A stretch of DNA of 64,000 nucleotides from Rubrivivax sp. GTDB lineage: Bacteria; Pseudomonadota; Gammaproteobacteria; Burkholderiales; Burkholderiaceae_C. The stretch lies in assembly GCA_030653505.1 (NCBI GenBank), contig JAURZK010000113.1:1-64000 (forward strand), given 5' to 3'. The stretch's first letter is position 1; each line of letters begins with the position of its first letter. A model generated the notes under the pieces. The model was not told the DNA's origin, did not search any database, and was given only the letters and a program-made list of their open reading frames with translations. The translations under genes were made by a program, and so were the position numbers. Positions 1 to 64,000 of this stretch are shown piece by piece.

Positions 1-169
1 CGCCGGGCCATGGACCCGAGCACCGCAGGGCAGCCTGAGCGCAGCGAAGGCCGCTTCAGTCGCCCGCCGTGCCCCGCCCGGACAGCCCTTTGCCGCCACC
101 TCAGTCAACGCGCCAAAGCAGCCGCATGCCAACGTCCGCAACGGGCCGCAAGCCGACCTCATGCCCATG

Positions 170-3100
170 TCAGCGCAGCGCTGCCCGGGCGTTGTGGAAC
201 ATGCGCATCCACGGGCTGGGCGCCGACACATCGCCGCCGCTCCAACTCAGCTGCACGTTGCGGAACACCCGCTCGGGGTGCGGCATCAGCACCGTGAAGC
301 GGCCGTCGGGCGTGGTCACCGCCGTCAGGCCCTCGGGGCTGCCGTTGGGGTTGACAGGGTAGGCCTCGGTCGGCTGGCCATGGTGGTCGACGAAACGCAT
401 CGCACGTTGCACGGCGCCCGCGTCACCACGCTGGCTGAAATCGGCGTAGCCCTCGCCGTGGGCCACCGCGATCGGCAGCCGGCTGCCGGCCATGCCGGTG
501 AAGAAGAGGCTCGGGCTTTGCAGCACCTCTACCAGCGACAGCCGGGCCTCGAACTGCTCGCTGCGGTTGCGCGTGAACCTGGGCCAGGCCTGTGCGCCGG
601 GGATCATGGCGGCCAGCGCAGCCATCATCTGGCAACCGTTGCACACGCCCAGGGCGAGGGTGTCGGGACGGTCGAAGAAGGCCGCGAACTGCTCGGCCAG
701 CAACGGGTTGAAGAGGATGCTGCGCGCCCAGCCTTCGCCGGCGCCCAAAGTGTCGCCATAGCTGAAGCCACCGCAGGCCACCAGCGCTTGATAGTCGGCC
801 AGCCTCGCGCGGCCGGCCTGCAGGTCGCTCATGTGCACGTCGAAGGTGTCGAAACCCGCCGCATGCATCACGCGGCTCATCTCGACCTGCGAGTTCACGC
901 CCTGCTCGCGCAGGATGGCCATCTTCGGCCGCGTGGTGTGCACGGCCGGCGCGGCCAGCGGGTCGAACGTCGGGTGCAGGTGCAGGCCCGGGTCGTCGGC
1001 GGCGCCAGCGGCGGCGTGTTCGCTGTCGGCACAGGCCGGGTTGTCGCGTTGCCGAGCGATGCGCCAGCTGACCTCGTCCCACTGCTGGTGCAGGGCCTGC
1101 AGCGGCGCGCGGTACTGGCACTTGGCGTCGCGCCAGATCTCGACGACTCCGGCGTCGTTGGGCTTGCCGACGAAGTGTGCGTGGCGGCTCAGGCCATGCT
1201 CGCGCAGCGTCGCCATGACCTCGTTGCGCACGGCGGTGGGCACCTGCAGCACGGCGCCGAGTTCCTCGTTGAACAGCGCCTTCAGCGTCAGTTCGTTGCG
1301 CCGCTCGCTCACCTGGGCGGCCCAGTTCTTCGAGTCGCCGTACTCGGCGCGGCTGTCTTGGATGCCGTCGCCTTCGGTGACGAGGATGTCGACGTTCAGG
1401 CTCACGCCCAGCTTGCCTGCGAAGGCCATCTCGCAGACCGCGGCCCACAGTCCGCCGTCGCTGCGGTCGTGGTAGGCCAGCAGCCGGCCCTGCGCACGAA
1501 GGGCGTTGACGGCGGCCACCAGCCCCTTCAGCAGGGCGGGTTCGTCGAGGTCGGGCACTTCATGGCCGAACTGGCCCAGCACCTGCGCCAGCATGCTGCC
1601 GCCCATGCGCATCCGGCCCTGCCCCAGGTCGACGAGGATCAGCGTCGTGGCGCCGCACGCGGCCCCCCCCGGCGCGGCTTCTATGGCCTTGAGCTGCGGC
1701 GTCAGCGTGCCACGCACGTCGTCCAGCGTGGCGAAGGCGGTGACGATCAGCGACACCGGCGCGGTGACCTGCTTCGTCACGCCGCCGTCGACCCAGCGTG
1801 TTTTCATCGACAGCGAGTCCTTGCCCACCGGTATGCCGATGCCTAGAGCGGGGCACAGTTCCAGGCCCACGGCGCGCACGGTGTCGTAGAGCGCGGCGTC
1901 TTCGCCCGGCTCGCCACAGGCCGCCATCCAGTTGGCACTGAGCTTGACGCGTGACAGCTCGATGGGCGCGGCCAGCAGGTTGGTGATGGCTTCGCCGACG
2001 GCCATGCGGCCCGAGGCGGGTGCATCGAGTGCGGCCAGCGGCGTGCGTTCGCCCATGGCCATGGCCTCGCCGCGGAAGCCTTCGAAGTCGGCCAGCGTCA
2101 CCGCGCAGTCGGCCACCGGCACCTGCCAGGGGCCAACCATCGGGTCGCGGTGGTTCAGGCCACCGACGCTGCGGTCGCCGATGGTGACGAGGAAACGTTT
2201 GCTCGCCACCGTGGGGTGGCGCAGCACGTCCAACGCCACCTGCTCGAGCCTGACGCCGGTGAGGTCCAGCGGCGCCTCGCTGCGCGCCACGCGCTGCACG
2301 TCGCGGTGCACCTTGGGCGGCTTGCCCAGCAGCACGTTCATCGGCATGTGAATGACACGTTCGCCGCCGGGGCCGTCTTCCAGCACCAGTTCGCGGTCGG
2401 CGGTGGCCACGCCGACGACGGCGCAGGGGCAGCGTTCACGCGCGGCCATCTGCTTGAAGATCGGCATCAGGTCGGGGTCGATCGCCAGCACGTAGCGTTC
2501 CTGGCTCTCGTTGCACCAGGCCTCCTTCGGTGCCAGCCCGGTCTCTTCCAGCGGCACCCGGCGCAGGTCGAAGGTGGCGCCCTGCCCGGCACCGTCCACC
2601 AGTTCGGGGAAGGCGTTGCTGATGCCGCCGGCGCCGACGTCGTGGATGGCCAGCACCGGGTTCATGTCACCCAGGGCCCAGCAGTGGTTGATGACCTCCT
2701 GCGCGCGGCGCTGGATCTCGGGGTTGCCACGTTGCACGCTGTCGAAGTCGAGCGCCGCGGTGTTGGTGCCGGCGGCCATCGAGCTGGCCGCACCGCCGCC
2801 CATGCCGATGCGCATGCCCGGCCCGCCCAACTGCACGAGCAACGTGCCGGGGCCGAAGGGCAGCTTCTTCACCTGGCCGGCGCTGATGGCACCCAGTCCG
2901 CCGGCGATCATGATGGGCTTGTGGTAGCCGCGCTGCACGCCGGCCACCGGCATCTCGAAGACCCGGAAGTAGCCGCCGAGGTTCGGCCTGCCGAACTCGT
3001 TGTTGAAGGCCGCGCCCCCCAGCGGGCCCTCGGTCATGATCTGCAAGGCGCTGGCGATGTGGCCGGGTTTGCCGACCGGCCGACGTTCCCAGGGTTCGTC

Positions 3101-4204
3101 GGTGCCCGGCAGGTGCAGGTTGCCGACGCTGAAACCGGTGACGCCCGCCTTGGGTTGGGCGCCGCGGCCTGTCGCGCCCTCGTCGCGGATCTCGCCACCC
3201 GCGCCCGTGCTGGCGCCGGGGAAGGGGCTGATGGCCGTGGGGTGGTTGTGCGTCTCCACCTTCATCAGCACGTGGGCGACTTCGTCGCGTGGCCCGTACG
3301 CCGGCGCGTTGGTGAAACCCTGCGGCAGCCAGCGCCGCACCGGGCCGCCCTCCATCACCGCGGCGTTGTCGTCGTACGCGACGACGGTGTGCTGCGGCGA
3401 AGTCTTCTCGGTATGGCGGATCATGCCGAACATCGAGTGCGGCTGTTCGATGCCGTCGATGGTGAAGCGGGCGTTGAAGATCTTGTGCCGGCAGTGTTCG
3501 CTGTTGGCCTGCGCGAACATCATCAGCTCGACGTCGCTGGGGTTGCGGCCCAGCCTGCGGAATGCGGCCACGAGGTAGTCGATCTCGTCGTCGGACAGCG
3601 CCAGGCCGAAGTCGGTGTTCGCGGTGACCAGCGCCGAACGCCCTGCGCCCAGCACGTCGACGTGCACCAGCGGCAGAGCGGGCTGGACGTCGAAGAGGTG
3701 GGCCGCGGCCTCGCGATCGAAGGCGACGCTCTCGGTCATGCGGTCGTGAAGCAACGCGGCGACTGCAGAGCGCTCGTCGGCCGACAGCGACTTCGCACTG
3801 CCCAAGAGCGGGCTCTTCAGCGTCAGGCGAAACTCGGTGACACGTTCGACGCGGTGCAGCGCGAGCCCGCCCTCGGCGCCAGCGGCGCCGATGCCGCAGT
3901 TCCGCGCGATGTCGCCGGCCTTGCTGGCCCAGGGCGACACCGTGCCCAGACGCGGCATCACCACCACCAGTTCGCCACCGTGCGGCCCGGCGTAGTCATC
4001 GCCGTAGCGCAGCAGCGCCTGCAGCCGGTCGATCTCGGCCCGGCCCGGCGCGCTGTCGAAGGCCGCCCAGTGCACGTGGCGCGCCACCACCGCCGTGACG
4101 CGCGGCACGGCCGCGAGCAGCTGGGCCAGCAGGGCCTGGGCGCGGAAGGCCGAGAGCGCGTCGCCGCCCTCGAAGTGCACAAGATGGAGGGGCGTGGCGC
4201 TCAT
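170..4204 (-). CDS. purL: phosphoribosylformylglycinamidine synthase (FGAM synthetase)
   Basis: 1344-aa ORF with PurL motifs ([35 protein letters not shown]-terminal glutaminase GVCNGCQM). Confidence 0.97.
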
Positions 4205-4275
4205 GCGGTCCCGGGCGTTTTCCGGAGGGAGAGGGGGAAGCCGACGATTTTAGGGGCCGGTGGGATAATCGCCCG

Positions 4276-5151
4276 ATGGCTATTCCCATCAAGACCGCCG
4301 CCGAGATCGAAGGCATGCGCCAGGCCGGCAGGCTGGCCAGCGAAGTGCTGGACATGCTCGCGCCCCACGTGCGTGCCGGCGTCACGACGCTCGAACTCGA
4401 CCGCCTGGCGCACGACCTCATGGTGCAGGTGCAGGGCGGCATCCCGGCCACGCTGGGTTACCAGCCGCCGGGTTACCCGGCCTACCCGGCATCGCTGTGC
4501 TCGTCGCTGAACGACGTGGTCTGCCACGGCATCCCCGACGAGCGGCCGCTGAAGAACGGTGACATCGTCAACATCGACGTCACCGTCATCAAGGACGGCT
4601 GGCACGGCGACAACAGCCGCATGTACATCGTCGGCGAGGCCAGCATCGCCGCCAAGCGCCTGTGCCAGATCACCTTCGACGCCATGTGGAAGGGCATCGT
4701 CAAGGTCAAGCCCGGGGCACGCCTGGGCGACATCGGCCATGCCATCCAGACCTTCGCCGAAGGCGCCGGTTTTTCCGTCGTGCGCGAGTTCTGCGGCCAC
4801 GGCGTCGGCGCACGGTTCCACGAAGAACCGCAGGTGCTGCACTACGGCCGACCGCACACGCTCGAGGAACTCGTCCCGGGCATGATCTTCACCATCGAGC
4901 CCATGATCAACGCCGGCAAGCGCGACATCAAGGAAGACCGCCGCGGCAACCGCCCCTACGACGGCTGGACCATCGTCACGCGCGACCGTTCGCTGTCGGC
5001 GCAGTGGGAGCACACCGTGCTCGTCACCGACACCGGCTACGAAGTGTTGACGGTCAGCGCCGGCAGCCCGCCGCCGCCAGCCTTCGCCCCCGCGGGTTAT
5101 GGCGGCGCTGCGGCGCAATGCCTGTCGCCGCCGGTGCTGGCGACGTCCTGA
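4276..5151 (+). CDS. map: type I methionyl aminopeptidase
   Basis: IKTAAEIEGMRQAGRLASEVLDML, GHGVGARFHEEPQVLHYG, FTIEPMIN motifs. Confidence 0.96.
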   Translation: MAIPIKTAAEIEGMRQAGRLASEVLDMLAPHVRAGVTTLELDRLAHDLMVQVQGGIPATLGYQPPGYPAYPASLCSSLNDVVCHGIPDERPLKNGDIVNIDVTVIKDGWHGDNSRMYIVGEASIAAKRLCQITFDAMWKGIVKVKPGARLGDIGHAIQTFAEGAGFSVVREFCGHGVGARFHEEPQVLHYGRPHTLEELVPGMIFTIEPMINAGKRDIKEDRRGNRPYDGWTIVTRDRSLSAQWEHTVLVTDTGYEVLTVSAGSPPPPAFAPAGYGGAAAQCLSPPVLATS

Positions 5152-5155
5152 ACCC

Positions 5156-7816
5156 ATGCCCCCCGCGGCCACCGTCGTCGGCCCCGTCGCCGACCCTGGT
5201 GTCGGCGGCGTGGCGGCCGTGCGCGTGCAGTTCCGCGACGGCAAGGCCGAGCTGCTGGCGCACTTCCGCAGCGCACGCGCCACCGCACCCGCCGCCACAA
5301 GGCTGGTGAAGGCGCTGGCGCGCCATGTCGACGCCACGCTGGCCACGCTGTGGGCCGACGCCGGCATGCCCGCCGATGCCGCGCTGCTGGCCGTGGGTGG
5401 TTACGGCCGCGGTGAACTCTTCCCGCACTCCGATGTCGACGTGCTCGTGCTGCTGCCGGCGTCCGGCGCGGGCACGCTCGACGAGGCCACGGCCGCCGCC
5501 GTGGGCCGCTTCGTCACCAACTGCTGGGACGTGGGGCTGGAGATCGGCTCTTCGGTGCGCACCATTACCGAGTGCCTGGCCGAGTCGGCACGCGATGTCA
5601 CGGTGCAGACGGCGCTGCTCGAGGCGCGCCACCTCTGCGGCGCGCGGCGTCTCTTCAACCGCTTCGTCAAGGCCCACGCGACGGCGATGGACCCGCGCGC
5701 CTTCCTGCGCGCCAAGACGCTGGAAATGCAGCAGCGCCACGTCAAGTACGAAGGCACGCCCTACGCGCTGGAACCGAACTGCAAGGAAAGCCCGGGCGGC
5801 CTGCGCGACCTTCAGGTCGTCATCTGGGTGGCACGCGCCGCCGGGCTGGGCCGCGCCTGGGGCGAGCTGGCAGCCAAGGGCCTGATCACGCCCTTCGAGG
5901 CACGCCAGCTGCTGCGCCACGAAGGCACCCTCAAGCTCATCCGCGCGCGGCTGCATACGGTGGCCGGCCGGCGCGAGGACCGCCTGGTGTTCGACCTGCA
6001 GACCGCCACCGCCGAGAGCTTCGGCTACAAGGCGACGAAGGAACAGCGCAGCTCGGAAGTGCTGATGCGGCACTACTACTGGGCGGCCAAGGCGGTGACG
6101 CAGCTCAACCAGATCCTGATGCTCAACATCGAGGAGCGCATCAACGGTTCGGCCGACGCACCGATGCGCCCCATCACCGCGCGCTTCTTCGACCGCGCCG
6201 GCATGCTGGAAGTGGCCAGCGACGACCTCTACCTTGAGAACCCGCACGCCATCCTCGAGACCTTCCTCGTCTTCCAGCAGACGCCGGGCCTGCAGGGCCT
6301 GAGCGCCCGCACACTGCGTGCCCTCTACAACGCGCGCAAGGTGATGGGCGCGCCCTTCCGCCACGACCCCATCAACCGCGAGCTGTTCATGGACATCCTG
6401 CGTCAGCCCCAGGGCCTGACGCACGCGCTGCGGCTGCTGAACCAGACCAGCGTGCTGGGGCGCTACCTGTGGGTGTTCAGGCGCATCGTCGGGCGCATGC
6501 AGCACGACCTGTTCCACGTCTACACCGTCGACCAGCACATCCTGATGGTGGTGCGCAACGTGCGCCGCTTCTTCATTCCAGAGCACGCGCACGAGTACCC
6601 CTTCTGCAGCCAGCTCGCGGCGCAATGGGACCCGCCCTGGCTGCTCTATGTGGCCGCGCTCTTCCACGACATCGCCAAGGGCCGCGGCGGCGACCACTCC
6701 GACCTCGGTGCCGTCGAGGCGCGGCGCTTCTGCCGCGCCCACGGCATCTCGCGCGAGGACACGCAGCTCGTCGAGTTCCTGGTGCGCCACCACCTGACGA
6801 TGAGCCGCGTGACGCAGAAGGAGGACCTGTCAGACGCCGAGGTCATCGCGAACTTCGCGCGCCTGGTGGGCACACCGCGGCGGCTGACGGCGCTGTACCT
6901 GCTGACGGTGGCCGACATCCGCGGCACCAGCCCGCGGGTGTGGAACGCCTGGAAGGGCAAGCTGCTCGAAGACCTGTACCGCTGGACGCTGCGCGCCCTG
7001 GGTGGCGCGCAGCCCAACGGCGACGCCGAGATCGAGGCGCGCAAGCTCGAGGCGCAGCAGAACCTGGCGCTGCACTCGGCGCTGCCCGGCACCGAGGTGC
7101 CGCTGTGGCAGACGCTGGAGGTGAGTTACTTCGCGCGCCACGACGCGGCCGACATCGCCTGGCACGCGCGCACGCTGTGGCGCCATGTCCAGACCAAGCT
7201 GCCCATCGTGCGCGCCCGCGCCAGTTCGGTGGGCGACGGGCTGCAGGTGCTGGTCTACTCACCCGACCGGCGCGACCTCTTCGCGCGCATCTGCGGCTAT
7301 TTCGACAGCGCCGGCTTCAGCATCCTCGACGCCAAGATCCACACCACGCGCTCCGGCTACGCGCTCGACACCTTCCAGGTCGTGGCCACCAACCACTGGC
7401 CCGACATGGCCGGCGGCGCCGACGCCGAGCTGAAGTACCGCGACCTGATCTCGCTGGTGGAAACGCAGGCGGCTCTGGCGCTGGCCAGCGAGGGCCCGCT
7501 GCCCGAGCCGCGCAGCGGCCGCGTCTCGCGTCGCGTGCGCAGTTTCCCGGTCACGCCGCGCGTCTCGCTGGCGCCCGACGAACGCGCGCAGCGCTGGCTG
7601 CTCACCGTGACGGCCAGCGACCGCTCGGGCCTGCTCTACGCCATCGCGCGTGTGCTCGGCCGCAACCACGTCAACCTGCAGCTCGCCAAGGTGACGACGC
7701 TGGGCGAACGTGTGGAAGACACCTTCCTCGTCGACGGCCCCGAGCTGCAGAAGAGCAAGGCGCAGCTGCGCATCGAGAGCGAGCTGCTCGACGCGGTGAG
7801 CGCGGCGGCGCCGTGA
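5156..7816 (+). CDS. glnD: [protein-PII] uridylyltransferase
   Basis: GGYGRGELFPHSDVDVLVLL nucleotidyltransferase motif, HD domain (FHDIAKGRGGDHS), two C-terminal ACT domains; in-frame ATG at 5156. Confidence 0.95.
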   Translation: MPPAATVVGPVADPGVGGVAAVRVQFRDGKAELLAHFRSARATAPAATRLVKALARHVDATLATLWADAGMPADAALLAVGGYGRGELFPHSDVDVLVLLPASGAGTLDEATAAAVGRFVTNCWDVGLEIGSSVRTITECLAESARDVTVQTALLEARHLCGARRLFNRFVKAHATAMDPRAFLRAKTLEMQQRHVKYEGTPYALEPNCKESPGGLRDLQVVIWVARAAGLGRAWGELAAKGLITPFEARQLLRHEGTLKLIRARLHTVAGRREDRLVFDLQTATAESFGYKATKEQRSSEVLMRHYYWAAKAVTQLNQILMLNIEERINGSADAPMRPITARFFDRAGMLEVASDDLYLENPHAILETFLVFQQTPGLQGLSARTLRALYNARKVMGAPFRHDPINRELFMDILRQPQGLTHALRLLNQTSVLGRYLWVFRRIVGRMQHDLFHVYTVDQHILMVVRNVRRFFIPEHAHEYPFCSQLAAQWDPPWLLYVAALFHDIAKGRGGDHSDLGAVEARRFCRAHGISREDTQLVEFLVRHHLTMSRVTQKEDLSDAEVIANFARLVGTPRRLTALYLLTVADIRGTSPRVWNAWKGKLLEDLYRWTLRALGGAQPNGDAEIEARKLEAQQNLALHSALPGTEVPLWQTLEVSYFARHDAADIAWHARTLWRHVQTKLPIVRARASSVGDGLQVLVYSPDRRDLFARICGYFDSAGFSILDAKIHTTRSGYALDTFQVVATNHWPDMAGGADAELKYRDLISLVETQAALALASEGPLPEPRSGRVSRRVRSFPVTPRVSLAPDERAQRWLLTVTASDRSGLLYAIARVLGRNHVNLQLAKVTTLGERVEDTFLVDGPELQKSKAQLRIESELLDAVSAAAP

Positions 7817-7844
7817 CGGCCCAAGCGCCGGCGGGGCTGCGGTC

Positions 7845-8900
7845 ATGAGCCTGCGCCGCACCACCGCCACCGACGCTGTTCGCCACCTCGGCAGCTTCGA
7901 CGCCGTCATCGACGCGCGCAGCGAGAGCGAGTACGCCGAAGACCACCTGCCCGGTGCCGTGAACTGGCCGGTGCTCGACGACGTACAGCGTGCACAGATC
8001 GGCACCCAGTACAAGCAGGTCTCGGCCTTCGACGCACGCAAGTGCGGGGCCGTGATGGTGGCGCGCAATATCGCACGCCACGTCGAGACCCACGCCGCGG
8101 CGCTGCCCCGCGCGTGGAAGCCGCTGGTCTACTGCTGGCGTGGTGGCCAGCGCTCGGGCTCGTTGGCGCTGGTGCTGGGCGAGATCGGTTTCCAGGTCCA
8201 CGTGCTCGAAGGCGGCTACCGCGAGTTCCGCCGCGCCGTGCTGGCCGAACTGGAGACGCTGCCGGCGGGCCTGGCTTGGCGCGTGCTGTGCGGCCGCACC
8301 GGCAGCGCCAAGAGCCACCTGCTGCAGGCGCTGGCGGCCCAGGGCGCGCAGGTGCTCGACCTCGAGGCGCTGGCCTGCCACCGCGGCAGCGTGCTGGGCC
8401 CGCTGCCCGGGCAGCCGCAGCCTTCGCAGAAGGCCTTCGAGACCGCGCTGTGGCAGGCGCTGCGCGGCTTCAGCGCCGAGCGGCCGGTGTTCGTCGAAGG
8501 CGAGAGCCGCACCATCGGCCGCCTGCGTGTGCCCGAGCGCCTGCTCGAGCAGCTGCGCGCCGCGCCCTGCCTGCAGGTGCAGATGCCGCTGCAGGCACGT
8601 GTGGCCTTCCTGCTGCACGACTACGCGCACTTCGTCGCCGACATCGAGAGTTTCTGCGAACGCCTGACCGCGCTGCGCGAACTGCGTGGCGCCGCGGTGG
8701 TGGAAGCCTGGCAGGCCGAGGCGCGCGCCGGCCGCGTCGCCGGCGTGGTGCAGGATCTGCTGACGCTGCACTACGACCCGGTCTACGGAAAGTCGATGCA
8801 GCGCAACTTCACGCATTTCAACGCCGCCACCCCGGTGCCGCTGGCCGACGCCGATCCCGCCACGCTGGCCGCCACCGCCGCGCGCCTCCTGGCCGCCTGA
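7845..8900 (+). CDS. mnmH: tRNA 2-selenouridine synthase
   Basis: Rhodanese domain with catalytic YCWRGGQRSGS plus P-loop GRTGSAKSHLLQAL. Confidence 0.93.
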   Translation: MSLRRTTATDAVRHLGSFDAVIDARSESEYAEDHLPGAVNWPVLDDVQRAQIGTQYKQVSAFDARKCGAVMVARNIARHVETHAAALPRAWKPLVYCWRGGQRSGSLALVLGEIGFQVHVLEGGYREFRRAVLAELETLPAGLAWRVLCGRTGSAKSHLLQALAAQGAQVLDLEALACHRGSVLGPLPGQPQPSQKAFETALWQALRGFSAERPVFVEGESRTIGRLRVPERLLEQLRAAPCLQVQMPLQARVAFLLHDYAHFVADIESFCERLTALRELRGAAVVEAWQAEARAGRVAGVVQDLLTLHYDPVYGKSMQRNFTHFNAATPVPLADADPATLAATAARLLAA

Positions 8901-8963
8901 GCCGGCGCAAGCCCGGCGCCAGGCCGCCTGCCTACACTCCCCGCTGCCCGCCAAGACACGCCG

Positions 8964-9749
8964 ATGCCCACGCCCCAAGACACCGCGCCTGCACGCCCCT
9001 TCCGCATCCAGGCCGTGCCGCCCGGCCGCCCCTGGGTGTGGCTGGCACGCGGCTGGGTCGACCTGCTGCGCAGCCCGTTGCCGGGGCTGGCCCATGGCCT
9101 GGCTGCGGCGGTTTTCGGCGCACTGCTGCTGGTTCTGGCAGGCGACCGCTTCTGGCTGCTGGCCGGCAGCTTCAGCGGCTTCCTGCTCGTGGCGCCGCTG
9201 GTGGCCACGGGGCTGTATGCCGTCAGCCGTTCGATCGAACTCGGCCAGCGCGGCACCCTGGCCACGGCGCTGGCGGCCTGGAAACCGCGCGACCACCGGC
9301 TGGTAGTCTTCGGCGGTCTGCTGGCGCTGGCCGGCACCGGCTGGGTGCTGACCTCGGCCGCGCTCATCACGCGCTTCGCTGCCGCGCCGGTCAACAGCCC
9401 GCACGACTTCCTGCACGTGGTGGTGCTGGCGCCCCAAGGTTACCTGTTCGAGATCTGGCTCGTGCTGGGCAGCGTGCTGGCGGCCCCGATGTTCGCCAGC
9501 AGCGTGGTCGCCATCCCGATGCTGCTCGACCGGCCGCAGGGTGTGCTCACCGCCGTCACCACCAGCGTCGGTGCGGCACTGGCCAGCCCGCTGGCGATGG
9601 CGCTGTGGGCGACGCTGCTGCTCACGCTCACGCTCATCGGCATGGCCACCTTCATGGTCGGCCTCATCGTCGTCGTTCCCTGGCTGGCGCATGCCAGCTG
9701 GCATGCCTACCGCGACCTGGTGCAGCCTGAAGGGCCCGAAGGACGCTGA
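8964..9749 (+). CDS. DUF2189-type integral membrane protein
   Basis: Multiple hydrophobic helices; family resemblance. Confidence 0.75.
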   Translation: MPTPQDTAPARPFRIQAVPPGRPWVWLARGWVDLLRSPLPGLAHGLAAAVFGALLLVLAGDRFWLLAGSFSGFLLVAPLVATGLYAVSRSIELGQRGTLATALAAWKPRDHRLVVFGGLLALAGTGWVLTSAALITRFAAAPVNSPHDFLHVVVLAPQGYLFEIWLVLGSVLAAPMFASSVVAIPMLLDRPQGVLTAVTTSVGAALASPLAMALWATLLLTLTLIGMATFMVGLIVVVPWLAHASWHAYRDLVQPEGPEGR

Positions 9750-9964
9750 TGTTCGGCTACACGGAAGAGCAGATCGCGCAGTTCGGGCTGACCTTCGGGG
9801 TCGGCGCGTTCATGCTGTACATGGTCTTCATCATCCTGCAGCTGGCGCGTGAGTCGAAGGCGGGCAAGTTCGGCACCTTCATCCTGCTGCTGGCGCTGGG
9901 CTTCGGGCTCGTGGGATTCGTTGCCAAGTCGGTGATCAAGTACTACATCGAAGGCCCCGGGTGA
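9749..9964 (+). CDS. DUF2788 family small membrane protein
   Basis: 71 aa, two TM helices, FTEEQIAQFGLTFGV-like start; start overlaps preceding stop. Confidence 0.8.
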   Translation: MFGYTEEQIAQFGLTFGVGAFMLYMVFIILQLARESKAGKFGTFILLLALGFGLVGFVAKSVIKYYIEGPG

Positions 9965-10692
9965 AGCCCGAGGCCTTCGTCCACCTGCCGGACCTGCGCG
10001 ACTGCATCGTGCCGCCCGAGCAGTCCGCACTGCGCGTCACGCCCGCCGTGATGGCGATGTGGGACGAACGTGCGCGCCTGCTGGGCCGGCCGGCCGACTG
10101 GCGCCTGGGCGACGCCGAGGTGGAGGCCTCACGCCGCGCCACGCTGGGTGCGCGCGACCCGGCGCAGGACCTGTGGCTCTACGCCTACGGCTCGCTGATG
10201 TGGGACCCGGCGGTGCAGTTCGAGGAAGTGCGGCGCGCCCGGCTGCCGGGGCACCAGCGCCGCTTCACCTTCCGCACGCACATCGGCCGCGGCTCGCCGG
10301 CTTGCCCGGGGCTGATGCTGTCGATCGAGGCACGGCCCGGCGACTGCGAGGGCCTGGTCTTCCGCATCGCCGCCGAACACGTCGAGCTCGAATCGGCGAT
10401 CCTCTGGCGGCGTGAGATGCTGCGCGGCGCCTACACGCCCCGCCTGCTGCCCCTGGCCACGCCGCAGGGCGAGGTCACGGCGCTGGTGTTCGTCTCCAAC
10501 CCCGAGCATCCCGACCATGTCGGCGAACTGCCGCTGGACGAGACGGCGCGAACGATCGCACGCGCCGAAGGCGTGATGGGCCGCAACCGCGACTACGTCG
10601 AGCAGTTGGCCCGGCAGTTGGCCGGTCTGAGCATCGTCGACCCCTACATCGACGGGCTGGCGGCCGAACTGCAGCGGCAGGACGCGGGCTGA
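9961..10692 (+). CDS. gamma-glutamylcyclotransferase (ChaC-like)
   Basis: LWLYAYGSLMWDPAVQFEEVRRARLPGHQRRF motif; GTG start overlapping the DUF2788 stop. Confidence 0.88.
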   Translation: MKPEAFVHLPDLRDCIVPPEQSALRVTPAVMAMWDERARLLGRPADWRLGDAEVEASRRATLGARDPAQDLWLYAYGSLMWDPAVQFEEVRRARLPGHQRRFTFRTHIGRGSPACPGLMLSIEARPGDCEGLVFRIAAEHVELESAILWRREMLRGAYTPRLLPLATPQGEVTALVFVSNPEHPDHVGELPLDETARTIARAEGVMGRNRDYVEQLARQLAGLSIVDPYIDGLAAELQRQDAG

Positions 10693-10720
10693 GGAAGATC
10701 CGGCCCGCCCACCCGCATCG

Positions 10721-10850
10721 GCCTGTCTGCGTGAAACCGTGGCCCGGCGTTCGCCAGGGCGCAGCGAGCAGGTGTGCGCAGGCACACCTGCACGTCCTCA
10801 GCCTGTCCGCGTGAAATCGCGACCAGGCGTTCGCCAGGCGCGCAGCGCCT
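10721..10850. repeat. two direct copies of an intergenic repeat (10721-10770 and 10801-10850)
   Basis: gcctgtctgcgtgaaaccgtggcccggcgttcgccagggcgcagcg vs gcctgtccgcgtgaaatcgcgaccaggcgttcgccaggcgcgcagcg; 10-bp-stem hairpin between them at 10768-10791. Confidence 0.75.
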
Positions 10851-10871
10851 TCCGGCGCCGCGCGTCCGGGC

Positions 10872-11609
10872 TCACCCCATGTGCAGGCCGCCGTTGCAGC
10901 TGAGCTCGGCGCCGGTCGTGAAGCCCGAATCCTCGCCCGCCAGCCAGGCGCAGATGGAGCCGATTTCCTCGGGCCGGCCCAGGCGCTTGACCGGGATGGT
11001 GGCAACGATCTTTTCCAGCACCTCGGGCTTGATGGCACGGACCATGTCGGTGCCGATGTAACCGGGGCTGACGGTGTTCACCGTCACGCCCTTGGACGCC
11101 AATTCCTGCGCCAGCGCCATCGAAAAGCCGTGCATGCCGGCCTTGGCGGCCGAGTAGTTGGTCTGGCCGGCCTGGCCCTTCTCGCCGTTGACGCTGCTGA
11201 TCTGGATGATGCGGCCCCAACCCTTTTCCACCATGCCCGGCACCACCTGCTTGGTGACGTTGAACATGCTGTTGAGGTTGGTGTCGATGACCGCGTGCCA
11301 GTCTTCCGGCGTCATCTTCAGGAACATGCGGTCGCGCGTGATGCCGGCGTTGTTCACCAGCACGTCGATGGCGCCGTGTTGTTCACGCGCCTTGGTGAAA
11401 GCCTCGACGGTGCTCTCCCAGTCGGCGACATTGCCCACCGAGGCGAAGAACTCGTAGCCCAGCGCCTTCTGCTCGGCCAGCCACTTGACGTGGTCGCGGC
11501 TGGGGCCGCAGCCGGCGATGACGGTGAAACCTTCCTTGGCCAAGCGCTGGCAGATGGCGGTGCCGATGCCACCCATGCCGCCCGTCACATAGGCTACCTT
11601 CTTGCTCAT
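10872..11609 (-). CDS. phaB: acetoacetyl-CoA reductase
   Basis: SDR family: VTGGMGGIGTAICQRLAKEGF, INNAGITRD-like LVNNAGITRDRMF, YSAAKAGMHGFSMALAQE. Confidence 0.94.
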   Translation of the reverse strand: MSKKVAYVTGGMGGIGTAICQRLAKEGFTVIAGCGPSRDHVKWLAEQKALGYEFFASVGNVADWESTVEAFTKAREQHGAIDVLVNNAGITRDRMFLKMTPEDWHAVIDTNLNSMFNVTKQVVPGMVEKGWGRIIQISSVNGEKGQAGQTNYSAAKAGMHGFSMALAQELASKGVTVNTVSPGYIGTDMVRAIKPEVLEKIVATIPVKRLGRPEEIGSICAWLAGEDSGFTTGAELSCNGGLHMG

Positions 11610-11768
11610 TCTTCGCTCCTTGTCTCGATGTCGTGAGCGTCACCCGGCGCCGCGCTGCGGTCAATCGGGTTCGCCCTGTGTTTGACCTGCGGGAAGCAGG
11701 CCGCCTGGGTGCCGAAAGCGCGGGCCCTGCCCTTGGCCGCCGACAGCGGTGCACCGGCTGCAGGCCAG

Positions 11769-13466
11769 CTACACCTTGACCTTCACGTAACGCCCCGGCG
11801 CCGGCTCGATGGCCTTGAACTTCGCGCTGCCTGGCGCCTTGGGTGCATTCACCAGCTTGCCGCCATGCGGCTTGAGCCACTCCGACCAGGTGGGCCACCA
11901 GCTGCCGGGGTGCTCGGCGGCGCCCTTGAACCAGTCGTCGGCCTGGGCCGGCAGCTTGCCGTTCGTCCAGTAGCTTCGCTTGCCCTTGGCCGGCGGGTTG
12001 ATGACCCCGGCGATGTGGCCGCTGGCGCCGAGCACGAAGGTCTTCTTGCCGCTGATGAGCGGCATCGAGGCGTAGGCCGCGGCCCAGGGCACGATGTGGT
12101 CCTCGCGCGAGCCGTAGACGAAGAACGGCGCCTCGATGGCGCCGAGATCGACCTTCTCGCCGCACACCGTCAACCTGCCGGGCTGCTTCAGCTCGTTGGT
12201 CAGGTAGGTGTGGCGAAGGTACCAGCAGTACATGGGCCCGGGCAGGTTGGTGCTGTCGCCGTTCCAGTACAGCAGGTCGAAGGGCGGCGGGCTTTCGCCC
12301 TTCAGGTAGTTGCCGACGACGTAGTTCCAGACCAGGTCGTTGGGGCGCAGGAAGCTGAAGGTGGTGGCGAGTTCCTTGCCCTTGAGCATGCCGGGGCCAC
12401 CGGGCGCCTCTGCGCCGATGGTGATGTCGCGCAGCTTGACCGAGGCCTCGTCGATGAAGATGTCGAGGATGCCGGTGTTCTCGAAGTCGAGCAGCGTGGT
12501 CAGCAGCGTCACGCTGTGCGCCGGCTGCTCGCCGCGTGCAGCCAGCACCGCCAGCGCCGTGGACAGGATGGTGCCGCCGACGCAGAAGCCCAGCGTGTTG
12601 ATGCTGTCCTGACCGGTGATGGCCTGCACGGCGCGAATGGCGGCGATGGGGCCCTGCTCGATGTAGTCGTCCCACGTCTTGGTGCGCAGGGAATCGTCGG
12701 GGTTGGCCCAGCTGACGACGAAGGTGCGGTGGCCCTGCTCGACGGTGTAGCGGATGACCGAATTCTCGGGCTGCAGGTCGAGGATGTAGTACTTGTTGAT
12801 GCAGGGCGGCACGAAGAGCATCGGCCGTTCGTGCACCTTGGCCGTCAGCGGCTTGTATTCGATGAGCTGGAAAAGCTCGTTTTCGAACACCACCGCGCCC
12901 TCGCTCGTGGCGACGTTCCTGCCGACTTCGAAGACACTCTCGTCGGTCTGCGAAACATGGCCCTTCTGCAGGTCCTGCAGCAGGTGCTGCATGCCGGTGG
13001 TGATGCTCTCGCCCTGGGTTTCCAGCGCCTTCTTCAGGGCATCCGGGTTCAGCGCCAGGAAGTTGCTGGGGCTGGCCATGTCTACCCACTGCTGCACCGC
13101 GAAGCGGATGCGCGCCTTGGTCTTGGCGTCGGCCTCGACGCTCTCGGCCAGCTGCAGCAGCGAACGGGCGTTCAGCAGGTACATCTGCGCCGTGTAGGCG
13201 GCCGCGGGGTTGCTGGCCCAGTCGGTGCTGCCGAAGCGGCGGTCGGCCAGCGGCGCCGGCCGCGCCGCGTCGTCGCCCCGCAGGCGCTGCAGGGACTGGT
13301 TCCAGACCTCGGCGGCGCTCTTCAGGTAGTCGGCCTGGATCTGCGCCAGCTGCGTCGCCGGCAGGTTCAGCCCGGCCAGGGACTTGAACACGCCCTTGGC
13401 GGCAGCCCCGAGTGCCTGGGCCGGACCGGCAAGGGGCAGCGAACTCAGGGTAGTCTTGTCGGTCAC
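11769..13466 (-). CDS. phaC: class I poly(R)-hydroxyalkanoate synthase
   Basis: Lipase-like box GFCVGGT, VVSWANPDDSLRTKTWDDYI; GTG start preceded by AGGAGA. Confidence 0.95.
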   Translation of the reverse strand: MTDKTTLSSLPLAGPAQALGAAAKGVFKSLAGLNLPATQLAQIQADYLKSAAEVWNQSLQRLRGDDAARPAPLADRRFGSTDWASNPAAAYTAQMYLLNARSLLQLAESVEADAKTKARIRFAVQQWVDMASPSNFLALNPDALKKALETQGESITTGMQHLLQDLQKGHVSQTDESVFEVGRNVATSEGAVVFENELFQLIEYKPLTAKVHERPMLFVPPCINKYYILDLQPENSVIRYTVEQGHRTFVVSWANPDDSLRTKTWDDYIEQGPIAAIRAVQAITGQDSINTLGFCVGGTILSTALAVLAARGEQPAHSVTLLTTLLDFENTGILDIFIDEASVKLRDITIGAEAPGGPGMLKGKELATTFSFLRPNDLVWNYVVGNYLKGESPPPFDLLYWNGDSTNLPGPMYCWYLRHTYLTNELKQPGRLTVCGEKVDLGAIEAPFFVYGSREDHIVPWAAAYASMPLISGKKTFVLGASGHIAGVINPPAKGKRSYWTNGKLPAQADDWFKGAAEHPGSWWPTWSEWLKPHGGKLVNAPKAPGSAKFKAIEPAPGRYVKVKV

Positions 13467-13614
13467 GGGTCTGTCTCCTGTCGAATCCGCGGTTTGCGGG
13501 TGCACGGCAGCAGTGCACCGCCCCACGTGTTCATGATTTCACGTTTTTACGTCAAGGCGCTGACGCTGTCTTGACGTGCCCATACACCGGCCTTGCCGCC
13601 GGCACAACGCCACC

Positions 13615-13893
13615 ATGTACCTCGTTGCCATCGCCTGGATCTATGTCGTGCTGATGATGGCGCTGGCCGAGGCGGTTTCGCCGCAGGGCACGGTCATGGG
13701 CGCCTTCTTCACGCTGCTGCTGTACGGGGCGCTGCCGCTCGCCATCGTGCTCTACATCATGGCCACGCCGGGGCGCCGACGGGCGCTGCGCGCCGCCGAG
13801 GCGGCGGCCGATGCCGCTGCGGCTTCAAAGGCGCCAGATGGCGGCGGCCATGCGCCCGGTGACGCCGTCGCGGCGGAACGAAAAGAAGGCTGA
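13615..13893 (+). CDS. hypothetical small membrane protein
   Basis: Two hydrophobic helices then charged tail; ATG at 13615. Confidence 0.6.
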   Translation: MYLVAIAWIYVVLMMALAEAVSPQGTVMGAFFTLLLYGALPLAIVLYIMATPGRRRALRAAEAAADAAAASKAPDGGGHAPGDAVAAERKEG

Positions 13894-14586
13894 GGCGTCC
13901 TCGACGGTGCAGGCCGGCGTTACGGTGACGGCGCCTACGCCGGCAGCGGCCAGGCGGTCCTGCGCCAGCCCTTGCAGGTCGGCCAACCAGCGCGTCGAGC
14001 CGTCGGGCCGCTCGCGGCGGACGAAGCGCGGCATCTCGGCACGGCGGTCCTGGCCGAAGGCGCGCAGCACGTCGGCGCCGACCTCGAACTGCCGCGGCCC
14101 GATGCAGGGGCCGAGCCAGGCCTGCACATCGGCAGGCCGTGCGCCGGCGCCGCGGCACAGTGCGTCGACGGTGGCTTCCAGCACACCCGCTGCCAGGCCA
14201 CGCCAACCGGCGTGCGCTGCCGCCACGGCACGGCCGTCGTTCAGCGCGAACAGCACCGGCAGGCAGTCGGCCACCTGCACCGTGCAGGCCAGGCCGGGTT
14301 CGTCGGTCCAGGCCGCGTCGGCCGGGTCATCGGTCGCGACGCCATCCTCCGCGGTCAGGTGCAGCACGTTGACGCCGTGCACCTGGCGCAACCACACCGG
14401 GCGTGCGCCCAGCGCGGCGCCAAAACGCGCACGGTTCTCGACCACCGTCTCGGCGTCGTCGCCGACCGCCACACCGAGGTTCAGGCTGGCGTAGATGCCT
14501 TCGCTGACGCCGCCCTCGCGCAGGCTCATCGCGGCGCCGACGCCGGGGGGCGTTACCCAGGCCGGGCGCAGCAGTGGCAGGCTCAT
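13825..14586 (-). CDS. pgeF: peptidoglycan editing factor / polyphenol oxidase (laccase-domain, YfiH family)
   Basis: WLRQVHGVNVLHL, DCLPVLFAL..AHAGWRGLAAGV, WLGPCIGPRQFEVG motifs. Confidence 0.93.
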   Translation of the reverse strand: MSLPLLRPAWVTPPGVGAAMSLREGGVSEGIYASLNLGVAVGDDAETVVENRARFGAALGARPVWLRQVHGVNVLHLTAEDGVATDDPADAAWTDEPGLACTVQVADCLPVLFALNDGRAVAAAHAGWRGLAAGVLEATVDALCRGAGARPADVQAWLGPCIGPRQFEVGADVLRAFGQDRRAEMPRFVRRERPDGSTRWLADLQGLAQDRLAAAGVGAVTVTPACTVEDASAFFSFRRDGVTGRMAAAIWRL

Positions 14587-14599
14587 CCGGCGGCCCCGT

Positions 14600-15232
14600 T
14601 CATTCGAAGTCCGGACAGTGTTCGGGCCGCGTGCGCTCGAAGGCTGGCAGCCGCATGCAGGTCTCGAACACGCGCATCACGTTCGGCACATGATCGACCC
14701 GGCATGCGAAGCGCTGCGCATTGAAGATCTGCGGCACCAGGACACAGTCGGCCAGCGTGGGCGACTCGCCGTGACAGTAAGTCGTGGGGGCGGCGGCGAG
14801 GTGCCGCTCCACCACCTCCAGGCCGGTCTCGACCCAGTGGCGGTACCAGCGGTCCTTGTCCTCGTCGACGATCTTCATCTCGCGCTTCAGGTAGCGCAGC
14901 ACACGCAGGTTGTTCAGCGGGTGGATCTCGCAGGCGATGTCCAGCGCGAGCGCGCGCACACGCGCCCGTTCGGCCGGCGTGGCCGGTAGCAGCGGCGGCT
15001 GCGGGTGGGTCTCGTCGAGGTACTCGATGATCGCCAGCGACTGCGTCAGCGTGTGCCCGTCGTCGCGCAGCAGCGGCACCAGCCGCGCCGCCGACACCGC
15101 GGCGTAGGACTCGCCCAGCTGCGCGCCCTGCGCCAGGTGCACGGGCTCGTAGTCGTAATCCAGGCCCTTGAGCGCCAGCGCGATGCGCACGCGGTAGGAC
15201 GCCGACGAGCGGAAGTAGTTGTAGAGCTCCAT
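14600..15232 (-). CDS. maiA: maleylacetoacetate isomerase
   Basis: GST-fold zeta-class: LYNYFRSSASYRVRIALALKGLDY. Confidence 0.93.
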   Translation of the reverse strand: MELYNYFRSSASYRVRIALALKGLDYDYEPVHLAQGAQLGESYAAVSAARLVPLLRDDGHTLTQSLAIIEYLDETHPQPPLLPATPAERARVRALALDIACEIHPLNNLRVLRYLKREMKIVDEDKDRWYRHWVETGLEVVERHLAAAPTTYCHGESPTLADCVLVPQIFNAQRFACRVDHVPNVMRVFETCMRLPAFERTRPEHCPDFE

Positions 15233-15248
15233 CTCGCGGCTCCAGGCC

Positions 15249-15941
15249 TTACGCGACGGCCACCTTCAGCGTGCCCAGCCCCGCGATGGCGCCTTGCATC
15301 ACGTCGCCGCGCACCACGGCGCCCACGCCCGCCGGCGTGCCGGTGAAGATCAGGTCGCCGGGCTGCAGCGCCCACGCGGCGCTGAGCTGCTCGATGGTCT
15401 CGTTGACACTCCAGATCAGCTCGCGCAGGTCGCCCCGCTGCTTCACCTGGCCGTTGACGGCCAGCGTGATCGCGCCCTGCAGCAGCTCACCGGTCTGCGC
15501 GAGAGGCACCAGCGTGCCGATGGGCGCGCTCTGCTCGAAGGCTTTGCCGATGCACCAGGGGCGGCCCTGCTTCTTCATCTCGTTCTGCAGGTCGCGGCGC
15601 GTCATGTCCAGGCCGACGGCATAGCCCCAGATGTGGCTGGCCGCATCGGCCGCGGCGATGTTGCGCCCGCCCTTGCCGATGGCCACCACGAGCTCGATCT
15701 CGTGGTGCAGGTTGGCGGTGAGCGAAGGGTAGTCGATGCTGCCCGTCGTGCCCTCGGGCACGGCGACGATGGCGTCGGCAGGCTTCATGAAGAAGAAGGG
15801 CGGCTCGCGGCCCGTGAAGCCCATCTCGACGGCGTGATCGGCGTAGTTGCGGCCGACGCAGTAGATGCGGTGCACCGGGAACTCACCGCCGCCAGCGACG
15901 GGCACGGCGGCCGGGGCGGCGGGGGGGATGACGTAGCTCAT
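15249..15941 (-). CDS. fumarylacetoacetate hydrolase family protein
   Basis: [46 protein letters not shown] at 15941 chosen over longer ORF. Confidence 0.92.
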
Positions 15942-16043
15942 GGGCGTGGGCGGCGGCAGCGCTGTGCAGGAGGGGTCGGCGATGATGCCATGCGGCCCGC
16001 CCGCCGCGGGGTCACCAAGAGCGCGGCCGCTACACTGGCCGCC

Positions 16044-16589
16044 ATGCATCTGCCCCGCCGCATCAAGCATTGCCGGGTCTGTGGCACCGAGGTCAGCTAC
16101 CGCGTGCCGGCCGAAGACAACCGCGAGCGGGCCGTCTGCACGGCCTGCAGCGAGATCCACTACGAAAACCCGATCAACGTCGTCGGCACCGTGCCGGCGT
16201 GGGGCGAGCAGGTGCTGCTGTGCCGCCGCAACATCGAGCCGCGCTTCGGCTTCTGGACGCTGCCGGCGGGCTTCCTGGAAATGGGCGAGAGCACCGCTGC
16301 GGGCGCCGAGCGCGAGACGGTGGAGGAAGCCGGCGCGCGCATCGAGCTGCAGGACCTGTTCACCGTGCTGAACGTCGTGCGCGCCGGCCAGTTGCACCTC
16401 TACTACCGGGCGCGTCTGCTCGACACCACCTTGGACCCCGGCCCCGAGACCATCGAGGCGCGGCTCTTCCGCGAAGACGAGATCCCCTGGGACGAGCTGG
16501 CCTTCCGCACGGTACGGCTGACCCTGGAACACTACTTCGCCGACCGCCGCCGCGGCGCCTTCGTGGTGCACGCCGGCGACGTCGCCTAG
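16044..16589 (+). CDS. NUDIX hydrolase with N-terminal zinc ribbon
   Basis: [20 protein letters not shown] Zn ribbon and Nudix box [25 protein letters not shown]. Confidence 0.94.
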
Positions 16590-16619
16590 CGGCCGCATCA
16601 CGCGGCGCGTGCCACGGCC

Positions 16620-18614
16620 TCAGGCCCCCTGCCCGGCCGCCTGCGCCTGGGCCAGCACCGGCCCGGTGGCGCCATCGACACCCAGTGCCCACATGGCCTG
16701 GGCGTCGGCGGCGTCGCGCACGCCGCTGACGAGCAACGTCAGCCCGAGGTCGTGCACCAGCGTCACCAGCCCGCGCACATAACCGCGCACGGCGTCGTCG
16801 TGCGCCAGGCCCTGCACCTGGCCGGCATCGACCGTGACGTGCTGCACGCCGGCAGACTTCAGGTCGGGCAGTTCGGGCGTGGCGCCAGCGGCCAGGGCCA
16901 CGCCGACACGCACGCCCAAGCGGCCCCACACCGAGAGCGCCGCAGCCACGGCGGTGACGCCGGCGCTGGCGCGCACGTCGTCGACGAGTTCCAGCGTCAA
17001 GAGCCGCGCCACCGTCGGGGCCCCGGCCAGGCCTGCCGCGACGTCGGATGTAAAGCCCTGCGCCGCCAGCGACGAACGGCTGATCTGCACCGCGCGCGCG
17101 CGGCCGTCGCGCGTGATGCCTTCGAGTGCCCGCTCGACCGCCGCGAGGTCGACCTGGGGCAGCAGCCGGCTGCGCCGCGCGGCGGCGCGCCAGCCTGCGG
17201 CCGACTCAAAAGGGCCGCCATGGCGCAGCTGCACCTGCAGCGCGCACGCCAGGTGCAGCAGCCCGCCCTGACTGTCCTGCACGGGCACCGCCGTCAGCCG
17301 CGTACGCCCCTCGACGAGTGCAGTGCGGATGCGCTCGCGCCAGGCACCGGCCCCGAGCACCTCGTCCTGCGTCGATGCCTGCAGCACCACGCAGCCGGCC
17401 GGGGTGTCGCCGTCGGCCTCGGCGCGCGCCAGCGCAGCGTCGGCCGTGGCCAGTGCGGCGCCGGCGCTGGTGTCGTGCAGGCCGTCGACGCCACCCACGG
17501 CCACTTCAGTGTGCCCGGCGCGCAGTGCAGGTGTCGAAGCCAGGGCCGTGCGCAGCGACGCCGCGGTCTCCACGGCGACGCCGGCCACCGGCAGACAGAG
17601 GGCGAAGTCGGTGCCGTTCAGCCGCCCCGCCAACGTCGCCGGCACGCGGTCGACGTAGGTCAGCAGCACGTCGGCCACGGCGCCGAGCAGGCGGTCGGTG
17701 GCTTCGTGCCCCAGGCGCAGGTTGGTGGCCTCGAGGTCGAGCACACGCACGATCAGCAGCGCCAGCCCCGGGCCACCCGGTTCTTCCAGGCGCTGTTGCA
17801 GCTGGGCGAGGAAATGGTGGCGCAGCGGCAGGCCCGTGCCCGGGTCGAGGTGGGTCTGGCGCTGCAGGTGCGCGACCTGTTCTGCCTGTGCCGCGTAGGC
17901 CTGCCGCCAGTGCGCCGCGGCGCCGGCGTCTGCACCGGAAGGCACGCTGGCCACCGGGGCCGGCCCGGCGGCTGCTGCCGCCTCGTGCCTATCTGCGCCG
18001 GCGTGCACTCGCCCGGCCGCCGGTGCACGCGCGACGATGGCCCAGACCCCCGCCAGCAACGACAGCAGGCCCAGCAGGGCGGCGGCGAAACCCGTGCGCA
18101 CGAAGCTGTCCCACAGCGCGTCCTGGGCCCATGAAGGGTCGATCTCGAGTTCCAGACGGCCCACCGCCGCACCGGCCTCGCCCAGCACCACCGCGGCGGG
18201 CGCCGCGGCCACGGGGAGTGCAACCCGGAACCAGGCGGGTGCCGCGGTGGGCTTGGCCGGCCGTTGCAGCCTGGCCAGCGGTTCGTCCAGGCCGCTGGCA
18301 TGCAAGCGCAGGGAGCGCGTGTGGCCGGCGGCAAACTGCGCGGCAGCCAGCTCACGCCAGCCCGCCACGTGCTGCCCTGGCTGCGTCAGGGCCGCTGCCA
18401 GCACGGCGGCGGCATCGCGGTTGCGGGCTTCCAGCTGCCGCTGCAGAGTCTGCTGCGTGGCCCGCAGGTCGGCGGCCAGGGCCGCGACAAGCAGCAGGCC
18501 GAAGAGTGCCGCCACCGCCGCCAGGGCACGCGGGCCGGCGATCATGCGCAAGACCCGCCAGGACGCAAACGCGGTGACATCGACAAACCCGACCCTCCCA
18601 GAGACGGTGATCAC
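16620..18614 (-). CDS. LapD-like membrane protein with degenerate GGDEF and EAL domains
   Basis: N-terminal TM, LapD/MoxY-like periplasmic region, GGDEF replaced by NGTDF, EAL-type C-terminus lacking the EAL signature. Confidence 0.75.
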   Translation of the reverse strand: MITVSGRVGFVDVTAFASWRVLRMIAGPRALAAVAALFGLLLVAALAADLRATQQTLQRQLEARNRDAAAVLAAALTQPGQHVAGWRELAAAQFAAGHTRSLRLHASGLDEPLARLQRPAKPTAAPAWFRVALPVAAAPAAVVLGEAGAAVGRLELEIDPSWAQDALWDSFVRTGFAAALLGLLSLLAGVWAIVARAPAAGRVHAGADRHEAAAAAGPAPVASVPSGADAGAAAHWRQAYAAQAEQVAHLQRQTHLDPGTGLPLRHHFLAQLQQRLEEPGGPGLALLIVRVLDLEATNLRLGHEATDRLLGAVADVLLTYVDRVPATLAGRLNGTDFALCLPVAGVAVETAASLRTALASTPALRAGHTEVAVGGVDGLHDTSAGAALATADAALARAEADGDTPAGCVVLQASTQDEVLGAGAWRERIRTALVEGRTRLTAVPVQDSQGGLLHLACALQVQLRHGGPFESAAGWRAAARRSRLLPQVDLAAVERALEGITRDGRARAVQISRSSLAAQGFTSDVAAGLAGAPTVARLLTLELVDDVRASAGVTAVAAALSVWGRLGVRVGVALAAGATPELPDLKSAGVQHVTVDAGQVQGLAHDDAVRGYVRGLVTLVHDLGLTLLVSGVRDAADAQAMWALGVDGATGPVLAQAQAAGQGA

Positions 18615-18701
18615 GGCATCCTACGTCAGCACCCGCCCTCGCGGCTTGGCGCGGGGCCTGCGCCGGCTTGCGGACTGCGGCGCGGCCCCGACGACCGGAC
18701 G

Positions 18702-18726
18702 AAAAAAAGCCCGCGTGAACGCGGGC
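18702..18726 (-). terminator. Rho-independent terminator of the desaturase gene
   Basis: On minus strand GCCCGCG-TTCA-CGCGGGC followed by TTTTTTT, just past the stop at 18752. Confidence 0.9.
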
Positions 18727-18751
18727 CAGGTTGCGGGCGGCCGCCGGCCGC

Positions 18752-19978
18752 TCAGGCGTGGGCGGCGCGCAGCTTCATCGAGAAATCCTGCAGCGCTGCG
18801 ATACCGCTCTCCTCGGCCTTGCGGCACCAGGCCTGCAGGTCGGCGACCAGCTGCTCGGCAGAGACGTTGGTGCGTGTCCACAGCGAGCGCAGTTCCTCGC
18901 GCATCGCCACCAGCTTGGCCAACTGCGGGCTTTCGCCCAGCGCCTGCTGCAGGCTGGGCTTGACACCCTGCGGGATCTTGTCGTCGTCACGGTGCAACCA
19001 GGCCTGCGCCAGCGACAGGTTGCGAAAGCGTGCGCTGTTGACCGCGCCCTGCGCCTTCGCTCGCGCCAGCTCGGCAGTGACAGCGGCCTTCAGCTCGCTG
19101 GCATACCGCGCCATCACCTCGTAGCGGTTGGCGATGACGGCCTCCAGCGTCTTGCCGTCGGCCACCGGGCGGGTGGTGCCCAGTTCCAGCTTCGGCGGCA
19201 CCTTCTTCACGTGCGCCAGGCCCAGCGTCTCCATGGCGCGGATGTACATCCAGCCCACGTCGAACTCGTAGGGCTTGACCGAGAACTTGGCCGAGGTCGG
19301 GTAGGTGTGGTGGTTGTTGTGCAGCTCTTCGCCGCCGATCAGGATGCCCCAGGGCGACACATTCGTCGACGCGTCGGGCGCCTCGAAGTTGCGGTAGCCC
19401 CAGTAGTGACCGATGCCGTTGATGATGCCCGTGGCCATGACCGGGATCCAGGCCATCTGGACCGCCCACACCGCCGCACCGATGGCGCCGAAAAGCGTGA
19501 GGTTGATGATCAGCATCAGACCCACGCCCTGCCAGGAGAAGCGGGTGTAGAGGTTGCGCTCGATCCAGTCGTCGGGCGTACCCTTGCCATACTTGGCCAG
19601 CGTTTCCGGGTTCTTGGCTTCGATGCGGTAGAGCTCGACGCCGGTCAGCAACAACGCCTTCAGGCCCTTGATCTGCGGGCTGTGCGGGTCTTCCTCGGTT
19701 TCACACTTGGCGTGGTGCTTGCGGTGCACACCGACGAATTCCTTGGTCACCATGCCCGTGCCCAGCCAGAGCCAGAAGCGGAAGAAGTGCGACGGGATGG
19801 CGTGCAGGTCCAGCGCCCGGTGCGCCTGCGCGCGGTGCAGGAAGATCGTCACCGCCGAGATGGTGATGTGCGTCGTCACCAGCGTGTACAGCAGCACCTG
19901 CCACCAGTTCGCCGACAGCAGGCCGTGGGACAACAACTCCACGACCGCGTCATGCACCACCCACAGCTGATCCATCAA
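18752..19978 (-). CDS. acyl-CoA / fatty acid desaturase
   Basis: Histidine boxes HRAQAHRALD, HRKHHAKCE, ELHNNHHTYP. Confidence 0.94.
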   Translation of the reverse strand: MMDQLWVVHDAVVELLSHGLLSANWWQVLLYTLVTTHITISAVTIFLHRAQAHRALDLHAIPSHFFRFWLWLGTGMVTKEFVGVHRKHHAKCETEEDPHSPQIKGLKALLLTGVELYRIEAKNPETLAKYGKGTPDDWIERNLYTRFSWQGVGLMLIINLTLFGAIGAAVWAVQMAWIPVMATGIINGIGHYWGYRNFEAPDASTNVSPWGILIGGEELHNNHHTYPTSAKFSVKPYEFDVGWMYIRAMETLGLAHVKKVPPKLELGTTRPVADGKTLEAVIANRYEVMARYASELKAAVTAELARAKAQGAVNSARFRNLSLAQAWLHRDDDKIPQGVKPSLQQALGESPQLAKLVAMREELRSLWTRTNVSAEQLVADLQAWCRKAEESGIAALQDFSMKLRAAHA

Positions 19979-20128
19979 CTCTTCCTTGAATGAGAGAACT
20001 TACCTCCCATTGTAGATGCGGGATTGGCGCGGAAGTTGCGGGCAATGCTTAGGCATGGCCGCCCAAACTCGCGCCAACTGAAACTGCCGCTTTTGAATCA
20101 TGACCGTTGCCCGCCGAAGAAGGGGCGA

Positions 20129-21388
20129 TCAGCGCTTTTGCCAGACGGCGGCGAAAAAACCGTCGGTCTGGTGGCGGTGCGGCCAGAGTCGCAGGTAAGG
20201 CCCTGCGACCAGGTTTGCCGCATCAGCCACGCGTGCGGCCTCCAACGCCACTTGCGCCGGCAAGGGCTCGAAGGCCGCGCCGTGGGCCGCGGTGAAGGCC
20301 TCGGCGACGGCCTCGTTCTCGGCTGCCAGCAAGCTGCAGGTGGCGTAGACCAGCCGCCCGCCGGGCTTCAGCAGACGCGCCGCCCCGGCCAGGATGGCTG
20401 TCTGCTTCGCCTGCAGTTCCTCCACTGCCTTCGGGCTCTGGCGCCACTTGAGATCGGGATTGCGGCGCAGGGTGCCCAGACCCGAACATGGGGCATCGAC
20501 CAGCACACGATCGATCTTGCCGGCCAGGCGCTTGATGCGCTCGTCGCGTTCGTGGGCGATCTGCGCCGGGTGCACGTTGGACAGGCCGCTGCGTGCCAGC
20601 CGCGGTTTCAGTGCGTCGAGCCGGTGACCGGACACGTCGAAGGCGTAAAGGCGCCCCGTGTTGCGCATCGCCGCGCCCAGCGCCAGTGTCTTGCCGCCAG
20701 CGCCGGCACAGAAGTCGACCACCATCTCGCCGCGTTTGGGGTCGGTCAGCAGCGCCAGCAGCTGGCTGCCTTCGTCCTGCACCTCGACCAGGCCCTGCGT
20801 GAAGACGTCCAGCTTGTGCAATGCCGGTTTGCCCTGCACACGGAGGCCCCAGGGCGAATAGGGCGTCGGCGCGACGGTGAAGCCGGCCTCGGTGAGCGTG
20901 CGCTGCACATCCTCGCGCTTGGCCTTGAGGATGTTGACACGCAGGTCCAGTGGCGCCGCCTCTGACATGGCCTGCACCAGCGGCCAGAACTCGTCGCCCA
21001 GCGTCTCCTTCAGCGGCGTGGCCAGCCAGTCGGGCAGGTTGTGGCGCAGCTTCTCGGGCAGCGTCGCGCGGTCGATCTTGGCGATCTGCGTCAGCCAGGC
21101 CTGCTCCTGCGGTGTGGCGGCACGGCGCAGGAAGTCCTCGCTGCCCTGCCAGGCCAGGATCGCCAGGCGGCGTTCCAGCGGCCCGTTGCCGCTTTGCGCC
21201 ATGTTCTGGAACAGCAGGCGCCGGCGCAGCACGGTGTAGGTGGTCTCGGCCAGCGCGTGGCGCTCGCGTGTGCCCAGGTCGCGGTGCTGGCGGAAGAAGG
21301 CCGAGACCACGGCATCGGCCGGCTGGTCGAGCTTGAGCACCGCGCGCAGCAGTTCGGTCGTGAGGTCGAGCAGGGCGTTGGGGTGCAT
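20129..21388 (-). CDS. 16S rRNA (cytosine967-C5)-type methyltransferase (RsmB/NOP family)
   Basis: VDFCAGAGGKTLALGAAM, VLVDAPCSGLGTLRRNPDLKW, GRLVYATCSLLAAENE. Confidence 0.92.
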   Translation of the reverse strand: MHPNALLDLTTELLRAVLKLDQPADAVVSAFFRQHRDLGTRERHALAETTYTVLRRRLLFQNMAQSGNGPLERRLAILAWQGSEDFLRRAATPQEQAWLTQIAKIDRATLPEKLRHNLPDWLATPLKETLGDEFWPLVQAMSEAAPLDLRVNILKAKREDVQRTLTEAGFTVAPTPYSPWGLRVQGKPALHKLDVFTQGLVEVQDEGSQLLALLTDPKRGEMVVDFCAGAGGKTLALGAAMRNTGRLYAFDVSGHRLDALKPRLARSGLSNVHPAQIAHERDERIKRLAGKIDRVLVDAPCSGLGTLRRNPDLKWRQSPKAVEELQAKQTAILAGAARLLKPGGRLVYATCSLLAAENEAVAEAFTAAHGAAFEPLPAQVALEAARVADAANLVAGPYLRLWPHRHQTDGFFAAVWQKR

Positions 21389-21391
21389 GGG

Positions 21392-22018
21392 TCAGATCAG
21401 GACTTGAGAGGCGCCGTCGGTCTGCGTGACGAGGCCGTCGGCCACCTTCAGCTTGCCTTCGACGAACCAGCGCACGGCCAACGGGTAAATGACATGTTCG
21501 GTGGCCAGCACACGTGCGGCAAGCATGTCTTCGTCGTCGCCCGGCCGCACGGGCACCACGCTTTGCATCACGATCGGGCCGTGGTCGAGCTCGGACGTCA
21601 CGAAGTGCACCGTGGCGCCCACGGCCTTGCAGCCGGCTTCCAGCGCACGGCGGTGCGTGTGCAGCCCGGGGAAGGCCGGCAGCAGCGAGGGGTGGATGTT
21701 GAGCAGGCGCCCGGCGTAGCGCTGCACGAAGCGGGCGCCCAGCACGCGCATGAAGCCGGCGAGCACGACGAGGTCGGGCCGGTGCGCATCGATGGCGGCG
21801 GCCAGCGCGTCGTCGAAGGCCTCGCGCGAGGCGTGTGCCTTGTGGTCGACCAGCGCCGTGGCGATGCCCTGCGCCGCAGCCCAGGCCAGGCCGGCGGCCT
21901 GCGGGCGGTTGGCGATGACGGCCACCACCTGCGCCGGCCAGCCCTGTTCGGCACAGCGCTGCTGAACGGCTTCCATGTTGGAGCCGCGGCCGGAGATGAG
22001 GATGACGATGCGTTTCAT
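21392..22018 (-). CDS. purN: phosphoribosylglycinamide formyltransferase
   Basis: MKRIVILISGRGSNMEAV, LAGFMRVLGARFVQRYAGRLLNIHPSLLPAFPGLHTH. Confidence 0.96.
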   Translation of the reverse strand: MKRIVILISGRGSNMEAVQQRCAEQGWPAQVVAVIANRPQAAGLAWAAAQGIATALVDHKAHASREAFDDALAAAIDAHRPDLVVLAGFMRVLGARFVQRYAGRLLNIHPSLLPAFPGLHTHRRALEAGCKAVGATVHFVTSELDHGPIVMQSVVPVRPGDDEDMLAARVLATEHVIYPLAVRWFVEGKLKVADGLVTQTDGASQVLI

Positions 22019-22112
22019 GGCGGGGCCGCAGTGTAGGTCCCGGCGTTGCGCCGGTCTGTGCGCCACCCTTCCTGAGACAATCCGCGCCGTCGTCCCCCGG
22101 TCACGCCAAACC

Positions 22113-23321
22113 ATGCGATCTCGTGTTCTCTCCGGCATGCGCCCCACCGGCGCCATGCACCTCGGCCACTTCCACGGCGCCCTCAAGAACTGGGTGCGCC
22201 TGCAGCACGAGCACGAGTGCTTCTTCTTCGTCGCCGACTGGCACGCGCTGACCACGCACTACGAAGAACGCGGCGTGATGGAGCGTTACGTCCACGACAT
22301 GGTGATCGACTGGATTGCCGCCGGGCTCGACCCCGAGAAGTGCACCCTCTTCATCCAGAGCCACATCCCCGAGCATGCCGAGCTCTTCACGCTGCTGGCC
22401 ATGGGCACGCCCCTGGGCTGGCTGGAACGTGTGCCCACCTACAAGGACCAGATCGACAAGCTCAAGGACCGTGACCTGGCGACCTACGGCTTCCTGGGCT
22501 ACCCGCTGCTGCAGGCCGCCGACATCCTGATCTACAAGGCCAACTTCGTACCCGTGGGGGAAGACCAGAGCAGCCACGTCGAGCTGACACGCGAGGTGGC
22601 ACGCCGCTTCAACAACCTCTACGGCCGCCCGGCCGACGCCGAAGCGCGCATTGCCGCGGCACTGGCCCAACTGCCCAAGGACGACTCGCGCTACTACGAG
22701 AAGCAGCGCAAGGCCTTCGGCGAGACCGGCAGCCCCGAAGCGCTGGCCAAGGGCGAAGGCCTGGTGAACAAGTCCGCGGCGCATATCGCCGGCTGGCAGG
22801 ACGACGACACCGAACTGCTGCTGGGCCACCTCAAGGGCGCCGGCCGCACCATCCTCACCGAGCCCAGGGCGCTGCACACCGAGGTGCTGCGCCTGCCCGG
22901 CACCGACGGCACGAAGATGAGCAAGAGCTACGGCAACGCCGTGCTGATGCGGGATGAACCGGCCGAGGTGACGAAGAAGATCCGCGGCATGGCCACCGAC
23001 CCCGCGCGCGGCCGCCGCACCGACCCCGGCGACCCCGAGAAGTGCCCGGTGTGGCAGTTCCACAAGGTCTACAGCGACGAGGCGACGCAAGCCTGGGTCG
23101 TCAAGGGCTGCAAGAGCGCCGGCATCGGCTGCCTGGACTGCAAGCAGCCGGTGATCGACGCCATCATCACCGAGCAGCAACCCTGGCGCGAGCGTGCCGA
23201 GAGCTACCTGGCCAACCCCAAGCAGGTGCACTGGATCGTCGAGATGGGCACCGAGCGTGCGCGCACGGTGGCCAAGCAGACGATGAAGGAAGTCCGCAAC
23301 GCCATGGGCTTGAATTACTGA
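22113..23321 (+). CDS. trpS: tryptophanyl-tRNA synthetase
   Basis: SGMRPTGAMHLGHFHGAL (HIGH) and GTDGTKMSKSYGN (KMSKS). Confidence 0.96.
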   Translation: MRSRVLSGMRPTGAMHLGHFHGALKNWVRLQHEHECFFFVADWHALTTHYEERGVMERYVHDMVIDWIAAGLDPEKCTLFIQSHIPEHAELFTLLAMGTPLGWLERVPTYKDQIDKLKDRDLATYGFLGYPLLQAADILIYKANFVPVGEDQSSHVELTREVARRFNNLYGRPADAEARIAAALAQLPKDDSRYYEKQRKAFGETGSPEALAKGEGLVNKSAAHIAGWQDDDTELLLGHLKGAGRTILTEPRALHTEVLRLPGTDGTKMSKSYGNAVLMRDEPAEVTKKIRGMATDPARGRRTDPGDPEKCPVWQFHKVYSDEATQAWVVKGCKSAGIGCLDCKQPVIDAIITEQQPWRERAESYLANPKQVHWIVEMGTERARTVAKQTMKEVRNAMGLNY

Positions 23322-23337
23322 CCACGACACCCGAACC

Positions 23338-24009
23338 ATGACCCCGCTGCAGACCATCGAAGTCCACCCCGGCGCAGAGCCGCGCGCCACCATCGTCATC
23401 CTGCACGGCCTGGGCGCCGACGGCACCGACTTCCTGTCCTTCGCCGACGAGATGCGCCTGCACGCCGTGGGCCCCGTGCGCTGGGTCTTCCCGCGGGCGC
23501 CCGAGCGGCCGGTGACGATCAACGGCGGCCACCGCATGCGCGCCTGGTACGACATCCTGGGCACCGACCTCTTGAAGCGCGAGGACGAGGCCGGCCTGCG
23601 CGAGAGCTTTGCGCAGGTGCACGCGCTGCTCGACCGCGAAGTCACGCGCGGCGTGCCGGCGCACCGCATCGTGCTCGGCGGCTTCTCGCAGGGCTGCGCC
23701 GTCACGCTGGGCGCTGGGCTGCGCTACGGGCAGCGGCTGGCCGGGTTGGTCGGCCTGTCGGGCTACCTGCCGCTGGCCGACACCACTGCGGCCGAGCGCC
23801 GCGACGCGAATGCGCTCACCCCCGTCTTCCTGGCCCACGGCCGCCAGGACAACGTGGTGCCGGTGGCGCGCGGCACGGCCAGTCGTGACCTGCTGCAGGC
23901 CCAGGGCCAGCCGCTGGATTGGCACGACTACCCGATGCAGCACGCGGTCTGTCTGGAGGAAATCCAGGCCCTGCAGCAATGGCTGCTCGGGGTGCTGGAC
24001 GCCGGCTGA
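23338..24009 (+). CDS. alpha/beta hydrolase (carboxylesterase/phospholipase family)
   Basis: LHGLGADGTDF, GGFSQGCAVTL nucleophile elbow, HGRQDNVVPV. Confidence 0.93.
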   Translation: MTPLQTIEVHPGAEPRATIVILHGLGADGTDFLSFADEMRLHAVGPVRWVFPRAPERPVTINGGHRMRAWYDILGTDLLKREDEAGLRESFAQVHALLDREVTRGVPAHRIVLGGFSQGCAVTLGAGLRYGQRLAGLVGLSGYLPLADTTAAERRDANALTPVFLAHGRQDNVVPVARGTASRDLLQAQGQPLDWHDYPMQHAVCLEEIQALQQWLLGVLDAG

Positions 24010-24020
24010 AGCTGAAGCCC

Positions 24021-24581
24021 ATGGAACTGCTGCGGCCGGCGCCCGAGCACCTGGCGAGCTTCACCGATGCGCTGCAGCGCGGCTGGTCGCCCGACACGAT
24101 GCGCCCGGCGGCGGCCCAGGAGACGCTGGAACGTGTGCAGGCCGACCCCGAGGGTTTCCTGCGCCTGACCGAAGACCCGCAAGGCCTGGGGCCGCCGTTT
24201 GCGCTGCCCGACGGCGCCCTGGTGCCACGGCTTCCCGGCATCGTGCGCTGGATGTGGGATGCGGAGGGTTTTGCCGGCAGCATCAACCTGCGCTGGCCGC
24301 GCGACCTGGGGCCACTGCCGCCGCACGTGCTGGGCCATGTCGGCTACACCGTCGTGCCGTGGAAACGCCAGCGTGGTTACGCCACCCGGGCGCTGGCGCT
24401 GCTGCTGCCGCTGGCACGCGCCCAGGGGCTGGACTGCGTGGAGATCACCACCGACGCAGCGAACCTGGCTTCGCAGGGTGTCATCACCGCCAACGGCGGC
24501 GTGCTGGTGGGGCGCTTCGACAAGCCGGCGGTTTACGGCGGTGCGCCCAGCCTGCGTTTCCGCATCGAACTGGGCGCCTGA
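24021..24581 (+). CDS. GNAT family N-acetyltransferase
   Basis: GHVGYTVVPWKRQRGYATRALALLLPLA motif; ATG at 24021. Confidence 0.85.
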   Translation: MELLRPAPEHLASFTDALQRGWSPDTMRPAAAQETLERVQADPEGFLRLTEDPQGLGPPFALPDGALVPRLPGIVRWMWDAEGFAGSINLRWPRDLGPLPPHVLGHVGYTVVPWKRQRGYATRALALLLPLARAQGLDCVEITTDAANLASQGVITANGGVLVGRFDKPAVYGGAPSLRFRIELGA

Positions 24582-24596
24582 GGCGCGCGAGAGCGC

Positions 24597-24734
24597 TCAG
24601 TAACTCTGCCTCATGGCGCGATCGACGAGACGCTTCTCGACCTCGGGGTGCGTTGCCATGAAGTTGAGGTAGGCGCGCAGGGCCCAGAGGTGAAAGCCCA
24701 TGAAGAGGGCGAAGATGCCGATGACGATGTACAT
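24597..24734 (-). CDS. small hypothetical membrane protein (45 aa)
   Basis: Read from sequence: MYIVIGIFALFMGFHLWALRAYLNFMATHPEVEKRLVDRAMRQSY; one TM helix; below the ORF track length cutoff. Confidence 0.55.
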   Translation of the reverse strand: MYIVIGIFALFMGFHLWALRAYLNFMATHPEVEKRLVDRAMRQSY

Positions 24735-24880
24735 GATGCGTTCTGGAGAGTGGATGTAGCGATATTAGGGTAAACCCTTAAATACTTGTTGAGCCCGGTC
24801 AACAGTCAGGCTGTGCAAGGGGTCATTTGTGCCGGATCCGGCACACGGCGTGGGGCAGCCCGGCCGCATCAGCCGCGTCG

Positions 24881-26446
24881 TCAGGCGAAACGCCCCTGCA
24901 GGAACCACTGCACCTCACCCGCCGCTGGGGGCAGGCGGCTGCGCCAGACCCAGACCAGCGAAGCGTCTTCGGCCTGAGCGATGAAGTAGTCGCGCGTCGC
25001 GGGTTCGCCGTCCCACCAGCCGGTCTCGATGCGTTCGGGGCCACTCAGCAGTTGCAGCGGGCGACCCTGCAGCAGTGGCAGGGCATCACGTTCGGCCAGC
25101 GGCAGCGGCTCGGGCAGCAGCCAGGCCGGGCGGTGCAAGGGCCATGCACCGGCCATCGCGGCGACGGCGGCTGCGGCGCTGGACGGCCCGGCCGCAGCCG
25201 CGGGCGGCGCAGGGGTGCCCGTGCCTTGCGCCGGCACGGTGCGGCTGGCACGTTCGGGGCGGTGGTCGGCCACCGCCATCAGGCGCTGCACCTGGTCGTC
25301 GCCGAGCCGGGCACGGAGGCGTTCCAGCAGGCGCGCCAGGCCAACGGCCTCGCTGGCAGCGGAGGGGAAGAGTTCGCCGTTCGGCGCCTCGCCGGCCACG
25401 AGGTGGCTGCATTGCAGCTGCAGTTCCAGCGTCGGCGCGGCCAGCACCACGTGGGCCAGACGTTCGCGCAGCAGCAGCTGCAGGTGGGCGGGGGCCAGCG
25501 AGGGCTCGGCCAGGGCGACCTGCAGTTCGGTGGCCGGCACCGCAGCCTGGCGTTGGCGCTCGTGGCGCATGCGCAGCGTGAAGGCGCCCACGCGCGCGTG
25601 CCGCGCCTGCGCCCAGGCCACCAGCCGCGCCAGCAGCACGCTGGCGCCGTGCAGCACCTGCTCGGTGCTGTCGGCGCGCGCGAAGAGTTCGAGACGGCTG
25701 TCGAAAGACGACGGCAGCGTGACCCAGCGCCGCAGGTCGGGCTGGCGGCCGAGGGCGCGGTCGAGTTCGTCCAGCAGTTCGGTGCCGAAGCGGCGCGCCA
25801 GGCCACCGCGTGGCAAGACACGCAGGTCGGCCAGGCGGTGCAGGCCCATGCCCTGCAGCGCTTCGCCGTGCAAGCGGCCCGGGCCCAGCAGCGCCACCGG
25901 CGCCGCGTCGAGCAGGGTCTGCAGCGCGGCCATGTTGCCGGCGTGGGGGCCGGCCACCAGCGCGGCCGGGTCGCTGCGCCCCGGCAGGGTGGGGAACCAT
26001 TGCGCCAGCAGCGCCGCGCCCAGTGCGGTGGGCGCGGCGGCCATCTGCACACGGTGGCCCAGCGGCACCAGCGCCGCTACCAGGCGCCGGTGCAGCGTTG
26101 CCAGGCCGCCGAAGAGGCGCAGGCTGCCCTGCACTTCCAGCAGCACGGTCTGCGTGTCGTGCAGCGTGACCGAGGGTGTGTAAGCCAGCGCGGCATGGGC
26201 CACGGCCTGCAGCGCTGCGGCGTCGCGTGCCGGGTTCGTTTCGGCAGGCAGCAGTTCGGCGGCCAGCGCCAGTGCCGTGGCGCGTTTCATGCCGGCTCGG
26301 ATGCCACAGGCCGCCGCCGCCGGGTTGGCGCTGTGCACGCGGTGCTCGGCCAGCAGCACCACCGGCCGCGTGGCGTCGGCTTCGGGCAGCGTGGCGCAGA
26401 AGGCTTCCAGCGAAAGCAGCGGCAGGTGCAGGGCGAGCCAGCGCAT
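24881..26446 (-). CDS. imuB: ImuB, inactive Y-family polymerase-like mutagenesis protein
   Basis: Y-family fold (MRWLALHLPLLSLEAF..., LRLFGGLATLHRRL, GLHRLADLRVLPRGGLARRFG) without the canonical catalytic acidic pattern; adjacent to imuA. Confidence 0.9.
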   Translation of the reverse strand: MRWLALHLPLLSLEAFCATLPEADATRPVVLLAEHRVHSANPAAAACGIRAGMKRATALALAAELLPAETNPARDAAALQAVAHAALAYTPSVTLHDTQTVLLEVQGSLRLFGGLATLHRRLVAALVPLGHRVQMAAAPTALGAALLAQWFPTLPGRSDPAALVAGPHAGNMAALQTLLDAAPVALLGPGRLHGEALQGMGLHRLADLRVLPRGGLARRFGTELLDELDRALGRQPDLRRWVTLPSSFDSRLELFARADSTEQVLHGASVLLARLVAWAQARHARVGAFTLRMRHERQRQAAVPATELQVALAEPSLAPAHLQLLLRERLAHVVLAAPTLELQLQCSHLVAGEAPNGELFPSAASEAVGLARLLERLRARLGDDQVQRLMAVADHRPERASRTVPAQGTGTPAPPAAAAGPSSAAAAVAAMAGAWPLHRPAWLLPEPLPLAERDALPLLQGRPLQLLSGPERIETGWWDGEPATRDYFIAQAEDASLVWVWRSRLPPAAGEVQWFLQGRFA

Positions 26447-26493
26447 GGCGGGAAGGGGAAAGGCCAGGCACGCGGCGCTGCGCGGGGCGGGTC

Positions 26494-27396
26494 TCAGCGC
26501 ACACCGGCCCGGCGTGCCGCTGCCGGCATGGCGGCGCCGGCGCCAGGCAGGTCGGCCGCCCTGTCGGCCGACCCGGCCGGCTGCAGCGCGCGCGCCAGCG
26601 CCGTGGGCGACAGCACCGCCGGCAGCGCCAGCACCAGCGGCTGCGCCGGCGGCGGACCGCGGCGCTTGAGCAGGGTCAGGCGCAGCAGGTCGGGCCCGGC
26701 GCTGGTCAGCAGCAGGCGCAGCGGCGCGGCGCTGGGCTGGCTGCGCATCTGCGCGTCACGCAGCAGGAAGGCAGGGCCGGCATGCGACTGCGCCGCCAGC
26801 TGCAGACGGCGCAGCGCTTCGACCGGCAGCCGCGCCGGCAGCCAGGCCAGCACGGCGCCGACGTGGCCGCTCTTCAGCGCCTGTTCCAGCGCCCACAGCA
26901 CGTCGGCCGCGGGCAGCAGGGCGCGGGCGCGGCCCTTCGGGACCCCATGGCGCCCAGCACCCCGCGCCTGCACCACCACCAGCCGCTGCAGGTCGATGCC
27001 CAGCGCGCGCAGCGCCCAGGCGCAGGGCGCGGCGGGCGGGTCGAAGCACATCACGCAGCGCTGCTGGTGCTGCAGCGCCGCCAGCACGGGCGCCAGCAGG
27101 CGCAGTTCACCGACGCCGGGGTGCGGCAGCAGCAGTTCGGTGAGCGCGCCCGCCGGCCAGCCGCCGCCCGGCAGCTGGGCGTCGAGCTCGGGGTAGCCGC
27201 TGGCCAGCACGGCCGCACCCGGGCGACCGAGCTGGTGGGCGCGCCACAGCGCCGGGTGCAGGGTTTCGGGGGGCGGGGGGGTGTCGACCGGCCCGCCGGA
27301 CGCCAGCCCGCGCAGGCTGGGCGCATCCCCGCGCGGCGGCCGCAAGGCAGCGGCAGGGGCCAGGTGAGCGGCGGAACGTGCAAGGGGGAGAGTCAC
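26494..27396 (-). CDS. imuA: ImuA, SOS mutagenesis RecA/SulA-like protein
   Basis: LHPALWRAHQLG, VLASGYPELDAQLPGGGWPAGALTELL; GTG start at 27396. Confidence 0.88.
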   Translation of the reverse strand: MTLPLARSAAHLAPAAALRPPRGDAPSLRGLASGGPVDTPPPPETLHPALWRAHQLGRPGAAVLASGYPELDAQLPGGGWPAGALTELLLPHPGVGELRLLAPVLAALQHQQRCVMCFDPPAAPCAWALRALGIDLQRLVVVQARGAGRHGVPKGRARALLPAADVLWALEQALKSGHVGAVLAWLPARLPVEALRRLQLAAQSHAGPAFLLRDAQMRSQPSAAPLRLLLTSAGPDLLRLTLLKRRGPPPAQPLVLALPAVLSPTALARALQPAGSADRAADLPGAGAAMPAAARRAGVR

Positions 27397-27403
27397 CGGA
27401 AGA

Positions 27404-27419
27404 CTGTACGCACATACAG
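27404..27419. promoter_or_regulatory. LexA (SOS) box
   Basis: CTGT-ACGCACAT-ACAG, canonical CTGT-N8-ACAG, just upstream of imuA. Confidence 0.88.
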
Positions 27420-27490
27420 TTGTTCGGGCAAGCGCGCTCTGCTCGACAGGCCGGCACGAATGCGCAGCCACACGCCCTGCCCGCCCGGGG

Positions 27491-27545
27491 TCTTCAGCCC
27501 TCGCGCGTGAAATCACGCCCGGGCCTTCGGCAGGCGAGCGACAGG
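27491..27545. repeat. third, more diverged copy of the same intergenic repeat
   Basis: tcttcagccctcgcgcgtgaaatcacgcccgggccttcggcaggcgagcg aligns with the copies at 10.7-10.85 kb. Confidence 0.6.
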
Positions 27546-27570
27546 CCGCAGGGCCAGTCGCTGGTCCAGC

Positions 27571-28554
27571 TCAGTCCAGGGCGATGACGGTGTCGGCTTC
27601 GCCCGGCACGCAGCCTTCGGCGATGGGCGCGCCGCCGCGGCGCACCACCACGTGGCGGGTGTTGTGACAGAACTCCAGCCGCATGGCGCCCGGCACCTGA
27701 GCCTGCATGAAGGCGTCGATGGACGCCGGCATGCTGACGCGGTAGACCTTCTGCGCCCAGTCTTCGGCCGGGTGGTCGTCGTTGTGCAGCCAGGGCACGA
27801 AAGCGGTGGCCCACATCAGCGGCCGCCAGCCGACGTCGATGACGCTGGGCACGTAGCCCTGCGCCTGCAGCCAGCCCTGGGCACGCGCGCGCAGCGGGCT
27901 TTGGTCAGTCGCGCGCCGCGTGCCCTCGGCGGCGTCGCCTTCATGCAGCCGCCCGCGCGCGGCGGCCAGCACTTCCACCACCCACTGGTTGCAGTTCTGG
28001 TAGCGCAGGCTGAAGGGGTAGGCGTTGGCGCTGTAGGTGGCGCCCAGCAACTGCAGCGCCAGGCCCTTGTCGAGCACGGCGCGCTCGATCTCGGCGCCTT
28101 CCGCCTCGGGCAGCAGCAGCGCCGAGACGTAGCCGATGTCCGCTTCGTTCATGCCCAGCACGAAAGCCAGCATGCCCTGGTCGAAGATGCGGGGCTGCTG
28201 TTCGTCGCAGGCGTAGTAGAGCTGGCGCACGGCCCAGGGCACGTCGGGGCTGGCCTGCAGGCTGAAGCCGGCGTGCGAATAGCGGATGCCGAAGCGCGCC
28301 AGGTCCAGGCCCGAGCGCGCCACCAGCGCCACGCGCCGGCCCGAGCGCTCGAGCTCGGCCTTGATGACCGCGCCGAAGCGGAAGAGCTTGTCCTTCTGCG
28401 CCGCGTCCAGCGTGTCGGCCGGATCGCAGGCGCGCAACGTGCCGGCATGGGCGCCCGTGCAGGCCAGTGCGGCCAGCGCCAGCGCGGCCAGGCAGCCGGC
28501 CGCTCGGCCCGGCTTCAGAGGCGGACGACCTTGGTCTGCAGTTCGCGGAACCAC
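27571..28554 (-). CDS. DUF2145-type secreted protein
   Basis: Signal-like N-terminus and RACDPADTLDAAQKDKLFRFGAVIKAELE, IRYSHAGFSLQ, YQNCNQWVVEVLA. Confidence 0.75.
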   Translation of the reverse strand: MVPRTADQGRPPLKPGRAAGCLAALALAALACTGAHAGTLRACDPADTLDAAQKDKLFRFGAVIKAELERSGRRVALVARSGLDLARFGIRYSHAGFSLQASPDVPWAVRQLYYACDEQQPRIFDQGMLAFVLGMNEADIGYVSALLLPEAEGAEIERAVLDKGLALQLLGATYSANAYPFSLRYQNCNQWVVEVLAAARGRLHEGDAAEGTRRATDQSPLRARAQGWLQAQGYVPSVIDVGWRPLMWATAFVPWLHNDDHPAEDWAQKVYRVSMPASIDAFMQAQVPGAMRLEFCHNTRHVVVRRGGAPIAEGCVPGEADTVIALD

Positions 28555-29009
28555 TCGTCGGCCACGACCAGGAAAAAGGGCTTCTTGGCGGCCGTGTTGG
28601 CGAACTCCAGGCCGTAGGCCCGGGCCTTGGCGGTGACGACGCTGCCTTGACCCAAGCGGCTCTGGTCATAGGCTTCCTGCGGCATGTAGAGGAAGAACTC
28701 GTTCGTTTTCGCCGTCGCTGCGACTTCGTCGGCCACGGCGTGCAGCTTCAGGCGCACGGTGCCGGCACGCGCCGGGGCGTCGGCCACCTCGATGATGCGG
28801 TAGTCACCGTCGGCCACCCTCTTCTCGCCGCCCGAAGATCCGTCGCTCGAGGTTTCCAGGGAGGTCGAACTGCTGCCCACCGAGGTGGACACGCTGTCGG
28901 ACGACGCCGAAGAGGTTGAACTGGCGGCGGCCGCAGGCAGCGCGATGGCGCCCAGCAGCAGGGTCAGCGCCGAAAGGCGGGAAATCGCGCGGGGGGCAAC
29001 TTGCATCAT
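28515..29009 (-). CDS. hypothetical secreted protein with Ser/Thr-rich segment
   Basis: Signal peptide, then SSTSSASSDSVSTSVGSSSTSLETSSDGSSGG linker; ATG at 29009. Confidence 0.65.
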   Translation of the reverse strand: MMQVAPRAISRLSALTLLLGAIALPAAAASSTSSASSDSVSTSVGSSSTSLETSSDGSSGGEKRVADGDYRIIEVADAPARAGTVRLKLHAVADEVAATAKTNEFFLYMPQEAYDQSRLGQGSVVTAKARAYGLEFANTAAKKPFFLVVADEWFRELQTKVVRL

Positions 29010-29134
29010 GGGAGCGGACCCTTCAGGAATGGTTCGAGTGCATGCTAGCGCAGCCGTGTAGACCGCCTGCAAGCGACTGTGAGACGGCTTTCACGTGGCA
29101 AGCGTGTGGCATTCCTGCGGCACTCATGCGGCAT

Positions 29135-31023
29135 TCAGGTCGCCAGCAGCCCGGCCACGCGTTCACGCAGCGCACCCGGCGTGACCTGCGCCGCCGGCAG
29201 CGCCGGGCCCGCCACCAGCCCCATCGGGCTGAAGAGGCCGCGGCGGAAGGGCTTGACCATCGCCGTGCCGCCCTCGATGCGGCTGAAGTAGCTGCGCCAC
29301 AGGTTCTGCAGCGCCAGTGGCACCACGGGCACGGGGTGGGTCTGCAGGACTTCATCACGCCGCCCTTGAACTCGCCCAGCGTGCCGTCGCGGGTGATGCC
29401 GCCTTCCGGGAAGACGGCCAGCAGTTCGCCGTCGTCCAGCACCTGCCGTGCCTGGGTGAAGGCGCGTTCGTAGGCGGCAGGGTCGTCCTTCTGCGGCGCG
29501 ATGGGGATGGCCTTGTCCAGCTTGAACAGCCAGCCCAGCACCGGCGTGGCGAAGATGCGCTGGTCCATGATGAAGCGGACGGGCCGCGAGCTGGCGGCCA
29601 TCAGCAGCACGGCGTCGATGAAGCTGACGTGGTTGCACACCAGGATGGCCGCGCCTTCGGCGGGGATGTGCTCGTCGCCGCGCACCTTGAAGCGGTAGAC
29701 GACACGCGTGAGCATGAAGGCGACGAAACGCAGCAGGTACTCGGGCACGAGCAGGAAGATGCAGCCGGCGACCACCGCGTTGACCAGGCCGACGACGAGG
29801 AAGACCTCCGGGATGCTGAAACCCGCGCTCAGCAAGGCGCCCGCGCCGAGGGCGCTGACGATCATGAACAGCGCGTTGAGGATGTTGTTCGCGGCAATGA
29901 TGCGCGCCCGGTGCGTGGCCGGGCAGCGCAGCTGGATCAGCACGTACATCGGCACGCTGTAGATGCCGGCGAAGAGCGAAAGCCCGGCCAGGTCGGCCAT
30001 CACACGCCAGTGCGCGGGCTGGGCGACGAAGGCCACCAGCGTCAACCCGCCTTGCGCGTCCACGGGTGGCAGCCCGCGCGACGCGAAGTAGAGGTCGACG
30101 GCAAACACGCTCATACCCAGGGTGCCCATGGGGACGAGGCCGATCTCGACATGGCGCTTGCTCAGCACCTCACACAGCAGCGCACCGGTGCCAATGCCGA
30201 TGGAGAACACCACCAGCAGCAGCGGAGCCACCTGCCCGTTGCCGTGCAGCACGTCGCGCGCGAAGGCCGGAAACATGCTGAGGAAAACCGCGCCGAAGAA
30301 CCACATCCAGCTGATGCCCAGCACCGAGCGGGAGACGACCACGTTGCCGTGCGCCAGCACCAGGTTGCGCCAGGTCTCGGTGATGGGGTTCCACTTGATC
30401 TTGAGGCCGGGGTCGGTGGCTGGCGACAGCGGCACGGCCTGCGCCATCACGCGCCCCCGCAGGGCCAAGGCCACGCAGGTGGCCGCGACCCAGGTCGCGC
30501 CAACCTGCGGCACCGCGATCAGCAGCCCGCCGGCCACGTTGCCCAGCAGGATGGCCACGAAGGTGCCCATCTCGACCATGCCGTTGCCACCCGTGAGTTC
30601 ACGCTCGTCCAGGTGCTGCGGCAGGTAGGCGAACTTCACCGGGCCGAAGAGCGTGCTCTGCAGGCCCATCAGGAAGATGCTGACGAGCAGCACGGGGACG
30701 TTCTGCAGCGCGAAGCCGGCGGCGGCCAGCAGCATCACCGCGATCTCGAAGTCCTTGGTGAAGCGGATGAGCCGCGCCTTGTCGTGTTTGTCGGCCAGCT
30801 GCCCGCTGGTGGCCGAAGAGAGCAGGAAGGGTAGGATGAACGGCGCCCCGATCACCAGCCCGGCCAGCGAGGCCGGCAGCCAGCTCACCTGCAGCTGGTA
30901 GGTGACGAGCACGGTGAAGGCGAACTTGAAGACGTTGTCGTTGCCCGCGCCGAGGAACTGCACCCAGAAGAAGGGCGCGAAGCGGCGCTGGCGCAGCAGG
31001 GCGAACTGGTTGGGGTGTGCCAT
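29135..31023 (-). CDS. MFS (LplT-like) transporter fused to 1-acyl-glycerol-3-phosphate acyltransferase; apparent frameshift near 29351
   Basis: MFS domain then acyltransferase motifs CNHVSFIDAVLL and FPEGGITRDG; reading must move to ORF 29135..29638 frame (VLQTHPVPVVPLALQNLWRSYFSRIEGG...) to complete the domain. Confidence 0.85.
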
Positions 31024-31103
31024 GGCGGATCGGACTCCTAGCGGCTTGGCTGCCTAACGCACGGTCTGCACGCGCCCTTCCGTGACCTGCCGAGGACACC
31101 GAC

Positions 31104-31496
31104 ATGACCACGCCGCCCAGCGCCTGCCCCTGCGGTAGCGACCGCGCCTACACCGCCTGCTGCGGCCGCTGGCATGGCGGCGAACAACACCTGCAGGCCA
31201 GCGATGCCGAGGCGCTGATGCGCTCGCGCTACAGCGCCTACGTGCTGGGCCTGGGCGACTACCTGCGCGACACCTGGCATGTGTCCACGCGCCCGGCCGA
31301 GCCCTTCACCTTCGACCCCGCGCTGCGCTGGCTCGGGCTGGATGTGCGCCGCCATGTACAGCCCGACGCCGGACACGCCGTGGTCGAGTTCATCGCGCGC
31401 AGCAAGCTCGGCGGCCGCGCGATGCGGCTGCACGAGACCAGCCGCTTCGTGCGCGAGGCCGGGCGCTGGCTTTACGTCGACGGCGAGCTGAAATGA
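31104..31496 (+). CDS. YchJ family protein (SEC-C type zinc motif)
   Basis: CPCGSDRAYTACCGRWHGGE, AEALMRSRYSAYVLG. Confidence 0.88.
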   Translation: MTTPPSACPCGSDRAYTACCGRWHGGEQHLQASDAEALMRSRYSAYVLGLGDYLRDTWHVSTRPAEPFTFDPALRWLGLDVRRHVQPDAGHAVVEFIARSKLGGRAMRLHETSRFVREAGRWLYVDGELK

Positions 31497-31533
31497 GCTG
31501 ACGGCGCGGCGCCGCCGCTTGGCCAGCCCCCCG

Positions 31534-32634
31534 TCAGCCGAAACGCACCGCCGCGATCGGCGGCAGGTTCAGCGACACCGTCAGCCAGTGGTCGCCGCCA
31601 TCGCTGCTGGCCCACAGGCCACCGGTGGTGCTGCCCATCAGCAGGCTGCGGCCTTCGGCACAGACATCCAGGCCGTGGCGGTAGACCAGGTCGTAGGTGT
31701 CCTGCTGCGGCAGCCCGGCTCGCAGCGTCTCGAAAGTCCTGCCGCCGTCGCGTGTGCGGTTGACGACCAGCGCGCCGTCCACCGGCACACGTTTGTCGTC
31801 TTTGATGGCGGGCACGAACCAGGCGGTGTGCGGGTCTTGCGGGTGCACGGCAACGGCGAAGCCGAAACTCGACACCGGCGCCTTCACCTCCTGCCAGCTG
31901 GCGGCGTTGTCGATGCTGCGCCAGATGCCGCAATGGTGCTGGCACCACAGCACCTCGGGCGCGGCGGCGCAGCGCACGATGCGGTGCGGGTCCTGGATGT
32001 TCGGGTCGCCGGCCTGTTCGGGCGGCATGAAGTCGGCGCGCATGCCGTCGGCCTGCACACGCCAGCTTGCGCCGTCGTCGGCGGCGACCCAGGCACCGGC
32101 GCAGCTCACGCCCACCAGCAGGTCCTGCGGCCGCTGCGGGTGCGGGCAGACGGAGTGGATGCCGGGCTCGGGGTAACCGCCGCCGAACCACCCGGCACGT
32201 TCGGGGCGCTGCCAGAGCGCGTCGACGAGCTGCCAGCTGCTGCCGAGGTCGACGCTGCGGAAGAGGCCCCCGGGAATGGTGCCGGCCCACACGGTGCTGC
32301 CCGAACGCTCCAGCGCCCACACCAGCACCAGCTTCCACGCGATGCCCTTGTCCTCGGGCGGCTGCGGCGGGTAGGTGGGCGCGGCCACTTCGGTCCACGT
32401 GGCGCCGGCGTCTTCGCTGCGGTGCAGGTGCACGCCGAAGTGGCCCAGGTTCAACGCCGCGAGCATGCGGCCCCGTTCGTCGGGCGGCAGCAGCATGGTC
32501 ACGGGTTCACCCAGAAAACTCACGCGCTTGATGCGCCAGGTGGCGCTGCGCGTGTCGTCGCGCTGCAGTTCGAACAGTCCCTTGCGGGTGGCCACCCAGG
32601 CGCGTGTGTCCATGGCCTTGCTCCTCCGTGTCAT
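31534..32634 (-). CDS. BNR/sialidase-like beta-propeller protein
   Basis: Repeated Asp-box-like blocks (SEDAGATW, SVDLGSSW, ADDGASW, SIDNAASW, TRDGGRTF, SSDGGDHW). Confidence 0.85.
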   Translation of the reverse strand: MTRRSKAMDTRAWVATRKGLFELQRDDTRSATWRIKRVSFLGEPVTMLLPPDERGRMLAALNLGHFGVHLHRSEDAGATWTEVAAPTYPPQPPEDKGIAWKLVLVWALERSGSTVWAGTIPGGLFRSVDLGSSWQLVDALWQRPERAGWFGGGYPEPGIHSVCPHPQRPQDLLVGVSCAGAWVAADDGASWRVQADGMRADFMPPEQAGDPNIQDPHRIVRCAAAPEVLWCQHHCGIWRSIDNAASWQEVKAPVSSFGFAVAVHPQDPHTAWFVPAIKDDKRVPVDGALVVNRTRDGGRTFETLRAGLPQQDTYDLVYRHGLDVCAEGRSLLMGSTTGGLWASSDGGDHWLTVSLNLPPIAAVRFG

Positions 32635-32900
32635 CCACCTGACAGGGCCTGCAGCACGTGCACCGTGCTGTCGGGCGACAAAGGGTCGGCCAGCGTCTGC
32701 CGGTCGGTGCAGCGGCGGCCATCGACGAAGGCCACGACGTTGACGCGCAGGTGGCCCTGGTCGTCGAGCACGTAGCCGCGCAGCCGCGGGTTGTGCGCGA
32801 AGGCGTCTTCCAGCGCGGCGCGCAGCGTGGTGGCCGAGGTCTGCACTTCGGGCGTCGACGTGAAGCGCTGCAACTGCGGCGTGAAGGTGATGCGGGCCAT
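32631..32900 (-). CDS. MoaD/ThiS-like ubiquitin-fold protein
   Basis: 90-codon ORF ending VHVLQALSGG (C-terminal diglycine); ATGA overlap with the beta-propeller gene. Confidence 0.8.
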   Translation of the reverse strand: MARITFTPQLQRFTSTPEVQTSATTLRAALEDAFAHNPRLRGYVLDDQGHLRVNVVAFVDGRRCTDRQTLADPLSPDSTVHVLQALSGG

Positions 32901-33000
32901 CGGGGCGCGATGATGCTGCGTGCCGGCGGCCACGTCACGCGGGTTTTGCCGTGGCGTCGTCGCGCAAGGCGACAATCCGCGCCCGTCCCCCCATCCGCCC

Positions 33001-33888
33001 ATGCACACCGGCCTCGCCTACGCCCTGCTCGCCTTCGGCAGCTGGGGCCTGTTCCCGCTGTACTTCGCCCTCATCGCCACGGTGCCGCCGCTGGAAGTGG
33101 TGCTGCACCGTTCGGTGTGGTCGCTGTTGCTGGTGCTGGGGGTGCTGGCCTGGCAGCAGCGCTGGGCCTGGCTGGGCCAGACGCTGCGCCAGCCCAAGCG
33201 CGTGGCCCTGTTCACCGTCAGCGCGATGCTGCTGGCCTGCAACTGGCTGGTCTACGTGCTGGCGGTGCAGACCGGCCATGTCGCCGACGCCAGCCTGGGT
33301 TACTTCATCAACCCGCTGGTCAACGTGCTGCTGGGCGTGCTGGTGCTGCGTGAACGGCTGCGCCCGCTGCAGTGGATGGCGGTGGTGGTGGCCGCCGGCG
33401 GCGTGCTGTGGCTGACCTGGCAGGGCGGCAGGCTGCCGTGGATCGCGCTGGTGCTGGCCGGCAGCTTCGGGCTCTACGGGCTGATACGCAAAACCGCGCC
33501 GCTGGGTGCGCTGGAAGGCCTGGCGCTGGAAAACCTGCTGCTCGCACCGCTGGCCGTGCCGGCGCTGCTGTGGTGGTCGTTTGCGCGCGATGGCGTGCTG
33601 CTGACCGGGCCCGCCTCGCAGATCGGCTGGCTGCTGCTGTCGGGGCCGCTGACCGCGCTGCCGCTGCTGTGGTTCGCCGGCGCGGCGCGACGGCTCAAGC
33701 TGGCCACGCTGGGGCTGGTGCAGTACATCGCGCCGACGCTGCAGCTGGCGCTGGCGGTGTGGGTCTTCCACGAGCCTTTCGACGGCGCACGCCTCGTCGG
33801 CTTCGTGATGATCTGGTCGGCGCTGGCGCTGGTCAGTGCCGACGCGCTGGGCTGGCGCCCCGGCGACGGCCGCGCGCGCACCTCCTGA
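33001..33888 (+). CDS. rarD: EamA family transporter RarD
   Basis: GLAYALLAFGSWGLFPLYFAL, ten hydrophobic helices. Confidence 0.9.
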   Translation: MHTGLAYALLAFGSWGLFPLYFALIATVPPLEVVLHRSVWSLLLVLGVLAWQQRWAWLGQTLRQPKRVALFTVSAMLLACNWLVYVLAVQTGHVADASLGYFINPLVNVLLGVLVLRERLRPLQWMAVVVAAGGVLWLTWQGGRLPWIALVLAGSFGLYGLIRKTAPLGALEGLALENLLLAPLAVPALLWWSFARDGVLLTGPASQIGWLLLSGPLTALPLLWFAGAARRLKLATLGLVQYIAPTLQLALAVWVFHEPFDGARLVGFVMIWSALALVSADALGWRPGDGRARTS

Positions 33889-33891
33889 AAC

Positions 33892-34515
33892 TCAGCGGCG
33901 CAGCGCGCTGGCGGCGCGGGCCAGCGCGGTGATGCGGCCCCAGTCACCGGCGTCCACGGCGTCCTGCGGCGTCAGCCACGAGCCGCCGCAGACCTTGACG
34001 TTGGGCAGGGCCAGGAATTGCGGCGCCGTCTCCACCGAGATGCCGCCGGTGGGGCAGAAGCTGATGTCCGGGTAGGGGCCGGCCAGTGCCTTCAGCATCG
34101 GGATGCCGCCCGCGGCAGTGGCCGGAAAGAACTTCAGGAAGCTCAGGCCGTCTGCCATCGCCGTCATCACCTCGCCCGCGGTGGCCACACCGGGCAGCAG
34201 CGGCAGGCCGGCCTCGCGGCACGCCGCGCCCACCGCGGCGGTGTAGCCGGGGCTGACGCCGAACCGGCTGCCCGCGGCCTTCGCGGCGCGCGCATCGGCC
34301 GCGCTGCGGATGGTGCCGGCGCCGACCACGGCCTCGGGCACCTCGCGCGCGATGGCCTCGATGCAGGCCAGGCCCACGGGCGTGCGCAGCGTCACCTCCA
34401 GCACACGCACTCCGCCGGCCACCAGCGCACGCGCCATCGGCACGGCGTCGGCCACGCGCTGCAGCACGATGACCGGAATGACGGGGCCGTAGGCGGCGAG
34501 TTCGAGAGTGTCCAT
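33892..34515 (-). CDS. eda: KDPG aldolase
   Basis: VIPVIVLQRVADAVPMARALVAGGVRVLEVTLRT, VGAGTI, KFFPA, FCPTGGI. Confidence 0.95.
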   Translation of the reverse strand: MDTLELAAYGPVIPVIVLQRVADAVPMARALVAGGVRVLEVTLRTPVGLACIEAIAREVPEAVVGAGTIRSAADARAAKAAGSRFGVSPGYTAAVGAACREAGLPLLPGVATAGEVMTAMADGLSFLKFFPATAAGGIPMLKALAGPYPDISFCPTGGISVETAPQFLALPNVKVCGGSWLTPQDAVDAGDWGRITALARAASALRR

Positions 34516-34608
34516 CGGCGGTGCTGCCCTTCGAAGTGCGTTCGGTTCAGGTTCGGGATGACGGGGCGCGGATCGACCCCCAGATCAGACTCAAGGCCTA
34601 AGTCGGGG

Positions 34609-36459
34609 TCAGAGCCAGGAGACAGCGCCCTCCTCGGCCGTCTTCACGTTGCGGCGCATGCCGGCAAAGAGTTCACGCCCCAGGTCGTGGCCGTTGACTT
34701 CGGCCTGCGCGGGGTCGATGGCTGCATGCGGCCGCGACGCCCACTCGGCCTCGGGCACCAGCGCGGCCAGCGTGCCGGCGTCGGCGTCGACACGCACGAC
34801 GTCACCGTCGAGCAGCTTGCCCAGCGGCCCGCCCGCCAGCGCCTCGGGGCTGACGTGTATGGCCGCCGGCACCTTGCCGCTGGCCCCGCTCATGCGGCCG
34901 TCGGTGACCAGTGCCACCTTGTAGCCCTTGCCCTGCAACACCGCCAGCGGCGGCGTCAGCTTGTGCAGTTCGGGCATGCCGTTGGCCTGCGGGCCCTGGA
35001 AGCGCACCACCACGACCACGTCGCGGTCGAGCTCGCCCGCCTCGAAAGCCGTGTGCAGACCTTCCTGCGTGGTGAAGACGCGGGCCGGGGCCTCGATGAC
35101 GTGGCGATCTGCCGGGACGGCCGAGGTCTTGATGACGGCGCGGCCCAGGTTGCCCTGCAGCAGCTTGAGGCCGCCCGTCTCGGAAAAAGGCGCGGCGGCC
35201 GGCCGCAGCACACCGGAGTCGCCGCTGTCGGCCGGCAGCGGCCGCCACCCCAGGCGGCCGGCATCGACCGAAGGCAGTTCGGTGTAGGCGCGGATGCCGC
35301 GTGGGCTGACGGTGGCCACATCGGGGTGCAGACGCCCGCCGGCCAGCAGTTCACGCAGCACGTAGCCGGGGCCACCGGCGGCCTGGAACTGGTTCACGTC
35401 GGCGCTGCCGTTGGGGTAGACGCGGGCCAGCAGCGGCACGGTCGCGCTGAGTTCGGCGAAGTCGGTCCAGTCGATGACGATGCCCGCCGCACGTGCCACC
35501 GCCACCCAGTGGATGAGGTGGTTGGTGCTGCCGCCGGTGGCCAGCAGCGCGACCATGGCGTTGACGATGACCCGTTCGTCGACGAGCCGGCCGATGGGCA
35601 GGTAGCGCGGCGCGCCCGCCAGGCCTTCGGGCCGGCGCGCGCTGATGCCCAGCACGGTCTTCACCGCCTCGCGCGTCAGCGCCTCGCGCAGCCCGGCGTG
35701 CGGGTGCACGAAGGCCGCGCCAGGCACGTGCAGCCCCATCGCCTCGAGCAGCATCTGGTTGCTGTTGGCGGTGCCGTAGAAGGTACAGGTGCCGGGGCCG
35801 TGGTAGGCCGCGCTCTCGGCGGCCAGCAGCTCGGCGCGGCCCACCAGGCCTTGCGCGGCCTGTTCACGCACCCGGGCCTTGTCGTTGTTGGACAGGCCAC
35901 TGCCCATCGGCCCCGCGGGCACGAAGACACAGGGCAGGTGGCCGAAGTGCAGCGCGCCGATGAGCAAACCGGGCACGATCTTGTCGCACACGCCCAGCAG
36001 CAGCACGGCGTCGAAGACGTCGTGCGAGAGCGAAACGGCGGTGGCCATGGCGATGGTGTCGCGGCTGAACAGGCTGAGCTCCATGCCGGGCTGGCCTTGC
36101 GTGACGCCGTCGCACATCGCCGGCACGCCACCGGCCACCTGCACGGTGGCGCCCAGGCTGCGCGCCTGCTCCCGGATCAGCGCCGGATAGCCTTCATAGG
36201 GTTGGTGCGCCGAGAGCATGTCGTTGTAGGCGGTGACGACGCCGATGTGCGGCGCCTTCTGCGCCACCACACGCAGCTTGTCGTTGGCAGGCAGCGCCGC
36301 GAAGGCGTGCGCGACGTTGGCGCAGCCCATGCGGTCGACCCCCGGCTTGCGCTCGGCCAGGCGTTGAATGCGCGCCAGATAAGCGCCGCGTGTCGGGACG
36401 CTGCGCTCGGTGATGCGGCGGGTGACCGCGATGAGGGCGGGGTGCAGTGCGGTGGTCAT
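34609..36459 (-). CDS. edd: phosphogluconate dehydratase
   Basis: IlvD/Edd signatures [30 protein letters not shown]; adjacent to eda. Confidence 0.96.
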
Positions 36460-36491
36460 GGCGGCCTTCGTAACCAGCAAACTCATTATTG

Positions 36492-36506
36492 AGTAACTGA
36501 GTTACA
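36492..36506. promoter_or_regulatory. candidate HexR-type operator upstream of edd
   Basis: Near-palindrome TGTAACTCAGTTACT (minus strand), resembling the HexR consensus TGTARTWWWAYTACA in its half-sites. Confidence 0.4.
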
Positions 36507-36525
36507 TCGTCAACGCCACGCCGCC

Positions 36526-37125
36526 TCATCCCGCGGGCTGCGACGCGGCCCTGCGCATCGCCTCCAGGTCTGCCGTGGTGTCCACGCCCATCAGGATGCC
36601 GCCGTCGTCGACCTCGACGCCGTGCGCCGGGTAACGCAGCATGAGGCGGCGCGGGCTGTCGTCGCCATGGAGCTGGATGATTTCCGAGTAGAGCTCGGCC
36701 GCAAACGCCACCGGGTGCCCGGCACGCCCGCGGTGCTGGGCGTAGGCCACCGCATGCTGTTCCAGCGCCCCGGCCACGGCCAGCAGCGTGGCAGGCTGCA
36801 CCAGCGGCATGTCTCCGGGCAGCACGAGCCAGCCCGACGCGCCCGAGCGCTCGCTCACGCCGGCGGCAATCGATGCACCCATGCCGCGCGCCGCCTGGGC
36901 CTCGTCGAGCACGACGATGTCGCGCTTGGCCAGCAGTTCGCCGGCCAGGGGGGCGAGTGCGGCCGTCGTCACCAGCACCACGGGCAGTTGCGAGGCGATG
37001 GCGTGGCGCAAGGTGCAGCCGAGCACGGTGCTGCCGTCGAAGGGCTGTTCCAGCTTGTGCGACGTGCCGCCAAAGCGGCGGCCCTGGCCGGCAGCCGGCA
37101 CGACGATGGTGGGACGAAAGCGCAT
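36526..37125 (-). CDS. MobA/MocA-like nucleotidyltransferase
   Basis: IVVPAAGQGRRFGGTSHKLEQPFDG, LVLPGDMPLVQPATL. Confidence 0.88.
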   Translation of the reverse strand: MRFRPTIVVPAAGQGRRFGGTSHKLEQPFDGSTVLGCTLRHAIASQLPVVLVTTAALAPLAGELLAKRDIVVLDEAQAARGMGASIAAGVSERSGASGWLVLPGDMPLVQPATLLAVAGALEQHAVAYAQHRGRAGHPVAFAAELYSEIIQLHGDDSPRRLMLRYPAHGVEVDDGGILMGVDTTADLEAMRRAASQPAG

Positions 37126-37294
37126 TCTTGTTCTGAGGCCGCGCATTCGCACCCGGTGCGCGCGGCCTCCTCCTTGGTGCACAGAATGGCGCCCCGCCCC
37201 CGCGGCTTGAAGTGGGACGTTCACTTACGGCGTTCTACCTACGGGATGCACCCGGGCCTGCCCCCTCGCCCCTGCCGCTTCCTATACTGGGTCC

Positions 37295-37927
37295 ATGGAC
37301 ATCGCCCACCTGCGCAAGAGCTACGAGAAGGCCGAACTCGACGAAACGGCCTCGGCTGCCGACCCCTTGGACCAGTTCGCGCTCTGGTTCGACCAGGCCG
37401 TCAAGGGCGCGCTGCCCGAGCCCAACGCCATGACCCTGGCCACCGTGGGCGCCGACGGCCGGCCCAGCACACGCGTTGTGCTCATCAAGGGTTTCGACGC
37501 ACGCGGCATCGTCTGGTACACCAACTACAACAGCCGCAAAGGCCACGAACTCGCGCACCACCCCGTGGCCGCGCTGCAATTCCACTGGGTCGAGATGGAA
37601 CGCGTGGTGCGCATCGAGGGCCGGGTGGAAAAGACCAGCGCCGAGGAGTCCGACGCCTACTACGCCACGCGCCCGCTCGACTCGCGCCTGGGCGCCTGGG
37701 CCTCGCCGCAGAGCCAGGTCATCGCTTCGCGCACCATGCTGGTGACGGCCGCGGCGCAGGCCGCCGTGCGTTATGCGCTGCACCCGCCGCGTCCGCCGCA
37801 TTGGGGCGGCTACCGGCTGATGCCGGATGCCTGGGAGTTCTGGCAGGGCCGCAGGAGCCGGCTGCACGACAGGCTGCGCTACCGGCTGCACGGCAGCGCC
37901 TGGGTGCGCGAGCGGCTGGCGCCCTGA
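37295..37927 (+). CDS. pdxH: pyridoxamine 5'-phosphate oxidase
   Basis: [62 protein letters not shown]-terminus. Confidence 0.96.
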
Positions 37928-37951
37928 GCGACCCGTGCCTGCCGCCGGGCC

Positions 37952-38548
37952 ATGGCTGCTTCCCGTGCTGCGAAGATGAAGCTGCACGACACCGCACTGC
38001 GTGCCGGCCACCTGCTGCTGGCGCGGCTGCCCATCGAAGCCGGTGCAGTGCGCCTGCGCGCGCTGGACCCTGCTGACGTCGAAGACTTCCTCGCCTACCG
38101 CGGCGACCCCGAGGTGGCGCGCTACCAGGGCTGGCAGCCCGGGGGCCGCGAGGCGGCACTGACTTTCTTGCGCGACGCTGTGCCGCCACCTTGGGATGAA
38201 GGCGACTGGGCGCAAATCGGCATTGCCCGCACCGAGGACGACCGGCTGGTGGGCGACATCGGCCTGCTGCGCGAAGGCGTGGCGCAAGTACAGCTCGGTT
38301 TCACCCTGTCGCGCGGCGCGCAGGGGCGGGGCTGGGCTCGCATCGCCGTGGGGACCTGCATCGACACCTTGCTGGTGCCGCTGGGCATCGCGCGGCTTCG
38401 TGGCATCACCGATTCGCGCAACACCCCTTCGCTGCGCCTGCTGCAGCGGCTGGGGTTCGAGCAGACCATGCGCGAGGACCTGGTGTTCCGCGGCGAGCCG
38501 TGTACCGAGATCACCTTGGAGAAGGTGGCGGGACCCGACCTGCGGTGA
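37952..38548 (+). CDS. GNAT (RimJ/RimL-like) acetyltransferase
   Basis: VRLRALDPADVEDFLAYRGDPEVARYQGW, GITDSRNTPSLRLLQRLGFEQ. Confidence 0.88.
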   Translation: MAASRAAKMKLHDTALRAGHLLLARLPIEAGAVRLRALDPADVEDFLAYRGDPEVARYQGWQPGGREAALTFLRDAVPPPWDEGDWAQIGIARTEDDRLVGDIGLLREGVAQVQLGFTLSRGAQGRGWARIAVGTCIDTLLVPLGIARLRGITDSRNTPSLRLLQRLGFEQTMREDLVFRGEPCTEITLEKVAGPDLR

Positions 38549-38593
38549 TGCCGCGCTGCTGCGCGACGCGTGGGCGCGCCTGGCGCAGATCGA

Positions 38594-38758
38594 GTGCTGG
38601 CGCTGATGGCACGGGGCCTGAGCAACAAGCACCTCGCGCGGGAACTCGAACTGAGCCCGCACACCGTGTAGCGGCACGTCGCGCACATCCTCGACAAGCT
38701 CGACCTCGGATCACGCAGCCAGGCCGCCGCCTGGTTTCACGCCCGCGTCGCAGGCTGA
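38594..38758 (+). pseudogene. LuxR-type HTH remnant with in-frame stop
   Basis: VLALMARGLSNKHLARELELSPHTV*RHVAHILDKLDLGSRSQAAAWFHARVAG*; TAG where Lys/Arg is expected. Confidence 0.8.
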
Positions 38759-40048
38759 AGCGTCGGCTGGCGCCGCCGCGACACCGGCGTCGGTTCGCGC
38801 CCGATGCAGCACACGTTGCGGAAAGGGGATCTCGACCCCCAGGCCATTCAGCGCACGCAGGATGGCCAGGTTGACTTCCGAGCGCACGTTGCCCTGACCG
38901 TTCTCGGGGTCGGCGATCCAGAAGCCGAAGGTCAGCTCCAGGCCGTCGGCGGCGAAGTTGGTCAGCAGCACCGCAGGCCCGGGCTCGGCCATGACGCGCG
39001 GCACGGTGGCCACGGCCTGCACCAGCTGGGGCATCACGGTGTCGAGGTCGCTACCGTAGGCCACCTGCACCACCGTGTTCAGCAGCAGCCTGGAATCGGC
39101 CAGCGAGGCGTTCTCGACACGCTGCGTGATCATCATCTCGTTGGGCACGATGGATTCGCGGCCGTTGATGGCGCGGATGACGGTGAAGCGCGTGCTGATG
39201 TCGGTGATGCGGCCCTCGAAGCCATCGACCTTGACCAGGTCGCCGATGCGCATGCTGCGTTCGGCCAGGATGACGAAGCCGCTGATGTAGTTGGCCGCCA
39301 GCTTCTGCAGCCCGAAGCCGATGCCCACGCCGATGGCGCCGCCCAGCACACCCAGGGCTGTGAGGTCGATGCCCGCGGCCGACAGCGCGAACATCAGGCC
39401 GACGAAGAGCAGGATGACGCGCAGCGAATTGGCCGCCATCTTGCGGATGCTGATGTTGTCGGTGGCGCCGCTGAGCAGCCGGCCTTCGAGCAGCGCCGAC
39501 AGCCACAGCACCAGCACCAGCACCAGGCCGCCGGTGATGAGGCCCTCGAGCAGGTTGCGCACCGTGATCTTGGTGGCACCGAAGGACAGCTTGATGCCGT
39601 CGAGCTCCTGCATCACCGCGGGCAGCACGCCGGTGATCCACAGCACCACGCCCAGCCACACCACCCACGACAGGCTGCGCTCGAAGACGCGCACCAGCTG
39701 CGAATCGGGGAAGCTGGCGCGCCCCACGCGCACCGTGAGCCGTATCACCGCCAGCGACAGCAGCACCGGCACGGCCAGGCGGAAGACCGCGATGGGCAGC
39801 ACGCTTTGCAGCGTCCAGCGCGCCGTCACCACCAGCAGCAGCGCCAGCAAAGGGAAGAAGACACCGTCGACGACACCGCGTCCGAACCACATCGAGCCCT
39901 TGCGCGGCACCGGCCCGCGCGCCAGGCGCACGATGATCCAGGCCAGCAGCAGGCAACCGCCCAGCACCGCCAGTTCGATCAGCGCGCTGGGCTTGAGCAG
40001 CGCATCGACGAACTGGCCGATGTCACCGGCCGAGAGGGGTCCCGACAT
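38711..40048 (-). CDS. mechanosensitive ion channel (MscS family)
   Basis: GVLGGAIGVGIGFGLQKLAANYISGFVILAERSMRIGDLVKVDGFEGRI. Confidence 0.93.
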   Translation of the reverse strand: MSGPLSAGDIGQFVDALLKPSALIELAVLGGCLLLAWIIVRLARGPVPRKGSMWFGRGVVDGVFFPLLALLLVVTARWTLQSVLPIAVFRLAVPVLLSLAVIRLTVRVGRASFPDSQLVRVFERSLSWVVWLGVVLWITGVLPAVMQELDGIKLSFGATKITVRNLLEGLITGGLVLVLVLWLSALLEGRLLSGATDNISIRKMAANSLRVILLFVGLMFALSAAGIDLTALGVLGGAIGVGIGFGLQKLAANYISGFVILAERSMRIGDLVKVDGFEGRITDISTRFTVIRAINGRESIVPNEMMITQRVENASLADSRLLLNTVVQVAYGSDLDTVMPQLVQAVATVPRVMAEPGPAVLLTNFAADGLELTFGFWIADPENGQGNVRSEVNLAILRALNGLGVEIPFPQRVLHRARTDAGVAAAPADASACDAGVKPGGGLAA

Positions 40049-40061
40049 CGTCAGCGCGCGA

Positions 40062-41000
40062 TCAGGCCACGTCGGCCAGCACGCGCACGTGCGCCGCCAC
40101 GCTGCGCGCCAGGGCGCTGAGGTGGTACCCGCCTTCCAGGCACGAGACGATGCGCCCCTGGGCGTGCCGGCGCGCCACTTCCACCAGGCGCTTGGTCATC
40201 CACTCGTAGTCGGCCTCGACCAGGCCGAGCTGGCCCAGGTCGTCCTCGCGGTGGGCGTCGAAGCCGGCGCTGATGAAGATCATCTCGGGGCGGAATTCTT
40301 CCAGCGCCGGCATCCACATCGCATCGATGGTCTCGCGGATGGCGGGGCCGCGTGTGTAGGGCGCGATCGGCACGTTGACCATGTTCGTGCCCTTGGGCAC
40401 GGCGCCGCTGTAGGGGTACAGCGGGTGCTGGAAGTAGCTGCACATCAGCACCCGCTCGTCGCCGGCGATGATGTCCTCGGTGCCGTTGCCGTGGTGCACG
40501 TCGAAGTCGATGATGGCCACTCGGCTCAGCCCGTGCGCGTCGAGCGCATGGCGGGCCGCGATGGCCACGTTGTTGAAGAAGCAGAAACCCATGGCCTCGT
40601 CGCGCGTGGCGTGGTGGCCGGGCGGACGCACGCTGCAAAAGGCGTTGCGCGCGCGACCGGCCAGCACGTCGTCGGTGGCGGCCACGGCGGCCCCGGCGGC
40701 GCGCAAAGCGGCGGCCCAGGTGGCCGGGCAGGCCACGGTGTCGGGGTCCAGCGCCTTGGTCTTGCCTTCGGCGCGCACCTGTTCGAGCAGGTCCTTGATC
40801 TCGGTCACGTAGTGCGTGGTGTGCGCACGCTCGAGCTGCTCGATGGTGGCGTTGGGCGCGTCGCGGAACTCGAGCGCGATGTCCAGGCCCGTGGCCAGCA
40901 GGTGGTCGGCAATGGCGTCGAGCCGCGCCGGGCATTCCGGATGGCCGGCCCCCATGTCGTGCAGTCGGCAGTCGGGATGGCTGTAGAACACGGTGCTCAT
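40062..41000 (-). CDS. histone deacetylase family protein (class II-like)
   Basis: RPPGHHATRDEAMGFCFFNNVAIAARHAL, DFDVHHGNGTEDI, SAGFDAHREDDLG. Confidence 0.93.
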   Translation of the reverse strand: MSTVFYSHPDCRLHDMGAGHPECPARLDAIADHLLATGLDIALEFRDAPNATIEQLERAHTTHYVTEIKDLLEQVRAEGKTKALDPDTVACPATWAAALRAAGAAVAATDDVLAGRARNAFCSVRPPGHHATRDEAMGFCFFNNVAIAARHALDAHGLSRVAIIDFDVHHGNGTEDIIAGDERVLMCSYFQHPLYPYSGAVPKGTNMVNVPIAPYTRGPAIRETIDAMWMPALEEFRPEMIFISAGFDAHREDDLGQLGLVEADYEWMTKRLVEVARRHAQGRIVSCLEGGYHLSALARSVAAHVRVLADVA

Positions 41001-41040
41001 CGGGGCAAGGCGTCTCCGCAATTCGGGTATGGTGCCGCGC

Positions 41041-41963
<923 letters not shown>

Positions 41964-41967
<4 letters not shown>

Positions 41968-42971
41968 ACACGGCCGCGTTGCCGCCGCTGCAGGGCCGGG
42001 CGGCCTGGTCGCCGCGGGCCAGGTTCCGACGCTGGCTGGAAGCCCGCCTGCCGCGCACCGACACCTGGCAGCTGGGCCAGCGCAACGTCTACATCCTGCC
42101 CACGCGCGCCGGCTTCACCTTCGGGGCCACGCTGCTCGTCATGCTGCTGGCCAGCATCAACTACCAGCTCAACCTGGGTTACGCGCTGACCTTCCTGCTG
42201 GCCGGCGCCGGCCTCGTCAGCATGCACCTCACGCACGGCAACCTGCGTGGGCTGACGCTGCACCTGCGGCCGCCGGCGCCGGTGTTCGCCGGCGAACCGG
42301 CGGTGCTGGAGGTCGTGATCACGAACCCCGGCCATGAGCGCCACGCGCTGGCGCTGCGCTTCGAGATCCCCGGCGCCGGCGCCCCGGCAGCCGCCGACCC
42401 CGGTGTCTGGTGCGACGCGCCGCGCCAGGGTGAAGCGCGGGTGCACCTGGCCCTGGCGCCGCCGCGCCGCGGCTGGCACGCCGTGCCGACGCTGCACGTC
42501 GAGACACGCTTTCCCTTCGGCCTCTTCCGCGCCTGGACGGTGTGGCGCCCCGCCGCGCGTGTGCTGGCCTGGCCGCGTCCCGAGCAGCCCGCGCCGCCGC
42601 TGCCGCAGGGCGGCACCACCGCCGGTGACGAACACGCCGCGCGCCGCGGCGCCGGCAGCGAACTCGACGGCGTGCGCCCGTGGCGGCGTGGCGACACGAT
42701 GCGCCAGGTGGTGTGGAAGAAGGTGGCGCACAGCGGTGAAATGGTCAGCCGCGAAACCGCGGGTGCCGCGCAGCGTGAACTCTGGCTGCACTGGCACGAC
42801 ACCCACGGCGCAGACACCGAACAGCGCCTGTCGCGCCTGGCCGCCTGGGCACTGCGCGCCAACGCCGAGGGCATCGACTGCGGCCTGCGCCTGCCCGGGC
42901 GCGAACTGCCACCGGGCCAGGGCGAGGCGCACCGCCGCGCCGCGCTCGACCTGCTGGCGCTGTGGGCATGA
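41964..42971 (+). CDS. DUF58 domain-containing protein
   Basis: GSELDGVRPWRRGDTMRQVVWKKVA motif; between MoxR and TgpA genes. Confidence 0.88.
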
Positions 42972-45049
42972 CGGGCATGGCCGCCACACCAGTGCAGCCG
43001 GCCGCGCGCAACGGTGCGGCGAGTTGGGCCGAGCGTCTGGCCCACCTGCCGCGCGAAACCCGCGACACGCTCTTCCACCTGCTCGTCATCGGCTGGACCA
43101 TCGCCCCGCATGCGCTGCACCTGCCCGTCTGGTGCGGCGTCATGGCCACCGTGCTGCTGGCCTGGCGTGCGCGCCTGGCGGTGAGCGGCGGCGCGCTGCC
43201 CAATCGCTGGGTGGTCAGCGCAGTGCTCTTGCTGGCCGCAGGCGGCACCTTCTGGAGCGAGCGCACGCTGCTGGGCAAGGAAGCCGGCATCACCATGCTG
43301 GTGGTGCTGATGGCGCTGAAGACGCTGGAACTGCGGGCCCGGCGCGACGCGCTGGTCGTCTTCTTCCTCGGCTTCTTCCTCGTGCTCACGCACTTCCTCT
43401 ACTCGCAGAGCCTGGGCACCGGGCTGTGGATGCTGGTGGCGGTGTGGGGGCTGCTGACGGCGCTGACCCTTGCCCACATGCCGGTGGGCCGGCCGCCGCT
43501 GCTGCGCGCCGGCGCGGTGGCGGCGCGCGCCGCCGCCCTGGGCCTGCCAGCCATGGTCATGCTCTTCCTGCTCTTCCCGCGCATCGGGCCGTTGTGGGGG
43601 CTGCCGCAGGATGCGCAGGGCCGCACGGGGCTGTCCGGCAGCCTGCGCCTGGGCGGTGTGGCCAGCATCGCCGAGGACGACAGCATCGCACTGCGATTGC
43701 GCTTCTTCGGCCCCGTGCCGCCGCCCGAGTTGATGTATTTCCGCGGCCCGGTGCTGGCCAGCTTCGACGGCCGCGAATGGACCCGGGGCCGCTCCGGCTT
43801 CCCGCCCGAGTTGCGACCGCCGCTGAACCTCGCGTTGGCGGGCGAGCCCTTGCGCTACGAGATGACGCTGGAGCCCAGCCGCCTGCCGCTGCTGCCGCTG
43901 CTGGAGATGACCCCCGACCGCGCCGACGCCGCGCCCGACTTGCCCGGCTGGCGCGTCACGCAGCGCCCCGACGGCCAGTGGCAGCTCGACCGGCCACTGC
44001 ACGAGCGTGTGCGCGTGCAGGCCAGCGCCTGGCTGCAGCACCGCCACGGCCCGCGCGAGGACGTGTTCGGCCTGCGCGACTTCGTCGACCTGCCGCCGGG
44101 CGCCAACCCGCGCACCCTGCAATGGGCCGTGGACCTGCGCCGCCAGCGCGGCCTGCAGGATGCCGACGCGCGCACGCTGGCAGGCGCCGTGCTGCAGCAC
44201 ATCCGCAGCGGTGAATACACCTACACGCTGGAGCCCGGCCCCTACGGCACGGTGAACGAGCGTGACGCCATCGACGAGTTCTGGCTCGACCGCAAGCTGG
44301 GCTTCTGCGAGCACTTCGCCAGCGCCTTCGTCGTCATCATGCGCGCGCTGGACGTGCCGGCGCGCATCGTCACCGGCTACCAGGGCACCGACCCCGACGT
44401 GCAGGACGGCTGGTACGTCGTGCGCCAGCGCAACGCCCACGCCTGGGCCGAGATCTGGCAGGCCGGCACCGGATGGATACGCGTCGACCCCACCGCCGCC
44501 GTGGCGCCCGAACGTGTGCAGCGCGGCCGCAGCCTGGTGGCGCCGCCGGGCTTCGTCGCCGGTGCCGTCAACAGCCTCGACCCGGCGCTGGCCGAACGCC
44601 TGCGCAAGGCCTGGGAGACGGTGAACAACCGCTGGAACCAGTGGGTGCTGAACTACTCGCGCGGCCAGCAGTTCGACCTGCTGCGCGAGCTGGGCTTCGA
44701 GGCGCCGAGCTGGGAAGACCTGGCCAAGCTGCTGGTGCTGGTGGCGTCGGCCGTGGCGCTGGCCGGCGCCGGCTGGGCCTGGTGGGACCGCCACCGGCAA
44801 GAACCCTGGCAACGCCTGCAGCAGCGGGTGCTGCGGCGGCTGCAGGTGCTGGGCGTGACGGTGCGGCCGCACCACCCGCCGCGCGAACGTGCGGCACGGG
44901 TGCGCGCGGCGCTGGGCCCCGCCGGCGAGGATGCTGCGCGGCTGCTGGAGGAACTGGACCGCCAGCGGTATGCGCAGGCGGGCTCGCCGCTGCCGCGACA
45001 CGGCTGGTGGCGGCGCTTCCAGGCCGCGCTGCGCACGGCGCGCGCCTGA
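42968..45049 (+). CDS. TgpA-like (DUF3488) membrane transglutaminase
   Basis: N-terminal TM helices, transglutaminase core LGFCEHFASAFVVIMRALDVPARIVTGYQG...AHAWAEIW...GWIRVDPTAAVAP. Confidence 0.93.
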   Translation: MTGMAATPVQPAARNGAASWAERLAHLPRETRDTLFHLLVIGWTIAPHALHLPVWCGVMATVLLAWRARLAVSGGALPNRWVVSAVLLLAAGGTFWSERTLLGKEAGITMLVVLMALKTLELRARRDALVVFFLGFFLVLTHFLYSQSLGTGLWMLVAVWGLLTALTLAHMPVGRPPLLRAGAVAARAAALGLPAMVMLFLLFPRIGPLWGLPQDAQGRTGLSGSLRLGGVASIAEDDSIALRLRFFGPVPPPELMYFRGPVLASFDGREWTRGRSGFPPELRPPLNLALAGEPLRYEMTLEPSRLPLLPLLEMTPDRADAAPDLPGWRVTQRPDGQWQLDRPLHERVRVQASAWLQHRHGPREDVFGLRDFVDLPPGANPRTLQWAVDLRRQRGLQDADARTLAGAVLQHIRSGEYTYTLEPGPYGTVNERDAIDEFWLDRKLGFCEHFASAFVVIMRALDVPARIVTGYQGTDPDVQDGWYVVRQRNAHAWAEIWQAGTGWIRVDPTAAVAPERVQRGRSLVAPPGFVAGAVNSLDPALAERLRKAWETVNNRWNQWVLNYSRGQQFDLLRELGFEAPSWEDLAKLLVLVASAVALAGAGWAWWDRHRQEPWQRLQQRVLRRLQVLGVTVRPHHPPRERAARVRAALGPAGEDAARLLEELDRQRYAQAGSPLPRHGWWRRFQAALRTARA

Positions 45050-45153
45050 GGCTGCGCCCCGCGGCGCCCCGACCCGGCCTGCCCCGCAGGCTTTGCACTC
45101 CTTTACGCCCTGTGCGGTCAACCTGGGTGCAGACTTCGCACGTTGAGCGGCCC

Positions 45154-45741
45154 ATGAACATGCTGAATACACGCACCTCCACCCTGGGCCTGGCGCTGGC
45201 TGGGCTGCTGACGCTGAGCGGCTGCGTCGTCGCCCCCGTCGGCCCGCCGCGCCCGGCCTATCCCGCCTACCGCAGCGCGCCGCCGCCCCCCGTGGCCGTG
45301 GCACCGCTGTACTTCTACCCGTTGCAACGCCAGCCCGAACACGTGCAGGACCGCGACCGCTACGAGTGCTACCGCTGGGCCGTGCGCGAGACCGGCACCG
45401 ACCCCGGCATGACGGCCGTGCGCAGCCAGGGTAGCGAAGTGGTGCGCGAGCGCAACTACTACCCGCCCGGCCCCAGTGGCGCCGACGTGGTGGCCGGCGC
45501 CGCCACCGGCGCCATCCTGGGCGCGGCCGTCTCGTCACCGCGCCACGCCGGTGCCAACGCCGTCATCGGCGCCATCTTCGGCGCCGCTTTCGGCGCCGCG
45601 GCCGGTGACGCACGCAACCGCGCCTACGAAGAGGCCCAGGCGCGACAGGCCGAGGCCGCCGAACGCGCCCGCGCGCCGTCGAACAACTTCCGCCGCGCCA
45701 TGTCGGCCTGCATGCAGGGGCGCGGCTACCAGGTGGAGTGA
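45154..45741 (+). CDS. glycine-zipper lipoprotein-like protein
   Basis: Lipobox-like LTLSGC, glycine zipper GAATGAILGAAVSS, C-terminal CMQGRGYQV. Confidence 0.75.
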   Translation: MNMLNTRTSTLGLALAGLLTLSGCVVAPVGPPRPAYPAYRSAPPPPVAVAPLYFYPLQRQPEHVQDRDRYECYRWAVRETGTDPGMTAVRSQGSEVVRERNYYPPGPSGADVVAGAATGAILGAAVSSPRHAGANAVIGAIFGAAFGAAAGDARNRAYEEAQARQAEAAERARAPSNNFRRAMSACMQGRGYQVE

Positions 45742-46499
45742 GCATCGCCATGAACCGCATCCGTCACGCTCTGTCCTTCCGTCATGGCCTGGCCCTCTCG
45801 CTGGCGTTCACCGCACTGCTGGCCACCGGCACAGCGCAGGCCGACCCGCGCGAACGTGGTGGGGACAGAGGCAGCAGGATCGAACGTGGCGGAGACCGCG
45901 GCGGCGACCGCCACCGCGGCGCCCCACCCCCGCGCGTGAGCCCGGCGCCGCAGCGCTGGTTCGACGGCGCGCACGGCCACAACCATCACTATCCGCGGCC
46001 GGGCTGGTCGGTGCGCACGCCGCCGCCGCGCGCCAACATCACCTTCTGGGGCGGTGTCGGCTACCGGCACTACGACGGCATCTGGTACACCGGCGGGCCG
46101 CGCGGCTACGTCGTGGTGCGCCCGCCCATCGGCATCGTCATCACCGACCGCCCTGCGCTCGCCACCGTGCTGGCCATCGGCGGCCTGACCTACCTCTACG
46201 CCAACGGCGTCTACTACCGCGAGCAGCCGGGCGTCGGCTACGAAGTGGTGCCGCCGCCGGTGGACGGCGACAACAAGGGCACCACGGGCAAGACCTACGT
46301 CTACCCGACGCTGTCGCAGAGCGCCGAACAGCAGGCCACCGACGAATACGGGTGCCACAAGTGGGCCGTGACGCAGTCCGGTTTCGACCCCAGCGGCGCC
46401 GCCACGGGCCAGGCGCCCGGCCCCACGCCGGCGCGACGCGGCGACTACGAACGCGCCCGCGGCGCCTGCCTCGAGGGGCGTGGCTACACGGTACGGTGA
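45738..46499 (+). CDS. DUF6515-type secreted protein
   Basis: NITFWGGVGYRHYDGIWYTGGPRGYVVVRPPIG, YGCHKWAVTQSGFDPSG, ACLEGRGYTVR. Confidence 0.7.
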   Translation: MSIAMNRIRHALSFRHGLALSLAFTALLATGTAQADPRERGGDRGSRIERGGDRGGDRHRGAPPPRVSPAPQRWFDGAHGHNHHYPRPGWSVRTPPPRANITFWGGVGYRHYDGIWYTGGPRGYVVVRPPIGIVITDRPALATVLAIGGLTYLYANGVYYREQPGVGYEVVPPPVDGDNKGTTGKTYVYPTLSQSAEQQATDEYGCHKWAVTQSGFDPSGAATGQAPGPTPARRGDYERARGACLEGRGYTVR

Positions 46500-46601
46500 C
46501 GCAAGCGCGACGGCAGGCCCGCCCGCGAGCCCGTGAGATGCCCGGACGGGCGCTGCGGCCAGCACGCCGGGGCCCTGCCGGCGCCTCTCGATAATGGGCC
46601 G

Positions 46602-47675
46602 ATGCCCCCTTCCCTGCCCACACGCCGCGCCCTGCTGACCCTGGCCGCGCTGGTGCCCCTGCCAGGCACTGCCGCGCCGCCGTCGGTGCGGCGCAAGGTG
46701 CGCACGGAACCGGCCACCAGCGCGCCCACCTACGCCGGCCATCCCGCCGCAGCGGCTTTCGCGGCCCGCGTGGCCGCGCAGCGCCAGCTCGACGCCGACT
46801 GGTTGCTTGCCCAGCTCGCCCACGCCCGGCGCATCGAGGCCGTGCGCAAGCTCGTGATGCCGCCGCCGGCGGGCACGGCGAAGAACTGGGCCGCCTACCG
46901 CAGCCGCTTCGTCGAGCCGCAACGCATCGCCGCCGGCGTGGCCTTCTGGCGCGAGCACGAACGCTGGCTGACGCAGGCCGAGGCGCGCTGGGGTGTGCCG
47001 CCCGAAGTGGTCGTCGGCATCATCGGCGTCGAGACCTTCTACGGCCGCGTCACCGGCAACTTCCGCCTCGTCGACGCCCTGGCCACGCTTAGCTTCGACT
47101 TCCCGCCCGGCCGCCGCGACCGCAGCGACTTCTTCCGCGGCGAACTGGAGGAGTTCCTCGTGCTCTGTGCACGTGAGGGCCGCGACCCGCAGACCCTCAA
47201 GGGCAGCTACGCCGGCGCGATGGGCCTGCCGCAGTTCATGCCCGGCAGCGTGAACCGCTGGGCCGTGGACTTCGACGAAGACGGCCACATCGACCTGCTG
47301 GGAAACGGCGCCGACGCGGTGGGCAGCGTGGCGCACTACCTGGCGGCCTTCGGCTGGCAGCGCGGGCTGCCCACACATTACGCGGTGGCGGTGCCGGTGG
47401 ACGCCACCGACCGCGCGGCCCTGCTCGTGCCCGACATCCTGCCCAGCTTCACCGCCGTGCAGTTCGTCGAACGTGGCGCCGAACTCGATGCCGCTGGCCG
47501 CGCCCACGACGGCCTGCTGGCACTGGTGGAACTGCAGAACGGCGAGCGGGCGCCCAGCTACGTGGCCGGCACCAGCAACTTCTACGCCGTCACACGCTAC
47601 AACTGGAGCAGCTACTACGCGATGGCCGTGATCGACCTCGCGCAGGCGCTGCGCGAGGCCTGGCCCGCGAACTGA
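46602..47675 (+). CDS. mltB: lytic murein transglycosylase B
   Basis: VPPEVVVGIIGVETFYGRVTGNFR, SYAGAMGLPQFMPGSV, NFYAVTRYNWSSYYAMAVIDLA. Confidence 0.94.
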   Translation: MPPSLPTRRALLTLAALVPLPGTAAPPSVRRKVRTEPATSAPTYAGHPAAAAFAARVAAQRQLDADWLLAQLAHARRIEAVRKLVMPPPAGTAKNWAAYRSRFVEPQRIAAGVAFWREHERWLTQAEARWGVPPEVVVGIIGVETFYGRVTGNFRLVDALATLSFDFPPGRRDRSDFFRGELEEFLVLCAREGRDPQTLKGSYAGAMGLPQFMPGSVNRWAVDFDEDGHIDLLGNGADAVGSVAHYLAAFGWQRGLPTHYAVAVPVDATDRAALLVPDILPSFTAVQFVERGAELDAAGRAHDGLLALVELQNGERAPSYVAGTSNFYAVTRYNWSSYYAMAVIDLAQALREAWPAN

Positions 47676-47682
47676 GGCTGGC

Positions 47683-49827
47683 CTACCTCGTGGCGGTGGG
47701 CCGCGGCGGCGCACCCGCCAGGTCGATGAGGAAGGCGTACATGCGCGCCACCTCGTTCAGGAACTCGAAGCGCCCCGAAGACCCGCCATGGCCGGCCTGC
47801 ATGTTGACGGCCAGCAGCAGCGGGTTGCGGTCGGTCTTGCGCGCGCGCAACCGGGCCACGTACTTGGCCGGTTCGTAGTACTGCACCTGCGAATCCCACA
47901 GCCCGGTGGTGACGAGCATCGCCGGGTAGTCCTTGGCCTGGATGTTGTCGTAGGGTGAATAGCCCAGCATGTAGTCGTAGGCCGCCTTCTGGCGCGGGTC
48001 GCCCCACTGCGTCCACTCGTTGGCGGTGAGCGGGATGGTCTCGTCGAGCATGGTCGTCACGACGTCGACGAAGGGCACGTCGAGCACCATGCCGCGGTAC
48101 AGCGCGCCGGCCTGGTTGGCCACGGCGCCCATCAGCAGGCCACCGGCCGAACCGCCCTGTGCAAAGACCCGGCCCGGCGCGCCCCAGCCGGCCTGCAGAA
48201 GCGCCTGCGTGGCGTCGACGAAGTCGTTGAAGCTGTTGTGCTTGTTCATCATGCGGCCGTCGGCGTACCAGGCCTCGCCCAGGTCGGCGCCGCCGCGCAC
48301 GTGGGCGAAGGCGACGACGAAACCGCGGTCCATCAGGCTTGGGCGGTTGGACGAGAAGTGGGGGTCGATCGAATGACCATAGGAGCCGTAGCCCAGCACC
48401 AGCATCGGCGCGCTGCCGTCGGCTTGCGCGCGGTCGCGCCGCCACGACAGCGTGACCGGTATGCGCTTGCCGTCGCGCGATGGCGCCCACAGGCGCGTGG
48501 TGGCGTAGAGCGCGGCGTCGTAGCCGGGCACCAGCTTCTCCTTGCGCAGCACGGCCTGACCGCTTTGCAGGTGCAGGTCGTAGGTGGCGGTGGGCCGCAC
48601 CATCGAAGTGACGTCGAAGCGCAGGTGCGCGGCGGCCGCGTCGCGGTTGTCGCCCAGCGTCACCGCGGTACCGGCCGGCGCCGCCAGCGCCGCCACACGC
48701 GCGCCACTGCCGAGCAGGCGCACACGCACGTCGGCGTCGACACGTTCCTGCACCGCGATGCCCCGTGTGGTCAGCACGAAGGCCTCGAGCTTGGCCAGCT
48801 CGCGCCCGGGCAGCAGCGTGCGCCACAGGCTGCGCACGTCGGGCGCGCGCTCGGGCGCGCTGACGAGCCTGAAATTCAGCGCCCCTTCGTTGGTGCGCAC
48901 GACCCAGCGGCCGCGCAGGTGGTCGGCGCGGTGGCGCACCTGCTCGCGGCGCGCCAGCACCACGCGCGCCGCGGCCGCAGGCTTGTCTGCGGGCACGGCC
49001 AGGGTCTCGGCGGTGTCGGTGCCGCGCACGTCGATGACGACGAACCGGCCCGAAGCCGAGCGCCGTACCTCGGTGAAGAGGGTCTTGTCGTCCTCGTCGT
49101 AGACCTTGACATCGGTCTTCGTGTCGGTGCCCAGCACGTGGCGGTAGACGGGCCCGCTCTGCAGCGTCACCGGGTCCTGCAGGATGTAGAAGAGCGTGCG
49201 GTTGTCGTTGGCCCAGGCCAGTTCCTCGAGCACGCCGGGGATGGCGTCGGCGTGGTCCTGGCCGGTGACCAAGTTGCGGAAACGCAAGGTGTGGACGCGG
49301 CGGCCCGCGGTGTCTTCGGTCCAGGCCAGCCAGCGGCCGTCGGGGCTGACGGCCGTGGAGGCGACCTTGTAATAGGCCAGCCCGCGCGCCCGCGCCGGCT
49401 GGTCGAGCAGCAGTTCGCGCGGTGCCTTGGTCTCGGGGCGCTCGGGTGTGCCGCGCCGGCGCATCAGGCGCGGGTACTCGTCGCCGGTCTTGAACTCGGT
49501 CCAGTACCAGAAGCCCTGGTCGTAGACCGGCGGCGTGCTGTCGTCCTCGACAATGCGGCCGCGCATCTCGGCCACCAGTTGCCGACGCAGTTCGGCCAGC
49601 GGCGCCAGCATGGCATCGGTGTAGGCGTTCTCGGCTTCGAGGTGCTGCAGGATCTCGGGCCGCTTGGCACGGGCGTCGTCGTCTCGCAGCCAGTGGTACT
49701 CGTCGACACGTTCGCCCCGCGGGCTCTTGACGACATGGGGCAACACCGGCGCCACCGGGGGCGTGAGCGGCTGGGCGACGGCGAGCGTGCTGGTGACGAG
49801 GGTCATGAGAATGAAGCTCTTGAGCAT
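47683..49827 (-). CDS. S9 family peptidase (oligopeptidase B-like)
   Basis: FAQGGSAGGLLMGAVAN catalytic Ser, AGHGGSSGRFEFLNE catalytic His. Confidence 0.93.
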   Translation of the reverse strand: MLKSFILMTLVTSTLAVAQPLTPPVAPVLPHVVKSPRGERVDEYHWLRDDDARAKRPEILQHLEAENAYTDAMLAPLAELRRQLVAEMRGRIVEDDSTPPVYDQGFWYWTEFKTGDEYPRLMRRRGTPERPETKAPRELLLDQPARARGLAYYKVASTAVSPDGRWLAWTEDTAGRRVHTLRFRNLVTGQDHADAIPGVLEELAWANDNRTLFYILQDPVTLQSGPVYRHVLGTDTKTDVKVYDEDDKTLFTEVRRSASGRFVVIDVRGTDTAETLAVPADKPAAAARVVLARREQVRHRADHLRGRWVVRTNEGALNFRLVSAPERAPDVRSLWRTLLPGRELAKLEAFVLTTRGIAVQERVDADVRVRLLGSGARVAALAAPAGTAVTLGDNRDAAAAHLRFDVTSMVRPTATYDLHLQSGQAVLRKEKLVPGYDAALYATTRLWAPSRDGKRIPVTLSWRRDRAQADGSAPMLVLGYGSYGHSIDPHFSSNRPSLMDRGFVVAFAHVRGGADLGEAWYADGRMMNKHNSFNDFVDATQALLQAGWGAPGRVFAQGGSAGGLLMGAVANQAGALYRGMVLDVPFVDVVTTMLDETIPLTANEWTQWGDPRQKAAYDYMLGYSPYDNIQAKDYPAMLVTTGLWDSQVQYYEPAKYVARLRARKTDRNPLLLAVNMQAGHGGSSGRFEFLNEVARMYAFLIDLAGAPPRPTATR

Positions 49828-49955
49828 GGTCAAGGATCTTAGGCGCACCCCCCCGGGTTGCGTGGCCGGTGCGTTGTCGCACGGAACTCACCGCGTCGAG
49901 GTGTTTTCATGGCTGCAGGCCGGCAACACCGCCGGCCACCGCCAGGAGCCGTTCC

Positions 49956-50906
49956 ATGTCCACCCTCGGGTTCTTCCCGTTCCTGCGCCAGGCGCTGCTG
50001 GCCGGCGTCGTGGGCGTGGCCGGCGCCGCTGCCGCCGACACCGGCCGCATCCAGGTCATCTTCGCCGACCCTGCGGGCAGCTACACCCCCTACTACGCCG
50101 ACCTCGAGCGCCTGACTGTGGCCGCCGGCAACAGCTGGCTGCAGCACCTTGCCGCTGGCACCCCGGCGGTCGACCTCACCGTGAGCATCGGCTTCGCATC
50201 GCTGGACACGGCCAGTGGACGCAGCGCGACTTCGGGCTACGTGGGCAGCACCGCCAACGGCAGCACACTGTGGTCGGAGGGTGCGGCGCACGAACTGCGC
50301 ACGGGCATCGACCCCAACGGCAGCGCGCCCGACATCGAATTCCTCATCGGCATCGACGGCTACCTGCAGAACGAACTCTGGTTCGACCCCGACCCGTTGT
50401 CGCGCAGCGCTGCCGTGCCTGGCCACCAGACCGACGCAATGTCGGTGCTGATGCACGAGTTCGGCCACGCGCTGGGCTTCAATGGCTGGCTCGACGCCGC
50501 CTCGGGTACCGCTGCCGGCGGCTACCTCTCGACCTTCGACGCCCTCGTGCAGCCGATGGCCACGCCGCTGGGCACGGCGCTCTTTTTCACCGGGGCGCAG
50601 GCCATGGCCGTCTACGGCGGCCCGGTGCCGCTGACGCTGGGCAACTACGGCCACGTGGGCAATGACATCGCGGGCCTGGGGCTGGACCTGGTGCCCGACC
50701 TGATGAACGGCGTCGTCTTCTACCGCGGTGTGCGCGGCGAGATCTCGGCGCTGAACCTGGCCATGCTGGCCGACACGGGCCTGAACCTGAACGTGACGGC
50801 GGTGCCCGAACCCGGCGCCGCGATGCTGCTGCTGGCTGGCCTGCTGCCGATGCTGCTGGTGATCCGGCAGCGCCGGCGCAGCGCGCCGTCACCCCTGCTG
50901 GCGTAG
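49956..50906 (+). CDS. PEP-CTERM-sorted zinc metalloprotease-like protein
   Basis: MHEFGHALGFNGW (HExxH) and C-terminal VPEPGAAMLLLAGLLPMLLVIRQRRR. Confidence 0.85.
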   Translation: MSTLGFFPFLRQALLAGVVGVAGAAAADTGRIQVIFADPAGSYTPYYADLERLTVAAGNSWLQHLAAGTPAVDLTVSIGFASLDTASGRSATSGYVGSTANGSTLWSEGAAHELRTGIDPNGSAPDIEFLIGIDGYLQNELWFDPDPLSRSAAVPGHQTDAMSVLMHEFGHALGFNGWLDAASGTAAGGYLSTFDALVQPMATPLGTALFFTGAQAMAVYGGPVPLTLGNYGHVGNDIAGLGLDLVPDLMNGVVFYRGVRGEISALNLAMLADTGLNLNVTAVPEPGAAMLLLAGLLPMLLVIRQRRRSAPSPLLA

Positions 50907-50918
50907 GCGGGAGCCGGA

Positions 50919-51560
50919 CTACAGGCGCCGCGGGTCGCGGAAGTCGACAGGGCGGTCGTCGGGCACGTTCAGCACCAGTTCGACCTCGGCCTCGCCGACC
51001 ACGGGCTGGCCGTTGATGCGCTGCGGCGCAAACTCCCAGCCGCGCAGCGATGCCACCGCCCAGCGGCGCAGCGCATCAGAGGTGCCCGTGGCCGCGACGA
51101 TCTTCAGCGCAGCGCAGCGGCCGTCGATGCCGACCTCGCAGCGCAGCTTCACGCTCAGGGGCGTGCCGGCGGGCAATTGCTCGGGTTGCGCGGCCGCATA
51201 GCGCTTCAGCGGGCGCGGTGCGATCTGCATGCCATCGAGCTTCACCGTGCCGCCCTGCGGACCTGGCGTCACGAGGTAGACGAGCCGGATGCCGGTGGAA
51301 AAGCTGGCCGCCGCACCGCTGTCGTCCTTGACCGGCGGAATGCGCGCGCTGGCCAACTGCTTGCGCACACGCTCGACGAAGGGCGCGGGCAGCTTCTCGG
51401 TGTCTGCGACCTCGAGTTGCTGCAGCGTGCCGTCGGTGCCGAACGTGGCGTCGGACCAGACTTCGACGGTGTAGGGCTGGCCGGCAGGGCTGGCGTGGGC
51501 GGGAACCGCTGCCCAGCCGGACACTGCGGCAAGAGCGAGGAACTGACGACGGTTTGTCAT
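50919..51560 (-). CDS. secreted protein with TonB C-terminal-like domain
   Basis: Tat-like MTNRRQFLALAAVSGWAAV; repeated 'ALRRWAVASLRGWEFAPQRINGQPV' TonB-like segment. Confidence 0.65.
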   Translation of the reverse strand: MTNRRQFLALAAVSGWAAVPAHASPAGQPYTVEVWSDATFGTDGTLQQLEVADTEKLPAPFVERVRKQLASARIPPVKDDSGAAASFSTGIRLVYLVTPGPQGGTVKLDGMQIAPRPLKRYAAAQPEQLPAGTPLSVKLRCEVGIDGRCAALKIVAATGTSDALRRWAVASLRGWEFAPQRINGQPVVGEAEVELVLNVPDDRPVDFRDPRRL

Positions 51561-51727
51561 GCCGCGATTCTCGCCGCAGCGTGCGCTCATCCTCGGTTGC
51601 CAGGCCAGCAATTCGGGATCTGTTCCGGCCGCATCACCACCGAGTTCAGAAGCGCGAAGGCATCACCCATGGGCTGGCACAGGCCCCCAAGGCAGGCGCG
51701 GGTGTGCACAGACACGCCCGCCAGCAC

Positions 51728-52693
51728 TCAGGCCGCCATCGGCACCAGGAAGTCGCGGCTGATGCCCACGCCGATGTCGTTGACGCGGTCGAGGAACTCG
51801 GTCAGGTAGGCGTGCAGGCCGGTGGCCAGGATTTCGTCGATGCGGCCGTACTTCAGGTCGGAACGCAGGCGACCGGCGCGTCGCAGGGTTTCGCTGCTCT
51901 GTTCGTTGGCGACCATCTCCAGGTTGCCCACCACGTCGTTCAGGCAGGCCGCCAGTGAACGCGGCATGTCGGGGCGCAGGATCAGCAGCTCGGCCACCTT
52001 GTCGGGGTGGATGACGTTGCGGTAGACCTTGCGGTAGATCTCGAAGCCCGAGACCGAACGCAGGATGGCGCTCCAGTGGTAGAAGTCGACCTCCAGACCC
52101 TCCTTGGCCGCGCCGGGGCCGAAGTAGTCGCCACCGGCCAGCGCCTGGAACTTCACGTCGAGCAGCCGCGCGGTGTTGTCGGCGCGTTCCAGGAAGGTGC
52201 CGATGCGCAGGAAGTGCAGCGCCTCGTCCTGCAGCATGGTGCCCACGGTGACGCCGCGGCTCAGGTGGCTGCGGAACTTGACCCACTCGAAGAGGCTGCC
52301 GGGGTCGCGCTCGAAGGCGTCGCCCTTGAGCATGCGGGCGAACTCGAGCCAGGTCTGGTTCTGCGTCTCCCAGACCTCGGTCGTCAGCGCGCCGCGCACG
52401 GCGCGGGCGTTCTCGCGCGCCGCGCGCACGCAAGAGACGATGCTCGACGGGTTGGTCTCGTCGCGCACCATGAAGTCCATGACGTCGAGCGCCGTGACCT
52501 TTTCGTGCTTCTTCGAGAAGCTGGAGGTCAGCTCGCTGATCGACAGCAAGCCGCGCCAGCCCTGCTCGGCCATGTCGGCACTCTGCGGCAGCAGGCTGGT
52601 CTGGTAGTTGACGTCGAGCATGCGCGCGGTGTTTTCGGCCCGCTCCATATAGCGTGCCATCCAGAACAGGTGGTCGGCGGTTCTAGAGAGCAT
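51728..52693 (-). CDS. alpha-E domain protein (COG2307 type)
   Basis: MLSRTADHLFWMARYMERAENTARMLDVNY; AAGGAG 7 nt upstream of ATG. Confidence 0.92.
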   Translation of the reverse strand: MLSRTADHLFWMARYMERAENTARMLDVNYQTSLLPQSADMAEQGWRGLLSISELTSSFSKKHEKVTALDVMDFMVRDETNPSSIVSCVRAARENARAVRGALTTEVWETQNQTWLEFARMLKGDAFERDPGSLFEWVKFRSHLSRGVTVGTMLQDEALHFLRIGTFLERADNTARLLDVKFQALAGGDYFGPGAAKEGLEVDFYHWSAILRSVSGFEIYRKVYRNVIHPDKVAELLILRPDMPRSLAACLNDVVGNLEMVANEQSSETLRRAGRLRSDLKYGRIDEILATGLHAYLTEFLDRVNDIGVGISRDFLVPMAA

Positions 52694-52838
52694 CTTCGAT
52701 CTCCTTGAGGCCGAAAACACCGCTGCGCGCTGCCGCGCGCGGCCGTGTTGTGGCTGCGCCCCAAGCGCTTCGCGCTTGCCCGGCCCGCTCCATGTAACGT
52801 GCCCTCCAGATCAGGTGGTCGGCGGTGCGTGACAGCAT
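52683..52838 (-). repeat. partial duplicate of the alpha-E 5' end plus hairpin insert (51-aa leader ORF)
   Basis: 52782-52838 aligns with 52637-52693 at 49/57 positions; encodes MLSRTADHLIWRARYMERAG... then frame unrelated to alpha-E. Confidence 0.85.
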
Positions 52839-52840
52839 GG

Positions 52841-54280
52841 TCAATCCTCCAGAACCCAGGTGTCCTTGGTGCCACCGCCCTGCGACGAATTGACCACCAG
52901 CGAACCTTCCTTCAGCGCCACCCGGGTCAGACCACCCGGCACGGTCTGCACGTCCTTGCCGGAACTGAGCACGTAGGGCCGCAGGTCGATGTGGCGCGGC
53001 GCGATGCCCCTGTCGACGAAGGTGGGGCAGGTGCTGAGCGACAGCGTGGGCTGTGCGATGTAGTTGTCGGGCCGCGCCTTCACCACGGCCTTGAACTCGG
53101 CGATCTCGGCCTTCGTCGCCGCCGGCCCCACCAGCATGCCGTAGCCACCGGCGCCATGCACTTCCTTGACCACCAGCTCGGGCATGTGGCCGAGCACGTA
53201 GGCCAGGTCGTCCTTCTCGCGGCACAGGTAGGTGGGCACGTTGTTGAGGATGGGCTTCTCGCCGAGGTAGAACTCGATCATCCTCGGCACGTAGGGATAG
53301 ATGCTCTTGTCGTCGGCGATGCCGGTGCCCACCGCGTTGGACAGCGTGATGTTGCCGGCGCGGTAGACGTCCAGCAGCCCCTCGCAGCCCAGTGTGCTGT
53401 CGGCGCGGAAGTGCTTGGGGTCGAGAAAGTCGTCGTCGACGCGCCGGTAGATGACGTCGACACGCCGCGGGCCCTGCGTCGTGCGCATGTAGACGTAGCC
53501 GTCCTTGACGAAGAGGTCCTGGCCCTCGACGAGTTCGACGCCCATCTGCTGCGCCAGGAAGGCGTGCTCGAAGTAGGCGCTGTTGTACATGCCGGGCGTC
53601 AGCACCACCACGGTGGGCTCGTTGACGCCGGCCGGCGCCACGGCGCGCAGCGTCTCGAGCAGCAGGTCGGGGTAGTGGGCCACAGGCGCCACCCGGTGCA
53701 TGGCGAACAGGTCCGGGAAGAGCCGCATCATCATCTTGCGGTTCTCCAGCATGTAGCTCACGCCGCTGGGCACACGCAGGTTGTCCTCCAGCACGTAGTA
53801 GTCGCCAACCCCTTCGGCGTTGCCGACGCGCACGATGTCGACGCCCGAGATGTGCGAGTACACCTGCCCCGGCACGTCGACGTTCATCATCTCGGCGCGG
53901 AACTGCGTGTTCTTCAGCACCTGCTCGGTCGGCACGAGGCCGGCGCGCAGGATGTCCTGGTCGTGGTAGACGTCGTGGATGAAACGGTTCAGCGCCGTGA
54001 CGCGCTGGGCCAGGCCGGCTTCCATCGCCGCCCACTCCTGCTGCGGGATGACCCGCGGGATGAGGTCGAAGGGGATCAGCCGCTCGGTGCCGGCGCCGTC
54101 CTCGTCCTTCGCGCCGTAGACGGCGAAGGTGATGCCGACGCGACGGAAGATCATCTCGGCCTCTTCGCGCCGCGCCTGCATGGCCTCGCGCGGTTGGCGG
54201 TCGAGCCAGCGCTGGTAGATGCGGTACTGCGCGCGGATCTCGTGATCCGGCGTGTGCATTTCGTCGAAGGCCGGCTTCAT
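52841..54280 (-). CDS. circularly permuted type 2 ATP-grasp protein (COG2308 type)
   Basis: VVLTPGMYNSAYFEHAFLAQQMGVELVEGQDL, VVKEVHGAGGYGMLVGP. Confidence 0.92.
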   Translation of the reverse strand: MKPAFDEMHTPDHEIRAQYRIYQRWLDRQPREAMQARREEAEMIFRRVGITFAVYGAKDEDGAGTERLIPFDLIPRVIPQQEWAAMEAGLAQRVTALNRFIHDVYHDQDILRAGLVPTEQVLKNTQFRAEMMNVDVPGQVYSHISGVDIVRVGNAEGVGDYYVLEDNLRVPSGVSYMLENRKMMMRLFPDLFAMHRVAPVAHYPDLLLETLRAVAPAGVNEPTVVVLTPGMYNSAYFEHAFLAQQMGVELVEGQDLFVKDGYVYMRTTQGPRRVDVIYRRVDDDFLDPKHFRADSTLGCEGLLDVYRAGNITLSNAVGTGIADDKSIYPYVPRMIEFYLGEKPILNNVPTYLCREKDDLAYVLGHMPELVVKEVHGAGGYGMLVGPAATKAEIAEFKAVVKARPDNYIAQPTLSLSTCPTFVDRGIAPRHIDLRPYVLSSGKDVQTVPGGLTRVALKEGSLVVNSSQGGGTKDTWVLED

Positions 54281-54296
54281 GGTGTCTTGGGCTCCA

Positions 54297-55259
54297 TCAG
54301 GGCGTCTCTAGCAACTCGCGTTCCGGGTCGGTGCCCGCAGGCTCCAGCACGCGCGTGCGCACGGCCACGGTCAGGGTGTGGCCACCGCCGCCGCCGCGGA
54401 TGACGCCACGCAGCGGTGTGACATCGCCGAAATCACGCCCGACGGCCACACGCACGTGGCCACTGCCGGGAACGATGTCGTTGGTGGGGTCGAGGTCGAG
54501 CCAGCCTGCACTGGGCCCTTCAGCCGGCACACCGGGCGTGCCCGGGCACCACACCTGCACCCAGGCGTGCGAGGCGTCGGCGCCCTGCATCGTGCTGCCG
54601 TCCTCGGGTGCGTAGGTCAGCAGGTAGCCGCTGACGTAGCGCACCGGCAGGCCCAGCATGCGCATGGCGCCGGCCATCAGGTGGGCGAAGTCCTGGCAGA
54701 CACCACGCTTGTGCGCCCAGACCTCGGCCAGTGGGGTGTCGATCTCGGTGCTCTGGCTTTCGTAGCTGAAGTCGGCGTGCACGCGGTGCATCAACTCGAC
54801 CGCGGCCTCGGCCACCGGGCGGCCGGGGCGGAAGGACAGCGCCGCATAGCGGCGCAGCGGCGCCAGGCGCGGCACGTAGGGCGAAGGCAGCGCAAACTCC
54901 AGCGCGGGCTGGAATGGCGCCTGTGCCACGTAGCGCAGGCCTTCGGCCAACGGCTGCCAGGGCGGCGACGATGCCGCCTCCAAGCCCGAGAACCGCGGCA
55001 GCACACGTACCCGGCTGGTGGCGCGCACGTGCAGGCTGGTGTGCGGCTGGGCCAGGCTGAAGTGGCTGTCGGCGTTGCCCAGGGTGTCCAGGCCGTCTCG
55101 GCGGTGCCCGGGGGCGGGGTCGATGTCGAGCTCGAAGTCCAGCAGTTCCTGGTGCGCGTCGGACAGCGGCTGCAGGTGCGCCAGGTGCTGGGCCAGCGAG
55201 ACCGGCGCCGCGTAGTCGTAGCGCGTGTCGTGCGTGACTTCCAGCAGCATGAAGTCCAT
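54297..55259 (-). CDS. transglutaminase-like protein with N-terminal beta domain
   Basis: THDTRYDYAAPVSLAQHLAHLQPL; KRGVCQDFAHLMAGAMRMLGLPVRYVSGYLL; ASHAWVQVWCPG; GWLDLDPTND. Confidence 0.93.
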   Translation of the reverse strand: MDFMLLEVTHDTRYDYAAPVSLAQHLAHLQPLSDAHQELLDFELDIDPAPGHRRDGLDTLGNADSHFSLAQPHTSLHVRATSRVRVLPRFSGLEAASSPPWQPLAEGLRYVAQAPFQPALEFALPSPYVPRLAPLRRYAALSFRPGRPVAEAAVELMHRVHADFSYESQSTEIDTPLAEVWAHKRGVCQDFAHLMAGAMRMLGLPVRYVSGYLLTYAPEDGSTMQGADASHAWVQVWCPGTPGVPAEGPSAGWLDLDPTNDIVPGSGHVRVAVGRDFGDVTPLRGVIRGGGGGHTLTVAVRTRVLEPAGTDPERELLETP

Positions 55260-57850
55260 CACACCCTCTGGTCCACGCCCTGCGCCAGCGTGAAGTAGCG
55301 CTCGCCGACGCGGTCGGCCAGCGCCGCGGCGCGGTGGCCCAGCGTCACCGCCAGCGAACGCAGCGCCTGTGCGATGGCGGCTTCGTCGGCGCCGCGCAGC
55401 GACTCCAGCGTCAGCCCGGCGCCTTCGGCGGGCAGCAGGTCGAGCAGCGGCTGCTGCGCCTCGGGCGGGCCCGGCAGCTTGCCGATCTCGGTGCGCAGCC
55501 GGCGCAGCACGCCGGCGAAGGACCGCGGGATGGCGCTGTCCAGCACCACCATGTCGGCCAGCGCCAGCATGTCCTCGTGGCGCTGGTAGCGGGCGCGGAA
55601 GGTGATGATGCTGTCGAACAGCTCCAGCAGCAGGTCGATGCCGGCGGCGCTGCCGAGGGCCTGGTTCTCCAGGAAGATGCGCAGCCGGGTCGACACGGCG
55701 ATCAGGCGTTCGGTCAGGCGGCCCACGGTCATCAGGCGCCAGCCGTGGTCGCGCGTCATGCGGTCGCTCTGCGCGCCGGTCACCGCGGCCAGCTGCAGCG
55801 CCAGGCGGTCCAGCGCGGGCAGCACCAACGTGCGCGTGGGCAGTTCGCCAGAGGCAGTGGCCAGCGACTGGGCGAAACCCGCGCGCATGGCGCGGATCAG
55901 GCCCCAGTGCTCGGCCGACAGCCGCTCGCGCAGCGCCATCGAGGCGCGTTCCAGCGAAGCCAGGTTGAAGGCCACGCTGGCCGTGCCCTCGTTGGCATCC
56001 GTGCGGCCCATGCCGGCGAGCAACGCACGCTCGAACAGCGTGGTGCTCTGTGCCAGCGTGGGCACGCCGTGCGGCGCCAGGCCGACACGCACGCACAGCG
56101 CCGACAGCGCCTGCAGCACCTCGGGCGGCGCGTCGTTGTCGGCGTCGATGAGCAGCAGCGTGGCGCGCGCCAGGCGCACCAGCTGCTCGGTGCGCTCGGT
56201 GTAGCGGCCGAGCCAGAACAGGTTCTCGCCGGTGCGGCTGCTGACGGGCCGGCGGCGCTCGGCGATGTCGTCGACCTGCAGGCGCTGCGGCAGCATGCTG
56301 AAGGTGTCGACGGGGCCGTCGGTGAGCACCCAGGTATCGAGGCTGGAGCCACCGCGCTGCATGCTGACGCTGCCGTCTTCGCGTCGCGCCACGCGGGTCA
56401 TGCCACCCGGCAGCACGTGCCAGCGGCCGCCGCCGTCGGCGATCGCGTACACACGCACCATCGCAGGGCGCGGGCTGAGTGCGCCGTTGCCCCAGATCGG
56501 GGCACGCGAGAAGCGCAACCTGCCCTGCACCGTCCAGGCGTCGGGGTCGTCGTCGATGGCGGCCGACTGCGACTGGCGCAGCTGCGACGTCCGCCCACCT
56601 TCGGGGAAGGTGCTGCGCACGATCTTGTCGTCGAGGTCGTGGCGCACGTCGTCCCAGGCCGCCGCTTCGCCGCACCACCAGGTGGGCAACGAAGGCAGCA
56701 GCAGGGCCTCGCCGGTCAGCCGCTCGGCGATGCCGGGCATGAAACCCTGGATGGCGGGCGACTCGAGGAATGCGCTGCCCAGTGCGTTGGCCATCACCAC
56801 CGTGCCGGCGCGTGCGGCCTGCAGCAGGCCGGGCACGCCCAGGGCGCTGTCGGGCCGCAGTTCCAGCGGGTCGCAGAAGTCGTCGTCCAGCCGGCGCAGC
56901 AGGCCGTGCACGGGCTCCAGGCCTTCCACCGTCTTGAGATACAGGCGCTCGCCGCGCACGGTGAGGTCGCCGCCCTCGACCAGCGGCACGCCCAGGTAAC
57001 GCGCCAGGTAGGCATGCTCGAAGTAGGTTTCGCTGTAGGTGCCGGGCGTCAGCAGCACGACACGCGGCGCGCCGTCGCCCAGGCTGCGCGCCACCTCGCG
57101 CGCGGCCGCTTCCAGCGTGTCGAGCAGGCAGCGGTAGCTGCTGGCGATGCGCTGCACGTGCAGGTCGCGGAAGGCCTCGGGGAACTCGCGTGTGGCGACG
57201 AGCCGGTTGTGCATCACGTAGCCCAGCCCCGAAGGGCCCTGCGTTCGCTGCGCCACCTGCCACCAGCGACCGTCGGGGCCCCGCGCCAGGTCGAAGGCCG
57301 CGATGTAGAGGTGCATGCCCAGCGGCGGCGTGACGCCGATCATCTGACGCAGCCAGCCCGGGTGACGCAGCAGCAGCGCCGGCGGCAGCAGGCCTTCTTG
57401 CAGCAGGTGCTGGGGGCCGTAGAGGTCGGTCAGCATGCGCTGCAGCAGTTCGGCGCGCTGCATCACACCCGCTTCGATGCCGGCCCACTCTGCAGGCTCG
57501 ATCAGCAGCGGCAGCAGTTCCAGCGACCAGGCGCGCGCCGCGGCGCCCACCTTGGGGTCGTCGCTGAAGACGTTGTGCGTGACGCCGTCCATCTGGATGC
57601 GCAGCGCCACCTGGCCGACACGGCGGTCGAGCTCGTCGGCCAGCTCGGTGCCGGCCGCTGGCGCCGGCAGCGCCAGCGCAAAACGCCGCCAGGCGTCGCG
57701 CAGCGTGCCGTCGGGTTCACGCAGCTCGTCCCACACGCCCGCCTCGGCCGGCAGGGCACGTGAACTCAGCGTGTGCAACGCCGCCTCGCCGATGCCCGGC
57801 GCGGCCTCGAAAGGCAGCGAGCTCTGCGACTGGGTCTGCAACTGCGCCAT
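55259..57850 (-). CDS. circularly permuted ATP-grasp fused to alpha-E domain
   Basis: VVLLTPGTYSETYFEHAYLARYLGVPLVEGGDL then ENLFWLGRYTERTEQLVRLARATL. Confidence 0.92.
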   Translation of the reverse strand: MAQLQTQSQSSLPFEAAPGIGEAALHTLSSRALPAEAGVWDELREPDGTLRDAWRRFALALPAPAAGTELADELDRRVGQVALRIQMDGVTHNVFSDDPKVGAAARAWSLELLPLLIEPAEWAGIEAGVMQRAELLQRMLTDLYGPQHLLQEGLLPPALLLRHPGWLRQMIGVTPPLGMHLYIAAFDLARGPDGRWWQVAQRTQGPSGLGYVMHNRLVATREFPEAFRDLHVQRIASSYRCLLDTLEAAAREVARSLGDGAPRVVLLTPGTYSETYFEHAYLARYLGVPLVEGGDLTVRGERLYLKTVEGLEPVHGLLRRLDDDFCDPLELRPDSALGVPGLLQAARAGTVVMANALGSAFLESPAIQGFMPGIAERLTGEALLLPSLPTWWCGEAAAWDDVRHDLDDKIVRSTFPEGGRTSQLRQSQSAAIDDDPDAWTVQGRLRFSRAPIWGNGALSPRPAMVRVYAIADGGGRWHVLPGGMTRVARREDGSVSMQRGGSSLDTWVLTDGPVDTFSMLPQRLQVDDIAERRRPVSSRTGENLFWLGRYTERTEQLVRLARATLLLIDADNDAPPEVLQALSALCVRVGLAPHGVPTLAQSTTLFERALLAGMGRTDANEGTASVAFNLASLERASMALRERLSAEHWGLIRAMRAGFAQSLATASGELPTRTLVLPALDRLALQLAAVTGAQSDRMTRDHGWRLMTVGRLTERLIAVSTRLRIFLENQALGSAAGIDLLLELFDSIITFRARYQRHEDMLALADMVVLDSAIPRSFAGVLRRLRTEIGKLPGPPEAQQPLLDLLPAEGAGLTLESLRGADEAAIAQALRSLAVTLGHRAAALADRVGERYFTLAQGVDQRV

Positions 57851-57873
57851 GGAGCCCGTGATCACCCGGCCGT

Positions 57874-60800
57874 TCAGACCCGCAGGTCCATCGTGAACGG
57901 ATGCTCCAGGCTGGGCGCCGCCGCCTGAACGTCGATCGCTCCCGGCGTGTGGCCGAAGCGGAAGAAGCGCGACAGGCGTCGGCTCTCGGCCTCGTAGCTG
58001 TTAACCGGGAACGTCTCGTGGCTGCGACCGCCCGGGTGGGCCACGTGATAGCGGCAGCCGCCCATGCTGCGTCCTTTGCCCTGTGCTTGCCAGGTGTCCA
58101 CGAGATCGATGGTCAGTGGCGCGTGCACCTTGATCGTCGGGTGCAGGGCCGAAGGCGGCTGCCAGGCGCGGTAGCGCACGCCGCCGACAAATTCACCCTG
58201 GCGCCCCGTGGGCTGCAGCGGCAGCGCGCGGCCGTTGACGGTGACGACATGGCGGTTGCCGTTCAGCCCGGTGGCCTTGACCTCCAGCCTTTCCAGCGAC
58301 GAATCGACGTAGCGCACCGTGCCGCCCACCGAACCCTCTTCACCCATCACGTGCCAGGGCTCGAGTGCGCTGCGCAGCGTGAGCTCGACCCCCCCCACCG
58401 CGATGTCGCCGATGATCGGGAAGCGGAAGGCGAAGTGCGGCGCGAACCAGGCCGGGTCGAAGTTGAAGCCGGCGGCGTTCAGGTCGGCAATGACGTCGTC
58501 GAAGTCGATCTGCACGAAGGTGGGCAGCAGGAAACGGTCGTGCAGGCTGGTGCCCCAGCGGGTCAGCCGCGTCGCGCCGCGGCCGCGGTAGGGCTCCTTC
58601 CAGAACCAGGCCAGCAGCGAACGCAGCAGCAGCTGCTGCGCCAGGCTCATGCGCGCGTGCGGCGGCATCTCGAAGGCACGCAACTCCAGCAGGCCCAGGC
58701 GGCCCGTGGGGCCGTCGGGCGAGTAGAGCTTGTCGATGCAGAACTCGCTGCGGTGGGTGTTGCCCGTCACGTCCACCAGCAGGTTGCGCAGCGTGCGGTC
58801 GACGACCCACGGCGGCACATTGCCATACAGGCCCAGCTGGCGTTCCAGTTCGTTCAGGCCGATCTCGACTTCGTAGACCTGGTCGCCGCGCGCCTCGTCG
58901 AAACGTGGCGCCTGGCTCGTCGGGCCGATGAACATGCCGCTGAACAGGTAGCTCAGCGAAGGGTGGTTGTGCCAGTAGGTGATGAGGCTGGCCAGCAGGT
59001 CGGGCCGGCGCAGGAAGGGGCTGTCGGCCGGCGTGGCGCCGCCGAGCACGAAGTGGTTGCCGCCACCCGTGCCCGTGTGGCGGCCGTCGAGCATGAACTT
59101 CTCGGTCGACAGGCGTGTCTGGTGCGCGGCCTCGTAGAGGAATTCGGTGTGGTCGACGAGCTCGGCCCAGTTGTGCGCGGGGTGGATGTTGACCTCGATG
59201 ACCCCCGGGTCGGGCGTGACCGCGAGTGTCTTCAGCCGCGGGTCTCGCGGCGGTGGGTAGCCCTCGATGACGATCTTCATCGCCAGTTCGGCGCAGGTGG
59301 CCTCGAGCGCGGCCACGAGCTCGAGGTAGTCCTCCAGGTGCTTCAGCGGCGGCATGAAGATGTAGAGCACGCCGCTCTTGCCGCCGTGCTCCTCTTCGGC
59401 CTTCGGGCCGTTACCACGCTGCGGGTCGCGTACTTCCACGCACAGCGCGGTGCGAGTGAGTTCACCGGCCGACTCGAAGCGCCCGGGCATGACCAGCGGG
59501 TCGCGCGGGAAGGGCGTGACGGGGTCGTGTTCGGTGGCCACGCGGTCGAGGCCGGCACCGGTGCGGCCGTCGCTTGCCAGCCCGGCCACGACGCCATGGC
59601 CCAGCAGGCCGGCGCCGGTAGCGCTACCCGCGTCAGCGCCGAAACCGTCGTGATCCAGGCCGCCTTCGCCCAGGCGGTCTTCACCCTGGCCCGACCCACC
59701 GCCGACCGGGCGCTGCAGCGCCTGCTGCATGCGCAGAACCGAAGCCGAGGGCAAGGTGGCCTGCGGTGCAAACGGGTCCTGCGCCAAGGTCCACGGCAGG
59801 TCCTCCTTGGCCGCCCAGGCTTGCGAGTCCAGCGGCAGTCGCCAGCCCATGGGCGAGTCGCCCGGAATCAGGAACAGTCGGTCGTCGCGCACGAACCAGG
59901 GGCCGGTCACCCAGGCCGGGCCGGCCGTGCTGGCCTGCCACTCGCGCTTCAGCGGCAGCACGTGGCCCACGGTGGCGTCCAGCCCCTGTGTGAAGACGCG
60001 GCGCAGGCGCGCGCGTTCGAGCTCGTCGTCGAGCCGCGCGTCGAAGGGGTCGACGTTCACCGGCAGCCGGCGTTCGCGCCACAGGTAGTAGTAGGTGTCC
60101 TCGTAGGCCGGCTGGACGAAGGACGTGTCCAGGCCCAGGCGGCGCGTCAGCGTGTGCAGGAAGGTCTTGGCATCGTCGGCGGTGTAGTGGTAGGTCTCGC
60201 GTTCGTCGGCGAAGAGGCCGGGGTCGCTCCAGCAGGGCTGGCCGTCGGCGCGCCAGCAGATGGAAAGCGACCAGCGCGGCAGCTGTTCGCCCGGGTACCA
60301 CTTGCCCTGTCCGAAGTGCAGGAAGGCGCCCTGGCCGTACTTGGCCGCCAGCTTGTGCACCAGCGCCGTGGCCAGGCCGCGCTTGGTGGGGCCCAGCGCG
60401 TCGGTGTTCCACTCGGCGGCGTCGCGGTCATCCACCGCCACGAAGGTGGGCTCGCCGCCTTGCGTCAGGCGCACATCCTGCGCTTCGAGCCTGGCGTCGA
60501 CCTCGTGGCCCAGCGCCTCGATGGCGCGCCACTGTGCGTCGCTGTAGGGCAGCGTGACGCGTGGCGATTCGTAGATGCGCGTCACCTCCATGTGGTGCGA
60601 GAACGTGACCTCGCACTCGTCCACCGCACCACTCACCGGCGCGGCGGTGCTGGGTTCGGGCGTGCAGGCCACGGGGATGTGGCCTTCACCGGCGAGCAGG
60701 CCGCTGGTCGGGTCCAGTCCTATCCAGCCGGCGCCCGGCAGGTAGACCTCGCACCAGGCGTGCAGGTCGGTGAAGTCGTGTTCGGCACCACTGGGGCCGT

Positions 60801-61455
60801 CCAGGCTCTTCACGTCGGGCTTGAGCTGGATGAGGTAACCGGAGACGAAGCGCGCCGCCAGTCCCAGATGACGCAAGGTCTGCACCAACAGCCAGCCGGT
60901 GTCGCGGCAGGAGCCGCTGGCGTTGGTGAGTGTGGTCTCGGGCGTCTGCACACCCGGCTCCATGCGGATGAGGTAGCTGATCTCGTGCTGCAGGCGCTGG
61001 TTGATGCCGACCAGGAAGTCGATGGTGCGCTGCGTTTCGAGTGACACGCTCTCGACGAAGGCCTTGAAGCGCGGCGTGGACTCGGACAGGGGCGTCTTGG
61101 CCAGGTAGGGCACGAGGTCGAGCGCGGCGTCCTCGGCGTAGCTGAAGGGGAAGTTCTCGGCCTCGGGTTCGAGGAAGAAGTCGAAGGGGTTCAGCACCGA
61201 CATCTCGGCCACGAGGTCGACCGTGACCTTGAACTCGCGTGTCATCTCGGGGAAAACGAGGCGCGCCGCGTAGTTGGCGAAGGGGTCCTGCTGCCAGTTG
61301 ATGAAGTGCCCGGCGGGCTCGACACGCAGCGAGTAGCTCAGGATACGGGTGCGGCAATGCGGCGCCGGGCGCAGGCGCACCACCTGGGGGCCGAGGGTGA
61401 CGCGGCGGTCGTAGCGGTAATGCGTGACGTGGTTCAGCGCGACATGGATGGACAC
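57874..61455 (-). CDS. transglutaminase-DUF2126 (putative amidoligase) fusion protein
   Basis: TG core GSCRDTGWLLVQTLRHLGLAARFVSGYLIQL...LHAWCEVYLPGAGWIGLDPTSG; C-terminal DUF2126-type HTGTGGGNHFVLGG...HNHPSLSYLFSGMFIGPTSQAPR. Confidence 0.93.
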   Translation of the reverse strand: MSIHVALNHVTHYRYDRRVTLGPQVVRLRPAPHCRTRILSYSLRVEPAGHFINWQQDPFANYAARLVFPEMTREFKVTVDLVAEMSVLNPFDFFLEPEAENFPFSYAEDAALDLVPYLAKTPLSESTPRFKAFVESVSLETQRTIDFLVGINQRLQHEISYLIRMEPGVQTPETTLTNASGSCRDTGWLLVQTLRHLGLAARFVSGYLIQLKPDVKSLDGPSGAEHDFTDLHAWCEVYLPGAGWIGLDPTSGLLAGEGHIPVACTPEPSTAAPVSGAVDECEVTFSHHMEVTRIYESPRVTLPYSDAQWRAIEALGHEVDARLEAQDVRLTQGGEPTFVAVDDRDAAEWNTDALGPTKRGLATALVHKLAAKYGQGAFLHFGQGKWYPGEQLPRWSLSICWRADGQPCWSDPGLFADERETYHYTADDAKTFLHTLTRRLGLDTSFVQPAYEDTYYYLWRERRLPVNVDPFDARLDDELERARLRRVFTQGLDATVGHVLPLKREWQASTAGPAWVTGPWFVRDDRLFLIPGDSPMGWRLPLDSQAWAAKEDLPWTLAQDPFAPQATLPSASVLRMQQALQRPVGGGSGQGEDRLGEGGLDHDGFGADAGSATGAGLLGHGVVAGLASDGRTGAGLDRVATEHDPVTPFPRDPLVMPGRFESAGELTRTALCVEVRDPQRGNGPKAEEEHGGKSGVLYIFMPPLKHLEDYLELVAALEATCAELAMKIVIEGYPPPRDPRLKTLAVTPDPGVIEVNIHPAHNWAELVDHTEFLYEAAHQTRLSTEKFMLDGRHTGTGGGNHFVLGGATPADSPFLRRPDLLASLITYWHNHPSLSYLFSGMFIGPTSQAPRFDEARGDQVYEVEIGLNELERQLGLYGNVPPWVVDRTLRNLLVDVTGNTHRSEFCIDKLYSPDGPTGRLGLLELRAFEMPPHARMSLAQQLLLRSLLAWFWKEPYRGRGATRLTRWGTSLHDRFLLPTFVQIDFDDVIADLNAAGFNFDPAWFAPHFAFRFPIIGDIAVGGVELTLRSALEPWHVMGEEGSVGGTVRYVDSSLERLEVKATGLNGNRHVVTVNGRALPLQPTGRQGEFVGGVRYRAWQPPSALHPTIKVHAPLTIDLVDTWQAQGKGRSMGGCRYHVAHPGGRSHETFPVNSYEAESRRLSRFFRFGHTPGAIDVQAAAPSLEHPFTMDLRV

Positions 61456-61545
61456 GGGGAGAGGCTCCTGGGCTTTCGGGGATCGGCCTGGGCTTCTTGC
61501 AAGCGGCGGGCCACCTGAGGTCGCGTGAGGTTGCGGTACGTGCCT

Positions 61546-63261
61546 TCAGGGCGCTGCCACCGCGTCATTTGGGTGTCGATGATGCCAGTAACGCCTGGCA
61601 ACATCGCGCGCGCACAGGCCCGGCGCAGGCGCCTTGGTGTCGGCGGGCGCCCGCCCCATTGCCGGCGAGGACCACGCGCCGCAGCGGTCGCTGCGCACGA
61701 CGGTGATGCCGCGGTCGGCATAACGCGCCAGCACGGGCGGCGCCGGATGGCCGAAGCGGCTGCGGTAGGCCGCCTGCACGACGGCCACGCCGGGCTGCAC
61801 GGCGTCGAGGAAGGCGGCGGTGGACGAGGTCTTGCTGCCGTGGTGAGGTACCAGCAGCACGTCGCTGCGAAGCATGCCGGCATCACGCCGCAGCAACGCG
61901 GTCTCCTGCGCCGCCTCGATGTCGCCGGTGAGCAGCGCGCTGGCGCCATCGGCCGCCTGCACACGCAGCACGCAGCTCAGCGCGTTGGGCTTGTGCGGCA
62001 GCGCCGGGTCCTGCGTGGTGGGGTGTAGCAGCTCGAAGGCCACGCCGTCCCAATGCCAGCGCTGGCCCGCGACGCAGGGGACGTGCGGCAGGCCGCGCTG
62101 CGTCGCTGCCTGCCGCAAGGGGTGGTCCTCGGCCAGTGAACTGGAAAGTGCCGCCACCGGCATGCCGGCGAGCAGCGTCGCGGCACCGCCGACGTGGTCG
62201 CTGTCGCGGTGGCTGAGCATCAGCAGGTCGACCCGTGTCTCGCCGCGCACCCGCAGCAAAGGCAGCAGCACACGTCCGCCGGCGTCGGCCTCGGGCGTGT
62301 AGGCCGGGCCCGTGTCGTAGACGAGCAGGTGGCGCCGGGTGCGCACCAGCACCGCCGTGCCCTGGCCGACATCGGCAGCGACCAGTTCGAACTGCCCCTG
62401 CGGCGGGCGCTCGACCGGTGGCGCGAGCAAGGGCAGCGCCAGCGGCAGGGTCATCAGGCGCATTCGCCACGGCAGCGGCAGCACCGCCAGCGCACCGGCC
62501 ACCAGGCCGCAGGCCACGGCCCAGGGTGGCGCGGCCGCGGCCGACCACAGCGCCAGCGGCAGGCCGGCCAGCGCCTGCAGCACAAGCGTGAGGCCCTGCA
62601 CCAGCACGGCAGACACGTTCCACAGTGGCGGCAGCAGCACGCCCAGCATGGCCAGCGGCACGACGAGCAGGGTGACCAGCGGTATCGCCAGCAGGTTGGC
62701 GACGAAGCCGACGATCGAGATCTGCTGGAAGAAGACCAGCGTCAGCGGCGCCAGCCCGACGGTGGCCACGGCCTGGGTGCGCAGGCCGTCGCGCAGCGCC
62801 TGCGCCGCACGCGCGCGCCAGCGGGTCGCCGCGGGCGCCAGCCGCTGCGCCGGCTCGGCCGCCACCAGCAACGCCACGGCGACGAAGGACAGCCAGAAGC
62901 CCGGCTGCAGCATCGCCCAGGGGTCGCCCACCGTGACCGCCAGCGCGGCGGACAGCAGCACGGCCGGCAGCGGCCAGCGCAGCCCCGCGCTGCGCAGTGC
63001 CACGACGACGGCGATCATGCCCACCGTGCGCTGCGCCGGCACACCCCAGCCCGCCAGCAGCGCGTAGCCTGCGGCCGACAGCAGCCCGCCCCAGCGCGCC
63101 GCCTGCGGTGCGGGCAGCAGCAGCGGCAGCCGCCGGTGGCGGCGCCACAGCCAGCCGACGATGCCCCCGGCCAGCCAGGCGAACATGGTGACGTGCAGGC
63201 CCGAGATGCTCATCAGGTGCGAAACGCCCGTGATGCGGAAGAGCTCCCAGCCAGCGCGGTC
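61546..63261 (-). pseudogene. comEC: ComEC/Rec2 competence protein, N-terminally truncated
   Basis: DRAGWELFRITGVSHLMSISGLHVTMFAWLAG competence domain plus C-terminal metallo-beta-lactamase-like domain (LLMLSHRDSDHVGG, LLVPHHGSKTSS); frame hits TAG at 63265-63267 and N-terminal part is missing. Confidence 0.85.
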
Positions 63262-63266
63262 TGGCT

Positions 63267-63563
63267 ACTGACAAACAGGTCCTACTCTCGGACAAATGGT
63301 TCTACTCTGGGCATTTCTCGACAATGGGTTCTACGCTAGCGGCCCAGGTATCGCCCGAATTCTTGACAAAGGGTTCTACCGTCCCAGCAGGCCACGGCCC
63401 CTCGAGTTGCGACGTCCTGCGCGCCGCTAACCGCAAAACCTCGCAAGCTCCCCAAGCGCTTCTGCCTCAACCTCCGCCAACCCTCGTAAACCAGAAACTT
63501 CAGGCGTTCTTGACAAATGGTTTGACCGCAAGTTGTACTGCTTGACAAATGGTTCTACTCTCA
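63267..63563 (+). repeat. six degenerate ~21-bp direct repeats, consensus cTTGACAAATGGTTCTACTCTc
   Basis: Copies at 63267, 63288, 63317, 63362, 63509, 63541, all in the same orientation. Confidence 0.85.
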
Positions 63564-63987
63564 CCGGCCGCACCCGCCCAGACGACTTTGCGACCGGTGG
63601 ATGCCCCGTATCGGGCGGACGTAGTGCTGCTTCCGGGCGCACTCGAAGACTGTGCAAAACGCGAGTGGCTTGCCTAGTCCGCAACGGCGGAAAAAGGCTG
63701 CCAAACTTTTCACGCCAGACGCAGCGCAATGTTCGCAGCCAGTAGCGCAACATCCGCACCCTCGGCTAGAGTGGCACTCGTCGCGTCGGCCCAGCCGGCG
63801 CGTCGCCAACCGGCAAGGGCCTTGCCCCAACGCCACCAGCGAACTTGAGCGCCGAACAGCGCGCCTCAGTTCTCCATCCGGACTCGTTCTGAGTCACGGA
63901 AACCCCGGAAAAGCCTGACACCCGAAGTCCATCTTCGACTTCCCGCCTTCAGCTGTCTGCTTCCAGCGCTCAGCGTTCGAACCAGCC

Positions 63988-64000
63988 GTTCTTTAACAAC
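63988..64000 (+). promoter_or_regulatory. candidate rrn boxA antitermination motif
   Basis: GTTCTTTAACAAC at the window end; core TCTTTAACA identical to the boxA core. Confidence 0.4.

Follow-up and report, generated by a model that had tools for sequence, protein, structure and literature searches.

An array of short repeats beside a split comEC gene in Rubrivivax sp. is very probably the end of a Tn7-like transposon

Six short repeats lying next to a truncated comEC gene in a draft genome of Rubrivivax sp. (G000) very probably (we put it at about 0.92) form the tnsA-side end of a Tn7-like cut-and-paste transposon of ~60 kb or more inserted in comEC. The gene set, catalytic residues, both ends, insertion point, orientation, 4-bp duplication and the target in nine elements could all be read from the DNA. 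Judged by sequence comparison, the element is one of a group whose members have repeatedly entered comEC at one exact place; the gene appears to be a preferred landing site of this family.

The repeat array and the split comEC gene

The window analyzed, a stretch of 64,000 nucleotides, comprises bases 1-64000 of contig C34 (116,540 bp) from an assembly of 200 contigs and 4.56 Mb with 4.6% contamination. Its relevant features are as follows.

61546..63261, minus strand: comEC 3' portion (C-terminal ~570 aa); ComEC_Rec2 TIGR00361, E 1.4e-80
63258..63261, no strand: target duplication, copy 1; GGTC on the plus strand, GACC on the comEC strand
63262..64000, plus strand: start of the element, which runs on beyond the window to at least position 116439 of C34 and ends on contig C64 at 14983
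63262..63269, plus strand: element terminus, consisting of the 8-bp TGGCTACT that precedes the first GACAA; aligned with the termini of eight other elements
63270..63288, plus strand: TnsB-binding-type site 1 (1 bp longer form)
63291..63310, plus strand: TnsB-binding-type site 2
63320..63339, plus strand: TnsB-binding-type site 3
63365..63384, plus strand: TnsB-binding-type site 4
63512..63531, plus strand: TnsB-binding-type site 5, the most degenerate (score 20.6)
63544..63563, plus strand: TnsB-binding-type site 6, distal; G095, G241, G400 and G593 likewise have sites 244-316 bp in from the terminus

The comEC breakpoint proposed in the preliminary description is real: the reading frame, open leftwards from 63261, measures 555-572 aa, against ~800-1100 aa in most genus mates, and the single match to the Competence domain (PF03772) in the whole genome is this truncated gene, cut by the element directly 5' of its WELFRITGVSHLMSISGLH codons. 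The 5' portion of comEC is found on contig C64 at 14223-14982, directly before the element end at 14983, and a query consisting of the N-terminal portion of ComEC from a relative matched there at 14232-14993. On C64, comEC reads up to GCCATAGACC, followed by TGGGTATGGCCAAACAGGTTCTACTC, a site of the same type reading inward; the second copy of the target duplication adjoins this opposite terminus. On C34, the gene picks up again with GACCGCGCTGGCTGG, and removal of one GACC restores the comEC frame VIGDQAAIDRAGWELFRITG, matching 25 intact relatives. We infer that C34 and C64 carry one and the same element, as their ends match, they share the duplication and the genome has a single comEC. The number of contigs, the level of contamination and the fact that both pieces of the element stop at contig ends might suggest that the break in comEC is an assembly chimera; however, GACC is present at both junctions, which can be joined in frame into a normal comEC, and the same junction occurs in eight independent genomes, making such an artefact extremely improbable. 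Two genus mates also have shorter comEC frames: that of G007 (565 aa) starts to match at query residue 14, and that of G025 (520 aa; L028), which sits at a contig end, at query residue 46.

All six GACAA-core repeats are present in a single orientation between 63270 and 63563 and are not a chance occurrence; the outermost exceeds the inner ones by 1 bp (CAAACAGGT versus CAAATGGT). The first had been described as beginning within a few bases of the junction, which holds insofar as it lies 8 bp from the terminus; the terminus itself is at 63262 rather than 63267. With at most one mismatch, GACAAWNRGTTCTAC occurs five times in the 4.56-Mb genome, four times in the array and once on C64, where the fifth match lies, in the inverted orientation expected of a transposon, at the other end of this element. 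The 20-bp repeat form (at most three mismatches) is matched within G000 by the array alone and is absent in 36 genus mates; the array showed no match to plasmid DNA, nor did any exact 20-mer of it in a scan of a genome contigs database. A motif near 63968, GTTCTTTAACAA, resembles an rRNA antiterminator boxA and would suit a region upstream of rrn, or an array with a regulatory or iteron-like role, without any link to transposition. Against this, no rRNA lies downstream (Rfam search empty), the repeats mark both insertion ends, and the array, sought beside intact comEC in relatives as the observation that would speak for a regulatory role, is missing from those loci and from the 36 genus mates; a regulatory origin of the repeats is scarcely credible.

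Transposition genes

The array shares its contig with Tn7-type tnsA, tnsB and tnsC genes and a broken tniQ, separated from the end of the window by ~50 kb of further genes.

C34 111329-112177: tnsA, 282 aa; TnsA matches Tn7 TnsA (1f1z), E 1.3e-39
C34 112110-114551: tnsB; TnsB matches Tn7 TnsB (7pik), E 1.3e-61
C34 114562-116256: tnsC; TnsC matches Tn7 TnsC, E 1.3e-58
C34 from ~116244: tniQ, broken after ~60 codons, with a repeat at the contig end

The DDE transposase looked for to the right of the array is thus TnsB, whose catalytic D, D and E align with those of Tn7 TnsB; likewise, the catalytic D and K of TnsA align with those of Tn7 TnsA (1f1z). The C34 and C64 parts give the G000 element a size of at least 53.3 + 6.5 kb. 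Repeated transposase sites at the ends are also a property of the IS21, Tn5053/Tn402 and Mu-like families, and TnsB contains a Mu-transpos_C domain, both of which would fit an element of one of these other types. Adjoining TnsB, however, are a homologue of the TnsA endonuclease and a TnsC of Tn7 type, and the Tn7 proteins are the closest solved relatives of the Tns proteins of the element, so that a non-Tn7 identity is very unlikely. Tn5053/Tn402 and IS21 were rejected in particular as they are defined without TnsA and with a resolvase or istB partner, and TnsA is present here. Among the families that the preliminary description had left side by side, the tnsABC-tniQ gene set, with its TnsA, thus retains the Tn7-like one and removes IS21, Tn5053 and Mu. 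We note that a search with rve (PF00665) missed the TnsB of the element and matched other contigs. No cas effector genes, which would mark a CRISPR-associated transposon, were found among the proteins scanned with PADLOC, the G000 element being known in two incomplete pieces.

Inside tniQ, contig C34 breaks off in a repeat, probably an insertion sequence, that is found at the ends of contigs C65 and C35 as well; an Rfam search for a group II intron at the end of C34 was empty. Since tniQ is broken by this repeat, the G000 copy is probably unable to home by itself now. In relatives with an intact gene, TniQ measures 390-443 aa, and that of G061 matches PF06527 (E 2e-20) and, just below the curated cut-off, a TnsD domain (E 1e-7). 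Upstream of tnsA, on the opposite strand, lies a gene for a DUF6471 protein (L009 10855-11397), which adjoins tnsA also in G061, G241, G095 and G275 and whose product is a candidate regulator of transposition. Elsewhere in G000, a second TniQ (540-aa frame) lies on contig C192 (11875-14459) beside a frame of 640 aa that matches rve weakly; this locus is a putative further Tn7/Tn5053-like element.

Recurrent insertion in relatives

Homologous elements were identified in eight other genomes (G061, G241, G095, G275, G400, G593, G666 and G764), all of them splitting comEC in the orientation seen in G000 and at the same codon, to within 2 bp, with TnsB identities among comEC-inserted elements down to 31%. 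The one close relative to emerge from the scan of genome contigs (TnsB 66%) is the 38.6-kb element of G061, a Burkholderiales MAG, in which comEC is split at the same point and tniQ is complete. Both junctions were read in G241, G095, G275, G400 and G593 and one in G666 and G764; the tnsA-side end, where seen, always abuts the 3' half of comEC, and the tniQ-side end the 5' half. Complete elements in the relatives measure 21.8-49.0 kb. At a cut-off of E <= 1e-60, and counting the query genome each time, TnsB homologues are carried by 6 of 399 genomes of the order and 8 of 401 of the family. The most distant homologues, those of G799, G467 and G790, lie outside comEC as judged from the 80 kb fetched around each, and their TniQ proteins share ~27% identity over part of their length; a further homologue, in G304, is on a very short contig and stands outside the comEC tally.

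The DNA of comEC is conserved on both sides of the insertion (GVLAA..GDQ upstream, DWELFR downstream), a pattern that favors neither side as the one read by TniQ. Rather than by selector-directed homing, comEC could have been hit as a general hot spot or have kept one old insertion by descent. Some of the elements could have an ancestral insertion in common. A TnsC tree, in which outgroups sit on very long branches, gave no supported separation between comEC-targeting elements and others. On the other hand, the elements occur in different families of the order, the duplicated 4-mers differ, the boundaries differ by as much as 2 bp and TnsB homologues are as scarce as the above counts indicate, all of which renders a hot spot or simple descent unlikely and favors homing.

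Element ends and target duplication

The terminus at 63262..63269 is the positional equivalent of the Tn7 right end, upstream of tnsA. All 16 termini that could be read start with TGG or TGA, giving TG...CA termini; these and a target duplication (4 bp, GACC), both of which had been listed as signs of a transposon, are present in G000. On the tnsA side, sites recur at ~12, 32, 61 and 107 from the terminus (base 1), in addition to a distal group at ~244-316 (~285), and on the tniQ side three sites lie at ~12, 70-89 and 116-134; G275 has fewer recognizable sites and G764 only one. The expectation from shuffled sequence is at most 0.05 sites, against the recurring positions observed. The site sequence varies from element to element (GGTTCTACTCT, CTCGTGAACT, AAGTTGCGCT, GTTCTGTTCT) and the positions are kept, as would be predicted if TnsB and its sites co-evolve, and the repeats are best viewed as putative TnsB-binding sites. 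The ends of Tn7 have a four-site/three-site asymmetry, which those of the comEC elements resemble; to our knowledge, a distal group at ~244-316 bp is unusual.

An exact 4-bp duplication flanks five of seven elements (G000, GACC; G061, GCGG; G275, GCAC; G400, CAGG; G593, GATT), three of four bases agree in G241 and G095 has none; removal of 4 bp restores the comEC frame in six of the seven. A duplication of 5 bp is described as characteristic of Tn7 and all of its relatives (PMC11406308), and the terminal T of the tnsA-side end could accordingly lie outside the element, with AGACC in G000 and AGCGG in G061 matching over 5 bp. These two are the only elements that allow such a reading: G275, G400 and G593 match over exactly 4 bp and differ at the fifth base, and under it the two ends would not both begin with TG. 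A 5-bp duplication is therefore rather unlikely, and we retain the 4-bp one. As the comEC elements have 4 bp where the Tn7 group has 5, we regard the G000 element as a variant with homologous machinery and not as a typical Tn7-like member. The 4-bp stagger, as read from these junctions, would set the comEC elements apart from the rest of the Tn7 group in a way that can be related to the sequence of TnsB.

Relation to known elements and proposed mechanism

The comEC element shares with Tn7 the homology of TnsA, TnsB and TnsC over most of their length, a TniQ/TnsD selector, several TnsB sites per end with fewer on the end away from tnsA, a single orientation relative to the target gene and TG...CA termini. 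It differs from Tn7 in the 4-bp instead of 5-bp duplication, in the extra distal sites ~244-316 bp from the tnsA-side end, in the placement of cargo between that end and tnsA, and in its position within a target that it disrupts, whereas Tn7 inserts downstream of glmS by means of TnsD; in addition, no tnsE was noticed among its genes in the comEC element. Tn7-like elements are usually described as users of safe sites; a known exception is comM (PMC10293859, PMC11406308, PMC11472951). Like the G000 element, the Tn7-like Tn6022/AbaR elements interrupt a gene of natural transformation, in their case comM (PMC10293859, PMC11406308), which they target through TniQ plus TnsF/Orf3; the G000 insertion is in comEC rather than a comM insertion with TnsF. 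In G764, the distance from tniQ to the end of the element is 1.5 kb, which could hardly accommodate another selector gene. Other mobile DNA is known from comEC, namely prophage 1207.3 and its relatives in Streptococcus (PMC12587576), which are phage-type and unrelated in hosts and machinery, and the mefA island of pneumococcal comEC (PMC4774983). Among the openly readable main texts covered by our search, we found none that describes a Tn7-like element with its attachment site in comEC; it may have been reported before.

In the mechanism that we propose, TnsB would bind the repeats and join the TG...CA termini to the target, TnsA would cut the 5' ends to make the process cut-and-paste, and TnsC would bridge to the target selector. 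TniQ, which is TnsD-like, is likely to be the comEC selector and most likely reads the conserved comEC DNA, which would fix both the codon and the orientation of insertion, with a 4-bp stagger; a TniQ of more than 400 aa has been taken as suggesting direct target selection (PMC10293859). A protein-guided selector with a new target would thereby be added, and a second transformation gene, encoding the uptake channel, would join comM as a recurrent attachment site. Insertion in comEC presumably abolishes DNA uptake, perhaps to the benefit of the element. It has been argued that mobile elements profit from blocking transformation (PMC4774983), an idea that the recurrent comEC insertions support and for which they offer a naturally replicated test system.

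Cargo and predicted defence genes

Somewhat more tentatively, we favor the broader view that G000 exemplifies a widespread Burkholderiales group of Tn7-like elements that combine TniQ homing to comEC and 4-bp duplications with defence islands while switching host DNA uptake off; if so, phage attack would be blocked, and the element would also be shielded from being removed through transformation.

A complete type I Zorya system (ZorA1, B1, C1 and D1; PADLOC E from 1e-95 to 0) is carried as cargo at positions 68331-76735 of C34. Homologous Zorya genes are carried by the comEC elements of three relatives, with identities of 77-87% in G061 and of 29-43% in G241 and G666. A helicase/methylase cluster at 80018-93127 of the same contig encodes large DruE-, DpdE/DrmD- and DrmMI-like proteins (Druantia/DISARM-like) and, together with a 1991-aa DEAD/MZB helicase at the opposite element end (L057 5201-11176), possibly represents a new composite defence system. 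A CBASS-like pair was noted at L008 15387-18187: a CD-NTase-type cyclase of 467 aa and, after it, a predicted membrane protein of 302 aa. A survey of 6,549 Tn7-like elements listed Zorya in three only (PMC8649781); the Pfam model used in that survey does not recognize the ZorA of G000.
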